Source of the DNA: an uncultured Lachnospiraceae bacterium
GTDB taxonomy: Bacteria > Bacillota > Clostridia > Lachnospirales > Lachnospiraceae
Assembly (NCBI GenBank): GCA_902779395.1
Contig: CACZBK010000006.1
Location: forward strand, 1-64,000
Reading direction: 5' to 3'
Length of the DNA: 64,000 nucleotides
The notes under the pieces were generated by a model, which was given only the letters and a program-made list of their open reading frames with translations, was not told where the DNA came from and searched no databases. Positions 1 to 64,000 of the stretch are shown here, one piece after another (the first letter of the stretch is position 1; each line of letters opens with the position of its first letter). The translations under genes were made by a program, and so were the position numbers.

Positions 1-6
1 TTTTCC

Positions 7-177
7 TAACCAGTCTTAACTGGCTAAAAATCCATGATTTACTAATAAATTTCCGAATAAAACCTTCGCAATGATCCGAAGCTCAAAATGCTTCGCATTT
101 TTCGCTCCTCGGCATTCGCCGAGTGTTTTCGTCAAAAAACATGTTCCTGCGTGCAAGCACGCGTAACCTGTTTTTTT
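7..177 (-). other. Hairpin-rich leader of a leftward stable-RNA operon
   Basis: No convincing protein gene is seen in 1-380. Read leftward from the promoter at 297-325, the region holds a row of perfect short hairpins: arms 149-154/157-162 (inside a longer stem 134-141/169-176 flanked by T-runs), 108-113/118-123, 85-91/95-101, 64-68/77-81 and 10-14/19-23. A further stem pairs 247-251 with 286-290 just after the predicted start of transcription. Such a leader fits the untranslated region before 16S rRNA, whose gene would lie left of position 1; that is inference. The plus-strand reading frame at 88-450 runs through the hairpins and ends inside the GGDEF gene, so I treat it as spurious. Confidence 0.45.
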
Positions 178-296
178 CCTCAAACGTTCGTCTCATTGCT
201 ATTGGAATGTTCGGGGTTGGATAGCTGTTTATTTATCAAGGTTCCTGTCGCTTTGAAAGGCTTTATTTATTTACCCTTTCCTTGGGCGACTTACAT

Positions 297-325
297 ATAC
301 TACCACCTTTCAAATTCGATGTCAA
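297..325 (-). promoter_or_regulatory. Strong sigma-A promoter, probably of an rRNA operon
   Basis: On the minus strand a perfect -35 TTGACA (320-325) is followed by a 17-base spacer and -10 TAGTAT (297-302). Just upstream (326-356) are long A and T runs like an UP element. The transcript would begin near 290 and run out of the window. A consensus -35, optimal spacing, an UP-like tract and a structured non-coding leader together suggest an rRNA (or tRNA) operon. Confidence 0.6.
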
Positions 326-380
326 CAACTTTTTTGATTTTTTTGAAAAATTATTTTCGACCGAAAAAAAGAACTGAAAA

Positions 381-1478
381 CTACTTGTTATTACGTTCTG
401 CTTTGATCTTTGCTTTTACTTCATACATCATCTTATCAGCCTGCAGATAAGCTTCATCAACGCTGACATCAGAGGTTACCGTCTTCCATCCTATAGCCAG
501 AGAATATCCGGCCTCTTCTATTTTTTTATACATGCGTTCTACCATGCTCTCAACCTCATCATTTGACCTAAGCAAACACAGCACAACAAATTCATCACCG
601 CCCACGCGATAAAGAAAACATGAATTATCCAGCTCATTTCTCAGAATATCGGCCGCATTCTTTATCAGCTTATCACCTGCGGCGTGCCCCTGCGTATCAT
701 TTACACGCTTAAGATCATTAAGATCTATGCTCAATACCTGGGTTATCTTCTCATCGCCATAAGTCTTTGCATCGGCATAAAAGCTTTCACGGTTCATCAC
801 CTTTGTAAGATTATCAAAACGGAAATGTTCGATATGAAGATAAAGATAATAAAATGTAATATCCAAAGCTATTACACCTATCAGGATCCCCCTCAAACTG
901 AAGATCATCTCCACCAAAACAGCCATGATAGTACATATCCCGCAAAGCGTCAGTATCACCGCTTCCGTATAGCGTCCCAAACGCATACTGTTAAAGGCAA
1001 GATAAAAAAGAAATAACATATAAAGTGCGGATGTTATATGAGGCGTAAAGACGAGTGCCCCACGTATAAATTCACCGTTAGCATTATAATGAAAAACTAT
1101 GTCTGAAAACATACATGGCAGTATCATAAATGCACTTATCACGGCAGGGATATATGTGATCTTAGTCAGGATCTTATTGCTTATCTGCCTTGAATAAGCT
1201 ATATTGATCAGACCTACCATTATAAAGATTCGTGTATCATAACCTATCATCGCAAAAAACCTGTGCAGCTTATCCGGCAGCAAAGCATCATAGGCATAAT
1301 AATCCAGATTATCCATTATGATAAGTATAAGAAGAAGAATAACGCATGGGATCATGCGTATGGCAAGGTGCCGTTCGAATTTAAAATTGACGTTAATAAA
1401 AAACAGCAAAAAAACGGTGATCAGCACCGGAATAAAATTAATCTGTACCAAAGACTGCAAATACAGGTTAGTGATCAA
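381..1478 (-). CDS. Membrane-bound diguanylate cyclase (GGDEF)
   Basis: Predicted to make cyclic di-GMP from two GTP. The N-terminal half has about six hydrophobic segments forming an unclassified membrane sensor. A complete GGDEF domain follows, with the signature VGGDEF near residues 292-297 and the upstream DxNxLKxxND motif. No RxxD inhibitory site is seen five residues before the signature, so product inhibition may be absent. The frame opens at a GTG (1526), but a GAGGGAG ribosome site lies six bases before a TTG at 1478, which I prefer (365 aa). It follows the asparaginase gene with a 92-base gap. Confidence 0.85.
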   Translation of the reverse strand: MITNLYLQSLVQINFIPVLITVFLLFFINVNFKFERHLAIRMIPCVILLLILIIMDNLDYYAYDALLPDKLHRFFAMIGYDTRIFIMVGLINIAYSRQISNKILTKITYIPAVISAFMILPCMFSDIVFHYNANGEFIRGALVFTPHITSALYMLFLFYLAFNSMRLGRYTEAVILTLCGICTIMAVLVEMIFSLRGILIGVIALDITFYYLYLHIEHFRFDNLTKVMNRESFYADAKTYGDEKITQVLSIDLNDLKRVNDTQGHAAGDKLIKNAADILRNELDNSCFLYRVGGDEFVVLCLLRSNDEVESMVERMYKKIEEAGYSLAIGWKTVTSDVSVDEAYLQADKMMYEVKAKIKAERNNK

Positions 1479-1570
1479 ACGAGTCTCTCCCTCTTCCAAA
1501 AATCGTTCTGTTTTACAGAATATCACAGATCCTCATATATTTCAAACCAACGCAAAACCATGATAACCCA

Positions 1571-2491
1571 TCAGAAAGTCCCTTTCAGCCATAACATGCA
1601 ATAAGCATATATCGGGGAGACATCATAGACGGGATGGATCCCCAGCCTCTCGTAACAGCTGATAGTCTCATATTCCGTACCGTTACGGGATATGCCGCAC
1701 AGCCATACTGTTATCCCGCGCCTTGCCGCTTTATCTGTAAATACCTTTAATGAATCATTAACGGCTATTGTCCCCGAATGATAGCTGCCCAAAAGAACCG
1801 CCTTTACTCCGGCTCCTATTTCCGGATAACTCATCCCCGGGAAAGGTTCGATCTTTAATACACTGCCGGGTTCCTCATCAAGGTGCGGGATGTTTCCATC
1901 GCAGTGTTCTTTTTCATCTGCGCTTCCGACCTGCATATATTCAGCAGAAAACATATCTTCACTGTCATTGTAGTAACCAAAGATCCTGTCGCCAACGCTC
2001 CTGATCATATCCGAAAACGCCTCATGCGGCATGAGTTTTCTGCCGCTGTGGATCTTCACTTCTTCTCCCGGATTTTTATAACAGACAAATACCCCTCTTC
2101 CCCGTTTTTCTTTTATAAATCTCTGTGCAAAATACAGGTTTGCTTTTCCGTTTGACCGCGGATCTGACAAAACATAATTCGCAGCCACCAGTACAACAGG
2201 AATATCCGCTCCTCCGAAAACTATATCAAGCAATGCTGCGGAATACTGAAGCGTATCGCTGCCATGGGTTATGATGATCCCTTCACAGCCGTCTTCCCTG
2301 ATAGAATCCGCCGTTTCTTCTATAAGCAGATTAAGATGCTTTGCATCAAGATTTTCACTTAATATAGTATATGGCACACGGATCTTTGCATCTTTATAGA
2401 AAAGCCCGCTCACATCAGCATCAGGTCTCGCGACTCCGTCTTCCCCTACAGTACTTCCTATTGTTCCGCCCGTAAGTATATAAGTGATCAT
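1571..2491 (-). CDS. L-asparaginase (asparaginase/glutaminase family)
   Basis: Predicted to hydrolyse L-asparagine to aspartate and ammonia. The protein starts with the family motif TGGTIGS (residues 7-13), which carries the nucleophilic threonine. The second active-site block is ITHGSDT around residues 94-100, the usual form being HGTDT. No signal peptide is visible, so it should act in the cytoplasm. At 306 residues it is slightly shorter than typical type I or II enzymes (about 330). Its ATG overlaps the uvrB stop codon by four bases, so the two are probably translationally coupled. Confidence 0.82.
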
Positions 2492-4464
2492 GAATTCAGA
2501 TACCTCTTAAGTTCAATAAGTCTGTCTCTCAATTCTGCTGCGACCTCAAAATTCAGTTCCGCAGCAGCTTTGCGCATCTGCTTCTCCGTATCGGCTATAA
2601 CTTTCTTAAGCTCTTTCTCATCCATGGATTCAGGATCTTTTTCCAGAGCCTTCTGTGTACTTGCGATCGACTTGCTAATGGCGATAACATCACGCACCGC
2701 TTTCTTTATGGTAGTCGGTGTAATGCCATGCTCATCATTATATTTCATCTGTATACTGCGGCGCCGGTTCGTTTCATCGATACAAACCTTCATCGAATCA
2801 GTCATATTATCGGCATACATGATGACATGTCCGTCACTGTTACGTGCGGCACGTCCGACAGTCTGTATTAGAGCCGTAGCGCTTCGCAGGAACCCTTCTT
2901 TATCCGCATCCAGGATCGCAACCAGGGTAACTTCAGGTATATCCAGGCCCTCACGCAAAAGATTTATTCCGACCAGTACATCAAATACATCCAGACGAAG
3001 ATCACGTATTATCTCGGCACGCTCCAGAGTATCCACATCCGAATGAAGATATTTTACACGTATACCCACATCATGCAGATAATCCGTAAGATCCTCCGCC
3101 ATGCGCTTGGTGAGAGTGGTTATCATAACCTTATTCTTCTTTGCGGTCTCTTTCTTTATCTCTGCCAGAAGATCGTCGATCTGTCCTTCTACAGGACGCA
3201 CGCTTATCTCCGGATCCAATAGTCCCGTAGGCCTTATTATCTGCTCCGCACGCAAAAGCTCATGTTCTTCCTCATACTGTGCGGGCGTTGCGGAAACAAA
3301 CATCATCTGATCGATATAGCCTTCAAACTCAGAAAAATTCAGCGGCCTGTTATCCAGCGCCGACGGCAGACGGAAACCGTAATCCACAAGTGTGGTCTTT
3401 CTGGATCTGTCACCGTTATACATTCCCCGCACCTGCGGTATGGTCATATGCGACTCATCCACTATCATAAGGAAATCATCTTTAAAGAAATCCAGAAGGC
3501 AGAATGGATGCTGACCTGCCGGCAGTCCCGTCAGATGTCTGGAATAATTCTCTATGCCCGAACAGACTCCCGTCTCACGAAGCATCTCCACATCAAAGCT
3601 GGTGCGTTCAAAAATACGCTGCGCTTCTATCAGCTTGTCCTCTCTTTTAAAATATGCAACTCTTTCGCGTGCTTCCTCTTCAATGGCATCACACGCCTTA
3701 AGAAGCTTATCCTGAGCCACGACATAATGAGACGCAGGAAATATGCTTACATGCTCAAGCGTGCACACCGGACGCATGGTCACATTATCAACCTGCGTGA
3801 TACGGTCTATCTCATCCCCGAAGAATTCCACACGGTATATCTTATCTCCCTGCTCCGCAGGATTTATCTCAAGCACATCTCCCCTTACCCGGAAACACCC
3901 GCGGTTAAGATCCATATCATTTCTGTCATACTGTATGGCTACCAGCTCTCGGATAACGTCATCTCTGTCCTTCTGCTGCCCAGGCCTCAAGGATACAGTC
4001 AGATCGGTAAATTCCTCCGGGCTGCCCAGGCCATAGATACAGGATACCGACGCGACAACGATAACATCCCGCCTCTCCGTTAACGATGCCGTCGCCGACA
4101 GACGCAGCTTATCTATCTCATCATTAACATCGGAATCCTTCTCAATGTAGGTATCCGTTGACGGCACATATGCTTCCGGCTGATAATAATCGTAATAGGA
4201 TACGAAATACTCAACCGCATTCTCGGGGAAGAATTCTCGAAACTCGGAGTAGAGTTGGGCCGCCAAGGTTTTATTGTGTGCCAGGACCAGTGTCGGCTTG
4301 TTCAGCTGCTCGATCACGTTGGCCATGGTGAAGGTCTTACCCGAGCCCGTAACCCCTAGTAAAGTCTGGAATTGATTGCCTTTTTTGAATCCTTCGACAA
4401 GCTGTTTTATGGCCTCAGGCTGGTCGCCTGTAGGCTTATATTCGGAGTGTAATTTGAAATCCAT
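2488..4464 (-). CDS. uvrB: Excinuclease ABC subunit B
   Basis: UvrB is the damage-verifying helicase-like subunit of nucleotide excision repair, working with UvrA and UvrC. Visible are Walker A GVTGSGKT near residue 40, the damage-binding beta-hairpin block starting [12 protein letters not shown], the DESH helicase motif, the QTVGRAAR motif VI, and a C-terminal UVR motif (last 40 residues) that contacts UvrC. The frame stays open upstream to 4542, but family alignment ([19 protein letters not shown]) and a TGAGGA site ten bases upstream fix the start at 4464, giving 658 aa, normal for UvrB. I found no LexA-type box upstream. uvrA and uvrC are not in the window. Confidence 0.98.
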
Positions 4465-4623
4465 AGGGCTAAAATCCTCAAAAAGTTGTAGTAAAAAAGT
4501 GATACTATAGGCCCGATTTTCGTCCCCAAAACCATTGTGCAATTTTCACAAAAGGGGGCGAGTACGAATAAAAGTCCCCAAAACATATATCAGCATATCA
4601 CAACACCCTCCAAAAGTATATAA

Positions 4624-4650
4624 AAAGAGCTGTCATCATGGCAGCTCTTT
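4624..4650 (-). terminator. Intrinsic terminator of the sigma/anti-sigma operon
   Basis: Nine-base perfect stem (4624-4632 with 4642-4650) around a nine-base loop. Read leftward it is followed by TTTTTATA. It lies 16 bases beyond the anti-sigma gene stop and separates that operon from uvrB. Confidence 0.8.
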
Positions 4651-4666
4651 AAATCATTTCTGCGGG

Positions 4667-5881
4667 TCAGTGCATTCTATCCAGCAGTCCCCGGCCTGCA
4701 AATGAAATTATCTGTTTGGAATTGATATTCCAGTCTACAGTTATGTCTTCACCGCCATAGGTCAGGATGAAGCATATCGTCGAAGATGTAATATCTTCGT
4801 CAAGCCCGTTCTTAAAGCCGCCTATATCATAACTGTCAGGCTCTCCCAGGCCAAACCATTCCTTTAAGAATCCGCATACTGCATTTTTGCCTTCGTCCAC
4901 ATACGCCTCAGCTTCCTGTCTTGTATATTCAGTAGGATCCGAATAATACTTCTTACCGCAGCAGTTGACCATCATTATACCCGAAGCCTTCCTGGGTATG
5001 GTTATCTGATAGGTTGTTGCATGTGGAGCATCGCTTTCATATATCTCAACATCATAACCTATCCAGGCTTCGTCGCCACCGTAGAAGGAAGAGAAATCGT
5101 TACCGGTCACACTGCAGTTCCAGCTGTCGGTGATGGTCTCGCCATACATATCCTTAAGAAGACCAAATGCAAGTTCCTTAGCTGAAGCCTCTTCTTCGGG
5201 AGTCACTTCAAATATGATGTCATCCATGAAAGGCTCGCCCCAGTCCTCAGGCCATTCTGTATCGTCCTCCCCGGACGCTTCTGTATCAACGGCCCCGCTG
5301 GGATCTTCGTTTTGGGCAGCCACAGTTTCTTTTTCCGCATTCTGCTCTATGGTATAGATATATTTTGCCTCATGATCGATAAGCTGCAGCAGCTGCTCAT
5401 CCGTAAGTTCTCCCGCGGGCATGTTGATCTTATTGATCTCCTCAACAAACGCCAGCTCATCCGGTGATATTTCATCCAGAGTCTTTACATGTTTTAAGAT
5501 GTTTTGAGGGAAAACACCTTCCTTATAATAAGCATCCTCCAGTTTAAGGTATCTCTCATATTCAGACTGTGTCAGATCCCTGACTCTTGCCTCGCTTGTC
5601 GTGTCATATACGTCGTTGGAAAGTTCCTGCTCGTAATCCGCCTTTTCCTCTTCGCTCATATCCTGGATACGGTTTTTATAAGTCATATATGCTGCGCTTA
5701 CTCCAAAGCTGCCCAGCCCCACAACCCCCAGTATGATCAGTGCCATTATAGCGGTTGAATATCTGAAACGTATATCTGCGCGCCTTCTGCCTTTTTTCAG
5801 ATCCGATACAAGGCCTTCAACCATTTCATCCGGAATATTAATATTGGTATATACATCCTGATTAAGATCATTTCGTCTCAT
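4667..5881 (-). CDS. Putative anti-sigma factor, single-pass membrane protein
   Basis: 404-residue protein of unknown family. It has a basic cytoplasmic N-terminus of about 40 residues, one transmembrane helix (about 43-66), then an acidic extracytoplasmic domain with a low-complexity stretch near residues 190-215. The gene follows an ECF sigma factor with a 14-base overlap. That order, and a short cytoplasmic segment before one membrane helix, is the usual arrangement of a membrane anti-sigma factor holding its sigma factor until an envelope signal arrives. No zinc-binding ZAS motif (HxxxCxxC) is seen, so the assignment rests on context. Confidence 0.6.
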   Translation of the reverse strand: MRRNDLNQDVYTNINIPDEMVEGLVSDLKKGRRRADIRFRYSTAIMALIILGVVGLGSFGVSAAYMTYKNRIQDMSEEEKADYEQELSNDVYDTTSEARVRDLTQSEYERYLKLEDAYYKEGVFPQNILKHVKTLDEISPDELAFVEEINKINMPAGELTDEQLLQLIDHEAKYIYTIEQNAEKETVAAQNEDPSGAVDTEASGEDDTEWPEDWGEPFMDDIIFEVTPEEEASAKELAFGLLKDMYGETITDSWNCSVTGNDFSSFYGGDEAWIGYDVEIYESDAPHATTYQITIPRKASGIMMVNCCGKKYYSDPTEYTRQEAEAYVDEGKNAVCGFLKEWFGLGEPDSYDIGGFKNGLDEDITSSTICFILTYGGEDITVDWNINSKQIISFAGRGLLDRMH

Positions 5882-6386
5882 ATATCATTCCTCCTGAGTA
5901 TTCTTTATCCATTTCTTTCATCTTTTCCCTGGCACGCTGCAGTCTCTTCTTTACCGCAGCCTCCGTTACGGAAAGCATCTGAGCTACTTCCTTTACGGAG
6001 TAGCCTTCAACATAATAAAGGATAACAGCACTCTTAAGCTTATAATCCAGATCCCAAATAAAAGCTATGGTTTCCTTTGTATCAAAATCCAGACCGCCCG
6101 TGATCATCACGCTGTTTTCTACCTCATCAAGAGGGATGTAGCTGTGTCTTTTATGAAATCTCAGAAATTCTTTACATTTATTCTGGGATACCTTGATAAG
6201 CCATAACTTTCTTTGCTCTTCCGACTCAAAGACCGGTCTTTTCTCAATATACTTTACGAATGTTTCCTGCAGGACATCCTTTACATCCTGTTCATTTTTA
6301 AGTATGAAAAAACATACACGGTAAAGCATATTGCTGTATTGCCTTACAACCGGCTCTATGTCTTCACTTTTTAACTTTGCAGCCAT
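5868..6386 (-). CDS. ECF-family RNA polymerase sigma factor
   Basis: 172-residue sigma-70 family protein with only regions 2 and 4, the extracytoplasmic-function layout. Region 2 is marked by the core-binding stretch NEQDVKDVLQETF near residues 35-48. Region 4 is a helix-turn-helix, VKEVAQMLSVTEAAVKKRL, near residues 132-150. A GGAGG site lies six bases before the ATG. It overlaps the putative anti-sigma gene and is likely co-transcribed with it. Target promoters cannot be inferred. Confidence 0.92.
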   Translation of the reverse strand: MAAKLKSEDIEPVVRQYSNMLYRVCFFILKNEQDVKDVLQETFVKYIEKRPVFESEEQRKLWLIKVSQNKCKEFLRFHKRHSYIPLDEVENSVMITGGLDFDTKETIAFIWDLDYKLKSAVILYYVEGYSVKEVAQMLSVTEAAVKKRLQRAREKMKEMDKEYSGGMIYETK

Positions 6387-6519
6387 ATCTGCCTCCTTAT
6401 CCTTTCTTTAGGCGCCTGTATTATTAAGAACGCCGGAGACTGCCGAAAGGTGACATTGCGTAAAGTTTTTTCGTATTGCATTATATCATGTTATCAGCTT
6501 TTTAGTGTCTGATCTATGT

Positions 6520-6561
6520 TATAATATCTCAAAGATCATTATTTATGGAGGTATCAGTTTT
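6520..6561 (+). promoter_or_regulatory. Promoter -10 and ribosome site of the zinc-ribbon gene
   Basis: TATAAT at 6520-6525 and GGAGG at 6547-6551, eleven bases before the ATG at 6562. No good -35 is seen. Most of this segment (from 6523) is copied at 12132-12170. Confidence 0.5.
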
Positions 6562-6759
6562 ATGATCTGTCCCAGATGCGGAAAACCCACGATACAGGGC
6601 GCAAGCTATTGCGGTGAATGCGGGATAAAGCTTCCCATGGAAACCATGGACGTTCATACTATATTAAAGAAAGGAGAAAAGGAAATGGATATGGCAGCTA
6701 AAGCAGCCGGCGACAGCCTGCAGTCCATTATAGACGATATAACCCGGATTTTTAAATAA
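6562..6759 (+). CDS. Small zinc-ribbon protein
   Basis: 65-residue protein whose first 25 residues form a zinc ribbon with two CxxC knuckles (CPRC at residues 3-6, CGEC at 17-20). A short helical tail follows that ends ...DDITRIFK. Such ribbons often open membrane or secretion proteins in this group, but here no membrane segment follows, so function is unknown. The frame extends upstream to 6505, but the GGAGG at 6547 selects the ATG at 6562. The first 75 bases of the coding region and 39 bases upstream are duplicated, with a frameshift, at 12132-12244. The gene is divergent from the sigma-factor operon. Confidence 0.75.
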   Translation: MICPRCGKPTIQGASYCGECGIKLPMETMDVHTILKKGEKEMDMAAKAAGDSLQSIIDDITRIFK

Positions 6760-6924
6760 TGAAGCACATGATCAAAGCACAGATCCCGGATATTTCAAGA
6801 AAGGCATATATATTTACGTTTACTGAAACAAATGCTTTGTTATGAGCAATTCTTAAGAGAGCAAAAAAAGTCGAGAAATAAAACCCTGTGACAGAGTATT
6901 ATAGGCTCACAAGGAGTTAAGCAG

Positions 6925-7815
6925 ATGGACGAACAAAGAGAAGCGGTCAGAAAAATGCAGGACTATATCCGCGAACATATTCAGGAAGATATCACGATCG
7001 AAGACCTTGCAGAAGTATCGTCTTTTTCAACATGGCATGCAAGACGATTGTTCCAGAAGTATCTGAATATGTCACCGGCAGTTTATATCAGGCGCCTGAA
7101 ACTGTCAAAGTCTGCGTTGAGACTGCGGGATGAACAGGTGACCGTTCTGGATGTCGCCATGGATCTGGGGTTCGGAAGTGTGGATGGATACCAGCGGGCA
7201 TTCCGAAAAGAATTCGGATGCAACCCTAAAGAATATTCCTCGAGTCCGGTTCCGGTCTGGCTGTTTACTCCTTACCTGATCGAAAACAAGTCAGCCAAAG
7301 AAAGGAATGTGAGCAAAATGAGTGAAAACAAAGAGATCCGGAATATCTTTATCCAGGTGATCGAAAAACCGGCAAGAAAAGTGATCATCAAAAGAGGGAT
7401 CAAGGCAGATGAATACTTCAGTTACTGCGAAGAAGTCGGCTGTGATGTGTGGGGTCTGCTGACAAGCATAAAATCCATCAGCGGGGAGCCGGTATGTATG
7501 TGGCTGCCCAAACACTTAAGAAAGCCTGTGACAAATGAATATGTACAGGGCGTGGAAGTTGAGAGCGATTTCAGCGGTAGTATACCGGAAGGCTTTGAGA
7601 TCATAGATCTGCCGGCAGCAAAGTATCTTTTGTTCCGGGGAGAGCCGTTTGCAGATGAAGATTATGAACAGGCGATCGTAGAGATCTGGGAAGCCGAAAA
7701 GAAGTATGATCCTGCATTTATCGGCTATGAATGGGATAAAGATAACCCGCGGATCCAGCTGGAGCCCAGAGGAAAACGTGGATATATAGAACTTGTCCCC
7801 GTGAAAGAAAAATGA
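6925..7815 (+). CDS. AraC-family regulator with GyrI-like effector domain
   Basis: 296-residue transcription regulator. Residues 1-105 hold two AraC helix-turn-helix motifs, with the second-helix signature DVAMDLGFGSVDGYQRAFRK. Residues 135-296 form a GyrI-like/SRPBCC-type small-molecule binding domain ending in LVPVKEK. Proteins with this architecture (Rob/SoxS plus effector domain) usually respond to drugs or amphipathic ligands. An AAGGAG site sits eight bases before the ATG. No co-transcribed target gene follows, because the next gene converges. Its ligand and targets are unknown. Confidence 0.88.
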   Translation: MDEQREAVRKMQDYIREHIQEDITIEDLAEVSSFSTWHARRLFQKYLNMSPAVYIRRLKLSKSALRLRDEQVTVLDVAMDLGFGSVDGYQRAFRKEFGCNPKEYSSSPVPVWLFTPYLIENKSAKERNVSKMSENKEIRNIFIQVIEKPARKVIIKRGIKADEYFSYCEEVGCDVWGLLTSIKSISGEPVCMWLPKHLRKPVTNEYVQGVEVESDFSGSIPEGFEIIDLPAAKYLLFRGEPFADEDYEQAIVEIWEAEKKYDPAFIGYEWDKDNPRIQLEPRGKRGYIELVPVKEK

Positions 7816-7826
7816 TCAGAAACACA

Positions 7827-7850
7827 GAGCAGGGCTGTTTAGCCCTGCTC
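7827..7850. terminator. Shared hairpin between convergent genes
   Basis: Ten-base perfect stem (7827-7836 with 7841-7850) and four-base loop, GC-rich, just after the AraC gene and overlapping the stop of the large secreted-protein gene. T-runs are weak on both sides, so termination efficiency is uncertain. Confidence 0.55.
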
Positions 7851-10800
7851 CTTCTGTTCAATTACCGGTATTGATGTGTATTCCGTCAGGTCAAAGGTAT
7901 ATTGTACCTCACGATATATGTTCATGGGATCCGAATGATCATCATCAAGGCTTCCTTCTACGGAATACAGGATAAACGATCCCGGATGAATGCCGGTCGG
8001 CGCAATTATATAATTATTACCGTCAAAATACTCCACCATAACCGGATTTCCTTCCTCATCGTAAACCGGAACTCCATCATCATCATATAGAATATCCTCT
8101 CTCCACAAATACAGTTTTCTGTCGATACCGCCCGCTTCGCCAAAAGCTCCGTCTTTAGCTTTATAAATCCTGGAAAAATAACTTCCGTTTTTGAGGCGTG
8201 TATTGATCTGGATCGAGCCGGGATACTCAAATTCCCCTAAATCTTCCTCATCACTCCCACTCTTATATGTGATGTATACAGAACTGTAAGAAAGCACTGC
8301 ATCATCTTTAATATAATCTTCTATGTTTTCCCCCGAATGGTTTATAGTATACACACGTGACAGCCAGCTCTCATATATTCCAAAGTATAAGTGGTCATCC
8401 GGTACAGGCACATATACATGAATAACATATTCATTGTCTTTGTAATTAGAATCCTTTATTGTGATATCCGCTTCCCCGTAGTCCAGAGCCGTTATGGTAC
8501 TTCCATCCACCTTTGCCACCTGGGGGTTGGATGATGTTACTTCTCCCATATCCCCCTCCAGTACCTTAAATGTAAATGTTTCACCTACCCCCAGCCAGAT
8601 CTCATTGCTTTCTATATCCAGTTCAAGAGCGTCGGCCTGCCCGGGAATCTTTATCTTTACAACACATGAAACAGTATATTCACCGTCCCTGGTGGTGGCT
8701 GTGACCACGGCCCGACGCGCTCCGTCATGCGCTTTTATCTTACAACTGAGAGATGCGCTCCCTTCAGTTCCTCCGGGAATAAGCTCCAGCGCTTTGGTTT
8801 CGTCAACAGACCATATCACAGTTTTATCATATGCATCATCCGGTGATATTTTTGCCTTCAGCACGGCAGTATCTCCGGTCTTCAATGAAATTCTGCTGTA
8901 ATTGAGATCTATCCCGTCAACTGTTTTTCTGACCACAAAATTCTTATTAAGCACGCCCCACTCATAAAGTGTGGCCTTAAATTTCTCTATAGCAGACTCC
9001 CTGGTCTCATTCTTGTCCGAGATATACATGACCCAATAGTTGAGAACATCACCGTAATTATAGCTTTGGGCCTTGCGCAGTCTTTCCAGCGCCGGTTCGT
9101 CAACATACATTGATATCATGCTGCGAACCCTGCACAGTCTTTCAAGTCTTGCATTAAGATCATAATCATCTGCGGAATACTCGCCAAAGAAATTATTATA
9201 CATCCTTGGATCAAGCGCTCCAAAGCTTAACATGGTTTCAATGGTCTCACGCTCGACTTCCTTTATCTTTGCTGCATCCTTCTCCTGTGCGAGTCTGGTA
9301 TCAAAATAATTTAAAAGGGAATCGATGGCGTATCGGGAGAGGGTATTCTGCGCGTTCAACGGAAGCTCAGTATAGTCCTTAGTCCCATACCTGACATCCC
9401 AGCCAAGCTCAACTATGCGTTCCGACATCTTATCCATATTGTAGAAACGCGCTATCCCCTTGCTCATGGTAAGACCGCTGGCGTAATTAATATATTCCGT
9501 AAAGGATTCCCTGTCGCCGGCTATAACATAGTTTCCGAACCATTTGGAATCCAGACCGTTTTTATAGATCTGATATAACTCTTCTACCTTATCGGCTTTC
9601 CAATAAGTAAAGCCCAGATTCACGCAGCTTCCGACGAATGCAGTGATCTTAGTCACCTTTTCAACGACGGGATTGATACCCTGAAGTATGTTTCCCAGTT
9701 CCTCCATGCCCGCTTTATAATTATCCTCACCACCTTCGATGAAATATGCCGCCATGCGCGAAAGAGCGTTTGAACTGCCGATAACGGCGCCGCCCGTTCC
9801 GTCAAAGATCTTGGAATCAATCTTTTCAGATATGCGCTGACTGTATTCCATCAGTTCCCAGCTTTTCTTTACCGCTTCATTCGCCGAATCCCCTAGACAT
9901 TGCAAAATGGCATCCTGATCATTTTCGTATATCGCCCTGGTCATTGCCGTTACTACCTTGGCGTCCTGCTCAAAGAATCCGCTGCCTTTGGCATCCCCAT
10001 CAAAGGAAGCCGCCCATCTGACCATACTGAACTGCAACAGATCCGCCGCCGCTTTTTTTGTAAGCCCCAGCGCCTCTATCTTCTGTTTCATATAAGGTTC
10101 CATAACGGCGGCTGCCTGTTTGTAATTGCCTTTCTCCACAGCCAGCTTATTACTATACCGATCCAGAAAAGCTTCTATCTGCTCCTCTTTTGTCATCTTT
10201 TTATTCCACCACCAGGAAAAATGCGGCAGCGAAACGGACATCGTCCCCTTTTCCAGATCATAGCTTTCCGGATACAGATATCTGATTTCTCCCAGTCTTT
10301 CGTCGTAGCAGCAGAAAACAAATGCAGCCGGATCCTCAGTATCCGTGATCGGCAGCGTAAGCATCATCTCACCATCAGCAAATACAGCACCATCGTAGGC
10401 GTCACACTCTATGCTCATCGGCGATATGATCCTTTCGGCTGTCTGATCGATCGCTCCTATCGATTCAAGCTGTTCTCTGCTCAAGGAAGCAAAGCTGAAC
10501 TTTGCATCTTCTTTAAGCGCACCTTCTCCGACAGTGAATACAAAACCGTTATCATCTATGCTTCCTAAGCTTGTTTCCTCATTAGTTATTTCTCCGCTCT
10601 CCTCGTCTTTTATAACTTCCACCTTCTCCTCAAGATCTGCTGCGGAATCTATCTGTACAGCTCCGTCTGCCTTAGCTTTTACTATCTTAAAACTGCATTT
10701 TTTTGTGCCGTAATAATTTCCTATGCCATGTATCATCATCACAGCTTTCCCGGGCTTATCATTTGCAGAAAAAGACACTATCTCAAAATCTTCACAGGTG

Positions 10801-11957
10801 AGTCCGGTCCCTCTGATACTGATACTCTTTACAGCGCTCTTTCCCGGCGTAACATTTTTGCCTTCTCCCCTGAACAGCTGATCCTCTATCACAACCTTAG
10901 CTCTGGATATGGGAGTCTGGCCTATCCTGTAATAAACTTTGCAGAGAACAGCTTCCTGATCCGCGCCCAGACAGTAATTACCGTTCTGTACGGGAACGGC
11001 GTTAAAACTGACACAGATATCGGTATTGGCAGGCAGCACCGCTTCATCCGGTATGGCATCACCGGCCGAATATGCTATCTCATCTAACTCGACGCTTTTT
11101 ACAAAAGTATATCTGGGTTCTCCCCCTTCGGCATATTTGTAATCACGGCCATACTTAAGCTTTTTCCCGTTATCATACATAACAGGGACCGATCTGAAAT
11201 ATCCGGCTTTATTCTTATACTTTTTATCCTGTGAAGCTGTAGTGATCGCTCCGTTATCCAACGGCGCCTTGCCAACCGTAAAATACAATATCTTATTGAG
11301 CTTGCCTTTAAAGCTGCCTTTTCCCTTTACAGAAACAACAGCTTTAGCTCCGACTTTTTTATTATTCGAATAAGTTACGCTGTAGTCGCTTCCCTCAACA
11401 AGTTTGAGCACAACAGGCTGTGCCCCGTTTCCCGATATGGTGCATTGTATATCCAGCGCGGGTCTGGCGCCTGTCTTTGAATAAGGCACATTATCCGGAT
11501 CTGTCCCTTCGGCAAATCCATACTGTATCTCTTCTTTGACCAGTGGTCTGGGTACCACTTTTATCTTCCTGACCAGCTTTCCGCTTGTCCCCTTCTCCTC
11601 TATGCCTGTAAATGTAAGCGTGAGAGTTCCGGGTCTGCCGGTATCCCCCGAAAGCTCCAGATCATAGTATTCCTGCGGGATCACATTTTTGTTTTTTCCG
11701 ATAAGGCAGACCTCACCGGGCTTTGCTGCCAGCTTTGAAAGTGTAGCTGTCTTATTAAGAGATACACTCCTGCTAAACGCATCATAATCATATACGCCTA
11801 TCGGGGTTCCGCTGCAGTTGATCTTTGAAGCCAGATTCTGCACCTTTGCCTGATTTATCGCGCCGGAAGAACCACCTGCATATGCTTCCCACGGAATACA
11901 CATGAAAATAAGGATCGCTGTCATTATCAGACCGAGAAAACGATAAGATCTTTTCAT
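7839..11957 (-). CDS. Large secreted surface protein with Ig-like repeats
   Basis: 1372-residue exported protein. A signal peptide (basic MKRSYRF, hydrophobic core, cleavage near AYA-GG at 27-30) opens it. The N-terminal third has beta-rich modules of the Lachnospiraceae surface type, with repeated YSNNKKVGAKAVVSVKGKG-like strands. A central helical region lies around residues 570-1000. At least one bacterial Ig-like (BIG2) module follows near 1070-1160 (LKTGDTAVLKAKISPDDA). No LPxTG motif, S-layer repeat or C-terminal membrane anchor is visible, so attachment is unclear. It probably acts as an adhesin or structural protein; no catalytic motif was recognised. AAAGGAGG precedes the ATG. The gene lies directly downstream of the rearranged 12-13 kb stretch. 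Confidence 0.75.
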   Translation of the reverse strand: MKRSYRFLGLIMTAILIFMCIPWEAYAGGSSGAINQAKVQNLASKINCSGTPIGVYDYDAFSRSVSLNKTATLSKLAAKPGEVCLIGKNKNVIPQEYYDLELSGDTGRPGTLTLTFTGIEEKGTSGKLVRKIKVVPRPLVKEEIQYGFAEGTDPDNVPYSKTGARPALDIQCTISGNGAQPVVLKLVEGSDYSVTYSNNKKVGAKAVVSVKGKGSFKGKLNKILYFTVGKAPLDNGAITTASQDKKYKNKAGYFRSVPVMYDNGKKLKYGRDYKYAEGGEPRYTFVKSVELDEIAYSAGDAIPDEAVLPANTDICVSFNAVPVQNGNYCLGADQEAVLCKVYYRIGQTPISRAKVVIEDQLFRGEGKNVTPGKSAVKSISIRGTGLTCEDFEIVSFSANDKPGKAVMMIHGIGNYYGTKKCSFKIVKAKADGAVQIDSAADLEEKVEVIKDEESGEITNEETSLGSIDDNGFVFTVGEGALKEDAKFSFASLSREQLESIGAIDQTAERIISPMSIECDAYDGAVFADGEMMLTLPITDTEDPAAFVFCCYDERLGEIRYLYPESYDLEKGTMSVSLPHFSWWWNKKMTKEEQIEAFLDRYSNKLAVEKGNYKQAAAVMEPYMKQKIEALGLTKKAAADLLQFSMVRWAASFDGDAKGSGFFEQDAKVVTAMTRAIYENDQDAILQCLGDSANEAVKKSWELMEYSQRISEKIDSKIFDGTGGAVIGSSNALSRMAAYFIEGGEDNYKAGMEELGNILQGINPVVEKVTKITAFVGSCVNLGFTYWKADKVEELYQIYKNGLDSKWFGNYVIAGDRESFTEYINYASGLTMSKGIARFYNMDKMSERIVELGWDVRYGTKDYTELPLNAQNTLSRYAIDSLLNYFDTRLAQEKDAAKIKEVERETIETMLSFGALDPRMYNNFFGEYSADDYDLNARLERLCRVRSMISMYVDEPALERLRKAQSYNYGDVLNYWVMYISDKNETRESAIEKFKATLYEWGVLNKNFVVRKTVDGIDLNYSRISLKTGDTAVLKAKISPDDAYDKTVIWSVDETKALELIPGGTEGSASLSCKIKAHDGARRAVVTATTRDGEYTVSCVVKIKIPGQADALELDIESNEIWLGVGETFTFKVLEGDMGEVTSSNPQVAKVDGSTITALDYGEADITIKDSNYKDNEYVIHVYVPVPDDHLYFGIYESWLSRVYTINHSGENIEDYIKDDAVLSYSSVYITYKSGSDEEDLGEFEYPGSIQINTRLKNGSYFSRIYKAKDGAFGEAGGIDRKLYLWREDILYDDDGVPVYDEEGNPVMVEYFDGNNYIIAPTGIHPGSFILYSVEGSLDDDHSDPMNIYREVQYTFDLTEYTSIPVIEQKEQG

Positions 11958-11967
11958 AGATACCTCC

Positions 11968-12040
11968 TTTATGTGAAGAAACGCCAGCTATTTTATTTTA
12001 CCATATAAAGAGCCTCATGTATACCGACTTGTCGGGAATG
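11968..12040. repeat. 73-bp direct repeat, copy A
   Basis: Matches 12865-12937 in the same orientation with 8 mismatches in 73 bases, by eye. It forms the leader of the large secreted-protein gene and ends at that gene's ribosome site. A short palindrome CCGAC-TT-GTCGG (12024-12035) is intact here and degraded in the other copy. Confidence 0.85.
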
Positions 12041-12131
12041 ATAGTCATGATAGTATAAATACCGGCTTCTTTTTAAGTGACATTTCACAATCCGGGAGTC
12101 CAAAAGGCGAATTTGGGAAGACATTTGGTAC

Positions 12132-12244
12132 AATATCTCAAAGATCATTATTTATGGAGGTATCAGTTTTATGATCTGTCCCAGATGCGGAAAACCCACG
12201 ATACAGGGCGCAACTATTGCGGTGAATGCGGGATAAAGCTTCCC
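12132..12244 (+). pseudogene. Broken duplicate of the zinc-ribbon gene
   Basis: Identical to 6523-6636 apart from one missing base (GCAAGC there, GCAAC here). It carries the ribosome site and start codon. The deletion shifts the frame after 13 codons so that the reading ends at a TAA at 12234-12236 after 21 residues, losing the second CxxC knuckle. Homology stops sharply at 12244, where unrelated sequence begins. The high identity suggests a recent duplication. A TACAAT at 12129-12134 takes the place of the original TATAAT. Confidence 0.9.
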
Positions 12245-12262
12245 GACAGATAATACAGATAT

Positions 12263-12592
12263 TCAGTACGTCGGATGAGTATTGCCGGCTACTGCCATGA
12301 TTATAATAAACATGAGCACAGATGCGATCGCAGCGACAAGCTGAACCGTTTTAACGACATTATTCCTGATTCCGGCCAATAAAAGAATACCTGTAAGTAT
12401 ACTGACAGCAGCTAAAAAGATATACAGATATAAAAGCACGTTTTTATCAGCTGCATAGAGCCGGTCGATCGGACTTCCATGCCATTCTCTTTTTATCCCG
12501 TCAGGTAAATACACTTGATCGGTATAGAGATCAAGATTCAAAATAATAAAAAACACCACGTTGATAACAATGGATATTATGTTTAACATCAT
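12263..12592 (-). CDS. Small three-helix membrane protein, unknown
   Basis: 109-residue protein with three hydrophobic segments: the N-terminus, about residues 50-73, and 82-102. A polar loop with DGIKREWHG lies between the first two. No family recognised. The frame opens at a GTG (12604), but AGGAG lies eleven bases before the ATG at 12592, so I start there. It sits between a peroxiredoxin remnant and the broken zinc-ribbon copy in a stretch that has clearly been rearranged. Confidence 0.6.
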   Translation of the reverse strand: MMLNIISIVINVVFFIILNLDLYTDQVYLPDGIKREWHGSPIDRLYAADKNVLLYLYIFLAAVSILTGILLLAGIRNNVVKTVQLVAAIASVLMFIIIMAVAGNTHPTY

Positions 12593-12639
12593 GAACCCGA
12601 TCACTCCTGTATCTCTGCTTCACCTAATAACCTTACTTT

Positions 12640-12886
12640 TTAATCCAGTGCTTCCAGCATTTCCTGAGGATCATCTGCTGCCTTCACTTTATCCATAGCC
12701 TTCATGATGATCCCATCCTCATCGATCAGATATGTAGTCCTCACCACACCCATGCTGACCTTTCCGTAATTCTTCTTTTCTTTCCATACATCATATGCCA
12801 TGATAGCATTTAACTCTGTCTCCGAAAGAAGTGTAAAAGGCAGTCCGTATTTTTCCTCAAACTTTTTATGTGAAGAAACGCCAGCT
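12640..12886 (-). pseudogene. 3' remnant of a peroxiredoxin (BCP/PrxQ) gene
   Basis: Translating the minus strand from about 12886 gives 81 residues that read as the C-terminal half of bacterioferritin-comigratory-protein peroxiredoxins: HKKFEEKYGLPFTLLSE, then YDVWKEKKNYGKVSMG, then RTTYLIDEDG, ending at a TAA at 12640-12642. The N-terminal half, with the peroxidatic cysteine, is missing. An in-frame stop lies a few codons upstream and there is no start codon or ribosome site. The break point coincides with the edge of the 73-bp repeat at 12865-12937. The fragment cannot encode a working enzyme. Confidence 0.88.
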
Positions 12887-12937
12887 GTTTTATTCTATCA
12901 TATAAAGAGGCTCATGTATACCGGCCTGACGGGAACG
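12865..12937. repeat. 73-bp direct repeat, copy A'
   Basis: Second copy of 11968-12040, about 89% identical by eye. Its left end overlaps the first preserved codons of the peroxiredoxin remnant; its right end reaches the 3' end of the ABC permease gene. The two copies bracket 824 bases holding only the remnant, the small membrane protein and the broken zinc-ribbon copy. Confidence 0.85.
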
Positions 12938-12944
12938 GCATCCG

Positions 12945-13754
12945 TCAATTCCCGGAGCTCTTATAGTACTTTATGCTGACCCTCCAGAACAGATAAGCCA
13001 GTAAATACATCACTATCCCGACAAGCGGGGTTATATACATAAATATTTCAGGATACATGGCCATATCATCCTTCCGCAGCAAAAACTGTGAAGGGAAATA
13101 ATTTACAAAAGCAAAGGGCACCACAAAAGTCATACAAAACTGTATGGCCTTATGGAATATACTGATCGGATATCCCGCAAACTTCCTTCCGTTCCAGTAA
13201 AACACTTCCTTAAGTGCATTCGTTTCAAAAAGATATATATTCAAGGTTGCCAGGAAAAGAAAGATCGCTCCCTGTATCAAAACTCCTCCTGCGATTGAAA
13301 ATATATAGTAGATAACTCTTGCCGGCGTCCATACAACACCTATCTTTGCAGCCGAAAGAACAAAGAGCAATATCCCCAGGCACCCGTGCCCTACAGCGGC
13401 AAACCAGTCGGCATTTGCAAATATCAGCTGGAACAAAAGCCCCCTCGGCCTTAATATATAACGGTCGAAGCCGCCTGTCCTTACCGTCTTTCCGAAATCT
13501 CGCAGTCCGGTAAAGAATATGATCATTATCCCGTAAGTAACATATACCAGACTGAACAGAAATAGCATTTCATATATATTCCATCCGTTTAAGCTGTCAA
13601 ACTTAAGGAGCGTGAAGTATATCACTATGATACTCGTAGCCTCCCTCATGAATACTGCAAGCGATCTCAATATGGCATCCACCCTGTACTGAAACCACGA
13701 CCGGAATATCATCTTTGTATATACCGCAGACAGTTTTAATGCGTCCGACCTCAT
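12945..13754 (-). CDS. ABC-2 type exporter permease
   Basis: 269-residue integral membrane protein with six predicted helices, of the ABC-2 permease family that pairs two distinct permeases with an ATPase. It is last in a four-gene exporter operon (ATPase, ATPase, permease, permease). The frame reaches to 13775, but a GGGAGG site five bases before the ATG at 13754 fixes the start, one base after the stop of the upstream permease. Substrate unknown; related systems export drugs, lipids or peptides. Confidence 0.82.
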   Translation of the reverse strand: MRSDALKLSAVYTKMIFRSWFQYRVDAILRSLAVFMREATSIIVIYFTLLKFDSLNGWNIYEMLFLFSLVYVTYGIMIIFFTGLRDFGKTVRTGGFDRYILRPRGLLFQLIFANADWFAAVGHGCLGILLFVLSAAKIGVVWTPARVIYYIFSIAGGVLIQGAIFLFLATLNIYLFETNALKEVFYWNGRKFAGYPISIFHKAIQFCMTFVVPFAFVNYFPSQFLLRKDDMAMYPEIFMYITPLVGIVMYLLAYLFWRVSIKYYKSSGN

Positions 13755-13755
13755 A

Positions 13756-14550
13756 TCAACCTCCCTGTACCACAAGTTTTTTCTGTCCCTTATGCCATAA
13801 TATCATCCCGATACCAAGCAGGCAGACTATCCATATTATCTGTTTAATGAACCCGCCGGCTATCTCGGCCCCCGTTATCTTCCCCAGATAAATCTGTACC
13901 GGAGTAAAATAGATCGATTCAAAAGGCGTAAACTTTATCACGTTCTTCATACTTTCCGGCATGAACCATAAAGGTATCATTGCCCCTGATAAAACATTGA
14001 TAAATACATTTTTTATCGTCATGATCGCCCATACATTTATCAGCCAGAAGGAAAACATCTGGAACATAAAGCTGATACTCCACAGCACTCCGTAACCGAA
14101 CAATACACTCAGTACAAACAATCCCATCGAAGCGGCACCGGCCGGAGCGGAAATACCTATAAACAATACCGCTACCAGCATTGCCGGAATAAAATGAAAG
14201 ATAAGCTTAAACGCAGCCGTCCCCAGATTGTCGGCCAGCATTCTTCCGTGAAAGCTTACAGGCAAGAGCATTTCCGAAGCTATACTGCCGTTACCTATCC
14301 TGTATGACAGATAAAAATCATCCACCACAAAGAATGATTCCATTCCGAGTGATAAGATGAAATTAGTGGTCACCATACTCATCGTGATACCGTCAACAGC
14401 TTCACGAGCGCCATACAATGCCCTGTATATCTCCACATAGATCACAAGTCTTATCAGCGTGTTCAGTATTCCCATCCAGTGTTCCATGCGGTATGCGCTC
14501 TTTTGCAAAAAACTCTTTTTGGCAAATGCCATATAGGCCGTCATCTTCAT
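13756..14550 (-). CDS. ABC-2 type exporter permease
   Basis: 264-residue membrane protein with about six helices, the partner of the following permease. Its ATG overlaps the stop of the upstream ATPase by four bases. It shares the overall layout of the second permease (N-terminal cytoplasmic amphipathic segment RSWFQYRVD there, KSAYRMEHW here), as expected of a heterodimeric channel. Confidence 0.82.
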   Translation of the reverse strand: MKMTAYMAFAKKSFLQKSAYRMEHWMGILNTLIRLVIYVEIYRALYGAREAVDGITMSMVTTNFILSLGMESFFVVDDFYLSYRIGNGSIASEMLLPVSFHGRMLADNLGTAAFKLIFHFIPAMLVAVLFIGISAPAGAASMGLFVLSVLFGYGVLWSISFMFQMFSFWLINVWAIMTIKNVFINVLSGAMIPLWFMPESMKNVIKFTPFESIYFTPVQIYLGKITGAEIAGGFIKQIIWIVCLLGIGMILWHKGQKKLVVQGG

Positions 14551-15533
14551 GCAAATACCTCTTTGTTATATATTTTCCTGATGATAGTCTCTATCTCCGG
14601 TTCCGTAACGGTAATATCGCGTATACTGTATTTACCCAGGATCTCATGCATCAGGGCGTTCACATCAACCACACTGTTATCAAAAGTAAAACTCCTTTTT
14701 CTGTCCTTTGGATCACCTATCATAACGTTCTCTATAGGCGTCACTTCCGTATCTTCGTTAAACTCCGCTATCAGCTGTCTTGTAGTCCCGTATTTATTCC
14801 TTATTTCCTGCAGTGAACCGTCATATAAAAGCGACCCCTTATCAATGATCAGTATCCTTTTACACGTCTGCTCAATGTCCTGCATATCATGCGTGGTAAA
14901 GATCATCGTGATCTTGTCCTTTTCATTAAGCTCCCTGATAAATGAGCGTATCGTTTCTTTACCTATAACATCCACTCCAATGGTGGGCTCATCAAAAAAT
15001 ACGATCTTTGGTGAATGTAACAGCGATGCCACTATATCCGAACGCATCCTCTGCCCAAGCGAAAGCTGTCTTACAGGCTGGTTGATAAAACCACACATAT
15101 CCAGCATATCCGTATAACGCTTAAAATTCTTTTTATACATCTCTTCCGGTATCCTGTATATCGCCTTAAGCAGTTCGAAACTGTCTATCACGGGAAGATC
15201 CCACTGCAGCTGGGATTTCTGGCCGAAAACCACTCCTATTCCCGCCACATATTCCTTTCTCTGCCTGTATGGAACATAAGAATTTACGCTTATTGAACCG
15301 CTGTCGGGGCAGAGGATCCCGGAAAGCATTTTTATGGTTGTGGATTTACCGGCCCCGTTAGGTCCTATGAATCCGACCATCTCTCCGCTTTCTATATCAA
15401 AGCTTATCCCGTCCACCGCTTTTTTGTTTTCAAATTTAGGTACGAACATATTGGCTATCATTCCCGGTATGCCCGCGCTTCTCTTATTGACTTTAAAGGT
15501 TTTGGAAACTTCTTTCACCTCGATAAAGCTCAC
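14547..15533 (-). CDS. ABC exporter ATP-binding protein
   Basis: 328-residue nucleotide-binding subunit. Walker A GPNGAGKST is near residues 57-65, the signature is LSLGQRMR, Walker B is KIVFFDEP, and the switch histidine is in TTHDMQDIE. The C-terminal 100 residues form the regulatory extension common in drug or lipid exporter ATPases of the NodI/DrrA type. It begins two bases after the stop of the other ATPase gene. Confidence 0.9.
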   Translation of the reverse strand: MSFIEVKEVSKTFKVNKRSAGIPGMIANMFVPKFENKKAVDGISFDIESGEMVGFIGPNGAGKSTTIKMLSGILCPDSGSISVNSYVPYRQRKEYVAGIGVVFGQKSQLQWDLPVIDSFELLKAIYRIPEEMYKKNFKRYTDMLDMCGFINQPVRQLSLGQRMRSDIVASLLHSPKIVFFDEPTIGVDVIGKETIRSFIRELNEKDKITMIFTTHDMQDIEQTCKRILIIDKGSLLYDGSLQEIRNKYGTTRQLIAEFNEDTEVTPIENVMIGDPKDRKRSFTFDNSVVDVNALMHEILGKYSIRDITVTEPEIETIIRKIYNKEVFA

Positions 15534-15535
15534 TT

Positions 15536-16429
15536 TTACACCCTCCCAAAATGAGATATTATTATGCTTTCTTCCAGACCCGATCTGCGGAAATTAAGAG
15601 ACTTGACCATGGTACCGGCGCATATCCGCTCTATCACTTCTTTTGAAGAAACATGATTTGAATTGTAGTATATCTTCATCATGTCGTTATCTATGATCAG
15701 CTTCTCTACTTCCAGATCCGATATATCAGGGATAGCGCCATCAAGCTTTATGCTGCACTCTTCCATTGGGATCAGCTTTTTTACAAGCTCATCTTTTGAA
15801 CCGTAGAACACTGCCTCTCCGTCATCAAGAAGGAGTACACGCTCAGCCACCTCCGAAATATCCTCCATATCATGAGAACTTATCAGAATCGTAGCACCTT
15901 CCTGCTTCTTTTCTTTTACAAGAGTGTAAAAAGCTTCCTTCGCATTCTGATCCAGCCCTATACATGGTTCATCAAAAATATATAGCCCGGCATCCCTTAT
16001 AAAGCTCATGCCCAGTTCGGCTCTCCTTTTCTGTCCAAGAGATAACGCCCTTACGCGTGTATCAAGTATATCCTTAAATCCAAGGATATCCGCCACATAT
16101 TCTGTTCTTTCGGTAAAACGCGTTTTCTCTATGCCGTATATCGTCTTCATCTCATTTAAACTGTCGATCACAGACAGCTCATCGTTAAAGACCGGGATAT
16201 CGGCAAACAATACCGCAATATCCTTAAGTATCTCTCTTCTCTTTTCTACCGGATCTTTTCTGAACGTATATATGCTTCCACACCCGGGAGACAGAAGTCC
16301 GCTGATAAGCTTCAGGAAAGTAGTCTTTCCTGCTCCCGATGCTCCTATCACGCCAAGCGTGACACCCTTCGGGACATGCAGTTCGATCCCTTTTAATATG
16401 AACTTGTTAACGTCTTTGCAGATGATCAT
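15536..16429 (-). CDS. ABC exporter ATP-binding protein
   Basis: 297-residue nucleotide-binding subunit and first gene of the exporter operon. Walker A GASGAGKTT is at residues 31-39, the signature is LSLGQKRRAEL, Walker B is LYIFDEP, and the H-loop is ISSHDMEDI. It differs clearly from the neighbouring ATPase, so the exporter may use an ATPase heterodimer, which is less common than one shared ATPase. A GGAGGAGAAAT ribosome site precedes the ATG. Confidence 0.9.
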   Translation of the reverse strand: MIICKDVNKFILKGIELHVPKGVTLGVIGASGAGKTTFLKLISGLLSPGCGSIYTFRKDPVEKRREILKDIAVLFADIPVFNDELSVIDSLNEMKTIYGIEKTRFTERTEYVADILGFKDILDTRVRALSLGQKRRAELGMSFIRDAGLYIFDEPCIGLDQNAKEAFYTLVKEKKQEGATILISSHDMEDISEVAERVLLLDDGEAVFYGSKDELVKKLIPMEECSIKLDGAIPDISDLEVEKLIIDNDMMKIYYNSNHVSSKEVIERICAGTMVKSLNFRRSGLEESIIISHFGRV

Positions 16430-16483
16430 ATTTCTCCTCCGGATAAAAAGGCCTCTCTCTTTCGGCGGTTCTGCGATACTAAA

Positions 16484-16516
16484 ATACCCCCTGCACTTTA
16501 ACGGTGCAAGGGGTAT
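16484..16516 (-). terminator. Terminator between the two-component system and the exporter
   Basis: A 13-base stem with one C/A bulge position (16484-16496 with 16504-16516), seven-base loop. On the minus strand a TTTTAG run follows. It lies 35 bases after the histidine-kinase stop and 55 bases before the exporter start, so it can end the upstream transcript or attenuate entry into the exporter operon. Confidence 0.75.
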
Positions 16517-16550
16517 GGGATAAACGACCCTATATCAGGGATGAACTGTC

Positions 16551-17267
16551 CTATGCGGGGATAAAAATACTGACGATAAAGAAGTCATCCTCTTCATAAA
16601 AATCAGTCATCCCTTCATAAGAAGCAACGATATCTTTTATCTGTTTTACTCCAAGGCCATGCTTTTCATTATCATCTTTCGTTGATATCAGATCGGGATT
16701 TTCCGAAAGGACGGATCCGCTGATCCTGTTTTTTACCGTGATAACATCATATCCCTTTTTTTCACTGACATTTATTACTATCTCTTTCCTTTCTTCTTTT
16801 CTTTCATGCTCTATTGCATTATCCATTGCATTGGCAAAGACGGCCGAAAAATCTATACCTTTCATACGTTCAAAATCGGCTTTACCTATCTGCACTTTTA
16901 CATCTATCCCCTCATCGGTACATATACGGAGCTTATCATTCAATATATGGTTAAGCAGCAGGTTTCCGGTCTCAACGTAGCTTCTTACCGCATTAAGTTT
17001 TTCAAGTATCTCCGATATATAATCCTTTGCACTGTCCGGATCACCGCTGTTTAAATAAGATGCCATCACCATCAGATGATTACGCATATCATGCTTCAGT
17101 TTCCTCGTATTCTGATGCAGCCTTCGTATTTCTTCTTCCTGTTTATTGATCTCCTCCATCTGCCATTTGTACGAATCGAGCTCATACTTAAGATCCATGT
17201 TGGCTGCCTCCAGCTCAAGGATCCTGTCTGTCAGTTCTTCGATTTTCTTTTTATCCGTACGCATCAT
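16551..17267 (-). CDS. Cytoplasmic GHKL sensor histidine kinase (AgrC-like)
   Basis: 238-residue kinase that autophosphorylates on a histidine and donates the phosphate to the LytTR regulator. An N-terminal coiled coil (residues 5-50) is followed by the phospho-acceptor motif KLKHDMRNHL (about 56-65), an N-box NAMDNAIEH and a G-box HGLGVKQI. It has no membrane segment or sensor domain, unlike AgrC or ComD, which have an N-terminal membrane bundle of about 200 residues. It may sense a cytoplasmic cue or need a partner. The start overlaps the regulator stop by four bases. Confidence 0.87.
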   Translation of the reverse strand: MMRTDKKKIEELTDRILELEAANMDLKYELDSYKWQMEEINKQEEEIRRLHQNTRKLKHDMRNHLMVMASYLNSGDPDSAKDYISEILEKLNAVRSYVETGNLLLNHILNDKLRICTDEGIDVKVQIGKADFERMKGIDFSAVFANAMDNAIEHERKEERKEIVINVSEKKGYDVITVKNRISGSVLSENPDLISTKDDNEKHGLGVKQIKDIVASYEGMTDFYEEDDFFIVSIFIPA

Positions 17268-17947
17268 CTTCTCATAAACCTTAATATCTGTTTTTTAGCT
17301 TCATCAGAGTATGCCTTTCCTATTGGCAGCACTTCTTCATTATCAAGCGTAAGCTCATCACTCCTCATGGTCCTTATATGTTCCATATTAACAAGAAAGC
17401 CTTTGTGTATCCTCAGAAAATCGCTGTTTTTAAGATCGCTTTCCACGCCTGATATTGTTGATCGTATCTTAAACTCTTTAGTCTGTGTATGGATCAGAAG
17501 ATAATTCGCAAGGCTTTCAAAATACAGGATCGCATCCATGGGAATACTGAGTGTCTCGTTGGCAGATCTGAAAGTAAAATGCCGCTCCCTGCTCCCGGTC
17601 TTTTTTTCACAATCCTTCAATACACTCAACAATTCCTCCTCAAGAAACTTCTTCCTGACAAAAGCAAACGGATGGTATTTAAAGCTGTCATAAACCAGTT
17701 CATCATGAGCGGTAACAAATACTATCAGTATCTTAGCGTCCATATCTGCCAGACGTTCCGCAACATCCATCCCGCTTAGGCCCGGCATGTCTATATCCAG
17801 AAGCAACACATCCGTATCGCCGGTCTCTTTAAGGAGCTCTTCCCCACTTAAAAACTTCCTGACTACGCTGTCAGGATACTCCCTGCAGATGATATTTTCT
17901 ATATCATCCAGTATCTTCGGTTCATCATCACATACAGATATTTTCAT
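17264..17947 (-). CDS. LytTR-family response regulator (AgrA-like)
   Basis: 227-residue response regulator. The receiver domain starts MKISVCDDEP with the phospho-acceptor in LLLDIDMPG near residue 53. The C-terminal LytTR DNA-binding domain (about 125-227) contains FRIHKGFLVNMEHI. The frame extends to 17974, but receiver alignment supports the ATG at 17947. It precedes the histidine kinase and, after a terminator, the ABC exporter, a common pairing for peptide sensing or antibiotic defence. LytTR dimers bind direct repeats; I did not find a clear pair before the exporter. Confidence 0.88.
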   Translation of the reverse strand: MKISVCDDEPKILDDIENIICREYPDSVVRKFLSGEELLKETGDTDVLLLDIDMPGLSGMDVAERLADMDAKILIVFVTAHDELVYDSFKYHPFAFVRKKFLEEELLSVLKDCEKKTGSRERHFTFRSANETLSIPMDAILYFESLANYLLIHTQTKEFKIRSTISGVESDLKNSDFLRIHKGFLVNMEHIRTMRSDELTLDNEEVLPIGKAYSDEAKKQILRFMRR

Positions 17948-18051
17948 GCTCAAATTCCGTATCTTTGCATACATGCATAATATGTTCCCTAATGATGAAC
18001 TGTATCACCATCACAGAGTACGTACGGTGATAAACGGTATCATGCTGTAAC

Positions 18052-19911
18052 TTAAGACAATATGGCTGCCTGTGCCGAAAAGTCGCAGGCAGCATCTCCA
18101 TATGAATCTGTAACTTTATACCCGCTCAGATTCACGTTATTCTTGCTGCAGAATTCCTCAAAGCTGCACGAATCCTCAAAACGATGATAAACATAAAGTA
18201 TCTTATCTTCAAAGCATCGCGTAACAAGCTGGGAGCCTTTTGGTGAATTGTAGCTCCCCACATTGTTTATTATCCTGTCCGTAAAACCGTTTTTGATGAT
18301 GGGCGCAGCCTTCCTGTAAAATAAAATGGCCCTGTCCAAAAGCTCCCACTGTTCATCATCCAGATCGTATATATCACCGCTTAGTCCCATGCGCCCAAGG
18401 AAGGTAGCACACAGAGAATAAAAGATCCTCTCACGCGTATCCTTTGCGCGCAGCACCGCCCAGATCTGACTCTGCTGAGGTTTTATCACACGCTGTACAT
18501 TTGCCGCTATAACCGGCAGCGATGCTATCTCATGAGCATCCGAAAAGCTTGCCTGTGAAGCCAGCTGCATAAATGAAGGTTCCAGACGGTGTCCACCGCT
18601 TGAACAGTTCTCGATCACAAGCTCCGGGATCTCCCTTCTCATCCTGCGGAAGAACTCCTGCGTAGCCAGTACCTTTTTCCTTAAGTTTTCGCCTAAGGAT
18701 CCGTCACCGTCACAGCCTATGCCTAAAGTATCATTGTAATCAACTTTTATATATCCGAAGCCGTCTTCCTTTAATCTGTCGATAACGCTTTTTTTCAGAT
18801 AATCCTGCACATAAGGATCTTCCATATCCCAGAAACGTGCACCGCCTATTGTCAGGGGGACACCGTCTTTTTTGATCAGATGATCTGTATCCTCAAACTG
18901 CTTTGCTTTATAACCTACGGTCTCAAACTCAAACCATATACCGGGTATCATTCCCTTAGCTCTTACATGATCGACCAGTTCCTTTAAGCCGTTCGGAAAA
19001 CGCTTTTTGTTTATGCTCCAGTCACCGCGGTATTCCCACCAGTTACCGCATTCGGAATACCAGCCGGAATCCATCACCAGGTATTTAATGCCTTTTCCCT
19101 CTATCTTATCAGCAAGCCTCTTAAGCTTGTCTATATCGGGATTGCCCCAGGTCGTGCAATACTCATTGAAGGTGATGCCCATATCTTCATCAACAGGACT
19201 GATATCGCTCTGCTGCGCTTTGACCAGCTTATCACATACTTCTTCCAGCGTGCTTCCCTGTGCTACCACTGCCATGGGCGCTTCAAATCTTTCACCGGGA
19301 AGTATCTTCTTAGTCCATGCGCCGAAGTCCCTGTCCGCTATTCCACCGGAGAGAGTCACCACATCTCCCGCCCTTACAACGAGCTCGATCTGCCATGACG
19401 CAGGTGAATACAGCTGAACCGCTGTAAAAACATGCTCCTTGCTGTCTTCCAATGCAATAAAGGGAAAATACTTTCTTACGGGCATGGTTCCCACATTACC
19501 GAATTTTTCTACACGGTATGCCATATTGTTCCATGAATGCTCCATGTTAAGGCTTACTATATCATCCGTCTTTACCCTTCCTTCCGCACTCCAGAAAGAA
19601 AGTATGCGATGTATCCTGTCTGCTTTGATATCAGGTAAAAGAAAAGATGTGATCATCTCAAGCTCAAGCTCCTGAGGGGAAGCATTCTCAAAAAAAGTTC
19701 TTACTTCATACGCATCGCATGCAGCACTCTTAACAGTACTTACAGACAGTTTAAGGCCGTCATCCGACAGTGCTTCATACAGCTCATCTGTTTCGTTCAC
19801 TTTTGTAAAACGCCGCATCGTTGAGCTTCCCAGCATCGTTAACCCGCAGGAATAAAAACCTGCGTATTCGTCTCCGGTCAGTTTTATTTCTGCTTTGCTC
19901 TTCATCATCAT
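18052..19911 (-). CDS. Alpha-galactosidase-like glycoside hydrolase (GH36)
   Basis: 619-residue enzyme expected to release terminal alpha-linked galactose from plant oligosaccharides such as raffinose. An N-terminal beta-sandwich (about 1-230) precedes the catalytic barrel. Conserved blocks are MDSGWY (280-285), GIWFEFE, the nucleophile block IKVDYND with Asp391, CSSGGHR (436-442) and the probable acid/base Asp458 in SFSDAHE. There is no signal peptide, so it acts inside the cell. Three ATG codons stand in a row; GGGGAG is close to the first. The gene begins 10 bases after the stop of the DUF4132 gene and no sugar transporter is adjacent. Confidence 0.85.
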   Translation of the reverse strand: MMMKSKAEIKLTGDEYAGFYSCGLTMLGSSTMRRFTKVNETDELYEALSDDGLKLSVSTVKSAACDAYEVRTFFENASPQELELEMITSFLLPDIKADRIHRILSFWSAEGRVKTDDIVSLNMEHSWNNMAYRVEKFGNVGTMPVRKYFPFIALEDSKEHVFTAVQLYSPASWQIELVVRAGDVVTLSGGIADRDFGAWTKKILPGERFEAPMAVVAQGSTLEEVCDKLVKAQQSDISPVDEDMGITFNEYCTTWGNPDIDKLKRLADKIEGKGIKYLVMDSGWYSECGNWWEYRGDWSINKKRFPNGLKELVDHVRAKGMIPGIWFEFETVGYKAKQFEDTDHLIKKDGVPLTIGGARFWDMEDPYVQDYLKKSVIDRLKEDGFGYIKVDYNDTLGIGCDGDGSLGENLRKKVLATQEFFRRMRREIPELVIENCSSGGHRLEPSFMQLASQASFSDAHEIASLPVIAANVQRVIKPQQSQIWAVLRAKDTRERIFYSLCATFLGRMGLSGDIYDLDDEQWELLDRAILFYRKAAPIIKNGFTDRIINNVGSYNSPKGSQLVTRCFEDKILYVYHRFEDSCSFEEFCSKNNVNLSGYKVTDSYGDAACDFSAQAAILS

Positions 19912-19921
19912 AAATCTCCCC

Positions 19922-22900
19922 TTATACCAGCTGCTGCAGGATATACGGATCCTTTATCTTCTGATCCTCTGCGAAAAATATTATCTTTGACAGCACTTCT
20001 GCGGTCTTGGGATCATCATCCACAAAAGGCAGGAAGATACGCCCGCGGTGCTGCGAATGTACCGGAAGCACATTGATCATCGGGCCGCCTTCCTGATGGA
20101 TCACGCCGCTGCCCAGATGAACGCTGTAGTTTGCGCGCTCTCCTTTGATCAGTGCATGCGAATCCGTAAACGTCACATTCTTAAGCTTAAACATCGGGAT
20201 CACGAATTCCGCGATAGCCTTTCTCATCTCTATCGTTGAGTGCGACATCTCAGGATCGATCTCGCCGGCGTGCGCCACGCTCACGGCCATGTCTACATCA
20301 CGCATCACTTCCGAAAAGATTATATCCGGTATCTCACTGATGGGCTTTTCCTTAAAGGTCTTGCGGTCATAGAACGCCACCCACTCCAGCGTGGGCGCTT
20401 CGATATCGCTGGGTGAAAACCAATCTGCCAGCGCATATATCGTGGCGATCAGATTCTCTTTATAATATACCTTCTGCAGTCCTTCCTCCGCATCAGCAAC
20501 CCATCTGCGGCCGCGCAGCGCTCCAACAGTGATCTTAGGATTGATCTGGTTGCCCGCGTAACGCTCGCTTCTTACCTGCTGCATCTCGTCATCGGTCTTT
20601 ATATACAGCTCACGGAAGATCTGCTTAAACGGCTGACGGATCTGCTTATCAAAGCAGATCTTCTGGAATTCATGCCATCTGCCGGCTTTAAAGAGATGAT
20701 AAGGGTGCGCTGCCACAAGTCTCTCATCCGCCTTTAGTCCCGCATCTTTGATATCCGCAGCAAAGCCGAAGAAATCGCCATCCGCACTCTTGTAGAGCAG
20801 TCGGTTTACGATCGCGCCGGAGACCGGATCGCTGCTCAGATCCAGGATCTCCTCTGCCAGATACTGCGTCTCATTCTCCATCGCCTCTTCCAGCATCTTT
20901 TTGGTCCTGCGGTATTGCTCGGTGAAAGTCTTCTTTGCTTCCTGTATATCAAGAACATATTCGTCCTTCTTTATCGCAGAAGGCAGTGATTTCAGCTTCT
21001 TGCCTGCTTTCTCTGCAGCCACGTTCACCTTGCCTTCTTCGTCCGCTTCCAGATACAGTGTGTATTCGCCCACTTCGTGCGGCGTAAAGAAGCCCAGCAG
21101 TTCCGAAGAGATCTCCCTTTCCATTTTCAGTGTAAACCTGGTATCATCATCATAACCGGATGCTTTTGCCAGATTCTTGACCGCCATCTCCGATGCCGCT
21201 TTTTCACTGGCACGTCTCTGTGCGCCGAACTGCTTGGATTCCTTTAAAAACTTCTGAATGAATGCATAGCGCTTTTTTATCTCTTTACTCTCCGCCGGGA
21301 TCAGTGCATATGCCATTATCAGATCCTTATTGCGTTTATCCGCGATCAGTTTCTCTGTTTCCGCTGCATCCATCTTTCCGCTTGCAGCATCGGAATACTT
21401 TCTGGCTCTGGTGTGCTTCGCGCCGTCCGAGATATACTTGGCCGCTTTATAGATCTCATTAAAGCGTTTTTCTCCGAGCAATTCATATACTTCCTTAAAC
21501 CAGTCGATATCAAAAGCTCCGATATTTAATTCTTCTTCCGTAAGCGGCGTATACTTCGCGATCATAGCTGCTTTCTTGTCGTCGAACTTTTCGTTCATAT
21601 GTGCCATGAAATAATAGCAGCCGGAGGTAAAGCCGTCCCATCCCAGATACTCATTGATCACCGGCAGCCACTCCGGTGAATACAGTCCTGCTTCGATCAG
21701 ACGGGACTCTTTGATATCCGTTCCTTTGATCAGTTTTTTAAGTTCCTTCGCCTGCTCCTTTGCATCACCGTCCTTAGGATCCGGGATACATACGCACAGC
21801 AGGTGGGAAAGACTTTCTTTTTTAGATATCGCATTGGTACGATAACTGTAGTAATAATAATATATCGAACGATCCAGCGCATCATTCCCAAGTGCGAGCA
21901 ATATACGCACAAAGTATTTAAGCCCATAGATCCTTTTCATGGAGAGCAGTGCCCTTGAATATTCGGTTTCCGTATCCCCGCGCACCAGTTCACGGTCCAG
22001 TACCAGAGGAGCGATATTCTCATAACATTCGCCTGCCAGCTCAAGCTTCTTGCGGTCTTCATCGGACAGATCTTTCAGATCGATATCATCGTGTTTTCTC
22101 TTAAAAAGATTCTCTAAAGCGTTACGCTGTTTGTATCCCGTATTGCCGGACCATCCTCTGGTCGATATACTCCGGTCTGCTTCCCTCACACAGCAGATCA
22201 GTGAAGATACCCTGTCAAGGGTATCTTCCAGAAGCTGCGCATCCAGTATCTTTTTGTACATAAAATCTTTGGATATATATCCTGCTGTCACGGCACTGAT
22301 ATAGTCTCCAAGCAGCGGAGTATATAAAAGCCTGCTGTTTCTCGCATAATATGAAGCTTCCGTAGTCTGAAGACCGGTCATTTTTTTATAGATCTTCTCG
22401 CTGAATTCATACATGATGGGAAAGTTTCTCACATCAGAGGACAGACCTGTAAGAAGATTGCTCACAAAAGGCAGCTTTGTAAAAGGAATATAGTAAGTCT
22501 TATCCTTTTCCATATTTCTTCTGGTCCACTCCTGAGTCTCTTTATCGGACTTGTATTCATAAACCAGGCTGTCCTTACAGTTGCAGATATAATAAGCAAA
22601 AAATGCCGCTATTTTCTGTCTTGTTACACTGCCTGCTTTTAATGCAAGTCCGCAGCAATGCGGCAGTATCCTTCTTATATGATCGGGGTATTTAAGTTTC
22701 AGTCCGCGATATTTCGGATCCGCTCCTCCAAGCACTTTGGACATCAGCGGCTGAAAATGCTCTGCCAGCCCCATCACCGTAGGTCTGTATGCGTAATAAG
22801 ACGTATACATCAGATCGATACGAATAGCCTGCTCCGGAGACATATTCTTCTCATAGAAATCGTCCCACAGATCACTGCAGGCCAGATCTCCTACCTTTCC

Positions 22901-25246
22901 GTCTTTCCACTCACTGCCCAGTCCGTTTTTAAGAAGTACCGGTCCGTTATAATTCTGATATTCCCTGTCCTTATTTGCCTCGATCAGATCATCCAGTTTT
23001 TTGATCACCTCCACGTCTGACTTTTCCGTGGCTCCGCCTGCGATCGCATTCTTTACTCCTTCGGCAAGAGCCTTAAGTCCTTTCTTTGCCCCCGGCAGAA
23101 CATCCGTTACTTTTGCCTCCGGGAATATCTGCATATAGGCTTCGGCACATTCACGCAGATATTCTTCATCAAACACCGGCGTATACTCTGCGCTCTCATC
23201 ATAAAAATCTTTTGCTTCCGTCTTTGCCTCTGCTGCAGTCCCGCAGATCTCGTGGATCAGTATCGTTTCTTTGGAAGTCGGATCCTTCACCAGGCTTACC
23301 AGTTCCTTTGCCCGGTCAAACTGCGCATCCTTTTCTTCTCTCATCTGCAAAATGATATCCAGCGCGGCAGTTACCTTCTCCTCTTTACTGTCCGATAAAA
23401 GTCTCTTTAACATCTCCTGCTTTTTACCGGCTTCTCTGCTCTTCAAAAAGCCGATAACATTATTTCGAAGATCCTCTTTCTTAAGACGCAGCATATCTTC
23501 CAGCCGCATGTAACAGCGCTCCGGAAGCTGTCCTGCGCCGGATGCGATCTCTGCCGGCAGGTTACTACGGTCCGCTTCCAGTTCCTGCTTAAGCAATCCA
23601 TATGCTTCCTCTCTGGTGATCGTTTCCGCATCTGCTATCTCGTCCGTAAGCGCATCCAAAAGTTCCGGCGTATCCGGCTCACGAAGGAGCAGTTCCATGG
23701 AGTTTACACGGTAATTATTATATCCGGCTACGGAGATCTCTTTGAGCATACCTGCCGCTTCTGCCATAAGCTTTGCATCCCGCAGTGCGCTCACGCAGTA
23801 GACGATCCTGCAGACGATATCCGAGCGTGTAAGTACCTCCGTATTCCAGGGGAAGACACAGGGACTGAACTCGAAGCCCTTCTTAGGTGTTTCAGCGAGC
23901 AGCTCTTTCAGCAGATCATGATACTCTCTGCATTCCTCTGCGCCCGTAAAGAAATCTTTCCATTCCACATAACCTTTCTTACGGTACTTGTCCTTACTGT
24001 TGTAGCGGCTGCTCCTGCCGGGATAGATCGCGCTCCTCTCTTTTTCCGCAAAGCCGCGCATGAAGATATGCATGAGCAGTGCAAGGATCTCTTTGTCATC
24101 CTTATATTCCTTAAACATGCGGTTGACCAGCGCGTTTTTATTATCATAGGGCACATTGGTATATGCCAGGAAATAACACGCTGTAAGCCGCTGATGATGA
24201 CTGCCTTCCAGACACAGTCTTTCGGCGCGATCCAGCGCCGGATCGATATCATGCAGTCCGATCGCCCACAGCGCCAGATATATCTGCATACTGTCTTCGG
24301 TCGCGAGCATCTCTTCGATCTTTTTATCATCCGAAAGTGCCTGCCTTATCAGTTCCAGATGCTTTCCCGATATCCTGTCCATATCTTTATCTTCTGCATA
24401 GCCCAGGCCGGTAAATACATAGAATGCACGCTTTACGGAAGAGAAGCGGATCAGATCATTCTCCACGACCACATTTAACATATAACGGAAAGCTTCTTCC
24501 GTTCCGTAATCCATGTTTTCACAGATGGACTGCCTAAGACCTTCGGAAAGCCTGGCCGCTACCAGTGTCTTTCCTACCATCTTAAACATCTTTTCGTTAT
24601 GGCTCATCATGATGGCACGGATATACTCCGTCTTCATCATGCCCTCATCACGATAAAAGATGCCTTCCAATACGTCTTCCACTTTTGCATCGCCTTCATC
24701 GAGCTTTGCAGCCAGATAGTATTCCCCTTCAAATTTCGCATACTGCCTTCCCAGATGGGCCTGCAGCCGCTCATCCATCCCCTTAAATGTTATCAGCGTA
24801 CAAAGGTCGCAGCCATAATCCGATAGTTTCCGGTACTGCACCATGATCTCTCCGATCCGTGATAAACCGCGCAAAAGATTACTCCTGCTACGGTAAGAGC
24901 GGCGGGCGTAGCTGTTATGATCCGACTGCCATTCACAGATGCTGTCGATACTTTTATAGAAATAAGGGATCAGTTCTTTTAAAATATAATCTTTGAACCT
25001 TTTGATATGCTCTTTGAAATACAAAGACGGTTTTTTATTTTCCTGTAAATGTCTGATCAGTCCGTTACGGAATGCATTGTTTGCGATATCAACATCCGGA
25101 TATTTCGGCGAATAGCTGCCGAGATCCAGACAGGTATGCACATAATCCCGGATCTCGCCATCCAGCGACATGATGCATTTTTCGTCTGCCTCCTGAAGTT
25201 GTCTGTATACCTCGCCAGAGATCCTGCTGCGTTCCTGTTCGTCCAT
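19922..25246 (-). CDS. Giant DUF4132 (MolR/YehI-like) protein
   Basis: 1774-residue cytoplasmic protein without signal peptide or membrane segments. Most of it is helical and repeat-like, compatible with HEAT-type repeats. The last 300 residues contain the DUF4132 C-terminal blocks (LVAAHPYHLFKAGRWHEFQK, ITVGALRGRRW, then a YSVHLGSGVIHQEGG end region). Escherichia coli MolR and YehI are relatives of unsettled function, once linked to molybdate regulation. It may be a scaffold. The gene is followed by alpha-galactosidase after 10 bases, so it probably shares a transcript, though a functional link is unproven. Confidence 0.75.
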   Translation of the reverse strand: MDEQERSRISGEVYRQLQEADEKCIMSLDGEIRDYVHTCLDLGSYSPKYPDVDIANNAFRNGLIRHLQENKKPSLYFKEHIKRFKDYILKELIPYFYKSIDSICEWQSDHNSYARRSYRSRSNLLRGLSRIGEIMVQYRKLSDYGCDLCTLITFKGMDERLQAHLGRQYAKFEGEYYLAAKLDEGDAKVEDVLEGIFYRDEGMMKTEYIRAIMMSHNEKMFKMVGKTLVAARLSEGLRQSICENMDYGTEEAFRYMLNVVVENDLIRFSSVKRAFYVFTGLGYAEDKDMDRISGKHLELIRQALSDDKKIEEMLATEDSMQIYLALWAIGLHDIDPALDRAERLCLEGSHHQRLTACYFLAYTNVPYDNKNALVNRMFKEYKDDKEILALLMHIFMRGFAEKERSAIYPGRSSRYNSKDKYRKKGYVEWKDFFTGAEECREYHDLLKELLAETPKKGFEFSPCVFPWNTEVLTRSDIVCRIVYCVSALRDAKLMAEAAGMLKEISVAGYNNYRVNSMELLLREPDTPELLDALTDEIADAETITREEAYGLLKQELEADRSNLPAEIASGAGQLPERCYMRLEDMLRLKKEDLRNNVIGFLKSREAGKKQEMLKRLLSDSKEEKVTAALDIILQMREEKDAQFDRAKELVSLVKDPTSKETILIHEICGTAAEAKTEAKDFYDESAEYTPVFDEEYLRECAEAYMQIFPEAKVTDVLPGAKKGLKALAEGVKNAIAGGATEKSDVEVIKKLDDLIEANKDREYQNYNGPVLLKNGLGSEWKDGKVGDLACSDLWDDFYEKNMSPEQAIRIDLMYTSYYAYRPTVMGLAEHFQPLMSKVLGGADPKYRGLKLKYPDHIRRILPHCCGLALKAGSVTRQKIAAFFAYYICNCKDSLVYEYKSDKETQEWTRRNMEKDKTYYIPFTKLPFVSNLLTGLSSDVRNFPIMYEFSEKIYKKMTGLQTTEASYYARNSRLLYTPLLGDYISAVTAGYISKDFMYKKILDAQLLEDTLDRVSSLICCVREADRSISTRGWSGNTGYKQRNALENLFKRKHDDIDLKDLSDEDRKKLELAGECYENIAPLVLDRELVRGDTETEYSRALLSMKRIYGLKYFVRILLALGNDALDRSIYYYYYSYRTNAISKKESLSHLLCVCIPDPKDGDAKEQAKELKKLIKGTDIKESRLIEAGLYSPEWLPVINEYLGWDGFTSGCYYFMAHMNEKFDDKKAAMIAKYTPLTEEELNIGAFDIDWFKEVYELLGEKRFNEIYKAAKYISDGAKHTRARKYSDAASGKMDAAETEKLIADKRNKDLIMAYALIPAESKEIKKRYAFIQKFLKESKQFGAQRRASEKAASEMAVKNLAKASGYDDDTRFTLKMEREISSELLGFFTPHEVGEYTLYLEADEEGKVNVAAEKAGKKLKSLPSAIKKDEYVLDIQEAKKTFTEQYRRTKKMLEEAMENETQYLAEEILDLSSDPVSGAIVNRLLYKSADGDFFGFAADIKDAGLKADERLVAAHPYHLFKAGRWHEFQKICFDKQIRQPFKQIFRELYIKTDDEMQQVRSERYAGNQINPKITVGALRGRRWVADAEEGLQKVYYKENLIATIYALADWFSPSDIEAPTLEWVAFYDRKTFKEKPISEIPDIIFSEVMRDVDMAVSVAHAGEIDPEMSHSTIEMRKAIAEFVIPMFKLKNVTFTDSHALIKGERANYSVHLGSGVIHQEGGPMINVLPVHSQHRGRIFLPFVDDDPKTAEVLSKIIFFAEDQKIKDPYILQQLV

Positions 25247-25322
25247 AGCTTACCCCCTTATACTATTGTTATTCTCCTGTTTTTCCCGACTGTTTTATTT
25301 CTCTTTGGTGCTTTAATATCCG

Positions 25323-25757
25323 TCAGAACATCCTGCCGGCCAGCATTGCCAGCCGTACAAACGTGACCTCATCCCCTTCTTTTAACGCGAGCGGCGTACC
25401 GTTTTCGCTATACTCCGCCTCCTCTCCTCCGATAAACACACGGACGATACCATCCGCATACGCCTGCCACGCAGTCTGCACCGCCTTCTCTTCATCAGGC
25501 TCCTTATCGTTATAGATATCGCCAAAGGCGATCTTTCCGACCTCCGCCATATTCTGCATATTTTCTTCCGACAGTGACTCGGGGATGCATCCTTCTTTCG
25601 CCTCCTGCTGACGGCGTATACAATCCGCCACCATCATGCGCACCGTTTCTTCAATGAGCTGCTGTGCATTTTCCGGGCACTTCGCATATTCCAGTGCCAG
25701 CGGCTTTATATGCCGCCCTTTCTTCCCCATCTGTTTTACCAGTATATTTAAGACCAT
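25323..25757 (-). CDS. Hypothetical protein
   Basis: 144-residue soluble protein not assigned to a family. It is acidic in its second half, with a short ubiquitin-like ending (ALKEGDEVTFVRLAMLAG). The frame opens at a GTG at 25763, but AAGGAG five bases before the ATG at 25757 sets the start, just after the stop of the DUF3021 gene. Third gene of the LytTR-DUF3021 operon, with 76 bases before the DUF4132 gene. Confidence 0.6.
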   Translation of the reverse strand: MVLNILVKQMGKKGRHIKPLALEYAKCPENAQQLIEETVRMMVADCIRRQQEAKEGCIPESLSEENMQNMAEVGKIAFGDIYNDKEPDEEKAVQTAWQAYADGIVRVFIGGEEAEYSENGTPLALKEGDEVTFVRLAMLAGRMF

Positions 25758-25759
25758 GA

Positions 25760-26203
25760 TCACTCCTTATTTCTGTTACGGTATTCCTCAAGATATCCAT
25801 TCATCTCGTTTGCCTGTGTAAGCTCAAAGATATATTCAACGACCATCGACAGGATAAAAACGACCAGCACGCCTGCGGCAATCGCGAGCACAACTTCCGG
25901 CCTCTCGGACGGGATATTGGGCGCGTTAAAAACGATCAGGAGTATCAGCGCCTCAACGCTCAATTCCTGTATAATGCGTCTGATGATCAATTGTTTCATA
26001 CTGATCTCTTTATCCGGATTAAAAAAGAAAACAGGTATCACACCTACCGCTGCATAGACCAGCGGCGATACAAACACTTCATAACCGAAGGTCCTGTCAC
26101 TGTCGAACAAAAGCCCCAGGACCATCAAAAGAGCGGTGATCAGGGTCACAAGGATAAAATATAAGCGGAATGCTTCCCCGAGTCTTTCTTTTATCCTCAT
26201 CAC
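25760..26203 (-). CDS. DUF3021 four-helix membrane protein
   Basis: 147-residue protein with four predicted membrane helices. It matches the DUF3021 family that almost always follows a LytTR regulator in Firmicutes and is thought to restrain it at the membrane. Here the start overlaps the LytTR gene stop by four bases, the classical arrangement. Confidence 0.82.
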   Translation of the reverse strand: MMRIKERLGEAFRLYFILVTLITALLMVLGLLFDSDRTFGYEVFVSPLVYAAVGVIPVFFFNPDKEISMKQLIIRRIIQELSVEALILLIVFNAPNIPSERPEVVLAIAAGVLVVFILSMVVEYIFELTQANEMNGYLEEYRNRNKE

Positions 26204-26646
26204 GACTCACCGCCTTTCAACGCGTTCTTCAGATCCGCAACATATTTCCTTGATATCACGACCTCCTCCTCATTCTTCAGAAGCGCCGTATATCTTCCTC
26301 CCAGAGCCGGCCGGATCGAACGTATCTTCATCAGGTTCAGCAGCACACCTTTCTGTACTCTCAGAAAAGTCCTGCCTTTCAGCATTTCTTCCAGTTCATA
26401 CAGTCTGAGCCTCACTTCATAGCTTTCTTTCGCGGTATAGATGAACAGCCTGTTATCCACCGACTCGGCATAAAATACATCCACGATCGGTATTTCCATT
26501 CTCCGGCCGTCACATTCCGTGCTCAGCTGTCCCTGTCTGGACTTCACAAAAGAAATGATCTCCGCCACATCATCCGTCAGCTTATGACAGCGGATCTCCA
26601 GAACTTCGGCTTCCTCCGGAGGGATCTTTTTTATCTTTAATTCCAC
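26200..26646 (-). CDS. LytTR DNA-binding regulator
   Basis: 148-residue regulator with a C-terminal LytTR domain (about 45-148; FLRVQKGVLLNLMKIRSI, then VVISRKYVADLKNAL) and a short N-terminal region, no receiver domain. The start codon is GTG, with AAGGGG directly before it and AGGAG eleven bases upstream. It heads an operon with a DUF3021 membrane partner. Such pairs commonly control their own promoter and nearby transporters. Confidence 0.85.
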   Translation of the reverse strand: MELKIKKIPPEEAEVLEIRCHKLTDDVAEIISFVKSRQGQLSTECDGRRMEIPIVDVFYAESVDNRLFIYTAKESYEVRLRLYELEEMLKGRTFLRVQKGVLLNLMKIRSIRPALGGRYTALLKNEEEVVISRKYVADLKNALKGGES

Positions 26647-26708
26647 GCCCCTTATTCTCCTGCCTGTCGATACCCCATAATCCGAAGTATACCAAGCAGG
26701 CCGATATT

Positions 26709-27458
26709 TTACAAGCGGCGCTGTTCCGCTTTAAGCGTCTTCCACATGATAAGACTGTATACGGCACAGAGCACGAGCGAAATAACAAGTGAGACCATCA
26801 TTTCCCGCTCAGCGCTTCCGAAAAATCCCAGCGACGCCTCTTCATCGCTTACGGCCGAGCAGGCGTTGTTGACCCCGTGAAATATGATGCACGGCATAAG
26901 ACTCTTCCCCTTATAAAAGAGCGTCACGAGCGTAAAGCCCACGGCGAGCGCGAATACGATCTGCAAAAGCGTTTCCACAAGATCCTGACCGTTCAGCAGG
27001 TTTACTATATGCCCGATCCCAAATGTGACCGAAGAGACGATGACTGCACTTTTCACATTTTTCTTCGCCATCCCCACAAAGAGGAAGCCGCGGAAGATGA
27101 TCTCTTCCAGAAAGCCGACACAGAGCATGCTTATGATATAAAAAGCCGTCTCCGCTGCGGAATACTTCAATTTCACGCCGAAGAATATGCCCGACAATCC
27201 TATAAGCAAGAGCGGCAGATAAAACCAGGCTCTGTAAATCCCGTATGCCGGCTTTTTGAGTCCGTATTTTTCGGACAAGCCGTTCTTCCCGATCCAAAAC
27301 AATATCAGTATCGTAAGAACCAGATGAAATATCATCGCCGGCAGCTTGATGATCCCTATACTCTGCGCCAGCGCTTCGCACAGGCTTGTTCCCACTACAT
27401 AGATCATGATACAGATGATCGCAAATGTCACTTCATTTTTCCGATAGATCTTATTCAT
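26709..27458 (-). CDS. CPBP-family intramembrane metalloprotease
   Basis: 249-residue membrane protein of the CAAX-protease/bacteriocin-processing family. The three catalytic motifs are visible: EEIIFRG, FGIGHIVN and FHGVNNA, supplying Glu-Glu, Arg and His residues in the membrane. Family members cleave prenylated proteins or anti-sigma factors, or give bacteriocin self-immunity; the role here is unknown. The frame extends to 27473, but GGAGG seven bases before the ATG at 27458 fixes the start. Confidence 0.87.
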   Translation of the reverse strand: MNKIYRKNEVTFAIICIMIYVVGTSLCEALAQSIGIIKLPAMIFHLVLTILILFWIGKNGLSEKYGLKKPAYGIYRAWFYLPLLLIGLSGIFFGVKLKYSAAETAFYIISMLCVGFLEEIIFRGFLFVGMAKKNVKSAVIVSSVTFGIGHIVNLLNGQDLVETLLQIVFALAVGFTLVTLFYKGKSLMPCIIFHGVNNACSAVSDEEASLGFFGSAEREMMVSLVISLVLCAVYSLIMWKTLKAEQRRL

Positions 27459-27632
27459 TTCAATTTCCTCCATTCCTGCGGATAATACCTGCGATAAAAA
27501 AGCATACAGTTATTCCGCTTCTGAAATGACTATAAGCATTTTTCCCTGTCCGTACAATATCACCGGATCCAAGATGCATTTTTATGCGGTAAGATGCACT
27601 GTGCAAAAAATAATCCCCCAAGGACAAAAAGA

Positions 27633-27652
27633 CCGGCAACAACTGTTGCCGG
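27633..27652 (-). terminator. Intrinsic terminator of the lipoprotein gene
   Basis: Nine-base perfect GC-rich stem (27633-27641 with 27644-27652). Read leftward it is followed by TCTTTTTG. It lies 52 bases beyond the stop codon at 27704. Confidence 0.8.
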
Positions 27653-27703
27653 CCCCTTTACTGCGCAGATACCTGATCGATGATCATCGGAAAGCTGCTG
27701 ATA

Positions 27704-28516
27704 TCATTTTTCAATTACCACAAGGGTATTTATGATATTGGAGAATCGTCTTCCAAAGCCCTCAGCAGCTTCAATGGCATAGTGTGCTGTAACAATACGA
27801 CAGCCGTCATCCGCAGGGATGATATATACCATCTGGAGCTGCTCCGGCATATAACCGCCTTCTTTGGTTTCCGAAGCATCGATCCGTATGCATTCACCTG
27901 AATTCTTAAGATCATATGGTGCGCTGTTTATGGTATATTCTTTTGAAAGTTCCCCGCTGACAGCAGTTGCAGCGGTATCGGCATCATCAGGACAATATGT
28001 AACTTCAATATAATTCTCAGGTTTATTCTGATCATCATATATTGAAATAAATCTTTCACTGTCCGATCCGGTACTCCTCACGAGCATTTCATAGTCATAG
28101 TCGATCTCAAATCCGATCGTTTCATTTATGATATGCTCATATCTGACTGTTTCTTCCATACCTTCAAGTATGATAGTGTCTTCAAAACGCTCGCCATCTT
28201 TTCTTACACTTCCGGTCTCTGCTGCTTCAGCAGGTGCCGCCGTTTCTGCTGCTTCAGCAGGTTCTGCCGTTTCTGTTTCCCCGGCAGGATCGGTATTTGC
28301 TTCCTGCTCTCCGACAGGGTCAGCACTCTCTTCCGGCTCACTTGTTCCGACAGGATCAACAGCTATAACAGACTCCGACGTATCGGCAGGATCTATCATT
28401 ACAACATCCCTGTCCGGCTCTTTGGGTGATCCCTGTTTGCCGCAGCCGCCTGCCATTACCATTGCAAGTAACGATGAATACATCAGTACCTTTTTTAATA
28501 AATCTTTTCTTTTCAT
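27704..28516 (-). CDS. Lipoprotein with acidic Ala/Glu/Pro linker
   Basis: 270-residue exported lipoprotein. A basic start (MKRKDLLKK), hydrophobic core and lipobox MAGGC (Cys near residue 23) mark lipidation. Residues 40-100 are a low-complexity stretch of degenerate ten-residue units (DPVGTSEPEE, DPVGEQEAN, DPAGETETA, then PAEAAET twice), a likely wall-spanning linker. The C-terminal 150-residue domain, starting near DTIILEGMEE, is of unknown fold. GGAGG lies eight bases before the ATG at 28516. It is divergent from another lipoprotein gene with a similar linker. Confidence 0.75.
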   Translation of the reverse strand: MKRKDLLKKVLMYSSLLAMVMAGGCGKQGSPKEPDRDVVMIDPADTSESVIAVDPVGTSEPEESADPVGEQEANTDPAGETETAEPAEAAETAAPAEAAETGSVRKDGERFEDTIILEGMEETVRYEHIINETIGFEIDYDYEMLVRSTGSDSERFISIYDDQNKPENYIEVTYCPDDADTAATAVSGELSKEYTINSAPYDLKNSGECIRIDASETKEGGYMPEQLQMVYIIPADDGCRIVTAHYAIEAAEGFGRRFSNIINTLVVIEK

Positions 28517-28638
28517 AATTTTGACCTCCGACGCGCTATTATAACCCATTTATATCAGATTGTATATCATTTATTTCCGTTACTCTCGGAGCTTATGTCC
28601 CGCAGGGTTATTCCTTCATGGGGCAAAAGTCAAGCCTC

Positions 28639-28666
28639 TATGCATTATGCATTATGCATTATGCAT
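28639..28666. repeat. Four tandem copies of TATGCAT
   Basis: A perfect 7-base unit repeated four times in the spacer between the two divergent lipoprotein genes, about 44 bases upstream of the rightward -35. Such perfect short repeats can change copy number by slippage. Confidence 0.9.
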
Positions 28667-28709
28667 GAATACACCGCCCATATTTTAGATATTTTGTATA
28701 TAAAGCATA

Positions 28710-28738
28710 TTGTTTTGAAATCGCTGTGGCTATATACT
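28710..28738 (+). promoter_or_regulatory. Promoter of the rightward lipoprotein gene
   Basis: -35 TTGTTT (28710-28715), 17-base spacer, -10 TATACT (28733-28738). The transcript would start near 28745, leaving about 60 untranslated bases before the ATG. Confidence 0.55.
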
Positions 28739-28807
28739 TTGAAACACGATCAGATAACATAATAATAACGGATCATGATAACATGTAAATGACATCCAAG
28801 GAGGAAA

Positions 28808-29830
28808 ATGATGAAAAAGAGATTTATATCCGCTTTGATCGGCACCATGATTTTATCTTTAACAGCCTGCGGCACAACTGCACCCGAGACAGCCCCTTCA
28901 GAACCCGAAGTACAGGAAGAGGTTCCGGCCGAAGAAACAGAAACACCCCCGGAGACTGCTCCCGAAACAGCTGAAATAACCGAAGATATTGTTGAGGATG
29001 AATATATAGAAGACGATGTAGTAGACAAACCTGATTTTACCGGCACATATACCGAGCCCATATCCGGAAGATGCTCCATCGAGATCGAATACTTAAGCGG
29101 AGATGACCATAAAGTAAACGTTCGCTGGGCAAGCAGCGCATTTGAGTCTTCAAACTGGGAAATGACTGCTACTTATTACGAATCTACAGGCCTGCTTGAA
29201 TATACGAATGCCAAGTACTATATCCGGACCTATACCGATGATACAACTTATACCGATGATGTACAGTATACCGACGGTGCCGGCGAGTTCTGGTTCGCGG
29301 AAGACGGCAGCCTGGGCTGGAGAAGTGCCAACAGCGATATCGACGGCATTACCGGAGATACCTTCTTTGAGAGACTGCCGGAAAACCTGGGAATGGCAAA
29401 CCCCTGGACTGATACCGACAGCGCAGATACTGCCGCACAGGGCGCTGAAGTAGGCTACTTTATGGTTCCCGAAAGCAAGGCAACATATAATGATCATTTG
29501 GTTTACATTACTGAATTCAGATACATGGAACACCTTGCAGAAGCAAGAGGTTCTATAGGTGCAGCCGAACTAACGATACGCAAGGGATTAAAACAGGAAA
29601 GTGATGATGTTTCCGGTGATTACAACACATACGCTTATAACTGGACTTTTAATACTGAAGACGGTTTTGTTGTAAACTGCTACGGAAACGAAAAAGGAAA
29701 GACCATGAAGGCTGTCTGGTTATCCGACAACTTCAGCTACAGCGTTAATGTCATGGGTCAGGGAGATGAATCCGATACTTACGGTCTTGATGATGAAACA
29801 ATGCATCTTCTCGTTGAAGATATACAGTAA
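28808..29830 (+). CDS. Lipoprotein, unknown function
   Basis: 340-residue lipoprotein. Signal peptide with lipobox LTAC (Cys near residue 19), then an acidic Pro/Glu/Thr linker to about residue 70. Two unassigned domains follow, the first (about 75-195) beta-rich with a repeated TYTDD motif, the second from about 215 to the end. GGAGG sits four bases before the first of two ATG codons. Probably exposed on the outer face of the membrane. Confidence 0.75.
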   Translation: MMKKRFISALIGTMILSLTACGTTAPETAPSEPEVQEEVPAEETETPPETAPETAEITEDIVEDEYIEDDVVDKPDFTGTYTEPISGRCSIEIEYLSGDDHKVNVRWASSAFESSNWEMTATYYESTGLLEYTNAKYYIRTYTDDTTYTDDVQYTDGAGEFWFAEDGSLGWRSANSDIDGITGDTFFERLPENLGMANPWTDTDSADTAAQGAEVGYFMVPESKATYNDHLVYITEFRYMEHLAEARGSIGAAELTIRKGLKQESDDVSGDYNTYAYNWTFNTEDGFVVNCYGNEKGKTMKAVWLSDNFSYSVNVMGQGDESDTYGLDDETMHLLVEDIQ

Positions 29831-29860
29831 TAAAATACACGACACTCTTATCTATACAAG

Positions 29861-29900
29861 GAAAAGCAGATCCCGGAATATATTCCCCGATCTGCTTTTC
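29861..29900 (+). terminator. Intrinsic terminator of the lipoprotein gene
   Basis: Twelve-base perfect stem, 29861-29872 with 29889-29900, around a 16-base loop, followed by TTTG. It ends the lipoprotein transcript and directly abuts the next promoter. Confidence 0.8.
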
Positions 29901-29901
29901 T

Positions 29902-29930
29902 TTGTATAAATCCTTTTAATATGATATAAT
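29902..29930 (+). promoter_or_regulatory. Promoter giving a nearly leaderless transcript
   Basis: -35 TTGTAT (29902-29907), 17-base spacer, -10 TATAAT (29925-29930). The expected start of transcription, seven bases after the -10, is 29937, only two bases before the ATG at 29939. No ribosome site is present. Confidence 0.6.
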
Positions 29931-29938
29931 TTCAGATC

Positions 29939-31171
29939 ATGAATGATACGAAAGAAAAAAAACATATCTCAGCTTATTTAAAAACAGTATTGATCATGAC
30001 CACACTTATCATCATACTGTCACTTCCCGCACTCTCTCCGCATTTATGTGACATGTATACCGACAAGTGTTATCCCATCCTTTGCGATACTATCAGCCAT
30101 ATTACGGCGCTTTTTCCTTTTGCCGTAGGCGAGATACTGATGTATGCCGGTATACTGATGCTCATAACAGCCGTTATTCTCCTGCTGCTGTTTATTTTCT
30201 TTCACAGGAAAACAGCTTACAGGAAATTTATAGCCGGATATTTTAAAAGCTTTTCCATAATACTTTTAAGCATAATACTGATCTATATCCCCACATGGTT
30301 TGTTCCTTTCTGCGGAACCGTCCTGGGGCATGGCGATCCCGTGCTCCGCACCGAATATACATACGAAGAAATATACTCCCTTCTTAGCTATTTCGCCGAT
30401 CAGGCCAATGCAGCTGCTGAAGAGATATACATAGCAGAAGACGGAAGCGTCGAATTCTATTCTCCCGAAACAAATTCGGCCATGGCAGCAAAAGCAATGG
30501 AAGATCTGGGAGACGAATTCTGCCGGCTGCGTGGTTATTATCCTCCGGTCAAGACCGCTATATGCTCGGATATATTGGACCGTATGAATATAGGCGGATA
30601 TAATTATCCCTATACCATGGAACCCACACACAACCGCTATATATCTCCTTTATACCAGCTGGCTCTGGATGCCCATGAATATGCCCATCATAAAGGATAC
30701 TATAAAGAAAATGAGGCCAACCTCCTAAGTTATCTGGCCCTCAGTAAAAGCAGCGATCCTTACTTAAGGCTGTCCGGATACTATGAGATGTATGACTATA
30801 TGTACTTCCCTTATCTTGAAGCCGGCGATAATATCCTTGATCAGATGATAGCCGCAGGTGAACTGGAACCGACGGGTAAAATAAGCTCGGAGGAAGATTT
30901 TCTGCACGCCCTGCAGCAAAGAGAGGCCATCCTTGGAAAAGAACCGGAGTTAAGTGACCGGGTATATTATATATATGATGCCGGTATGGATATTCAACAG
31001 GAACTCTATGATGAAGATGAACATGTGATAGACAGCATGCCCGCAGTAGATGAAATGATATCCGATACCGCTGCCCAGGGCTGGAAGATTCAGGGTGAGA
31101 TCCTGCAGGATAACTCCTATAACGGAGTAGTGCTTCTTCTTTTACAGTATTTCTATGAAAAAAAGGAATGA
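29939..31171 (+). CDS. DUF3810 membrane protein, possible zinc peptidase
   Basis: 410-residue protein. Three N-terminal hydrophobic segments (about 13-32, 60-88, 100-125) are followed by a large extracellular domain. That domain contains HEYAHHKG near residue 240, then NEANLLSYLAL. HExxH followed by a downstream Glu is the zinc-peptidase pattern of DUF3810 proteins; activity has not been shown for the family as far as I know. The ATG has no Shine-Dalgarno sequence and follows the -10 box by eight bases. The next Met (residue 20) falls inside the first helix and also lacks a ribosome site, so the first ATG is kept. Confidence 0.78.
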   Translation: MNDTKEKKHISAYLKTVLIMTTLIIILSLPALSPHLCDMYTDKCYPILCDTISHITALFPFAVGEILMYAGILMLITAVILLLLFIFFHRKTAYRKFIAGYFKSFSIILLSIILIYIPTWFVPFCGTVLGHGDPVLRTEYTYEEIYSLLSYFADQANAAAEEIYIAEDGSVEFYSPETNSAMAAKAMEDLGDEFCRLRGYYPPVKTAICSDILDRMNIGGYNYPYTMEPTHNRYISPLYQLALDAHEYAHHKGYYKENEANLLSYLALSKSSDPYLRLSGYYEMYDYMYFPYLEAGDNILDQMIAAGELEPTGKISSEEDFLHALQQREAILGKEPELSDRVYYIYDAGMDIQQELYDEDEHVIDSMPAVDEMISDTAAQGWKIQGEILQDNSYNGVVLLLLQYFYEKKE

Positions 31172-31190
31172 TACATCAGTATCACTCCTT
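31163..31190. terminator. Bidirectional terminator
   Basis: Stem 31165-31174 with 31179-31188 between convergent genes, with A-run before and T-run after on both strands. It overlaps the last codons of both flanking genes. Confidence 0.7.
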
Positions 31191-32000
31191 AAAGATCCTT
31201 TTTAACATCTCCATATATTTTATATACTCATCATCAGTCGTAAGATGCTCAAGTATGACCGGCATTTCAGGATCCAATTCATTCATTTTCGTAACATAAT
31301 ACTTCAGCGGAAATTCTCCGTCTCCCGGTCCGCACTCCTGAAGCCGCAGAGTATATCTTCGGTCTAAATGTACATCCTTTATATGACAGCTCCTGATCCT
31401 TTTACCCAGAAGCTGAACGCACTCATCAACAAGCTCTTTGGCATGAAAATATCTTTCTGCGGAACTTGTCATATTAATGATATCCATATGCACCGCAAAA
31501 CGGTCCCTGTCTACAGCTTCCAGAAGTTTTACGTATTCGCGCGGACCGGTAGGTATCATCCATGGCATGGGTTCAAGCGTAAAATATGTTTTCTTTACAT
31601 CAGCCCTGTCAATAATGCTTTTGACCATAGACACAGTCTGTTTCCATGCTTCTTCAGAATAATTTTCCTTATATCCGCCATCCCATATCGGACCAAAGGC
31701 ACCGGCAACATTGACGGCACATCTTGCTCCCAGAAAATCCGCCAGTCTGAGCTGTTCCACACAATAATCGGTATTTGCTGCCCGCTCCTTCGGATCGGCC
31801 GCCAGCGCATTGCGCCATATTCCCACTTCAGCTATGGTGAGTCCGGCTTTTACGGCAGCATCCTTATACTCGATTATCTTCTGTTCAGGTTCATTGCTCT
31901 GTACAGGAAAAACAACTGTTTTGCATCCAAGTTTTATCTGATTCTCAGCCCATTCTTCCGCAGTGGAATGCTTTAACGGTGATGATGTCCCAAGTCTCAT
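31182..32000 (-). CDS. Sugar phosphate isomerase/epimerase (TIM barrel)
   Basis: 272-residue member of the xylose-isomerase-like AP-endonuclease-2 fold. Metal-binding positions are visible in TLEPMPWM, VHMDIINM, SCHIKDVHL and VILEHL. Members interconvert keto sugars or inositol derivatives; the substrate is not predictable. Its GGAGG ribosome site overlaps the last codon and stop of the upstream FMN-enzyme gene, six bases away, so the two are translationally coupled and may act in one pathway. Confidence 0.8.
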   Translation of the reverse strand: MRLGTSSPLKHSTAEEWAENQIKLGCKTVVFPVQSNEPEQKIIEYKDAAVKAGLTIAEVGIWRNALAADPKERAANTDYCVEQLRLADFLGARCAVNVAGAFGPIWDGGYKENYSEEAWKQTVSMVKSIIDRADVKKTYFTLEPMPWMIPTGPREYVKLLEAVDRDRFAVHMDIINMTSSAERYFHAKELVDECVQLLGKRIRSCHIKDVHLDRRYTLRLQECGPGDGEFPLKYYVTKMNELDPEMPVILEHLTTDDEYIKYMEMLKRIFKE

Positions 32001-32006
32001 ATGACA

Positions 32007-32915
32007 TTACCTCCATTGCTGTGTATAATGCAAAACACTGTCATCTATATCCTCAACTTTGGCAAATCCCGTAAAGCTCATGATATACCGAAGCTCATTA
32101 CCAATATGTTCGATAAATCTTTTTACACCCTCTGTACCATCCTTTTCAAGGGATGGCATCATAGATCTTCCCACAGCACATGCATCTGCTCCGAGTGCCA
32201 GGGCTTTAAAGACATCAGCTCCGCTCTCTATTCCGCAATCTACGATTATCTTCACATCTCTTCCGGCTAAAGCTTCCCTGATCTTCGGCAATACCAGCAT
32301 AGGAGGTACTGCGTAAGGAAGACGTCCATGATGATGGCTGACTATGATCGCCTTTGCACCTGCTTCGGCGCACTTAAGAGCATCCTGTACACTCAGAACA
32401 CCTTTTACCACAAAAGGCAGTCCTGTCATCTCTATATATGATCGCAGCATGTCCTGAGTCTGTACATCCATCAGTTCGCCAACACATATGTCACATCCGT
32501 TTTCTCCGAAAATATGGTCTATATCCATTCCTATGCCGAAAGCGCCTACACTTTCCGCATACTGCATCTGATCTCTGACTTTAGCGTTATCTGCATAAGG
32601 TTTAACTATCCTTACGGTTTTAGCGCCGGTATCAGCTATTTCCTTAAACTGTTCATTTTCCATCATCCCCACAAAGTTCAGGATATTTGTTTCCTTTGCG
32701 GCTATAGAGTATTCCTCAAGCCCGGTATATTTTCTTCCGGCATAATTTTTCAGATGCGAAAAAGCCGGCATCATAACAGGCATATCAAATTTAACTCCGA
32801 ATAAAGATGTGGAAATATCCGCGACCACCGAGTCAATAAGACGCTCTTCAAAAAGAATTGAATCCATATACTTTTGCGTTATCTCATTCGCATCGGAAAT
32901 CCTCGTATAAGCCAT
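32007..32915 (-). CDS. FMN-dependent alpha-hydroxy-acid oxidoreductase
   Basis: 302-residue barrel of the lactate oxidase/glycolate oxidase family. The proton-abstracting His-Gly-Arg region reads VSHHHGRLPY (about residues 195-204), where relatives have SNHGGRQLD. The FMN-phosphate site follows as VDCGIESGADVFKALALGADACAVGR. The protein is about 50 residues shorter than classical members. A GGAGG site precedes the ATG. Sharing an operon with a sugar isomerase, it may oxidise a hydroxy acid from a sugar acid. Confidence 0.82.
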   Translation of the reverse strand: MAYTRISDANEITQKYMDSILFEERLIDSVVADISTSLFGVKFDMPVMMPAFSHLKNYAGRKYTGLEEYSIAAKETNILNFVGMMENEQFKEIADTGAKTVRIVKPYADNAKVRDQMQYAESVGAFGIGMDIDHIFGENGCDICVGELMDVQTQDMLRSYIEMTGLPFVVKGVLSVQDALKCAEAGAKAIIVSHHHGRLPYAVPPMLVLPKIREALAGRDVKIIVDCGIESGADVFKALALGADACAVGRSMMPSLEKDGTEGVKRFIEHIGNELRYIMSFTGFAKVEDIDDSVLHYTQQWR

Positions 32916-33039
32916 AACCCACCTCCATTATCATAATACCGTCACCCGGTCCACTAAATGAATGATACTTATGTACCGGATTTTTTTCTCCTTATTATTT
33001 GACTTATATCGTATCATTTTTTGTTAAGCTTTTTACAGA

Positions 33040-35424
33040 TCACAAGCCGTATTTTTCACGCATCCTCCCGGAGGGTACATAATCACCAAGGATATTATCG
33101 GCATATTCCAAGATCTCTTCATAACTGAAAAGCCTTACCGTATAATACTTAAAATCATTTCTCATAACTATTATCTTCCCCTGATCCTCTTCTATATACC
33201 ATATACCGTCTATGCTTGCTATATGCTGAAAATTTCTGTCAAACAATTCCATATTTCCGTTTACCATAGCATAACAGTCTATTTCTTCCAGATAAGTAAA
33301 CTGCGATGTGTATCCGCCAAATCCATAAAACACCCTGACTTCTTCCAGGCTCTCACTGTCATATATATGTACCGAACCATCCAGCATGGTTATTGCATAA
33401 TATGCTCCATCTTCTGACATTATTCCATGATCATACATAAACATATCAAAATCATCCAGGCTCTTAAACGCATCCTTTATAGTCACATCCTCGATCACTT
33501 CACTGAACACTTCTTCTTCATCCAATGGTTCCGTCTCGCTAAAAGCTATCCCTTCCGATCGCCGATATATCGCCACACCATCAGTTTTAGCATAATTCAT
33601 ATATATATTTCCGTTGCAGTAATCAAAAGATATCACCCTGTTCTTTTCTTTGTCACCGAACACATCTTTAGTAAGTTCGTACCCGATCTGATCATCTGAC
33701 AATGCATAGATCTCGCCGTCTGCATCAACCACCACAATGTTCCCTTCAAATCTGAAAACCTTTAACGGATATTCGGAAATCCCGAATCCGCTCAGATAAT
33801 TAAGATCTGTATCATAGACGACCATCCTGTCCTCGGTTCCGATTATCAGCTCATCATCATAGCGTTCCATCAGACCGAAATACTCTGTTCCCATATTTAT
33901 TTCCTTTATTATCTTTCCATTCAAAATATCATAATTGCATATATATGTATCTCCAAATCCTCCATACGCATCAAATGTTGAATATAACAGACTGATACCC
34001 TTATCATTTACAGCCATCGCATCTACCATTCCGCTAACAGGAGCTTTGACCGAATTGACAGCTTTTCCGTTTTTTAAGTCCAGGAGTATCACCCATTCTG
34101 TAGTACCTGTATCAGTGTAATTTCTTACTCTTATGAGGGACTGATCTCCGTCTTCACTGAATTCCGTCAGCATTTCATACCACTCCGGTTTAAAATCGAT
34201 CCCCAGCTCATCATAGCTTATCTTATATACGGCTTCCTTCCCTCTGTAAATAGAAAAACCTTCATCCGTAGTACAGATAACCTCTTCTCCTGTGGGCGAC
34301 TGAAAACAATATGTCACATCATCCAGAGCCGTCACCTCATTATTATCTATGCTAAGATAAAAAATCTCACCATTATTACTATAGAAAAGTCCCTCATCTT
34401 TGTAAAAAGCAAACACCTTATCGTTAGAATTGACAGCAGCATAAATATTCTTACTATCTATATCAAGAATATAATATCTGTTTATTCTTTCGTTTCCGAC
34501 AATGATCTTTTTACCGCCCGGTGCAAGTATCGATGTATCCGAAAGAACGGGAGCTGTAAGCATATCCACCGGTACATAGTATTCTTTACTGTAAATCTCC
34601 GATGCTTTAACAAGTGCCCTGAATGCATCACCGGAGATATTATCATCTTTCACATCAGGCAGTACACTCCTTGCTGCATACAGCGCATCCATTCTATACC
34701 CAAGATCAAACAGTTCAGCTGCATTCTGAGCCATACTGTCTGCATATTTTTTTTCTATTTCATTTTTCTGTTCACGTATAGTACTGATAAAGTACAGACT
34801 CTGAAATAAAAAGAGCAGGATTATTCCTAATATGATCCCTGAAAAAAAAGTTCTCCTCTTCAGTTGCTCAAGGCGGTGCCTCTGTTTAAGATCGTCATAA
34901 TTAAGCTTCAATATTGCTGCCGAAAGCTTGATCACACAATCACGGAGCGAACGTCTTCCACCCCTGGCATCGGCCGCCAGAGGTTCTTTTTCGATCCTGA
35001 CTAAAACTTCATTTCCCTCAGGATCCTTTTCTGTTACATCTTCATAAAAAAAACTCTCCGGAAAAGAATCTTCCGGCTCTCCCTCAATAAGAACGGGAAG
35101 GATGTTTTTCTTACCGTGAAGCTTTGTAAAGATCTCGATCTCTTTCATGCACCATTCGGAATCTTTAAGCCTGGGAGAACATATAACTATAAGATACTCG
35201 GAATTCCTCAGAGCATCAAGAATAGCATCGGACAGGCTGTCAGTTACCGGCAGCTCTGCTTCATCACGAAACACTCTGCCCAGAACATTTCGTGAGAGCT
35301 TTTCTCTGAGTTCTTTGGGGATACGATAGTTTTCAAGCTTTTTATGCAATGCTTTTGCTATAGTCTTATCCGGCTCACAATGGCGGTAACTGATAAATGC
35401 ATTGTATCTTACATCTTCACTCAT
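33040..35424 (-). CDS. TIR domain, membrane helix and beta-propeller protein
   Basis: 794-residue protein. A TIR domain (about residues 5-130) begins YNAFISYRH and carries SEWCMKEIE, where Glu95 matches the catalytic glutamate of TIR NAD-hydrolases. A single membrane helix follows (about 193-214), then a short coiled segment. A C-terminal region of about 550 residues repeats beta-blades with YD..(T/S)..G patterns, resembling a WD40 or quinoprotein propeller on the outer face. This suggests an external sensor coupled to a cytoplasmic TIR effector. Similar proteins occur widely in Lachnospiraceae; their role is unsettled. It begins 26 bases after the HD-GYP gene stop. Confidence 0.85.
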   Translation of the reverse strand: MSEDVRYNAFISYRHCEPDKTIAKALHKKLENYRIPKELREKLSRNVLGRVFRDEAELPVTDSLSDAILDALRNSEYLIVICSPRLKDSEWCMKEIEIFTKLHGKKNILPVLIEGEPEDSFPESFFYEDVTEKDPEGNEVLVRIEKEPLAADARGGRRSLRDCVIKLSAAILKLNYDDLKQRHRLEQLKRRTFFSGIILGIILLFLFQSLYFISTIREQKNEIEKKYADSMAQNAAELFDLGYRMDALYAARSVLPDVKDDNISGDAFRALVKASEIYSKEYYVPVDMLTAPVLSDTSILAPGGKKIIVGNERINRYYILDIDSKNIYAAVNSNDKVFAFYKDEGLFYSNNGEIFYLSIDNNEVTALDDVTYCFQSPTGEEVICTTDEGFSIYRGKEAVYKISYDELGIDFKPEWYEMLTEFSEDGDQSLIRVRNYTDTGTTEWVILLDLKNGKAVNSVKAPVSGMVDAMAVNDKGISLLYSTFDAYGGFGDTYICNYDILNGKIIKEINMGTEYFGLMERYDDELIIGTEDRMVVYDTDLNYLSGFGISEYPLKVFRFEGNIVVVDADGEIYALSDDQIGYELTKDVFGDKEKNRVISFDYCNGNIYMNYAKTDGVAIYRRSEGIAFSETEPLDEEEVFSEVIEDVTIKDAFKSLDDFDMFMYDHGIMSEDGAYYAITMLDGSVHIYDSESLEEVRVFYGFGGYTSQFTYLEEIDCYAMVNGNMELFDRNFQHIASIDGIWYIEEDQGKIIVMRNDFKYYTVRLFSYEEILEYADNILGDYVPSGRMREKYGL

Positions 35425-35450
35425 TTCCGATAGATCCTCAATAATACCTT

Positions 35451-37160
35451 TTAAAGCGTCTTGTAGTATTCTTCAAGTCTGGGACGTGCTTTTTCATAAA
35501 TACTCTTCATAGCCGGATCAAACTGGCTCCCCATCCCTTCCATTATTATCTTATCTGCTTTTTCAAAATCGAAAGCTTCCTTATAAACTCTTTTACTTAC
35601 AAGTGCATCATATACATCGGCAACAGCCATGATCCTTGCTTCAATAGGTATTGCCTCTCCGACAAGCCCTTCCGGGTATCCTGAACCGTCCCAGCGTTCA
35701 TGATGATAGTGCGCAACGTTCTCCGCAATACTTTTAAAGGATTCATCATCTGTATTATAAAGCACATCATGTATCACACGCGCCCCTTCGGCTGCATGCT
35801 TTTTCATTATCTCATATTCTTCCGGGGTAAATTTCCCGGGTTTTCTCAACACGGCATCATCAACGGCTATCTTTCCAAGATCGTGCATTGGAGCGGCTTT
35901 GATCACATCCCTGCAGAATTCCTCAGATAGCGACATCTGCCCTTCATTCAGTATTTCATCGATAAGTATCTTAACACCCTGACTGGTACGCTTTATATGC
36001 CCTCCTGTGGAATTGTCACGGCTTTCAACCATTACTGCAAGACTCATGATAAGATTGTCGTGCATATCCACTATATGCCTGGTTTTTTCCTCTACCTCTT
36101 CCTTTAATTTTTCATTATAGTTATCCAGCAGGCGTATATATTTCTGTTTTTCGGTATCATCGGTAAAGCTTACGATATAACCACGCTTGCGGTTTCCCTC
36201 ATACAGATAGGCAACATTTACATTATAGATCCTGTCATCTTCCTTATCCTCCTCGTCATTATGTAAAATATATACATACTGGTTATTTGAAGGATTACGT
36301 TTAAAACTGTCAAGATAATGTCTTAATTTTCTTTCAGATTGGCCATATCCAAGCACCTCATCGATCGCAAGTTCAGCAAGTTCCGGAATGATCTGTTTAG
36401 CCGAATCATTACTTCCGATATAGCAATAATGAAAATCAAAAGTCACAAAACCCATGGCATTTTCTTTCACCATGGAATCTATCACGGTATTGGCAACATC
36501 ATACAGATTGACCCTGTATATTATAAGAATATATACAAGTTGGGCTATCACGTATCCCAACGGTATCAGATCGATATTCTGTATGATCCTTCTTCCTAAG
36601 AAGAATGTCACAAGACAGATGAGATCCGGAAGGATCAACAGCATAACTACCGTTCTGGGAACCTGACTTTTCACGAACCTGGCGTATATAACCGCGATAA
36701 GTCCTATTAAGAAAAACAGAACCGAAAACACGAAGAACAATGTGTGCATGTAACCATATTCCCTGTACAGTACCGGTATGCCCTCCACGATCTTATATGA
36801 CATACTGCTGTAGAAAACATCCGAATACCCGATGGTAAGAACACTGCTGTACATTATCACACATATGGAAAACATCAGTATCCTGAGTAACCTGCTTATC
36901 TCTATGGCACACAGATTAAAGATACTGAATAGAATAAATATCTGCAGGAAACTGCCGCCCAAATAACAGATCTTCATGGCATTGACAGCTTCACCTATGG
37001 CTCCTGAGATCCCATAAAGAAAATAACCAAGACAGGAAATGGGAACCATGGTAAATACTATGGTAAAATTCACATCAAAATGCTTATGCCACATATAAAT
37101 GTAGATACCGGACAATATAAGGGATGCTGCTAATAAGCTGCCGTAATATATCAGTGCCAA
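35451..37160 (-). CDS. Membrane HD-GYP cyclic di-GMP phosphodiesterase
   Basis: 569-residue protein expected to hydrolyse cyclic di-GMP. The first 220 residues form seven to eight membrane helices of the histidine-kinase 7TM sensor type. A PAS-like segment (about 230-335) and a coiled coil (340-370) follow. The HD-GYP domain (375-560) has the catalytic HD pair at 426-427 and HHERWDGSGYPEG at 486-498, both intact. It precedes the TIR gene with a 26-base gap. A GGDEF enzyme also lies in this window (0.4-1.5 kb) but far away. Confidence 0.92.
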   Translation of the reverse strand: MALIYYGSLLAASLILSGIYIYMWHKHFDVNFTIVFTMVPISCLGYFLYGISGAIGEAVNAMKICYLGGSFLQIFILFSIFNLCAIEISRLLRILMFSICVIMYSSVLTIGYSDVFYSSMSYKIVEGIPVLYREYGYMHTLFFVFSVLFFLIGLIAVIYARFVKSQVPRTVVMLLILPDLICLVTFFLGRRIIQNIDLIPLGYVIAQLVYILIIYRVNLYDVANTVIDSMVKENAMGFVTFDFHYCYIGSNDSAKQIIPELAELAIDEVLGYGQSERKLRHYLDSFKRNPSNNQYVYILHNDEEDKEDDRIYNVNVAYLYEGNRKRGYIVSFTDDTEKQKYIRLLDNYNEKLKEEVEEKTRHIVDMHDNLIMSLAVMVESRDNSTGGHIKRTSQGVKILIDEILNEGQMSLSEEFCRDVIKAAPMHDLGKIAVDDAVLRKPGKFTPEEYEIMKKHAAEGARVIHDVLYNTDDESFKSIAENVAHYHHERWDGSGYPEGLVGEAIPIEARIMAVADVYDALVSKRVYKEAFDFEKADKIIMEGMGSQFDPAMKSIYEKARPRLEEYYKTL

Positions 37161-37201
37161 AATTTTTCCCTCCTTTCCGATGTCCTTACATTTATGCCGA
37201 T

Positions 37202-37999
37202 CTATCTGAGATCACTTATCTTTATATCGATATCCCCTGTAGCAGTCGAAATACTGCATTTCCCCCCCGAAGTATCTGGTACATGTACATCTCCCGTTTC
37301 TGACCCGGCTTCAAAACTCTTATCCGACAGGATCGTTCCGCTGACATCACCGGTCTTGGTCTTTATATATATCGTGGACGCATCACAGGAATTAAGCCTC
37401 ACATCTCCGGTAGATGTGGAAACAGAAAGATCATCTTTAACAAGTGTGGAGATCTCCACATCACCTGTTTCTACAGCCAGGCTTACATTATCAGCCTTCG
37501 AAGCATGACACTTTATATCCCCTGTATCCGATCTGATACTGATATCCGTAAACGAAAAATCAGCGGGTACAACTGTATCTCCGGTATTTAATATGATATT
37601 TAATCCCTCATAGCTCACTTCCGGAAGACAGACTGTTATCTTAGGATCATCACCCCAGAACGCGAAAAATTCCAGCCAGTTCCGCTCGCTGACCGTATTG
37701 ATAACCAGAGTATCATCAATAACACTCACGCTATGCGGGGATTTTTCCTCTTCATAACATATCACGCTGCAGTTTCCGTCTTCCGATGGCCTGAAAATGA
37801 CATCTTCTGTTTTTCCGACTATACGGATATTTTTAAAGACGCCCTCCGCATCATACTGAACATTCTTATATGTTCCGTAACGCAGTCCACTCAGATCAAA
37901 CCCCATAGACATCACACACACTCCGCATATCACAGCACCCACTATGATAAAAAGCAAGCCTGTCAGAATTCCCTTTATACGTCTTCCCATTCCGCTCAC
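37202..37999 (-). CDS. DUF4097 beta-strand repeat protein
   Basis: 265-residue protein. One N-terminal membrane helix (about 10-32) is followed by a right-handed beta-repeat domain built from units of the form TGDV or TGDI (at least eight TGD motifs between residues 115 and 260). The family accompanies DUF1700 proteins and PadR regulators in Firmicutes; related genes take part in envelope-stress control. The start overlaps the DUF1700 stop by four bases. Confidence 0.82.
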   Translation of the reverse strand: MSGMGRRIKGILTGLLFIIVGAVICGVCVMSMGFDLSGLRYGTYKNVQYDAEGVFKNIRIVGKTEDVIFRPSEDGNCSVICYEEEKSPHSVSVIDDTLVINTVSERNWLEFFAFWGDDPKITVCLPEVSYEGLNIILNTGDTVVPADFSFTDISIRSDTGDIKCHASKADNVSLAVETGDVEISTLVKDDLSVSTSTGDVRLNSCDASTIYIKTKTGDVSGTILSDKSFEAGSETGDVHVPDTSGGKCSISTATGDIDIKISDLR

Positions 38000-38595
38000 C
38001 TGTCCTTCTTTCCAACAAAACAGTTTTTGATCCCAAGTATGATCAGCTTTGACAGTTTTATCAGGCCCCTTGTTAACAGAGCGCTTATATTAAACATCAG
38101 TATCGTCAGGCCCAGCATAATAAAAGCGAGCCCTATCATAAATCCCCCTCCGGAAAAACTGCCGCCTGCAAAGAAAGGTACGGATAACAATAAGCTTCCC
38201 AGAGCAGCAACAGCAAAGGCCAGCACCACGGTAAACAATATGATCACAAGTGTCCAGATCACAATATAAAACGTTATTATAAGGGTAAATAATACGATTA
38301 TAAGCGGCAGCCATATCGGAAATGTCAATAATAACAGTATCAGCTTTCCGCTGCTTTTCTTTCCTCCCGGCATCACCTCTCCGGTAACAAGCCTTGAAAG
38401 CGGTATCTCGGACATGATCAGATCCACAACACTGTCCACAGTACCGATCTCATTAACCGCTTCTTCTTCAGTCATGCCATACGCCACTCTGGCATCGATC
38501 ATCTCGTCATAATATGCCAGGCGCGGCGCTATCTCTTCGGGTTTCAACCCGGTAAGCCTTCCCGCCAGCTCCCCGAGAAATTCCGCCTTATTCAT
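37996..38595 (-). CDS. DUF1700 membrane protein
   Basis: 199-residue protein. An N-terminal helical domain (1-75) with FLGELAGRLTGLKPEEI is typical of DUF1700, followed by two to three long hydrophobic segments. Normally the second gene of a padR-DUF1700-DUF4097 operon; here no padR gene precedes it, and a separate promoter lies directly upstream. Confidence 0.82.
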   Translation of the reverse strand: MNKAEFLGELAGRLTGLKPEEIAPRLAYYDEMIDARVAYGMTEEEAVNEIGTVDSVVDLIMSEIPLSRLVTGEVMPGGKKSSGKLILLLLTFPIWLPLIIVLFTLIITFYIVIWTLVIILFTVVLAFAVAALGSLLLSVPFFAGGSFSGGGFMIGLAFIMLGLTILMFNISALLTRGLIKLSKLIILGIKNCFVGKKDR

Positions 38596-38647
38596 GCTTA
38601 AACTCCAAAATAATGCATAATATCATCTTCAGTAAACAATATTATTT

Positions 38648-38676
38648 ATTATACCTTTTACGGCTATCAAGGTCAA
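38648..38676 (-). promoter_or_regulatory. Promoter of the DUF1700-DUF4097 operon
   Basis: Minus strand -35 TTGACC (38671-38676), exact 17-base spacer, -10 TATAAT (38648-38653), about 50 bases before the ATG. Confidence 0.7.
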
Positions 38677-38698
38677 TCACGCCTTAGGCCCTGTGCAT

Positions 38699-38740
38699 AA
38701 AAAGATCCCGGTGCAACACTCTCTTTACACCGGGATCTTT
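38699..38740 (-). terminator. Terminator of the sugar ABC operon
   Basis: Thirteen-base perfect stem, 38701-38713 with 38728-38740, followed leftward by TTTAT. It lies 31 bases beyond the solute-binding protein stop. Confidence 0.85.
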
Positions 38741-38771
38741 GATCTCAATACTTATCCTTTATTATAGCGGA

Positions 38772-40493
38772 TCATTCAAGGGTAACCTTATCTCCGTAAA
38801 GCTTCTCCCATGCAGCGGTACGCTCGTCGATGATATCCTGTCCACCTGAGGTGAGGTAATCATTCATAAGCTCATCCCACTTAGCATCGAACTCTTCGGG
38901 CTTGCAGGAAAGAACGGTATCATAAAGAACGTTTCTCTTAGAGTTAAGAGCTTCGCCCATACCTGTCTCTGCTTCAATGGTAGTGATCTTGGAGTTCTTA
39001 GCAGGTTTCTTGCCGTTGTTAGCTACATCATTAGCCTTCTTAACATCCTCGGGATCGCAGGGAGGATAGTTATTGTACATAGACTTAAGTGTAAGCTCGG
39101 GAGTTGAAAGATTAAGTCCGTTACATGTAATGGTCATATCAATGTTCTGACCGGAGTTCATTATAGGATCGCCGGTTGCAGTCATGAAGGAATATGAACC
39201 GTCAGCGTTAACTGTATGTGTAACACCTTCGTCACCGCACTGCAGATACTCGATATGTACGGGATCAGAGATCCAGTCAAGGTAAAGCAGAGAAGCAAGA
39301 GGCTCGTCATTGGTGGTAGGGAAGAATATCTTTCTGTCACCTGCCGTTGAATCGCAGTACTTGATATACTCGCCGTTAGAAGCTTCGAAGCAGTCAACTG
39401 CTACGAACTTCGCATCTTCACCTACAAGTCTCTTAAGGTTAGCGTTGATGGAATCCTCACCGCCACGGAAAGGATAATCCCAGTTATGCATGAATGCGCC
39501 AACATAACCTGCCTTCATATTATCGTCTTCTACGGTATCACCGTCATGAAGAACGAATTCATCCCACATAAGGCCTTCGTTGTACCATCCGTTAAGGATC
39601 TTAAGAGCATCCTTGGTTCCGTTCTCTGTAAGCTTTCTGTCATCAAATCCGTTTACATAGAGCTCTTTATCAGAGATGTTAGGGTCAATCTTTGACTCTA
39701 TAAGAAGAGCAGCTCTCCAGCCTACGTCAACTGAGCATGAGAAAGGAACGATCTTATCAGCATCAGCTCCAAGCAGAGTGCTTGCATTGTCCTTGAATGC
39801 TACAAGCATATCATGGAACTCTTCGGTAGTGGTAGGCTCTGCAAGGCCTAAAGTATCAAGCCAGTCCTTACGAACATAGGTAACGATACGGTTGTTGTTA
39901 GCACGCTTTCCTTCGATAGCCCAGAGGGTTCCGTCGGTAACGCTCTTATCCCAATACATATTGGTGGTTCCAAGCCAGTCCCAGAGATGAGGGATATCAT
40001 TCTTATTATCAACTACCAGATTCTGAAGATCCAGAACACCGCCCATGTCTGCATAAGTCTGGATGGTAGGATAAGAATAGGTTAAGCAGATATCAGGAGC
40101 TGTACCTGCAGCAAGCAGGTTGTTGATCTCATCAACCTCAGTCCAACGGGGAACTGATACGAACTCAACTTCTACATTGTGATCTTCCAGCATACCCTTC
40201 TTGATATAGTCAGTATACATGTTGTTGGTGGGATCTGTTCCACCGTCATTTCCACGGTCATAAACTTCTACAGTGATCTTTCTGGTCTCGGCAAATTTGC
40301 CGTTCTCCAGTTCAGCTGCATTTCCGCCTTCGATCTCATTATGATCACCCTCATAGGTGTCCTGTGTTACAGGTGTTTCAGGATCGGGTGTGCCTACGCC
40401 TGTGGGCTCTGCATCACCGCCTGAACTTGTACAGGCTGCCATAGACATTACCATTGTGCCTGCGAGAATGATTGATATGATTCTCTTTTTCAT
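38772..40493 (-). CDS. Sugar ABC transporter solute-binding lipoprotein
   Basis: 573-residue extracellular binding protein of the LplA/YtcQ type, longer than MalE-type receptors. Signal peptide MKKRIISIILAG with lipobox SMAAC (Cys near residue 21). The mature part includes the periplasmic-binding pattern (WTEVDEINNLLAAGTAPDI). The frame extends to 40547, but AAGGAGG before the ATG at 40493 sets the start. Last gene of an operon gntR-permease-permease-receptor. The substrate is probably an oligosaccharide or uronide. Confidence 0.9.
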   Translation of the reverse strand: MKKRIISIILAGTMVMSMAACTSSGGDAEPTGVGTPDPETPVTQDTYEGDHNEIEGGNAAELENGKFAETRKITVEVYDRGNDGGTDPTNNMYTDYIKKGMLEDHNVEVEFVSVPRWTEVDEINNLLAAGTAPDICLTYSYPTIQTYADMGGVLDLQNLVVDNKNDIPHLWDWLGTTNMYWDKSVTDGTLWAIEGKRANNNRIVTYVRKDWLDTLGLAEPTTTEEFHDMLVAFKDNASTLLGADADKIVPFSCSVDVGWRAALLIESKIDPNISDKELYVNGFDDRKLTENGTKDALKILNGWYNEGLMWDEFVLHDGDTVEDDNMKAGYVGAFMHNWDYPFRGGEDSINANLKRLVGEDAKFVAVDCFEASNGEYIKYCDSTAGDRKIFFPTTNDEPLASLLYLDWISDPVHIEYLQCGDEGVTHTVNADGSYSFMTATGDPIMNSGQNIDMTITCNGLNLSTPELTLKSMYNNYPPCDPEDVKKANDVANNGKKPAKNSKITTIEAETGMGEALNSKRNVLYDTVLSCKPEEFDAKWDELMNDYLTSGGQDIIDERTAAWEKLYGDKVTLE

Positions 40494-40551
40494 TTCTTCC
40501 TCCTTATTTGTTTTATATATTTGCGGCGATAAATCGCCAAAAAACACCTTA

Positions 40552-41451
40552 TTATTCCTTCACTGCACCAAGTGTAACGCCCTGAATAAAGTACTTCTGC
40601 AATCCGGGATAGATGCACAGGATGGGGATAGTTGAAAACATGACTATCGCGGCCTTTAATGACTCCTGAAGACCGGGCTGCGAGAAGCCTTCCTGTGTTG
40701 CCACTTCAACCTGATTGATATTATTCAGGATATTGTACAGAAGGAGCTGAAGAGGATAAAAATCTTTGTTCTTCATGTACATAAGAGCATCTGAATATCC
40801 GTTCCATCTTCCTACCGCGTAGAAAAGTGCCAGTGTTGCAAGAACAGGTTTGGAAAGAGGTATATAGATCTTCAAAAGTATGGTGAAATAACTTGCTCCG
40901 TCCATCTCTGCCGACTCCCTTAAGGATTCAGGCACTCCATAGAAGAAGCTTCGTAAGATTATCATATTATATACGCTCAGACACCCGGGAATGATAAGTA
41001 CCAGCGGATTATCCAGCAGGTGAAGTCTCTGCATAAGCAGGTAATTAGGGATGGTACCTGCATTAAAGAACATTGTTACGGTTATAAAGACATTTATGAG
41101 TTTTCTTCCCTTTAACTGTGAAAAGATAAGAGGGAATGCGCAAAGCGTACTCATGGCAAGGCTCAATAAAGTACAGATAAGGGTGAGCAGTGCAGTCCAG
41201 CCGAAAGCTTTAATGTACTTTGCATCCTTAAGTACTGTAGTATACGCATCAAAATTCAATCCCTTAGGCCACAGATATACTTCATGCTTTACAAGATAAT
41301 CCGTGCCGGAAAGTGATCTTGCAAGAAGGTTTATCATGGGCAGGAGACATATCAGTGCAATGATCACACATACAAATACTATTACCCAGTCTCCTATCTT
41401 CGTTTTAAACGAATGTATCTCTCTGCTTGTTTCTTCTACTTCTTTACTCAT
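40552..41451 (-). CDS. Sugar ABC permease (LplC-type)
   Basis: 299-residue permease with six helices. The EAA loop that docks the ATPase reads ESAEMDGASYFTILLKIYIP. The frame opens at a TTG, but GGAGG nine bases before the ATG at 41451 is the better start. The transporter ATPase (MsmK-like) is not in the window; this family normally shares one encoded elsewhere. Confidence 0.9.
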   Translation of the reverse strand: MSKEVEETSREIHSFKTKIGDWVIVFVCVIIALICLLPMINLLARSLSGTDYLVKHEVYLWPKGLNFDAYTTVLKDAKYIKAFGWTALLTLICTLLSLAMSTLCAFPLIFSQLKGRKLINVFITVTMFFNAGTIPNYLLMQRLHLLDNPLVLIIPGCLSVYNMIILRSFFYGVPESLRESAEMDGASYFTILLKIYIPLSKPVLATLALFYAVGRWNGYSDALMYMKNKDFYPLQLLLYNILNNINQVEVATQEGFSQPGLQESLKAAIVMFSTIPILCIYPGLQKYFIQGVTLGAVKE

Positions 41452-41464
41452 GACACACAACCTC

Positions 41465-42430
41465 CTACATTATTCCGCGCTCGCCCATCTTACGTGAGAA
41501 CCAGTTGGCAAGCACTAAGAATATTACATTAACGATAGACTGGAACAGACCGACTGCAGTGGTAAGTGAGAACTGCAGTCCCTTGATACCGTTTTTATAC
41601 ACGAAGGTCGATATAACTTCTGCGTTCTGAAGAACCAGGTTGTTCTGTAGTGCGAAAGGTCTGTCAAAGTTTGAACCCAGTATATTACCTAAAGCAAGGA
41701 TCAAAAGCACTATGATGGTAGGTCTTATACCCGGGAGTGTTATATGCCACATCTTCTGCCACCTGTTCGCTCCGTCAACCGAAGCAGCTTCATAAAGTTC
41801 AGGAGAGATACCCGATATCGCCGCCAGATATATGATGGAGTTCCATCCGAACGATTGCCATACTCCCAGTCCTATATACGTTTTTACCCAGTTATTCCCA
41901 TCATCAAGGAAATGAACAGCGGGAAGTCCCAGCTTCTGGATAAACATGTTTACCAGACCGCTTGAAGGTGTAAAGAGCTGAAGTGCAAGTCCGTAGATGA
42001 TGACCCATGAAAGGAAGTGGGGCATGTAAGCTATGGTCTGTACCGACTTTTTAAAGAACTTGAAACGCAGCTCATTTAAAAGAAGTGCAAATATGATAGG
42101 TACAGGGAATCCGATGATTATGTCCAGCAGATTCAGAGTAATGGTATTTCTGAGCGCATAGATGAAATCCTTATTCCTGAATGCTTTGATAAAATGCTCA
42201 AATCCGTAATTCTTAGCCCAGGGCATCTCTGCAACGCTTTGTACGATACTGTATTTCTTAAATGCGATCAGTACATAGTACATAGGGCTGTATTTAAATA
42301 CTGCAAGATATATCAGGGGAAGGAGCAGCAGAAGATACAGCTGCCAGTACTTCCTCAAATACAGGCCGATATCTCTCGTCGGCCCCTTTTTCCTCGTTTC
42401 CAGTGTTTCTGTTCGATTTACCTTGATCAT
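41465..42430 (-). CDS. Sugar ABC permease (LplB-type)
   Basis: 321-residue permease with six helices and an EAA loop YEAASVDGANRWQKMWHITLP. AAGGAG precedes the ATG and lies in the ten-base gap after the gntR stop, so regulator and transporter are on one transcript. Pairs with the following permease to form the channel. Confidence 0.9.
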   Translation of the reverse strand: MIKVNRTETLETRKKGPTRDIGLYLRKYWQLYLLLLLPLIYLAVFKYSPMYYVLIAFKKYSIVQSVAEMPWAKNYGFEHFIKAFRNKDFIYALRNTITLNLLDIIIGFPVPIIFALLLNELRFKFFKKSVQTIAYMPHFLSWVIIYGLALQLFTPSSGLVNMFIQKLGLPAVHFLDDGNNWVKTYIGLGVWQSFGWNSIIYLAAISGISPELYEAASVDGANRWQKMWHITLPGIRPTIIVLLILALGNILGSNFDRPFALQNNLVLQNAEVISTFVYKNGIKGLQFSLTTAVGLFQSIVNVIFLVLANWFSRKMGERGIM

Positions 42431-42440
42431 ATCGGTCTCC

Positions 42441-43118
42441 TTATGATTTAAAATATTCAGGTCTCTGATTTCTTATCTCTTTTTCATCGATCTGATATCT
42501 GTTTAAATGCTTATTAACCAGCTCAGCTGCAGTTTTTTTATCCCCAGCTTTCAGAGCCTCAAGCATATTCCGGTGATCGCCTACCACCTTAAAGTCTTTC
42601 ACCGTTTCCACCGACAGATTACGCACCCTGTCAAAGTGGATCATAAGCGTAGAGTGGATCTCGTATATAATATCTTTCTTCGCTATCTCATATATATCCT
42701 TATGGAACTGATTATCAAGATCGAATATCTTCTCCGTCATACCCTTGGAAAGATAAAACTCCTGAAGCGAAACATTATCCTCCAGCAGAGCTATGCCTTT
42801 TTCATCGATCTCATCACAGGCAGCCTCTATAACCGCCGTATCGGTGATCCTTCTTAAAAATCTGGCTTCATCAACCATCTTAGGATCGATAAGTGATATG
42901 AAGCTTCCTCTTTGCGGATAGATCTCGATCAGATATGCCTTACTCAGTTCTATTATCGCTTCCCTGATAGGTGTACGTGAGATCCCAAGTTCCGTTGCAA
43001 GCTCATTTTCCGATATTACCGTTCCGGGCTTGAGTTCAAGGGAGATGATGTTTTCCTTAAGAACCCTCAGCGCGAAATCCCTGGCACTCTCACGAGCCAG
43101 TTTTCTATGTATTTTCAT
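42441..43118 (-). CDS. GntR-family regulator (FadR/FCD subfamily)
   Basis: 225-residue repressor. The N-terminal winged helix (about 10-75) has LATELGISRTPIREAI; the C-terminal all-helical FCD domain (about 85-215) carries the metal-coordinating Asp and His positions (DNQFHKDIY, then DHRNMLEAL). It heads the sugar transporter operon. FCD regulators typically sense organic or sugar acids, which hints at a uronide-type substrate. A GGGTGGG ribosome site precedes the ATG. A palindromic operator lies upstream. Confidence 0.9.
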   Translation of the reverse strand: MKIHRKLARESARDFALRVLKENIISLELKPGTVISENELATELGISRTPIREAIIELSKAYLIEIYPQRGSFISLIDPKMVDEARFLRRITDTAVIEAACDEIDEKGIALLEDNVSLQEFYLSKGMTEKIFDLDNQFHKDIYEIAKKDIIYEIHSTLMIHFDRVRNLSVETVKDFKVVGDHRNMLEALKAGDKKTAAELVNKHLNRYQIDEKEIRNQRPEYFKS

Positions 43119-43153
43119 CCCACCCTCTCTGTTGCAATGTTAACAACTCAGCA

Positions 43154-43185
43154 GATACACTTGTACACTTGTATACAAGTGTATC
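43154..43185 (-). promoter_or_regulatory. Operator candidate for the GntR regulator
   Basis: An 18-base perfect palindrome (43165-43182, core TTGTATACAA) with a third half-site ACTTGTA immediately outside, so that 43154-43165 also pairs with 43174-43185. The core fits the TNGTNNACNA form seen for FCD-type GntR proteins. It lies 36 bases before the gntR start, indicating autorepression. Confidence 0.75.
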
Positions 43186-43202
43186 TGTCCAAAGATTAAC
43201 AG

Positions 43203-43230
43203 AAAACCCTACGCTTGTAAAGAGGGTTTT
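43203..43230. terminator. Terminator of the MFS transporter gene
   Basis: Stem 43203-43210 with 43223-43230, flanked by T-rich sequence on both strands, directly beside the MFS stop codon and before the gntR promoter region. Confidence 0.6.
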
Positions 43231-44445
43231 TTAATTTTTTATCTCTTTATGGTGTGGAAGTGAATTCATGGCGATAAAAGCGATTATCGCACCTGCTGCG
43301 CATACGATGCTTCCTGTCATGAGCATTGTACGTATATTTGAGTGATCCAGGATAATACCGCTTATAAGATTCGAGAAAACTCCTCCTATGGTTATCGCGC
43401 TGGTGATAAAGGCCTGTCCTTTTACCTGATCAAGTTCCTCCATAGTCTTGCTGACATAATAGGCACCTGCCGGTATGAACACTGCATATGCAAATATCTG
43501 AAATGACTGGCTGAGATACATCTGGGGCATGCTCTTTGCAAATACAAGTATAAGAGTCTTCACTAAAAAAGCCACCCCGGAGAAGACTAAAAGCTTATCA
43601 GCCGATATTTTTTTCAGGACCAGACCAATAAGAGCCATGACCGGAAGCTCCAGAATAGCCTGAAGGAAATTGGCATATCCAAGCTCGGTCTCCTTTCCTC
43701 CAAGTTCCCTTATTATCTGTATCATGAAATCATTTATCATATTATGCGCAAAAAAGAAACAGACCGTAGCCAGCAGGAAAACCGCAAACGCCGGATAGGT
43801 ACGGACAAATCCGGAAAATGTATTATGAGCCGTCCCCTTATTCTTTACCACAGATACAGCCCCGGCTGCTTCACTTTTCTTTTTATTGAATGTAAAGATT
43901 ATTGCGGCAGAAACAAGCATTGCCGCCAGATTGACCCATAAAAGCACCGATACCCCGGATCTTTCAACTATCCCTCCTATAAACATGGATGTAACGGCAA
44001 AGCTTGCCGATCCCAATCCGCGTGCCAGCCCATAAAAAATATCGTATCCGGCTTTCTGATATTCGAAACACAACGCAGTCATTACCGGCTGATAGGCAAA
44101 CTGGATCATATATATCAATGCATACACAGCAAATATGACTGCCTTATTTCCCGGAACGAACATCAATACCAGCGAACCGGTAAATATGATGATCACGGAA
44201 ATAAGAATAAAACGCTTGTTTGACAAAAAACCCTGCCTGTCGATCACAGCAGCTATCAGCGGCTGAAAAAGGGCAGATACGATATTGGCAACCGCGAGCA
44301 GTATCCCCACCTCGGTGTTGCTGAAACCATTTGCCAGCAGATAAACTGCAGCATAAGCATGTATCGTGCAGAATGCGACAAAATATGCCACATTGAGCAA
44401 AGTATACTTTATTGTCCAGATACTCCCCGTCTTTTTTTCTTTCAT
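43231..44445 (-). CDS. MFS transporter
   Basis: 404-residue permease with twelve predicted helices, of the MFS_1-like/oligosaccharide:H+ symporter type. Early motifs are GFSNTEVGILLAVANIVSALFQPLIAAVIDRQG (a loop 2-3 signature with Asp and Arg). GGGAGG lies before the ATG. It may import a sugar; adjacency to a sugar ABC operon is the only context, and a terminator separates them. Confidence 0.8.
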   Translation of the reverse strand: MKEKKTGSIWTIKYTLLNVAYFVAFCTIHAYAAVYLLANGFSNTEVGILLAVANIVSALFQPLIAAVIDRQGFLSNKRFILISVIIIFTGSLVLMFVPGNKAVIFAVYALIYMIQFAYQPVMTALCFEYQKAGYDIFYGLARGLGSASFAVTSMFIGGIVERSGVSVLLWVNLAAMLVSAAIIFTFNKKKSEAAGAVSVVKNKGTAHNTFSGFVRTYPAFAVFLLATVCFFFAHNMINDFMIQIIRELGGKETELGYANFLQAILELPVMALIGLVLKKISADKLLVFSGVAFLVKTLILVFAKSMPQMYLSQSFQIFAYAVFIPAGAYYVSKTMEELDQVKGQAFITSAITIGGVFSNLISGIILDHSNIRTMLMTGSIVCAAGAIIAFIAMNSLPHHKEIKN

Positions 44446-44499
44446 GCAGCTTTCCTCCCGGGATCATACAAAAGTTCAGATATAGCAGGATATTTTATC

Positions 44500-46002
44500 C
44501 TATGCTTTATGGCCTCCTATAAAGCGGTTACGCTCGATGGTAGTCGCTCCCTCCATCAGATCCGTACCTTTGATGATCGCATTCCTTCCGAATTTGTCTT
44601 TTATCTTAAGAGTCGCCAGCTGCAATGCTTTTTCTTTCTTTAAAAGCATATCCTCTTCTTCATGCTGCTTTTTCAATGCTTCGTAATCAGTAAAAAGATC
44701 AAGCTGTTCATACTCTGTTTCATTCTCTTTTTCTGCCTCCCCCTCATTCATGATACGGCAGGCGCATACATTAACACGTCGTATCTTCAGTCCGGGATCG
44801 GTTATCCTTTTATACAGGCTGCTTATCGCATCTGTCATCAGGCGCGTGGAGGCAGTATAACACGGAAGATTTGCGGTACCGTGTGCATGTACCGGCGCCG
44901 GCCTGCCATAACGGTCTGCCCTGATCTCGCCCTTGAATCCGTCCGCAGTTTTCGGATCGGTAAAAGCCTCATAGTTTATGGTAAGTGTCAGCTGATCCGT
45001 AAGTACTGATTTCCGTACCAGATCCAGGGATAACAGCTCTGTCATTTCCTTTACGATGATCAGTCCTTCTTCATTATCATACGGTCTTGACAGCACCTGT
45101 CCGGACGAGAGGCTGTTAGTTACAGGTCTGAAACTCCTGATATCAGCTATGGTACAGGGTTCCCATCCCCATGCGTGATCTATAATAAGTTCCGCATTTA
45201 CGCCAAATATCTTATAAAGCTGCTTTTCCCCTATCTCGGAATATCTGGCCACATCGCCCATTGTTTCCAGTCCCAGACTGTAAAGCTTTTTTGCCGTCCC
45301 ACGGCCCACACGCCAGAAATCGGTTATGGGTTTATGACTCCACAGCTCCTCTCTGAACCTTCTCTCATCCAGCTCTGCTATACGCACACCATCCTTATCG
45401 GGAGATATGTGCTTGGCAACGATATCCATCGCAACCTTACATAAAAAAAGATTCGTACCAATACCGGCTGTTGCGGTTATCCCGGTCTCATCCATTATCT
45501 CGCGTATCATACGCCGCGCAAATTCATGTGCGTCGAGTCTGTATAATTCCAGATACCGCGAAGCATCTATAAACACCTCATCGCATGAGTAAACATGTAT
45601 GTCTTCGGGAGCAACGTATTTCAGATATATACTGTATATCCTGGTACTGTACTGCATATACAGTCCCATTCTGGGAGTAGCAGTTATATAATCCAGTTCA
45701 AGCGAAGGATCTTTGTTCAGTTCCGAAACCTTATATGAACTTCCCGAAAAAGAACCGCCGGCAGCCGCACCGCGCCTGAGTGCATTTATGTGCTTTACTT
45801 CCTGAACCACCTCAAAAAGTCTGGGCCGTCCCGGCAGTCCGAATGATTTCAATCCTGCCGATACTGCCAGACAAATTGTTTTTTCGGTACGTTCTTTATC
45901 TGCGACGACCAGATTGGTGTCTATTGGATCAAGTCCCCTCTCCACGCATTCTACCGAAGCATAGAACGATTTTAGATCTATAGCGATATAGACAGCTCCC
46001 AA
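44500..46002 (-). CDS. Y-family DNA polymerase (UmuC/ImuB-like)
   Basis: 500-residue translesion polymerase. Catalytic blocks are AIDLKSFYASVE (residues 7-18, first metal Asp) and SCDEVFID (second Asp-Glu pair). A helix-hairpin-helix region follows (THS-like HKPITDFWRVGRGTAKKL), then a little-finger domain. The charged C-terminal 90 residues (EKENETEYEQ onward) end in ERNRFIGGHKA; no clamp-binding motif was confirmed. The start is TTG, with AAGGAG eight bases upstream. It is longer than DinB (about 350-400) and fits the UmuC-type enzymes of Firmicutes. A macrodomain gene lies 45 bases upstream. Confidence 0.88.
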   Translation of the reverse strand: MGAVYIAIDLKSFYASVECVERGLDPIDTNLVVADKERTEKTICLAVSAGLKSFGLPGRPRLFEVVQEVKHINALRRGAAAGGSFSGSSYKVSELNKDPSLELDYITATPRMGLYMQYSTRIYSIYLKYVAPEDIHVYSCDEVFIDASRYLELYRLDAHEFARRMIREIMDETGITATAGIGTNLFLCKVAMDIVAKHISPDKDGVRIAELDERRFREELWSHKPITDFWRVGRGTAKKLYSLGLETMGDVARYSEIGEKQLYKIFGVNAELIIDHAWGWEPCTIADIRSFRPVTNSLSSGQVLSRPYDNEEGLIIVKEMTELLSLDLVRKSVLTDQLTLTINYEAFTDPKTADGFKGEIRADRYGRPAPVHAHGTANLPCYTASTRLMTDAISSLYKRITDPGLKIRRVNVCACRIMNEGEAEKENETEYEQLDLFTDYEALKKQHEEEDMLLKKEKALQLATLKIKDKFGRNAIIKGTDLMEGATTIERNRFIGGHKA

Positions 46003-46047
46003 ACTGTCCGCTCCTTTCGATATTGCCTCAGGTCCCGGATCCGGAGA

Positions 46048-46563
46048 TCATCTTTTCCCCCTGACCACCTGTTCATATATTTTATAATCGTCATTTGAAA
46101 AACATACGATATTCACCTGCATACCGTAATCTTTATGTGCATCAAGCCAGTTTACAACGGCCTTAACGGCTATAGTGGCCGCTTCAGGCTTGGGATAGCC
46201 ATATACCCCGGTTGATATACCGGGAAAGGCTATACTGTGTACATCATTTTCCGCAGCCAGATCCAGCGACCCGTAATAGCAGCTGTACAGCTCTGCCGCA
46301 TCCCTGCTGCTGCCTGTATATACGGGACCGACTGTATGAATGATATATTTAGCCGGCAGATCATATCCTCCGGTTATCTTAGCCTGTCCGGTCTCACAGC
46401 CGCCAAGTTTTTTACACTCTTCAAGAAGCTTCGGACCGGCTGCAGCATGTATCGCCCCGTCCACTCCACCGCCTCCGAGCAGAGTTTTATTTGCAGCATT
46501 CACTATGGCATCTACCTCAAGAGTAGTAATATCCGCAACCATGAATTTTATCTCGTTCTTCAT
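46048..46563 (-). CDS. Macrodomain ADP-ribose hydrolase
   Basis: 171-residue single macrodomain. It has the ADP-ribose pocket motifs AIVNAANKTLLGGGGVDGAIH and the phosphate loop PGISTGVYGYP. Members remove O-acetyl-ADP-ribose or reverse ADP-ribosylation of proteins and nucleic acids. A GTG just upstream is possible, but GGAGG seven bases before the ATG at 46563 is optimal. It is co-directional with the Y-family polymerase and probably in the same transcript, so a DNA-damage role is plausible. Confidence 0.9.
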   Translation of the reverse strand: MKNEIKFMVADITTLEVDAIVNAANKTLLGGGGVDGAIHAAAGPKLLEECKKLGGCETGQAKITGGYDLPAKYIIHTVGPVYTGSSRDAAELYSCYYGSLDLAAENDVHSIAFPGISTGVYGYPKPEAATIAVKAVVNWLDAHKDYGMQVNIVCFSNDDYKIYEQVVRGKR

Positions 46564-46725
46564 CACATATCCTCCGTTATATCTTCATATCTGAAATATG
46601 ATATTTAATTCTACAGCTGTGATATGCCGTGGTCAAGGAACTAATTTTTTAAGCTTTCTAAAAGCCTTGAAATATGGTACAATATTAAAGTTTTGTTAAC
46701 TGAATTATATATGAAAGGCCGTATC

Positions 46726-48111
46726 ATGCTTAAAGGAAAACTTATAATCAATGATAAACAGTTCTATAGGAATGTGGCAACCATAAGTATTCCCATCACA
46801 CTGCAGGGGTTCATAACCACGGGTGTGAATATGATGGATACCATAATGATAGGTAAAATAGGGCAGACACAGCTTTCCGCAGTCTCTCTTGCCAATCAGT
46901 TCATAGCTGTTTTCCAGATATTCTGCATGGGCATAGGAATGGGAGCCTCCGTACTGGTATCACGATACTTCGGGATGCAGGATAAAAAATCACTCAAAAA
47001 TACCGTTGTGATAATGATCAGACTCTGTCTGGCTCTGTCTACGCTATTCTGTGTCGGTACCTTTCTTTTTCCGGAACAGATAATGCGTATCTATACCGGT
47101 GATAAAGAAGATGCGGAAGCAATAATCAAATGCGGTATAAACTACCTTAACTGGTCCATAATAACATATTATCTTTTATCGCTGTCCCTTACCTGCACCA
47201 TAATCCTCAGGAATGTCGGCATGATGCGTATACCGCTGTATACGTCTATCGCAGCTTTCTTTATCAATGTCGGTGCCAATTATGTATTCATCTTCGGCAA
47301 GTTCGGAGCACCCAGGATGGAAGAGGCCGGAGCTGCCCTTGGAACCCTTATCGCCAGGATATTCGAATTCGTGATCATATGCGGTTATCTGTTCATAAAA
47401 GATGATAAGATAAACATCCGAATAAAAGATCTTACCGCCAAAGTCGGAAAACTCTGGAACGAATACATCCGTATAAGTATACCTGTTCTGGTAAGTGACG
47501 GTATCCTTGCTCTTGGCAACAATTCCGTTGCCATGGTCATAGGCAGGCTCGGAGAAAACTTCGTTGCTGCAAATGCAGTCACTACCGTGACACAGCAGCT
47601 CTCTTCCGTCGTGATACAGGGTTTCTCGCAGGCAGGCTGTATAGTAACCGGGCAGACTCTTGGAGAAGGCGATAAAGAAAAAGCTCAGGAAAGGGGCTAT
47701 GCATTTCTGGGACTCGGCTTCCTTTTCGGTCTCATAGCCGGAGGAATAGTACTGCTGATCTCCCAGCCTATGATAAACGCATACGAGCTGCTTCCCGAGA
47801 CCAGAGAAATAGCTACTCAGCTCATGATATCAATAAGTATCATCATCCTTTTCCAATCCACAAACAGTATAATGACCAAGGGTGTGCTTCGTGGAGGCGG
47901 TGATACCAAGATACTTATGCTTGCAGACAATCTGTTTTTGTGGGTAGTGTCTCTGCCTCTCGGAATACTTGCAGGTCTTGTCCTTCATCTGCCTGCCTTC
48001 TGGATATACTTCTGCTTAAAAGCAGACCAGGTACTCAAAGCCATATGGTGCGTCAGCAGGCTGCGAAGCGGAAAATGGATAAAGAAGATAAAAAGCGATA
48101 AGGAGCTGTGA
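46726..48111 (+). CDS. MATE-family multidrug/metabolite exporter
   Basis: 461-residue transporter with twelve predicted helices in two related halves (ISIPITLQGFITTGVNMMDTIMIG at the start of the first; ISIPVLVSDGILALGNNSVAM at the second). Family members export drugs or metabolites with Na+ or H+. The open frame begins at a TTG (46693); I start at the ATG at 46726, which has AAAGG upstream and matches family N-termini. A TACAAT at 46678-46683 may be its -10. Its stop codon directly abuts that of the convergent GNAT gene with no base between. Confidence 0.88.
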   Translation: MLKGKLIINDKQFYRNVATISIPITLQGFITTGVNMMDTIMIGKIGQTQLSAVSLANQFIAVFQIFCMGIGMGASVLVSRYFGMQDKKSLKNTVVIMIRLCLALSTLFCVGTFLFPEQIMRIYTGDKEDAEAIIKCGINYLNWSIITYYLLSLSLTCTIILRNVGMMRIPLYTSIAAFFINVGANYVFIFGKFGAPRMEEAGAALGTLIARIFEFVIICGYLFIKDDKINIRIKDLTAKVGKLWNEYIRISIPVLVSDGILALGNNSVAMVIGRLGENFVAANAVTTVTQQLSSVVIQGFSQAGCIVTGQTLGEGDKEKAQERGYAFLGLGFLFGLIAGGIVLLISQPMINAYELLPETREIATQLMISISIIILFQSTNSIMTKGVLRGGGDTKILMLADNLFLWVVSLPLGILAGLVLHLPAFWIYFCLKADQVLKAIWCVSRLRSGKWIKKIKSDKEL

Positions 48112-49146
48112 TCACTCCCTGAAGACGCGGTATCGCGGAAAAGAATACTTATATTCAAGCATATGTCTGCCCGCCATGGCGATCAGGTTGATCAACGGAT
48201 TGCTGTGGTGGGCATAAAAATATTTCTTTTTAAGTGTTGCTCCGAATTTCAGTTTGGTTTTCTCCGATGTCTGTCCGAAATCTATGCTCATGCATTTATG
48301 CTCTATGGCATACTCTACTATATTAAGGAGCATATAATAATACAGATCGGCATTACACACCCCGTCTTCGTATTCCATACCACAGAGCATAAAGATGAGC
48401 TCACCATGGTTTTCTTTCAGCAAAACAAATCCGATCGGTTTTCCGTCTTTTATAAAGACCAGTTTATCACCCTCGGTCCGGTCAAAGAATTCCTTTTGCA
48501 GACACTCCAGTTTATAATCGGATCTTTCATATGTCTGAAGATATAAAGAATGTATATCTATTTTATCCTCATGATCATTTACTATCTTTATGTCCTTACA
48601 CCGCTCAGCCGCAAGTCTTACCCTTCTTCTGTATGTGCTTCTCAATGAAGCTATATAAGCTTCTATAGATGTATGATCTTTCTTAAGTCTCAAAACGCAG
48701 CTTGGCAGAGTTTCCCCGGAAGCCATTCCTTCCGCATCCGGTCTGTCATCCAGATTCAGAACAAGTTTACAGCCCCTGATAGTTTTAATATAATCAAGGA
48801 CCCAGACAAGATCATTTGTAAGGATACCGCTGCAGCTTAATGAACATGGAAATCCTATAGTCGAGATATTGATGAACAGCTCTGCCTTACCGAAGGTAAA
48901 AAGATTCATCCGGTTTTCATACATTGTAAAAAAAGCATATCTTTCATCATCTTCAATATAATAGTATTTTTGTGATAACGGATTGGACCGTTTAAGAAGC
49001 TTCAGCATCTCCACACTGAAAGGAAACGGCATACTTCCTTCATTTAGGATATCTTCATAAAATCTGCTTTCTTTAAGTACCGCAAATATACTCTCCGGGT
49101 CATCAGAGATCTGCTCACGGATATTATTTCTTACACGTGCACTCAT
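48112..49146 (-). CDS. GNAT-fold acyl/aminoacyl transferase (BioF2/FemAB-like)
   Basis: 344-residue protein with two GNAT-like lobes. The C-terminal half (about 165-330) resembles the BioF2-like Acetyltransf_6 family and FemAB transferases: SLRSTYRRRVRLAAE, then GKPIGFVLL, then FGQTSEKTKLKFGATLKKK. Such enzymes pass an acyl or aminoacyl group to an amine. The final residues are hydrophobic and basic (HSNPLINLIAM...). Last gene of the six-gene radical SAM operon; its start overlaps the preceding radical SAM stop by four bases, so it is coupled to it. Confidence 0.72.
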   Translation of the reverse strand: MSARVRNNIREQISDDPESIFAVLKESRFYEDILNEGSMPFPFSVEMLKLLKRSNPLSQKYYYIEDDERYAFFTMYENRMNLFTFGKAELFINISTIGFPCSLSCSGILTNDLVWVLDYIKTIRGCKLVLNLDDRPDAEGMASGETLPSCVLRLKKDHTSIEAYIASLRSTYRRRVRLAAERCKDIKIVNDHEDKIDIHSLYLQTYERSDYKLECLQKEFFDRTEGDKLVFIKDGKPIGFVLLKENHGELIFMLCGMEYEDGVCNADLYYYMLLNIVEYAIEHKCMSIDFGQTSEKTKLKFGATLKKKYFYAHHSNPLINLIAMAGRHMLEYKYSFPRYRVFRE

Positions 49147-50456
49147 TTGTTCTTATACTTCCTGTTAAAATATCCCGTGAGACCTGCCCAGTAAATACGG
49201 GGATAATTCACATAATAGAGGAAACGGAATTCCATTTCAAAAAGCCATTTCGGGAGTTTTGAAGGACGCATCAGCACATGGGTCCCGTCCGTCCTTCTGT
49301 ACTTGTACCTGTACAGCCTGTCCTTATTCTCTTCATATACCGCTGTCCCTTTAAAAGGGATCAGTATGCTGAAGAGCACCCAGATGATCCCTTCTTTTTT
49401 TATGAAACGGTTGATCTTCATGAAATCCTCATGTCCGAAATCGTAATTGATAACAAAAAGACCAACGCACAGCATATCATACTTACGAAGTATCGCGATA
49501 GCTTTCTTGTTAAGCTCTACACTTGAATGCTTATTATACTTATCAAGTGTAGTATCTTCCACCGCTTCGAGTCCCACAAGAAAATCCCTGAACCCCGCCT
49601 TATAAATAAGAGGCATTATATCCTCGCATCTTACAATACTGTCAGCACGCGAGAAGACCATAAATGTTTTCCTGCATCCGGCCTTTAACAGTCTTTTGCA
49701 TATTTCCTTTACGCGCTCACGGTTTAACAGAAAATCATCATCTATAATGAATATCTTATCATTCTTTAACGTTATTATCTCGTCCACAACATCATCGATC
49801 GGCCGTTCCTTATATGTACATGAATTAAACTGTCTTGATATACAGAACTTGCATTGCTGCGGACATGAAAATGATGTTTTCAGAACAGAAAAACAGCCCT
49901 TTGCTATCACGCGGTATTTTGATCTGTTCTTATAAAACTGCGTACGGTCGGGCCTTATTCCGTAATTACTTATTGGCGCACCCTTTTCGTTTATGATCCA
50001 TTCACCTTTGCATCGAAAAGCAAAGCCGGTACAGTTTTTCATTGTTTCGATATCAAATTCATTCCTTACCGCAGTACGAAATGAGTCAAGACCGTTATCG
50101 TAGCTTACGAAATCAATATCATCAACGCAAAAATCCCTGTAGTTGATATTAACTTCGGGGCCTCCTACGATCACTTTTATCCCGGGACGTGCTTTTTTCA
50201 GCTTATGTATAAGCTCCAGTATATACCAGGCCATATTTGACATTACGGTAAATCCGACTATGGTCACTCCGTTTTTATCCACTTTATTCAAAAGCTGTTT
50301 AAAGCGCATAAAAGGGCTTGTAATACTTTCATCATAAATGAATGCCTTATGCTTTTCCGCTTTTACGCATGCCACAAGATATTCAAGCCCCAACGGTTCA
50401 AGACTGGCTACGCGTTTATCGTAATGTACCCGGACGAACATATATCTGTTTTTCAC
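49143..50456 (-). CDS. Radical SAM protein with B12-binding-type N-terminal domain (RS1)
   Basis: 437 residues. A Rossmann-like B12-binding fold (1-130) has the VGGPEV loop at 97-102. The radical SAM barrel has its cluster motif at Cys198, Cys202 and Cys205 (CPQQCKFC). The cobalamin DxHxxG motif is absent (IYDESIT in its place), so any cobalamin would be held without the usual lower His ligand. After the barrel comes DGTHVLMRPSKLP and an aromatic, basic C-terminus likely to touch membranes. Paralogue of RS3 and RS4, sharing the N-terminal EPLGLEYL and a DKYNK(H)S block. Substrate unknown. Confidence 0.85.
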   Translation of the reverse strand: MKNRYMFVRVHYDKRVASLEPLGLEYLVACVKAEKHKAFIYDESITSPFMRFKQLLNKVDKNGVTIVGFTVMSNMAWYILELIHKLKKARPGIKVIVGGPEVNINYRDFCVDDIDFVSYDNGLDSFRTAVRNEFDIETMKNCTGFAFRCKGEWIINEKGAPISNYGIRPDRTQFYKNRSKYRVIAKGCFSVLKTSFSCPQQCKFCISRQFNSCTYKERPIDDVVDEIITLKNDKIFIIDDDFLLNRERVKEICKRLLKAGCRKTFMVFSRADSIVRCEDIMPLIYKAGFRDFLVGLEAVEDTTLDKYNKHSSVELNKKAIAILRKYDMLCVGLFVINYDFGHEDFMKINRFIKKEGIIWVLFSILIPFKGTAVYEENKDRLYRYKYRRTDGTHVLMRPSKLPKWLFEMEFRFLYYVNYPRIYWAGLTGYFNRKYKNK

Positions 50457-50486
50457 TATAGAATCTCCTTGAAAAATAAAAGAAGC

Positions 50487-51806
50487 TTATATTATATTCG
50501 GCACTATGCCATGCTTTATATGGCCTCTGTAAAAAATATTTACTCCGAAATAAAACAGGGCAGTGAACGGCCTTTTTATAAAACTGCTGTTAAATATAGT
50601 ACGCTTTAAGATACACGGTATCGAGTACACTTTATTGTACAGCTCCCAATAAGCCTTTGTAAGTTCCTGTGGTGTCATATTCTTTGGATAATGAACTGCT
50701 TCGCAGGAATTATATGAATACATATCCGTGTTGTATATGCGGTCCTGTTTTTTCATCTCTTCATAATACTGTGTACCCGGTATAGGTGTAAGTATATAGA
50801 AACGCGGAACAACTATCTTATTATCTTCAATAAACTTTGCTGTATCCCTTATGGATTCAAGTGTATCGCCTTCAGCTCCTACAACCATCTCTGTAGATAT
50901 ATCTATGCCATGCTTTCTGATGATGGCAAGCTGCCTGCTGTATTCGTCAGGATGTGCCCAGCCCTTCTGCATTCCCAAAAGACTCTCACGGCTTATGCTC
51001 TCAAGGCCGAAACTCATCACGTAACATCCGCTCTCCGCCACTGCGGTAAGGAGCTCTTCATCCTTTGCTATGTCTACCGAACATTGCGTCATCCAATGCA
51101 TCTTAAGTTTCTTTATCTCCCTGCACATTTCAAGAGCATAATCCCTGTCAGAAAAAAGATTATCATCCAATAAAAGGAACTGCTTAAACCCAAGTTCTTT
51201 TACTCTCTTTATATCCCTCATAACATCCGGGATGCTGCGCTTTAAGTACTGTCCTTTATACAGACAGTAAATAGAACAGAAACTGCAGGTTTTTGTGCAG
51301 CCGCGACCGGCCTGTACCGGAAGAAAATTCCCTATCTTCTTATCAAGTATGAGTTCATATCTGGGAAGCGGGGTTTCAAGCTTTGTAAGCTGTTTTTTAT
51401 AGAAATCTTTAAGGGTACCGTTAAGATAATCATTTATCATCTCGCCCCAGGTTTCTTCAGCATCACCTATCATCACACTGTCGCCGTATTTTTTTGCCTC
51501 TTCCGGCATAAGTGACACCATATATCCGCCAAGGATCACGGTCTTTCCCAGCTCTTTAAACTTTTTTGCGATATCTATCGTACGCATGACAGCATGTCCC
51601 ATACTGCTTATGCCGATAAGCTCTGCATCGGTATCAAAAGGGACATCCTCTATAGTCTCATAGCAAAGCTCCACTTCAAAATCATCCGGTGTAAGAGCAG
51701 CCAGAAGAGGGAGCGCCAGCCCGACAAAATACAGGCGTTTTTTCTTTACAAGTTTTCCGTACTGATCATAGGGAGTCGGCTGTATAAGAAGTATTTTTTT
51801 CTTCAT
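50487..51806 (-). CDS. Radical SAM protein with B12-binding-type N-terminal domain (RS2)
   Basis: 439 residues. B12-type fold 1-130 (LGGYMVSL at 92-99) and radical SAM barrel with Cys170, Cys174, Cys177 (CTKTCSFC). No DxHxxG motif. It is the odd one of the four: it lacks the LEPLGLEYL and DGTH blocks of its neighbours and looks more like HpnJ/BchE-type proteins, with GLESISRESLLGMQKGW and a C-terminal NSSFIKRPFTALFYFG segment that could lie on a membrane. It starts three bases after the RS3 stop. Confidence 0.85.
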   Translation of the reverse strand: MKKKILLIQPTPYDQYGKLVKKKRLYFVGLALPLLAALTPDDFEVELCYETIEDVPFDTDAELIGISSMGHAVMRTIDIAKKFKELGKTVILGGYMVSLMPEEAKKYGDSVMIGDAEETWGEMINDYLNGTLKDFYKKQLTKLETPLPRYELILDKKIGNFLPVQAGRGCTKTCSFCSIYCLYKGQYLKRSIPDVMRDIKRVKELGFKQFLLLDDNLFSDRDYALEMCREIKKLKMHWMTQCSVDIAKDEELLTAVAESGCYVMSFGLESISRESLLGMQKGWAHPDEYSRQLAIIRKHGIDISTEMVVGAEGDTLESIRDTAKFIEDNKIVVPRFYILTPIPGTQYYEEMKKQDRIYNTDMYSYNSCEAVHYPKNMTPQELTKAYWELYNKVYSIPCILKRTIFNSSFIKRPFTALFYFGVNIFYRGHIKHGIVPNII

Positions 51807-51809
51807 ACG

Positions 51810-53141
51810 CTAAAACCAGCCCTTCTTTTTAGTATCATATGCTGTACCAAGAAGTGCTCTTACCATTATCTTAGGATAAGTTACCACATGCAGCCAGTAA
51901 TACCTGAGCATAAATTCGATCGATGACATGTTTGTAGGTTTTAAGGTAAGATGTGTTCCGTCAAGTCTCCAGGATTTAAAATGTACCAGCTGATCCCTGT
52001 ATTCATCATAAGCATCGGTTCCCTTATAGGGAGTAAATATCCCGAAAACCACCCACAAAAGGTTCGTATCCTTTACAAACTTCAGAAGCTTTCTGAAATC
52101 CTCTCTTGTGGCCGTATAATTCACAACGAAAAGCCCGTTGCACACAAGGCCGGCATCCTGCAGATTTTTAATAGCCATGATATTTTCATCACGTGAGGTC
52201 TGTTTATTATACTCATCCAGAGTCTCATCGGATATGGCTTCAAGCCCTACCATTATATCCCTGAAGCCGGCTTTATAGGCAAGCGGCAGTATATCCGGAT
52301 TGGCCGCAAGAAAATCAGCCCTGGCATATGCCATATACTGCTTCTTAATCCCCCGCTTTATCACCTCATTGCAGAATGCCCTTACTCTTTCCTTATCAAA
52401 GAAGAACGTATCATCTACAAACCATACTTTGTCATGTTTAAGCTCTTCAAGTTCATCCACCACTTCAGAAAGATTCCGCTCCGTGTATTCACCGCTGTTC
52501 ATCTTGGTACAATAACAGAACGTGCAGTTATACGGGCATGAAAACGATGCCTTACTCAGCGCAAACTTTCCTTTCATGAAGATATAGTTGTTCTTAAGCC
52601 CTCTGTAAAATGCTGTCCTGTCAGGTTTCGTGATAAACCCGCATACCGGGGCGCCCTTTTCTTTTTCGATCCACTTCCCGTTATCCTTATAACATATACC
52701 TGAAAGATCTTTCAGTTTATCGGGAGTACAGCCGTATCTCCACATCTTTTTTAATGTGGCAAGCCCATTATCGAAATAAACGAGATCAATGTCATCTGTA
52801 CAGAACTCCCTGTAGTTAAGCTCCGCCTCCGGACCGCCTACCATGATAGTAATGTCCGGATATCTCTCTTTAAGCTGTCTGGCTCGTTTTATGATTATAT
52901 CCACAGTATTTGCATTTGCATTAAACCCGACAAAATCATATCTTCCGTTTTCTATACGTTTGCATATTCTCTGAAAACGAAAAGCCCACGGATATTGAAA
53001 TTCATCATGAATACTGCATTTAATTTTCAGATCTTTTGCCAGACCGGCAAGATATTCAAGACCCAGCGGCTCAAGATTAGCCACCAATGACGTATACTTC
53101 GGTCTTATCAGTAATACTCTTGGTTTTTTTACTGTCATCAT
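51810..53141 (-). CDS. Radical SAM protein with B12-binding-type N-terminal domain (RS3)
   Basis: 443 residues. B12-type fold with VGGPEAEL at 101-108, cluster motif Cys202, Cys206, Cys209 (CPYNCTFC), then GLEAISDETLDEYNKQTS and DGTHLTLKPTNMS. No DxHxxG motif (SIHDEFQ at that place). The C-terminus is aromatic and basic. Closest to RS1 by the shared blocks. Its GGAGG ribosome site is encoded by the last codons of RS4 and the start overlaps the RS4 stop by four bases. Confidence 0.85.
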   Translation of the reverse strand: MMTVKKPRVLLIRPKYTSLVANLEPLGLEYLAGLAKDLKIKCSIHDEFQYPWAFRFQRICKRIENGRYDFVGFNANANTVDIIIKRARQLKERYPDITIMVGGPEAELNYREFCTDDIDLVYFDNGLATLKKMWRYGCTPDKLKDLSGICYKDNGKWIEKEKGAPVCGFITKPDRTAFYRGLKNNYIFMKGKFALSKASFSCPYNCTFCYCTKMNSGEYTERNLSEVVDELEELKHDKVWFVDDTFFFDKERVRAFCNEVIKRGIKKQYMAYARADFLAANPDILPLAYKAGFRDIMVGLEAISDETLDEYNKQTSRDENIMAIKNLQDAGLVCNGLFVVNYTATREDFRKLLKFVKDTNLLWVVFGIFTPYKGTDAYDEYRDQLVHFKSWRLDGTHLTLKPTNMSSIEFMLRYYWLHVVTYPKIMVRALLGTAYDTKKKGWF

Positions 53142-54499
53142 CTGCCTCCGATCAGTTTCTTAAAATACTGCAGATTTACTTTAAATGCGCCCACACTTAA
53201 TTTAAGAGTATCATGAAGCCCGTATTTCTTTATCATATACCAGGCACTCACAGGATTGACAGTCACCTTATAATATAAAAGTATCGTGTACCAGTAATAC
53301 ATCCTTACCGATATATTGTCCGGCTTAACTACCAGATGAGCCAGATCCCACTTTTCATATTCATCTTCCCTCACGATAAAACGGGGTCTGTATTTTTCAT
53401 ATATATCCGTCCCTCTGAGAGGTGTCAAAGGCTGCAGGTTTACAAATACCAGCCCGAGCTTTTTTATCCAGCGATAGAGCGCATCGAAATCCTTCCTGGT
53501 CCAATCCAGACCGAGTATAAATGTCCCGTAACATTCTACGTCATATTTCTTCAGTATTCCGGCTGCTTTTTCGTTTATCGCTACATTGGTACGCTTATTA
53601 TAATCATCAAGCTGCCGGCTGTCACAGGATTCGAGACCTACTATAACCGCTCTTAAGCCAACCTCTTTAAAACGTTTTATCACATCTTCGTTTGCAGCTA
53701 TAAAGTCTGCTCTTCCGTATATAAGATACTTTTTCCGGATATGTTCCTTCTCCAGCATATCGCAGAACTTAAGGATACGTTCACGTCCCACCAGAAAATC
53801 GTCATCCACTATATAGATCTCGCTCTCCCTTATCTGCTTAAGCTCGCAGATTATATCTTCAAGAGATCTGGCAAAATACTGATCATCCGTTATCTGCCTG
53901 CAGAAACAGAACTTACAGTTATAGGGGCAGCCAAAGGACGTTTTGATCAGACTGCAGTTCCGGTGAAACATGTAATAATACTTTGACCTGTATCTCTTTA
54001 CTTTGCCCCTGTCAGGATAAAGATAGGAAAATGTAGTATCTTTTTTCGGAGGTTTTCCTCCGTTGTGGTACACACACTCAGGCTCTTTGTTATCCTTTCC
54101 TTCAAGTTTGTTCAATATATCTATGAAAGTACGTATCCCGTTGGCACGGATTATATAATCGATATATTCTGATTCAAAATCACCCGGATTAACTTCTGCA
54201 TGAACTCCGCCGACTATGGTGACGATCTTTTTATCAGCAGCTTTCGTCTGTCTTGCATAATCCTTTATAATATTAACATGAGAGATGTATCCTGTTATAC
54301 CTACCACATCCGGTTTAAGCCTCTCTACAAAATAACGCACCGGTCTCTTTTCGAGTATCATATCGATAATGATGCACTTATGACCCAATGCTTCAATATT
54401 GGATGCGATATATTCAAGCTCCAGAGGCTCGCAGATCATAACGTTCTGTAAGCCTATCGTTTCTTTATGCGGTTTTGGACGAAACAGCAAGACTTTCAT
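53138..54499 (-). CDS. Radical SAM protein with B12-binding-type N-terminal domain (RS4)
   Basis: 453 residues. B12-type fold with VGGVHAEV at 96-103, cluster motif Cys191, Cys195, Cys198 (CPYNCKFC) followed by an extra FCRQ cysteine. Later come GLESCDSRQLDDYNKRTN and DLAHLVVKPDNIS, the counterparts of the RS1/RS3 blocks. No DxHxxG motif. The C-terminal 60 residues are unusually rich in Tyr and Lys with hydrophobic stretches, suggesting contact with membranes or a lipid. It follows the GNAT gene with a 24-base gap. Confidence 0.85.
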   Translation of the reverse strand: MKVLLFRPKPHKETIGLQNVMICEPLELEYIASNIEALGHKCIIIDMILEKRPVRYFVERLKPDVVGITGYISHVNIIKDYARQTKAADKKIVTIVGGVHAEVNPGDFESEYIDYIIRANGIRTFIDILNKLEGKDNKEPECVYHNGGKPPKKDTTFSYLYPDRGKVKRYRSKYYYMFHRNCSLIKTSFGCPYNCKFCFCRQITDDQYFARSLEDIICELKQIRESEIYIVDDDFLVGRERILKFCDMLEKEHIRKKYLIYGRADFIAANEDVIKRFKEVGLRAVIVGLESCDSRQLDDYNKRTNVAINEKAAGILKKYDVECYGTFILGLDWTRKDFDALYRWIKKLGLVFVNLQPLTPLRGTDIYEKYRPRFIVREDEYEKWDLAHLVVKPDNISVRMYYWYTILLYYKVTVNPVSAWYMIKKYGLHDTLKLSVGAFKVNLQYFKKLIGGR

Positions 54500-54523
54500 T
54501 TAAAATATATTCTCCGCTTATCA

Positions 54524-55609
54524 TCAAAGCTTTTTTTCAAACACAACGTACTTCTTATACAGACCGTCGCAGCTTGCGCGGCAGAAGCTGTTGGAATCGT
54601 CATTTTCCTCAAGAACCCATGATGTCTCTATCCTGGTATATCCCTGATCTTTGATCAGATTAAATGCTTTATATATAAGTGCCGCAGGCAGCCCGCGCCC
54701 GCGGTATTCCTTAAGCACTCCGTATTCCATCACTTTCGCGGTCCTTATCTTATTACCTGCAAGCAGATTCTTAAAGAAATGCTTTGTACCGAAACTTTCC
54801 CCTCTGGCCGCCAGCTCATTAAAATCAGGATACCACATGATAAAGCCGACAGGTTCTTCATCCTTAAATGCAAATATCAGGGAATCCTCCTTCATGAAAA
54901 GGAACAGCTCCTTCAGCATCTCCTTATCATCCTCATAATCCCTCTCATAATAATAGCGGTGTTCACAAAAACACAGATTGTTAAGATCGGTATATATCTT
55001 CGAATATATGTCAAACTTGTCTTTATCAAAGAAACGGAAGGTGTAATTCTTATCAATGCGCTCTATGGCACGTCTGAACTTTTCGAGCCTGTCATCATAG
55101 CTGTTTACCACATATGAATTAAGCCCGACTTCTTCAAATCCTGCCTTTCTGAAATATTCGGTATAATACATGGGATTACCGGGTGAAGAAAAAGAGTTTC
55201 GCTCCTCAAAATGTGAATCCAGAAAACCAAGCCCATAGTTTACATGGCCGCACAGACCGGCGACCAGGCATTTACAGCCAAACCTTCTTCCGTATTCCGC
55301 GGTTATATCAGTAAGCATCTTTACAGCTTCCTGCTGATGCGGTCTTGCTTCAAAAAAGCACAGCTGTATACAGTCGGGAAGTCCGGGGGCATATACCACC
55401 AATCCCTGACACAGGATCCTGTTTTTATCATCGCTTACATATATGGGATAATACTTCAGATTCTCGGTAAAATGGAGCTTTCCGGAAAAGATCTCACAGA
55501 GCATGAAATAATTACCGTCAATATATCGCATGCTGCCTCTGTATATCTCCCTGCGAAATTCAAGAAATCTCTTTTGCTCCGTTCTGTTGTCTGCGATCGT
55601 CAGCTTCAT
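54524..55609 (-). CDS. GNAT-family N-acyltransferase (YghO-like)
   Basis: 361-residue protein. The C-terminal GNAT domain (about 200-345) has the acyl-CoA loop EYRGRGLPAALIYKAF and the strand ETSWVLEENDDSN typical of YghO-type proteins. The N-terminal part is a second, divergent lobe (FLEFRREIYRG). Such proteins transfer acyl groups to amines; acceptor unknown. It heads the radical SAM operon. There is no ribosome site; the predicted transcript starts on the A of the ATG. Confidence 0.75.
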   Translation of the reverse strand: MKLTIADNRTEQKRFLEFRREIYRGSMRYIDGNYFMLCEIFSGKLHFTENLKYYPIYVSDDKNRILCQGLVVYAPGLPDCIQLCFFEARPHQQEAVKMLTDITAEYGRRFGCKCLVAGLCGHVNYGLGFLDSHFEERNSFSSPGNPMYYTEYFRKAGFEEVGLNSYVVNSYDDRLEKFRRAIERIDKNYTFRFFDKDKFDIYSKIYTDLNNLCFCEHRYYYERDYEDDKEMLKELFLFMKEDSLIFAFKDEEPVGFIMWYPDFNELAARGESFGTKHFFKNLLAGNKIRTAKVMEYGVLKEYRGRGLPAALIYKAFNLIKDQGYTRIETSWVLEENDDSNSFCRASCDGLYKKYVVFEKKL

Positions 55610-55615
55610 AATTCA

Positions 55616-55644
55616 TTTATAGCAGAAACAGTAGCAAAAAACAA
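55616..55644 (-). promoter_or_regulatory. Leaderless promoter of the radical SAM operon
   Basis: Minus strand -35 TTGTTT (55639-55644), 17-base spacer, -10 TATAAA (55616-55621). Seven bases beyond the -10 is 55609, the A of the start codon. Confidence 0.6.
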
Positions 55645-55684
55645 TCTATTCCTTTTATTACAAAAACCTCATTACCATAAAGAA

Positions 55685-55755
55685 AAACTCCCGTGCAAGA
55701 TGCAGGGAGTTTATAAGGGGGGAGAAGGGAATCAGCACTTCTCAGTTTGCTGATT
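55685..55755. terminator. Two hairpins after pta
   Basis: The gap 55610-55843 holds no gene. The first hairpin after pta (55730-55737 with 55748-55755) has only a weak T tract leftward. The second (55685-55692 with 55705-55712) is followed leftward by TTCTTT after a TTT stem end, and looks like the real terminator of pta. It sits about 40 bases before the next promoter. Confidence 0.6.
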
Positions 55756-55843
55756 TCTTTGTTGTACTTAATATATCTTATTACGGCATAACATGCCTTT
55801 TGCTTTTTGTCATTTCATTTATCATTTTTTGACATGGGACATA

Positions 55844-56827
55844 TCAGGTCAATGCAGCTGTAATGATAGCCATTGAGTATACTTCCAGAGCATTACATCC
55901 GCGTGACAGATCGTTTACCTGAGCGTTAAGCCCCAGAAGGATAGGTCCGTATGCCTCAAAATTCCCCATACGCTGTGCTATCTTATACCCCAGATTACCC
56001 GCGTTGATATCAGGGAAGATAAAAGTGTTTGCATAGCCCGCAACCGTACTGCCGGGTGCTTTCTGTTTTGCAACACGGGGCGATACGGCGGTGTCAAACT
56101 GAAACTCTCCGTCGATAGGAACATCAGGAAATTCCTCCTGAGCCTTTAATGCGGCATTTCTCATCTTATCTACGGAATCACCCTTACCTGAACCGAAAGT
56201 AGAATAGCTTAAGAATGCCACTTTAGGATCCACACCGAATATACGTGCACACTTTATTGTCTCACCGCATATCTCGACCAGCTCATTTTCCGAAGGCGAG
56301 ATATTGATGGCACAATCGGCCATTGCCAGCACCTCATTCTCACCGGTGGCACCGGGACGTACCAGTATAAAACATGATGAAACAACAGAATTTCCCGGCT
56401 TGGTCTTTATTATCTGAAGTGCGGGACGGACGGTATCAGCCGTTGAATATGTCGCTCCACCCAAAAGGCAGTCCGCAATACCCATCTTTACAAGCATAGT
56501 CCCGAAATAATTGCGCTGAAGCATCATTTTCTGCGCCTTTTCCGGAGTCATTCCTTTTTCTTTACGTATCTCATAAAATTCATTTGCCACTTCATCAAGA
56601 CGGTCATAATTTACGGGATTTATGATAGATGCACCACGAATATTAAAGCCTGCTTTCTCCGCTGCATCGGCCACCTCTTTCTCGTCTCCCAGAAGTATGG
56701 GCGTCAGGAAATTACTGGCGAGAAGACGGGATGCTGCTTCAAGGACACGCGGATCTTCACCCTCGGTAAGTACGATCGTCTTGGGATTTTCCTTAAGTTT
56801 TTCTATCATTGCGCCAAATCCAAACAT
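55844..56827 (-). CDS. pta: Phosphate acetyltransferase
   Basis: 327-residue enzyme converting acetyl-CoA and phosphate to acetyl phosphate, the first step of acetate production. Single-domain (short) Pta as in Clostridia; blocks include ASRLLASNFLTPILLGDE, LLGGATYSTADTVRPALQII, GEFQFDTA and FPDINAGNLGYKI. The frame reaches 56842 through a TTG, but GGAGGG before the ATG at 56827 fixes the start. ackA is not adjacent, unlike most pta genes. A cre-like palindrome lies upstream. A phosphate butyryltransferase role is unlikely from these blocks. Confidence 0.93.
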   Translation of the reverse strand: MFGFGAMIEKLKENPKTIVLTEGEDPRVLEAASRLLASNFLTPILLGDEKEVADAAEKAGFNIRGASIINPVNYDRLDEVANEFYEIRKEKGMTPEKAQKMMLQRNYFGTMLVKMGIADCLLGGATYSTADTVRPALQIIKTKPGNSVVSSCFILVRPGATGENEVLAMADCAINISPSENELVEICGETIKCARIFGVDPKVAFLSYSTFGSGKGDSVDKMRNAALKAQEEFPDVPIDGEFQFDTAVSPRVAKQKAPGSTVAGYANTFIFPDINAGNLGYKIAQRMGNFEAYGPILLGLNAQVNDLSRGCNALEVYSMAIITAALT

Positions 56828-56874
56828 CTCTTCACCCTCCAAAACATCAGATTCAATATCAAGACAGCCATTCT

Positions 56875-56888
56875 TGTAAGCGCTTACA
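56875..56888. promoter_or_regulatory. cre-like site upstream of pta
   Basis: TGTAAGCGCTTACA is a perfect 14-base palindrome fitting the catabolite-responsive-element consensus bound by CcpA. It is 47 bases before the pta start, next to AT-rich sequence with TTGATT and TAATAT (minus strand, overlapping the end of metY) that could form the promoter. pta in Bacillus is activated by CcpA through such a site. Confidence 0.75.
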
Positions 56889-56902
56889 TATATATTATCA
56901 CA

Positions 56903-58186
56903 TTATTTCAAAAAATCAAGTGCCTGTGAGATATCCGCTATAAGGTCTGCACTGTCTTCCAGTCCGCATGACATACGGACAAGTCCTGCGGGGATTCCTG
57001 CTGCCGCAAGCTGCTCATCCGACATCTGACGGTGAGTGGAGCTGGCAGGATTTAAACAGCAGGTTCTTGCATCTGCTACATGCGTCTCTATAGCGGCAAG
57101 CTTAAGATTCTTCATAAACAGCTCTGCTGCCGCTCTTCCTCCCTCAAGCTCAAAAGATACAACACCGCAGCCTCCGTGCCCCATATACTTCTGCGCCGTC
57201 TCATAATAAGGATCACTCTTAAGACCTGGATAGTTCACTTTTTTTACCTTAGGATGCTTTTCCAGAAATTCCGCAACCGCCTGACCGTTTTCCACGTGCC
57301 TGGGCATACGTACATGCAGTGACTCCAGTCCAAGATTTAAATAGAATGCATTCTGGGGTGACTGTATACTTCCGAAATCCCTCATCAGCTGGGCAGTTGC
57401 CTTGGTAATGAAAGCTCCCTTACCGAACTTTTCGGCATATGTGATACCATGATAAGATTCATCAGGCGTTGTCAGTCCGGGGAATTTATCCTTATGAGCC
57501 ATCCAGTCAAAATTACCGGAATCCACGATAGCACCGCCCACAGCTACGCCATGGCCGTCCATATACTTGGTTGTTGAATGCGTAACAATATCAGCACCCC
57601 ATTCGATGGGCCTGCAGCCTACAGGCGTAGGGAAGGTATTGTCGACGATAAGCGGCACACCATGAGCATGTGCAGCGCGGGCGAACTTTTCTATATCAAG
57701 AACAGTAAGTGCGGGATTGGCTATCGTTTCTCCGAATACGGCACGGGTATTGTCCTTAAATGCCGCATTAAGCTCTTCTTCCGTACAGTCGGGACTGACA
57801 AACGTAACATCTATTCCCATCTTTCTCATAGTAACATCTATCAGATTAAATGTGCCGCCGTATATCGAAGAAGATGATACAATATGGCTGCCGCACTCAC
57901 ATATATTAAAAAGAGCAAAGAAATTAGCAGCCTGTCCGGATGAGGTAAGCATTCCTGCCGCACCTCCTTCGAGCTCTGTTATCTTTGCCGCAACATGATC
58001 ATTAGTGGGGTTCTGAAGACGGGTATAGAAGTACCCGCTTGCTTCCAGATCGAACAGTTTACCCATGTCTTCACTGGTATTATATTTGAATGTAGTAGAC
58101 TGTATGACAGGTATCTGACGGGGTTCTCCGTTTCCGGGGGTATAACCCGCCTGCACGCACTTAGTACCTAAACCTCTTTCCGACAT
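56903..58186 (-). CDS. metY: O-acetylhomoserine sulfhydrylase
   Basis: 427-residue PLP enzyme making homocysteine from O-acetylhomoserine and sulfide (or methionine from methanethiol). The PLP lysine lies in HSTTKYMDGHG near residue 206, and the cofactor site includes SSSIYGGTFNL. The length and the TLGTKCVQAGYTPGNGEPR-like start place it with MetY rather than the shorter MetB/MetC. GGAGG precedes the ATG. A promoter and a palindrome lie just upstream. Confidence 0.9.
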   Translation of the reverse strand: MSERGLGTKCVQAGYTPGNGEPRQIPVIQSTTFKYNTSEDMGKLFDLEASGYFYTRLQNPTNDHVAAKITELEGGAAGMLTSSGQAANFFALFNICECGSHIVSSSSIYGGTFNLIDVTMRKMGIDVTFVSPDCTEEELNAAFKDNTRAVFGETIANPALTVLDIEKFARAAHAHGVPLIVDNTFPTPVGCRPIEWGADIVTHSTTKYMDGHGVAVGGAIVDSGNFDWMAHKDKFPGLTTPDESYHGITYAEKFGKGAFITKATAQLMRDFGSIQSPQNAFYLNLGLESLHVRMPRHVENGQAVAEFLEKHPKVKKVNYPGLKSDPYYETAQKYMGHGGCGVVSFELEGGRAAAELFMKNLKLAAIETHVADARTCCLNPASSTHRQMSDEQLAAAGIPAGLVRMSCGLEDSADLIADISQALDFLK

Positions 58187-58206
58187 TTTTGATCTACCTC
58201 CGCTTA

Positions 58207-58230
58207 ATTATAGTCTGAAATCCGGATTTC
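58207..58230 (-). promoter_or_regulatory. metY promoter -10 with palindromic operator candidate
   Basis: TATAAT on the minus strand (58207-58212), 20 bases before the ATG. A perfect 14-base palindrome GAAATCCGGATTTC (58217-58230) lies in the spacer where the -35 to -10 gap falls, a place for a repressor. No T-box or SAM riboswitch fits in the short leader. Confidence 0.5.
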
Positions 58231-58279
58231 ATTTTATCATCATGACAGCGGAATTGCAAATCAGTCAAAGGGGACAACG

Positions 58280-58495
58280 TCACTTCTTCGCTTTCTTTGC
58301 CGGTTTTTTATCCCTGCTTTCTTCTTTCATCTCCTTCAGCAGCTCTTTCTTATCCTTATATATCTGTTCCAGCTTTTTCCTGCAAAGCGCATTATATCTG
58401 TTAAGCTCCTTTTTATCCTGTGTGTCGCGCATTGCCTGAAGGTACTGAAGTATCAGATTAATATCTTTTACAAGTTCTATATCGTTTTTTATCAT
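58280..58495 (-). CDS. Small basic helical protein
   Basis: 71 residues, highly charged, predicted as one long helix or coiled coil with a Lys-rich end (PAKKAKK). No family recognised. Its ATG overlaps the stop of the membrane-protein gene upstream by four bases, which supports that it is real and coupled to that gene. Confidence 0.6.
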   Translation of the reverse strand: MIKNDIELVKDINLILQYLQAMRDTQDKKELNRYNALCRKKLEQIYKDKKELLKEMKEESRDKKPAKKAKK

Positions 58496-59394
58496 TTAAA
58501 CATTCCCGCCGCTTCCAGATATATAAACCAGGAAACATAATTGACCAGTATAAATACAATACCCGCAAAAACGCCCAGTAAGCCCAGTATGATCTTATTT
58601 TCCAGCATACTGAGTGCCATAGCGTGAAATGTGGGACCGCGTTCATATGTATTCTCCGAAAAGTAGTCTTTTATCACCGCTATGGGCAGTGCGATAAGAT
58701 ACGCCAGTATAAAGGGAAGGAACATAAGCAGAAAGCTTATAAGAAGCCGTATGCAGCCATATGCCACTACACGCCACAGCGTCTCATTAAAGCTCAGTTT
58801 AAAAAGCTGTTTAAACAATACCCCGTCGCTTCTGAAAACGATAGCCGCAAGCATCAGTCCTTCCAGGATTATTACAAATCTGACCAGTTTACCTACCAGC
58901 CCCGATTCTTCAAGATGCCCGTCATCATATCTGTAACGTGCCATTACCTTCCCTTTGAACCTTGGCTGATGCCTCCCTATAAAAACCTTATTGTTCATCC
59001 CCTGAACAAAAGAAGTTACCAGGAATGCGATCACTATTATTATCCCGGTTCCCTTCGTCTCTGCTCCATATCTGGCTATCACAGTTGAAAAACGTTCTTT
59101 AAGATTGATCAGAAAACCGTCAAAACTCCGCTTATACAGCTTCAAATATGTCTTATGTATATTTTCAAGCTCTTCTTCGGGCAGCTCAGTCTTAAGCGGA
59201 ACATCAAACAGATCCTCCAGCGCCTCTGAATAGCTCTTGACTTTTCTTCCTATCCTTGTGTCTTCTATGCTACCGTCGTTATTATCCCCGCCGGTATCAG
59301 GGCCACCCGATCTACCGTTACCAGCCGCATATACACGCATTCCCGAAATTAAGATAATGATCAATAAAGCTGTAAAATATACATATCTTTTCAT
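58492..59394 (-). CDS. Membrane protein with signal peptide, unknown
   Basis: 300 residues. Signal peptide MKRYVYFTALLIIILISG cleaved near VYA-AG, a Gly/Asp-rich stretch (26-45), an extracellular helical part (50-110), then four membrane helices (about 118-136, 165-185, 208-240, 270-297). Not recognised. It forms a two-gene unit with the small basic protein. Confidence 0.65.
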   Translation of the reverse strand: MKRYVYFTALLIIILISGMRVYAAGNGRSGGPDTGGDNNDGSIEDTRIGRKVKSYSEALEDLFDVPLKTELPEEELENIHKTYLKLYKRSFDGFLINLKERFSTVIARYGAETKGTGIIIVIAFLVTSFVQGMNNKVFIGRHQPRFKGKVMARYRYDDGHLEESGLVGKLVRFVIILEGLMLAAIVFRSDGVLFKQLFKLSFNETLWRVVAYGCIRLLISFLLMFLPFILAYLIALPIAVIKDYFSENTYERGPTFHAMALSMLENKIILGLLGVFAGIVFILVNYVSWFIYLEAAGMFK

Positions 59395-59497
59395 GATTCA
59401 TCTCCGCATATTCCTTTGTTACGAAGTAATTTTACCATCTAACTATATAAGTACGCAAGCTATATGACTATGGGTGCGAAAGGAATATAAGACAAAA

Positions 59498-59524
59498 AAA
59501 AGATGTGATAAAATCACATCTTTT
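59498..59524 (-). terminator. Terminator of tRNA-Lys
   Basis: Twelve-base perfect stem (59498-59509 with 59513-59524), AT-rich ends, followed leftward by a run of T. Confidence 0.8.
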
Positions 59525-59532
59525 AATGACCA

Positions 59533-59605
59533 TGAGCCACGGGGGAATCGAACCCCCGACAACTTGATTAAAAGTCAAGTGCTCTACCGACTGAGCTAGT
59601 GGCCC
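59533..59605 (-). tRNA. tRNA-Lys (anticodon UUU)
   Basis: 73 bases fold into a full cloverleaf on the minus strand: acceptor GGGCCAC/GTGGCTC (one G-U), D-arm GCTC/GAGC, anticodon stem CTTGA/TCAAG with loop CTTTTAA, T-arm GGGGG/CCCCC with TTCGATT loop, and discriminator A. CCA is not encoded. Confidence 0.97.
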
Positions 59606-59683
59606 GTCACAAAATAAAACTATATCATATGCTTCTGGTCTTGTCAAATGGTATTTCTAAAAATAATCATCCTGTTAATTCGA

Positions 59684-60451
59684 TCATATAGCGTCCTTTA
59701 TACTTTTCACATACTCACCAATATATTTCGGAGCTTCCATGCCGTATTTTTCCAGAAGGCGGATGATGGCACTGCCTATGATCACACCATCGGCAACACT
59801 GCTCATCTTTGCGGCCTGCTCCGGAGTAGAGATACCAAAGCCGATAGCACAGGGTACATCCGTATTTTCCCTGATCAGTTTTACTATCGATCCCAGGTCG
59901 GTCTTTATCTCGCTTCTTACACCGGTCACGCCCAGACTGGAAACAACATAGATAAAGCCCTTAGCTTCCCTTGCTATCATGGCGATACGGTTTTCCGATG
60001 TGGGAGCTATGAAACTCACCAGGGCCACATCATACTTGTCGCATAAGCCGGAGAATTCTTCCTTTTCTTCAAATGGTACATCCGGCAGTATCAGGCCATC
60101 GATCCCGGTTTCTTTGCAGAGAGATATGAACTTTTCCGCACCGTAGGAATAAACTACGTTAGCATAAGTCATAAAAAGCAGGGGGATGGAGATGTCCTTC
60201 CTCAGATCCCTGACCATGTCAAATACCTTATCCGTAGTAACGCCACCCGAAAGTGCACGTACGTTGGCTCCCTGTATAACAGGACCTTCAGCCGTAGGAT
60301 CCGAAAAAGGTATGCCCAGTTCTATCATATCGGCTCCGTTTTCAACCATTGCATGTACTGCGGCCTTCGTTGTCTCTAAATCCGGATCCCCGCAGGTTAT
60401 GAACGGAATAAAAGCTTTTTTGTTTTTAAATGCCTCTGCTATCCTACTCAT
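59684..60451 (-). CDS. trpA: Tryptophan synthase alpha chain
   Basis: 255 residues. Splits indole-glycerol phosphate into indole and glyceraldehyde 3-phosphate. Catalytic Glu44 lies in [11 protein letters not shown]; the residue equivalent to Salmonella Asp60 is Glu55 (TAEGP), a natural variant I recall from related Clostridia. [10 protein letters not shown] marks the phosphate site. The start overlaps trpB by eight bases. Last gene of the operon, followed by tRNA-Lys. Confidence 0.96.
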
Positions 60452-61634
60452 TGATTTCCTCTCCTCTGTATCTTGCTATGGCTGCACAGTCTTTATCACC
60501 GCGGCCGGATATCGTTATCACTATGATCTTGTCCTTGTCCATTGAAGCTGCGATCTTTCTTGCATGAGCTACTGCATGTGCGGACTCTATAGCGGGTATG
60601 ATGCCCTCCGTGCGTGACAGGTACTCGAACGCTTCAACAGCCTCATCATCGGTCACCGGCACATACTGTGCACGGCCGGTATCATGCAGCCATGCATGCT
60701 CCGGTCCGATACCGGGATAATCAAGACCGGCACTTATAGAATAAACGGGAGCGATCTGGCCATACTCATCCTGGCAGAAGTAACTTTTCATGCCGTGGAA
60801 GATGCCCAGGCGGCCTGTATTGATGGTAGCTGCCGTCTCAAACCCGTCAATACCGCGGCCTGCTGCCTCGCAGCCGATCAATGCCACACTCTCATCTTTG
60901 ATGAAGTTATAAAAGCTTCCCATCGCATTTGAGCCACCGCCCACACATGCTATCACCGCATCGGGAAGTCTGCCTTCCTTTTCCATCATCTGCTGCTTTA
61001 TCTCGCGTGAAATAACAGCCTGGAAATCCCTTACTATCGTAGGGAAGGGATGAGGTCCCATTACCGAGCCCAGACAGTAATGGGTGTCGCTGATGCGGCT
61101 GGTCCATTCTCTCATAGCCTCGCTCACCGCATCCTTAAGGGTCGCAGTCCCGCTCTTTACTGGGATGACTTCAGCTCCCAAAAGGCGCATACGGTATACA
61201 TTGAGCGCCTGGCGCTTAGTATCCTCCTCACCCATAAACACAACACATTCCATGCCCATCAGGGCTGCTGCCGTAGCTGTAGCCACACCATGCTGTCCCG
61301 CGCCGGTCTCCGCTATCAGTCTGGTCTTTCCCATCTTCTTAGCAAGCAGTGCCTGGCCAAGAACGTTGTTTATCTTATGCGATCCGGTATGGTTCAGATC
61401 CTCACGCTTAAGATAGATCTTTGCTCCGCCCAGATCCTTTGTCATCTTCTCAGCAAAGTACAGACGCGAAGGCCTGCCTGCGTATTCATTAAAAAGTCCG
61501 GTAAGCTCCCTGTTAAATCCGGGATCTTCCTTAAACCTGTTGTATGCTTCTTCCAGCTCTATCACGGCATTCATCAGAGTTTCGGGTATGTACTGCCCGC
61601 CGTGTATGCCAAAGCGTCCTTTCTCGTTGCTCAT
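60444..61634 (-). CDS. trpB: Tryptophan synthase beta chain
   Basis: 396 residues. Condenses indole with serine using PLP; the Schiff-base Lys87 lies in [10 protein letters not shown], followed by ETGAGQHG, and the phosphate site is GGGSNAMG. Full length TrpB1 type, starting with the conserved [16 protein letters not shown]. 61 bases separate it from trpF. Confidence 0.97.
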
Positions 61635-61695
61635 TTCTATTCCTCCGTTATTATATGATCATCGCTCAGAGCGACTACAGATCGTTTGCTTATGA

Positions 61696-62301
61696 TCAAA
61701 CTCCGCTCTTATGTACCGCTGTAATAAATTCCCGCATCCTGGCGGGATCTTTATGTCCGTCTGTTTCTATGCCGCTGCTTACATCCACAGCATACGGATG
61801 AAGCTTTTTGACGGCCTCACCCACATTTTCCGTATTTAAACCGCCCGCCAGAAAATAAGGACGGCTTATCAGTGCAGCCAGCTCCCAGTCGATCGTCTTT
61901 CCGCCGCCCTTCCCGGAATCCAGAAGGATGTGGTCGGCAAGACTGTTTTCGGCCCTTATGATATCCTCTTCAGTCATTATCCGTATCGCCTGAATGACGG
62001 GCTTATCCGTCAGTTTACGCAGCCGGCTTATGTAGCCGTCATCTTCATCGCCATGCAGCTGGATCAGATCGATCACATCTGTGTTTGCCAGCTCTGCGAC
62101 GGTTTCGGGTATTTCATTTACGAATACTCCCACAGCTTTGATTCCGGGATCGAGCATTTTTTTCAGCTCTTTTGCCTCTTTGCCTGATACGTAACGCTTT
62201 GACGGCTCCCAGATCACGAACCCGATATAATCAGGCTTAAGTTCGTTCACCGCGGCAATGTCCTCAGGGCGGCTCATGCCGCAGAGTTTGATCCGGCTCA
62301 T
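61696..62301 (-). CDS. trpF: Phosphoribosylanthranilate isomerase
   Basis: 201 residues. Third step of tryptophan synthesis. The catalytic Cys7 lies in KLCGMSRPEDI and the general acid Asp in LLDSGKGG; the phosphate site is LAGGLNTENV. The start overlaps trpC by four bases. Confidence 0.95.
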   Translation of the reverse strand: MSRIKLCGMSRPEDIAAVNELKPDYIGFVIWEPSKRYVSGKEAKELKKMLDPGIKAVGVFVNEIPETVAELANTDVIDLIQLHGDEDDGYISRLRKLTDKPVIQAIRIMTEEDIIRAENSLADHILLDSGKGGGKTIDWELAALISRPYFLAGGLNTENVGEAVKKLHPYAVDVSSGIETDGHKDPARMREFITAVHKSGV

Positions 62302-63110
62302 GAGCGCTCACCCAGACCACGGGGACCGTCCCCATGGTTTTTTAATTCGGCAAGCTTCTTTGTTTTATCTTCTGCACGCATTAGCGCCTCTCCTACCAGT
62401 ACGGCATCAACGCCTGCTGCTTTCAGCGCGGCCACATCTTCTGCCGTACTTACACCGCTTTCCGATACAAATATCCTGTCGGAAGGTATCAGACTGCGAA
62501 GCCTCCTGCTGTTAGATGTATCCACGGAAAAATCCTTTAAATTACGGTTGTTGACACCTATTATGCGTCCACCCGCATCCAGGGCCATTTCCGCCTCCGT
62601 CTCATCATGGGTCTCCACAAGTGCCGAAAGTCCCAGTGAATCACTTATCGCAATATACTCTTTTATCTGCTCTTTATCAAGAATGGAACAGATAAGAAGG
62701 ACTGCTGCGGCTCCCAAAGTCTTTGCCTCGTAGATCATATACTCATCTACGGTAAAATCTTTTCTGATGCAGGGAAGGGATACTGCCTGCGCTATCTCCT
62801 TCAGGTACTCATCACTGCCAAGGAACCACTTAGGCTCGGTGAGGACGGATATCGCATCGGCACCTGCGGCCTCATAATCCTTAGCTATCTGAAGGTAGGG
62901 AAAGTCCGGTGCTATCAGTCCTTTTGAAGGTGATGCTTTCTTGCATTCGCAGATAAAGCTGATGCCCGGCTTTCTGAGCGCCTGCTCGAAAGCAAACTCT
63001 CCTTTGGGAAGAGACTCTGCCCTGCGGCGAAGCTCTTTAAGACTTATATTCATTTTAGCTGCTGCCCCGCGCCTGCGGGCGTGGTCAGCTAATTCATCTA
63101 ATATCGTCAT
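62298..63110 (-). CDS. trpC: Indole-3-glycerol phosphate synthase
   Basis: 270 residues. Closes the indole ring; the substrate-binding Lys lies in ECKKASPSKG, with KDFTVDEYMI and VGVNNRNLKDF following. The open frame continues upstream to 63176, but those residues are read through an inverted repeat, and GAGGA eight bases before the ATG at 63110 sets the start. The last residues (NHGDGPRGLGERS) are encoded by a GGGGACGGTCCCC repeat and look like an acquired tail. Overlaps trpF by four bases. Confidence 0.95.
   Translation of the reverse strand: MTILDELADHARRRGAAAKMNISLKELRRRAESLPKGEFAFEQALRKPGISFICECKKASPSKGLIAPDFPYLQIAKDYEAAGADAISVLTEPKWFLGSDEYLKEIAQAVSLPCIRKDFTVDEYMIYEAKTLGAAAVLLICSILDKEQIKEYIAISDSLGLSALVETHDETEAEMALDAGGRIIGVNNRNLKDFSVDTSNSRRLRSLIPSDRIFVSESGVSTAEDVAALKAAGVDAVLVGEALMRAEDKTKKLAELKNHGDGPRGLGERS
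62317..62337. repeat. Short GGGGACGGTCCCC palindrome in the trpC 3' end
   Basis: Two ten-base arms around one base, one mismatch. It shares the core GGGGACGGTCC with the paired repeat at 63129-63206 and lies inside the trpC coding frame. Confidence 0.75.
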
Positions 63111-63128
63111 TTTTATATTCCTCTGATG

Positions 63129-63206
63129 TGAGGACACGGGGACGGTCCTGTTGTCCTCACTTTTTGCTTCGCTCATGAGGACAGCAGGACCGTCCCCATG
63201 TCCTCA
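63129..63206. repeat. REP-like inverted repeat pair between trpD and trpC
   Basis: Two 31-base arms (63129-63159 and 63176-63206) are inverted with two mismatches and a 16-base loop. Each arm is itself a partial palindrome bounded by TGAGGACA and TGTCCTCA with the core GGGGACGGTCC. The trpD stop codon (63204-63206) lies inside the right arm. A transcript could form a hairpin of about 30 base pairs, possibly protecting or attenuating the trp message. Confidence 0.88.
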
Positions 63207-64000
63207 GCGATTACTTACTTCTATCACTTTCTCAAGTGTTTCATATGCTTTGCCGCTGTCGATGATCTCTGCTGCCAGCCTGATACCGTCAACCATACTG
63301 CCGGCTTTGCCGCCTATATAGAATGATGCGCCTGCATTCATGAGAACGGCATCACGCTTGGGTCCCTTCTCACCTCTAAGTATAGCCTTTGTTATCTCTG
63401 CATTCTCTTCAGGAGTACCGCCCTTTAAGTCTTCGCGTGTGCATCTGGTAAAGCCGAAATCTTCAGGTTTGATAACATAGGATTTATACCATCCGTCCCT
63501 GATCTCGCTTATTGTGGTAGGAGCGCTCATTGATATCTCATCCAGCTTATCCTGTCCGTACACGACCATACCGCGTTTTATGCCAAGGCTTATGAGCACC
63601 TGTGTAAGAGGCATTACCAGATATTCATCATAAACGCCTAAAAGCTGCATCGAAGGTCTTCCCGGATTGGTAAGAGGCCCTAAGATATTGAAAACGGTAC
63701 GGAATCCAAGCTCCTTGCGGATAGCACCTACATACTTCATCGAGGTATGATATTTCTGTGCAAAGAAGAAGCACATGCCTGCTTCCTTAAGGAGCTCGAT
63801 GCATTTTTCCGGCTCCTGCTGTATATTCACACCCAGTGCTTCAAGACAGTCTGCGGTACCGCAGAGCGAAGAGGCTGCACGGTTTCCGTGCTTTGCTACT
63901 TTCATTCCGCCAGCTGCCGCCACCAGAGCAGAAGTAGTGGAAATGTTAAAGCTGCCTGCATTATCACCGCCGGTACCTACTATCTCAAAGATATCCATTC
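63204..64000 (-). CDS. trpD: Anthranilate phosphoribosyltransferase, 5' end outside window
   Basis: About 264 residues are present; the usual N-terminal 70 or so are cut off by the window edge. Second step of tryptophan synthesis, joining PRPP and anthranilate. The PRPP loop reads [15 protein letters not shown], followed by [12 protein letters not shown], and the anthranilate region by GPLTNP. The Met at 63998 is internal to the family alignment, not the start. The gene ends within the inverted repeat. trpE and trpG would lie to the right. Confidence 0.95.

Follow-up and report, generated by a model that had tools for sequence, protein, structure and literature searches.

The described enzymes closest to the radical SAM proteins of this study are HpnR (the hopanoid C-3 methylase) and BchE on the one hand, and enzymes of the HpnJ/PhpK/ApyD/AprD4 type on the other. 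AprD4 is a sugar-modifying enzyme and, to our knowledge, needs no cobalamin. In FeeM-type biosynthesis of N-acyl amino acids, the fee clusters include a ligase and an acyl carrier protein (ACP); no counterpart in them is known to us for the radical SAM genes considered here, which number four to six. Mss and Tes are presented as radical SAM enzymes for membrane-spanning lipids (PMC8941075, PMC13274423), and Lys305 is given as the catalytic lysine of FemX (PMC12945691). Here we characterize an operon of a gut bacterium, one version of an apparently undescribed set of enzymes with a patchy distribution. Its B12-type radical enzymes and its two transferases probably work as an assembly line that makes and then modifies a small fatty compound with an amide link.

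The operon lies in a 64,000-nucleotide stretch of DNA from an uncultured Lachnospiraceae bacterium, the whole of which is referred to as the window. Six minus-strand ORFs span positions 48112-55609, in the transcription order GA, R4, R3, R2, R1, GB (Table 1). A first-pass annotation had proposed this order and strand (GNAT, RS4, RS3, RS2, RS1, GNAT), with intergenic gaps of 24, -4, 3, 30 and -4 bases, and the ORFs reproduce both, the gaps to the base. In the survey of clusters, ORF starts were set by the longest open frame, and some overlaps listed there are therefore too long. The gene upstream of GA encodes a phosphate acetyl/butyryl-transferase (PF01515). The 61-nucleotide stretch holding the intervening hairpin has a minimum free energy of -16 kcal/mol (z -4.45), with none of 200 shuffles equally stable; its stem is bulged, and a simple hairpin scan did not report it. 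The presence of a terminator-like hairpin at this position suggests that the operon is a separate transcription unit. A convergent, adjoining MATE gene (46693-48111, PF01554) was rejected as a member, as no such family recurs by other clusters among the matches listed.

Table 1. Features of the operon and its upstream boundary in the window.
Feature	Position	Strand	Description	Pfam
Terminator-like hairpin, then T-run	55685-55712	-	Between phosphate acetyl/butyryl-transferase gene and GA	
GA	54524-55609	-	Tandem-GNAT acyltransferase, operon gene 1	PF00583
R4	53138-54499	-	B12-domain radical SAM, HpnR/BchE-like, phylum-wide member	PF02310 + PF04055
R3	51810-53141	-	B12-domain radical SAM, lineage-specific paralogue	PF02310 + PF04055
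R2	50487-51806	-	B12-domain radical SAM, separate strongly conserved family	PF02310 + PF04055
R1	49143-50456	-	B12-domain radical SAM, lineage-specific paralogue, GTG start	PF02310 + PF04055
GB	48112-49146	-	Double-GNAT protein, FemX/Sbb17-like predicted fold, last gene	PF13480

All four radical SAM proteins passed the Pfam cut-offs for the B12-binding domain (33.3-59.9 bits, cut-off 32.1) and the radical SAM domain (52.6-67.9 bits, cut-off 29.5), and each carries one CxxxCxxC motif and at least one GG, as had been read from their translations. Judging from these cofactor domains, R1-R4 would use cobalamin; two cobalamin riboswitches were found in the window genome. The reported lack of DxHxxG was confirmed in all four. 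Among 111 homologous radical SAM proteins longer than 400 residues from related clusters, those of the window included, CxxxCxxC is present in every one and DxHxxG in none. R4, R3, R1 and one scanned copy of PX, a fifth radical SAM gene that lies on a separate contig of the window genome, align with HpnR and BchE over most of their length. Scores were, however, about a quarter of the curated NCBIfam cut-offs or less (R4 against HpnR, 171.4 bits, cut-off 650; R1 against BchE, 123.5 bits, cut-off 481), the window proteins form clades of their own, and no hopanoid or bacteriochlorophyll gene was noticed near R4, R3, R1 or PX. The likeness of R2 to PhpK (93.6 bits, cut-off 600), HpnJ (90 bits, cut-off 578), ApyD (80 bits) and AprD4 (57 bits) is confined to its radical SAM part and falls far under cut-offs of 500-750. 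None of R1-R4 reached the equivalog cut-off for HpnR, BchE, HpnJ or PhpK, consistent with B12-type radical SAM proteins distant from these enzymes. In PDB profile searches AprD4 was the best solved relative of both R4 and R2 (6fd2 for R2), and the solved sequence relatives of R4 include OxsB and TokK. R4, R2 and R1 (three of the six operon proteins) also matched a candidate defence model, PDC-M51A, at 29-39 bits; we took this as generic radical SAM likeness and rejected a role in defence.

R1, R3 and R4 had been described as a local expansion sharing sequence blocks, with R2 distinct from them. The blocks are seen in the translations (EPLELEYI/EPLGLEYL, DYNKRT/EYNKQT/KYNKHS and DLAH/DGTH), and the three proteins are paralogous, but they do not represent a recent tandem duplication: R4 occurs phylum-wide while all rows with R1 or R3 belong to the family of the window, which indicates old paralogues. 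Paralogues of this type, at 31-39% identity, also occur in two GA-negative genomes (G011 and G012). When the 111 proteins are placed in one tree, the 26 R2 rows stand apart from the 85 others on a branch that is 4.37 changes per column long. R2 is strongly conserved, 13 of the 14 other rows of alignment A3 being 79-96% identical and one 58%.

The two transferases, previously grouped together as GNAT-fold proteins, do share that fold, but they are not equivalent: in predicted fold, GA resembles CoA-type tandem GNATs and GB resembles aminoacyl-tRNA-using, FemX-type enzymes. GA matched PF00583 at 40.3 bits (cut-off 20.7), and its AF2 model (mean pLDDT 83.0) gave as best Foldseek matches the tandem GNATs 5kf1, 7q3a, 4zm6 and 2wpw, with MshD further down; the first of these matches is a clostridial glucosamine N-acetyltransferase. 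GB barely exceeded the cut-off of PF13480 (22.7 bits against 22). Its best AF2 model (pLDDT 84.0; the other four of five, mean pLDDT 71 or less) has two GNAT domains in a predicted FemX-like arrangement, with Sbb17/Sba18, FemX and MprF domains as top Foldseek matches. The first is Sbb17 with streptothrisamine, and TM scores to Sbb17/Sba18 reach 0.61 by query and 0.72 by target. All 16 rows of GB matched Acetyltransf_6, and five matched FemAB_like (PF04339). Lys298 of GB, within a K-x-K/R-F/I-G motif, is invariant in all 16 and is a candidate counterpart of the FemX lysine Lys305. The fold matches are at 11-15% sequence identity, and no row matched the Pfam FemAB family proper at E <= 1. No relative of GB was found in the PDB by sequence up to E 10, and this search yielded no residue alignment of GB to FemX.

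A survey of relatives, as the first-pass annotation had proposed, showed that the operon is conserved as a unit. Further cluster genes were present in 37 of 39 GA-positive genomes, and different families of the phylum keep the same gene order, in most places with short gaps or overlaps. In the 39 genomes we found R4 (37), GB (35), R2 (34), PX (31), a small methyltransferase (MT; 20), a ligase (20, two of them, in G522 and G436, at only about 104 bits), R3 (18), an ACP (16) and R1 (13). Loci were picked by GA, so these counts are conditional on GA; the exceptions are the R4 search and the R2 match that led to Acetoanaerobium. Two genomes with high GA scores carry GA alone (L019 and G800) and were retained. 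Seventeen genomes with weak GA matches were left out: two from the order survey and seven from the phylum survey, all at about 113 bits or less and with no other cluster gene in the surrounding sequence read (at most 20 kb), and eight more from the phylum survey. The cluster is divided over contigs in three genomes (G001, G010 and G016), and several contigs stop near it. When relatives were searched with R4, the 17 of 60 with a protein at least 47% identical were exactly the 17 with GA. GA occurs in 16 of 35 genomes of the same genus, and in 9 of 392 genomes of the order at above 200 bits, window included; the distribution is patchy and partly horizontal. The earlier view of one conserved operon is thus upheld, but the complete cluster has more than these six genes, and the window operon is a reduced local version of it.

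The window's genus has 15 other GA-positive genomes, and in 10 of them the cluster begins with an adenylating ligase (PF00501) and an ACP. G031, G034 and G019 are examples of relatives with both genes, and MT is added in some relatives. The ligase resembles fatty-acid, succinylbenzoate, coumarate and luciferase-type adenylating enzymes. At E < 1e-150, a threshold chosen after the list was inspected, its subfamily was present in 13 of the 17 R4/GA-positive relatives and in none of the 43 others (best other, 2.2e-137). The ACPs have an invariant serine in a GLxSF motif (11 rows); the one scanned scored 42.8 bits against ACP models, under the cut-off of 66. Ligase occurs without ACP in the stretch examined of G028 and G418, and neither gene was found in the stretches examined of Acetoanaerobium and ten further genomes. 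The window operon lacks this loading module, and searches of the rest of its genome did not find it either: the ligase profile gave no match at E <= 1e-60, a single ligase protein used as query gave weak partial matches only, and the only ACP found by profile is an ordinary sequence amid housekeeping genes. Loading would therefore be indirect in the window strain. We also clustered 217 other ORFs located inside 37 clusters or at most 4 kb away from them. Among the matches listed, the only families inside clusters of two genera were FeeM-like (N-acyl amino acid synthase) genes (PF21926, 43.1-48.0 bits, cut-off 27), phosphatidylserine-decarboxylase-like genes (PF02666, 155-158 bits, cut-off 22) and an ABC/CobW/Fe-S trio. 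The FeeM-like and decarboxylase-like genes lie between R2 and PX in 3 of the 39 genomes (G700, G522 and G436, of two other families). PF21926 was met only by these extra genes (loci L093, L094 and L095) and by neither GA nor GB, and FeeM gave one weak match among the 60 relatives. The combination of ligase, ACP and GNAT-fold transferase in clusters of relatives resembles that of FeeM-type biosynthesis.

The linked ligase, ACP, FeeM-like and decarboxylase-like genes indicate acyl chemistry, which strengthens an acyl/amine theme already raised in the first-pass annotation. We assign a probability of roughly 0.45 to the reading that the product of this conserved, horizontally moving cluster is a small metabolite or lipid that is N-acylated, contains an amino acid, carries several radical C-H modifications and is assembled without a multimodular synthetase. 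From gene content, synteny, domain families, predicted folds and co-occurrence, we infer a substrate, reaction types and an order of steps as follows. The linked ligase would adenylate a carboxylic acid, probably fatty or otherwise hydrophobic, and load it onto the dedicated ACP; in the window strain, supply would have to come from housekeeping acyl-ACP or acyl-CoA. GA would then transfer the acyl group to an amine, and the FemX-like GB may attach either an amino acid donated by aminoacyl-tRNA or another acyl group. The HpnR/BchE-like R4, R3, R1 and PX, together with R2, would act serially on unactivated carbons, most likely by C-methylation, with ring closure or C-C coupling possible, and in other lineages MT may add a further methyl. 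More tentatively, the cluster may represent a new anaerobic product class with patchy horizontal spread in Bacillota. Two free-standing GNAT-fold enzymes would use acyl-ACP and aminoacyl-tRNA to make an acyl-aminoacyl amide, a route that needs neither NRPS nor PKS nor a ribosomal precursor, and separate cobalamin radical SAM enzymes would then rebuild several of its unactivated carbons.

It is also conceivable, though unlikely, that the radical SAM proteins act on membrane lipids, methylating their acyl chains or linking them to give membrane-spanning or branched lipids such as the diabolic acids of Butyrivibrio, with GB aminoacylating a head group in the manner of MprF. Those relatives that have a name belong to the Lachnospiraceae; several were sampled from rumen, and one bears the label Butyrivibrio, a genus in which diabolic-acid lipids with vinyl ethers are described (PMC13274423); the MprF folds near GB and the decarboxylase-like gene of three clusters fit as well. 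However, the patchy presence of the cluster contrasts with the joint occurrence of mss and ger in 561 Lachnospiraceae species given there (PMC13274423), no family of membrane proteins recurs in the clusters among the families listed, and PDB profile searches with R4 and R2 listed no tetraether synthase (Tes), itself a radical SAM enzyme, at E <= 0.001 in the PDB copy that was searched. Somewhat less probable again is an aminosugar or aminocyclitol antibiotic, in which GA would N-acetylate an amino sugar, GB would add a tRNA-borne amino acid, the reaction that Sbb17 carries out on streptothrisamine, and radical SAM chemistry would rearrange or methylate the sugar as in the apramycin and oxetanocin pathways. 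The first Foldseek matches of GA and GB, and the solved relatives of R4 (AprD4, OxsB, TokK) and R2 (AprD4), agree with such a product. Against it, those fold matches are of low identity, no sugar-, nucleotide- or glycosyl-transferring family recurs among the families listed, and acyl chemistry is what the linked genes (ligase, ACP, FeeM-like, decarboxylase-like) suggest. The glucosamine N-acetyltransferase fold near GA and AprD4 as nearest solved relative of R4 and R2 in turn count against an acyl amide.

C-methylation of a small precursor peptide, as in a RiPP cluster, would account for the weak matches to the ApyD and rSAM_ocin_1 models, but we consider it very improbable. No minus-strand ORF of at least 30 residues lies wholly inside the gap before GA, and a scan of 337 same-strand small ORFs (20-75 residues; gaps and 700-base flanks of 37 clusters) gave no common precursor, the sole two-genus group among those listed overlapping the decarboxylase gene. 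That the operon is six unrelated same-strand neighbours has a negligible probability: nothing besides the patchy distribution speaks for it, while gene groups are kept in several families and R4 and GA keep company in the same genomes.

The first-pass annotation had recognised no pathway with this layout. Profile and PDB searches likewise gave no close characterised match, so that neither of the outcomes it had named as refuting, such a match or a lack of synteny in relatives, was observed. Among the titles and abstracts listed in searches of the open literature, with most subscription papers outside their scope, none describes the layout. Clusters that combine a FemX-like and a CoA-type GNAT with as many as five different cobalamin-type radical SAM genes would offer difficult C-H chemistry in compact form. 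If the acyl-amide reading is true, gut and rumen bacteria would couple tRNA-dependent amide formation with radical chemistry at carbon. Acetoanaerobium noterae DSL2, which according to its record is a cultured strain with a completed sequence, carries one of the clusters, and this makes direct testing of product and enzymes possible.

Two GNAT-fold proteins (GA and GB) and four B12-domain radical SAM proteins (R1–R4) were recovered as six minus-strand genes at 48112-55609, exactly as the first-pass annotation had placed them, and the intergenic gaps of 24, -4, 3, 30 and -4 bases from GA to GB were reproduced. Each R protein has one CxxxCxxC motif (4/4) and none has DxHxxG (0/4), the pattern found throughout 111 radical SAM proteins collected from related clusters, those of the window included (111/111 and 0/111, respectively). 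A hairpin with a T-run (55685-55712, z -4.45) sits between the operon and the upstream PF01515 gene. The G+C content of the operon is 40.8%, versus 44.0% for the window, the minimum among 7.5-kb stretches being 40.7%. The plus-strand gene at 46693-48111, whose end adjoins the last base of GB, encodes a MATE-family transporter; this family did not recur next to other clusters among the ORF groups listed.

Genes of the window operon and of additional features in related clusters (L, fetched locus with its own coordinates; G, genome)
Feature	Locus	Coordinates	Strand	Remarks
GA	window	54524-55609	minus	first in transcription order; PF00583
R4	window	53138-54499	minus	second; PF02310 + PF04055 above curated cut-offs
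R3	window	51810-53141	minus	third; PF02310 + PF04055 above curated cut-offs
R2	window	50487-51806	minus	fourth; PF02310 + PF04055 above curated cut-offs
R1	window	49143-50456	minus	fifth; PF02310 + PF04055 above curated cut-offs
GB	window	48112-49146	minus	last; PF13480, barely over cut-off
FeeM-like/decarboxylase-like insert	L093 (G700)	3407-4692		
FeeM-like/decarboxylase-like insert	L094 (G522)	16817-18048		
FeeM-like/decarboxylase-like insert	L095 (G436)	1490-2721		
ABC/CobW/PF04060 trio	L024	17534-19625		
ABC/CobW/PF04060 trio	L058	7305-9432		
Ferredoxin-like gene	L062	16726-17583		
Ferredoxin-like gene	L063	12963-13820		
Ferredoxin-like gene	L064	13521-14378		

Searches with GA covered 60 relatives, 392 genomes from the order and 398 from the phylum; one GA scan supplied 14 named loci, and R2 led to one record of a plasmid collection. 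The GA-positive set comprised 39 distinct genomes (GA >200 bits). Conditional on GA, R4 was present in 37 of the 39, GB in 35, R2 in 34 and PX, a further HpnR/BchE-like radical SAM protein, in 31; lower counts were seen for MT, a small methyltransferase (20), R3 (18), an acyl carrier protein (ACP; 16), the radical SAM paralogue Q (14) and R1 (13). An adenylating ligase was detected in 20/39, in G522 and G436 at ~104 bits only. Cluster neighbours mostly overlap or lie at most ~100 bases apart. Independently of GA, R4 relatives of at least 47% identity occurred in 17 of the 60 relatives, the same 17 that carry GA. Retention of gene groups together with R4/GA co-occurrence refutes the reading of chance neighbours. 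Within the window's genus the distribution of GA is patchy (16 of 35 genomes, window included). Two of the 39, L019 and G800, have GA and no other cluster gene; the lone GA genes at L019 10001-11110 (followed by an ion-channel gene, PF00520) and L096 1847-2914 may be remnants. R4 of G142 (L064 11572-12859) is in two overlapping pieces, possibly through a frameshift or assembly error. L068 (NZ_CP154629.1, Acetoanaerobium noterae, 2.63 Mb) is labelled a plasmid with only four annotated features and may be a chromosome.

The window cluster is a reduced version. Besides the window genome, 15 members of the genus are GA-positive. In 10 of them the cluster begins with ligase, ACP and GA; in G031 the ligase–ACP pair sits between R2 and R1, in G028 a ligase is present with no ACP seen, and three (G001, G020 and G030) have neither, as in the window genome. 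At E < 1e-150 the ligase was found in no GA-negative genome among the 60 relatives (best there, 2.2e-137). The sole profile-found ACP of the window genome, at 90.4 kb of the window's contig, has an ordinary sequence and housekeeping surroundings. PX lies within the operon of G020; in the window genome it is on contig 1 (L025 10420-11784), apart from the cluster and behind a 2-hydroxyacid dehydrogenase gene (PF02826). An AMP-binding ligase gene ~0.6 kb upstream of GA (L094 7597-9255 and L095 11516-13171) scores only ~104 bits against the cluster ligase profile and was possibly recruited independently.

Horizontal movement of the cluster is likely, judging from tree placements: R4 (47% to that of the window) and R2 of G028, a member of the window's genus, group with those of G418 from another genus, and R4 of G125 and G046, from other families, falls inside the window-genus group. 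The tree was built by a quick method with SH-aLRT support only. The 26 R2 rows are remote from all others (R1 10, R3 12, R4 27, Q 12, PX 24), and PX does not form one supported clade. Among these rows, R1 and R3 are confined to the window's family, while R4, R2, PX and Q span families; the suggested local expansion of R1, R3 and R4 thus holds in part for R1 and R3 but not for R4. The R1–R3 join may be a long-branch artefact (tree tool warning).

HpnR and BchE are matched along most of the length of R4, R3, R1 and PX, and PhpK, HpnJ and ApyD by the radical SAM part of R2, in every case far under the curated cut-offs; AprD4 is the best solved relative of both R4 and R2 by profile search. In its predicted structure (pLDDT 83.0) GA is a tandem GNAT; the nearest folds are those of a glucosamine N-acetyltransferase from a clostridium and of MAB_4324, MshD coming lower in the list. 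The predicted structure of GB (pLDDT 84.0; four other models, 63.6-71.3) is nearest to Sbb17/Sba18, FemX and MprF; PDB titles describe Sbb17 and Sba18 as aminoacyl-tRNA-dependent peptide synthases. For natural-product GNAT-fold enzymes of the Sbb17/FemX type, a lysine equivalent to FemX Lys305 has been discussed (PMC12945691). Lys298 of GB is invariant (16/16 rows); no alignment of GB to FemX was obtained. The cluster ligase is similar to fatty-acid, succinylbenzoate, coumarate and luciferase-type enzymes, and MT, a methyltransferase of class I, shows a weak similarity to BioC (72 bits versus 185).

Alongside the observed gene content, order, co-occurrence, domains and predicted folds, we infer substrate, cobalamin use, methylation, step order and product. 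An acyl group would be activated on ACP and transferred by GA, GB would add an amino acid, and R4, R3, R1, PX and R2 would carry out radical C–H modification in series. Rival readings are a membrane-lipid pathway and an aminosugar-type product. A RiPP cluster, given small odds at the outset, became very improbable once 337 small ORFs from 37 clusters yielded no shared precursor candidate among the groups listed. The cluster is of a known type, multi-enzyme biosynthetic with cobalamin-type radical SAM proteins; no description of this gene combination was found in the titles and abstract beginnings of open-licence literature.

Additional genes accompany some clusters. G700, G522 and G436, which span two different families, carry two genes between R2 and PX, one for an N-acyl amino acid synthase like FeeM and the other for a phosphatidylserine-decarboxylase-like protein; FeeM had one weak match among the 60 relatives. 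Apart from these two and an ABC/CobW/PF04060 trio, no family was found inside clusters of two genera among the groups listed (217 non-core ORFs, 37 clusters +/- 4 kb). This trio, shared by L024 and G125 and located within the cluster or next to it, encodes an ABC-type ATPase, an NTPase of CobW/HypB type and an iron-sulphur protein (PF04060); the products possibly serve corrinoid or metal handling, and PF04060 is found in corrinoid iron-sulphur proteins too. Three genomes from a single genus (L062, L063 and L064) have, immediately upstream of the cluster, a ferredoxin-like gene with Fer4 domains, of EFR1 type in L062, whose product is a possible electron donor.
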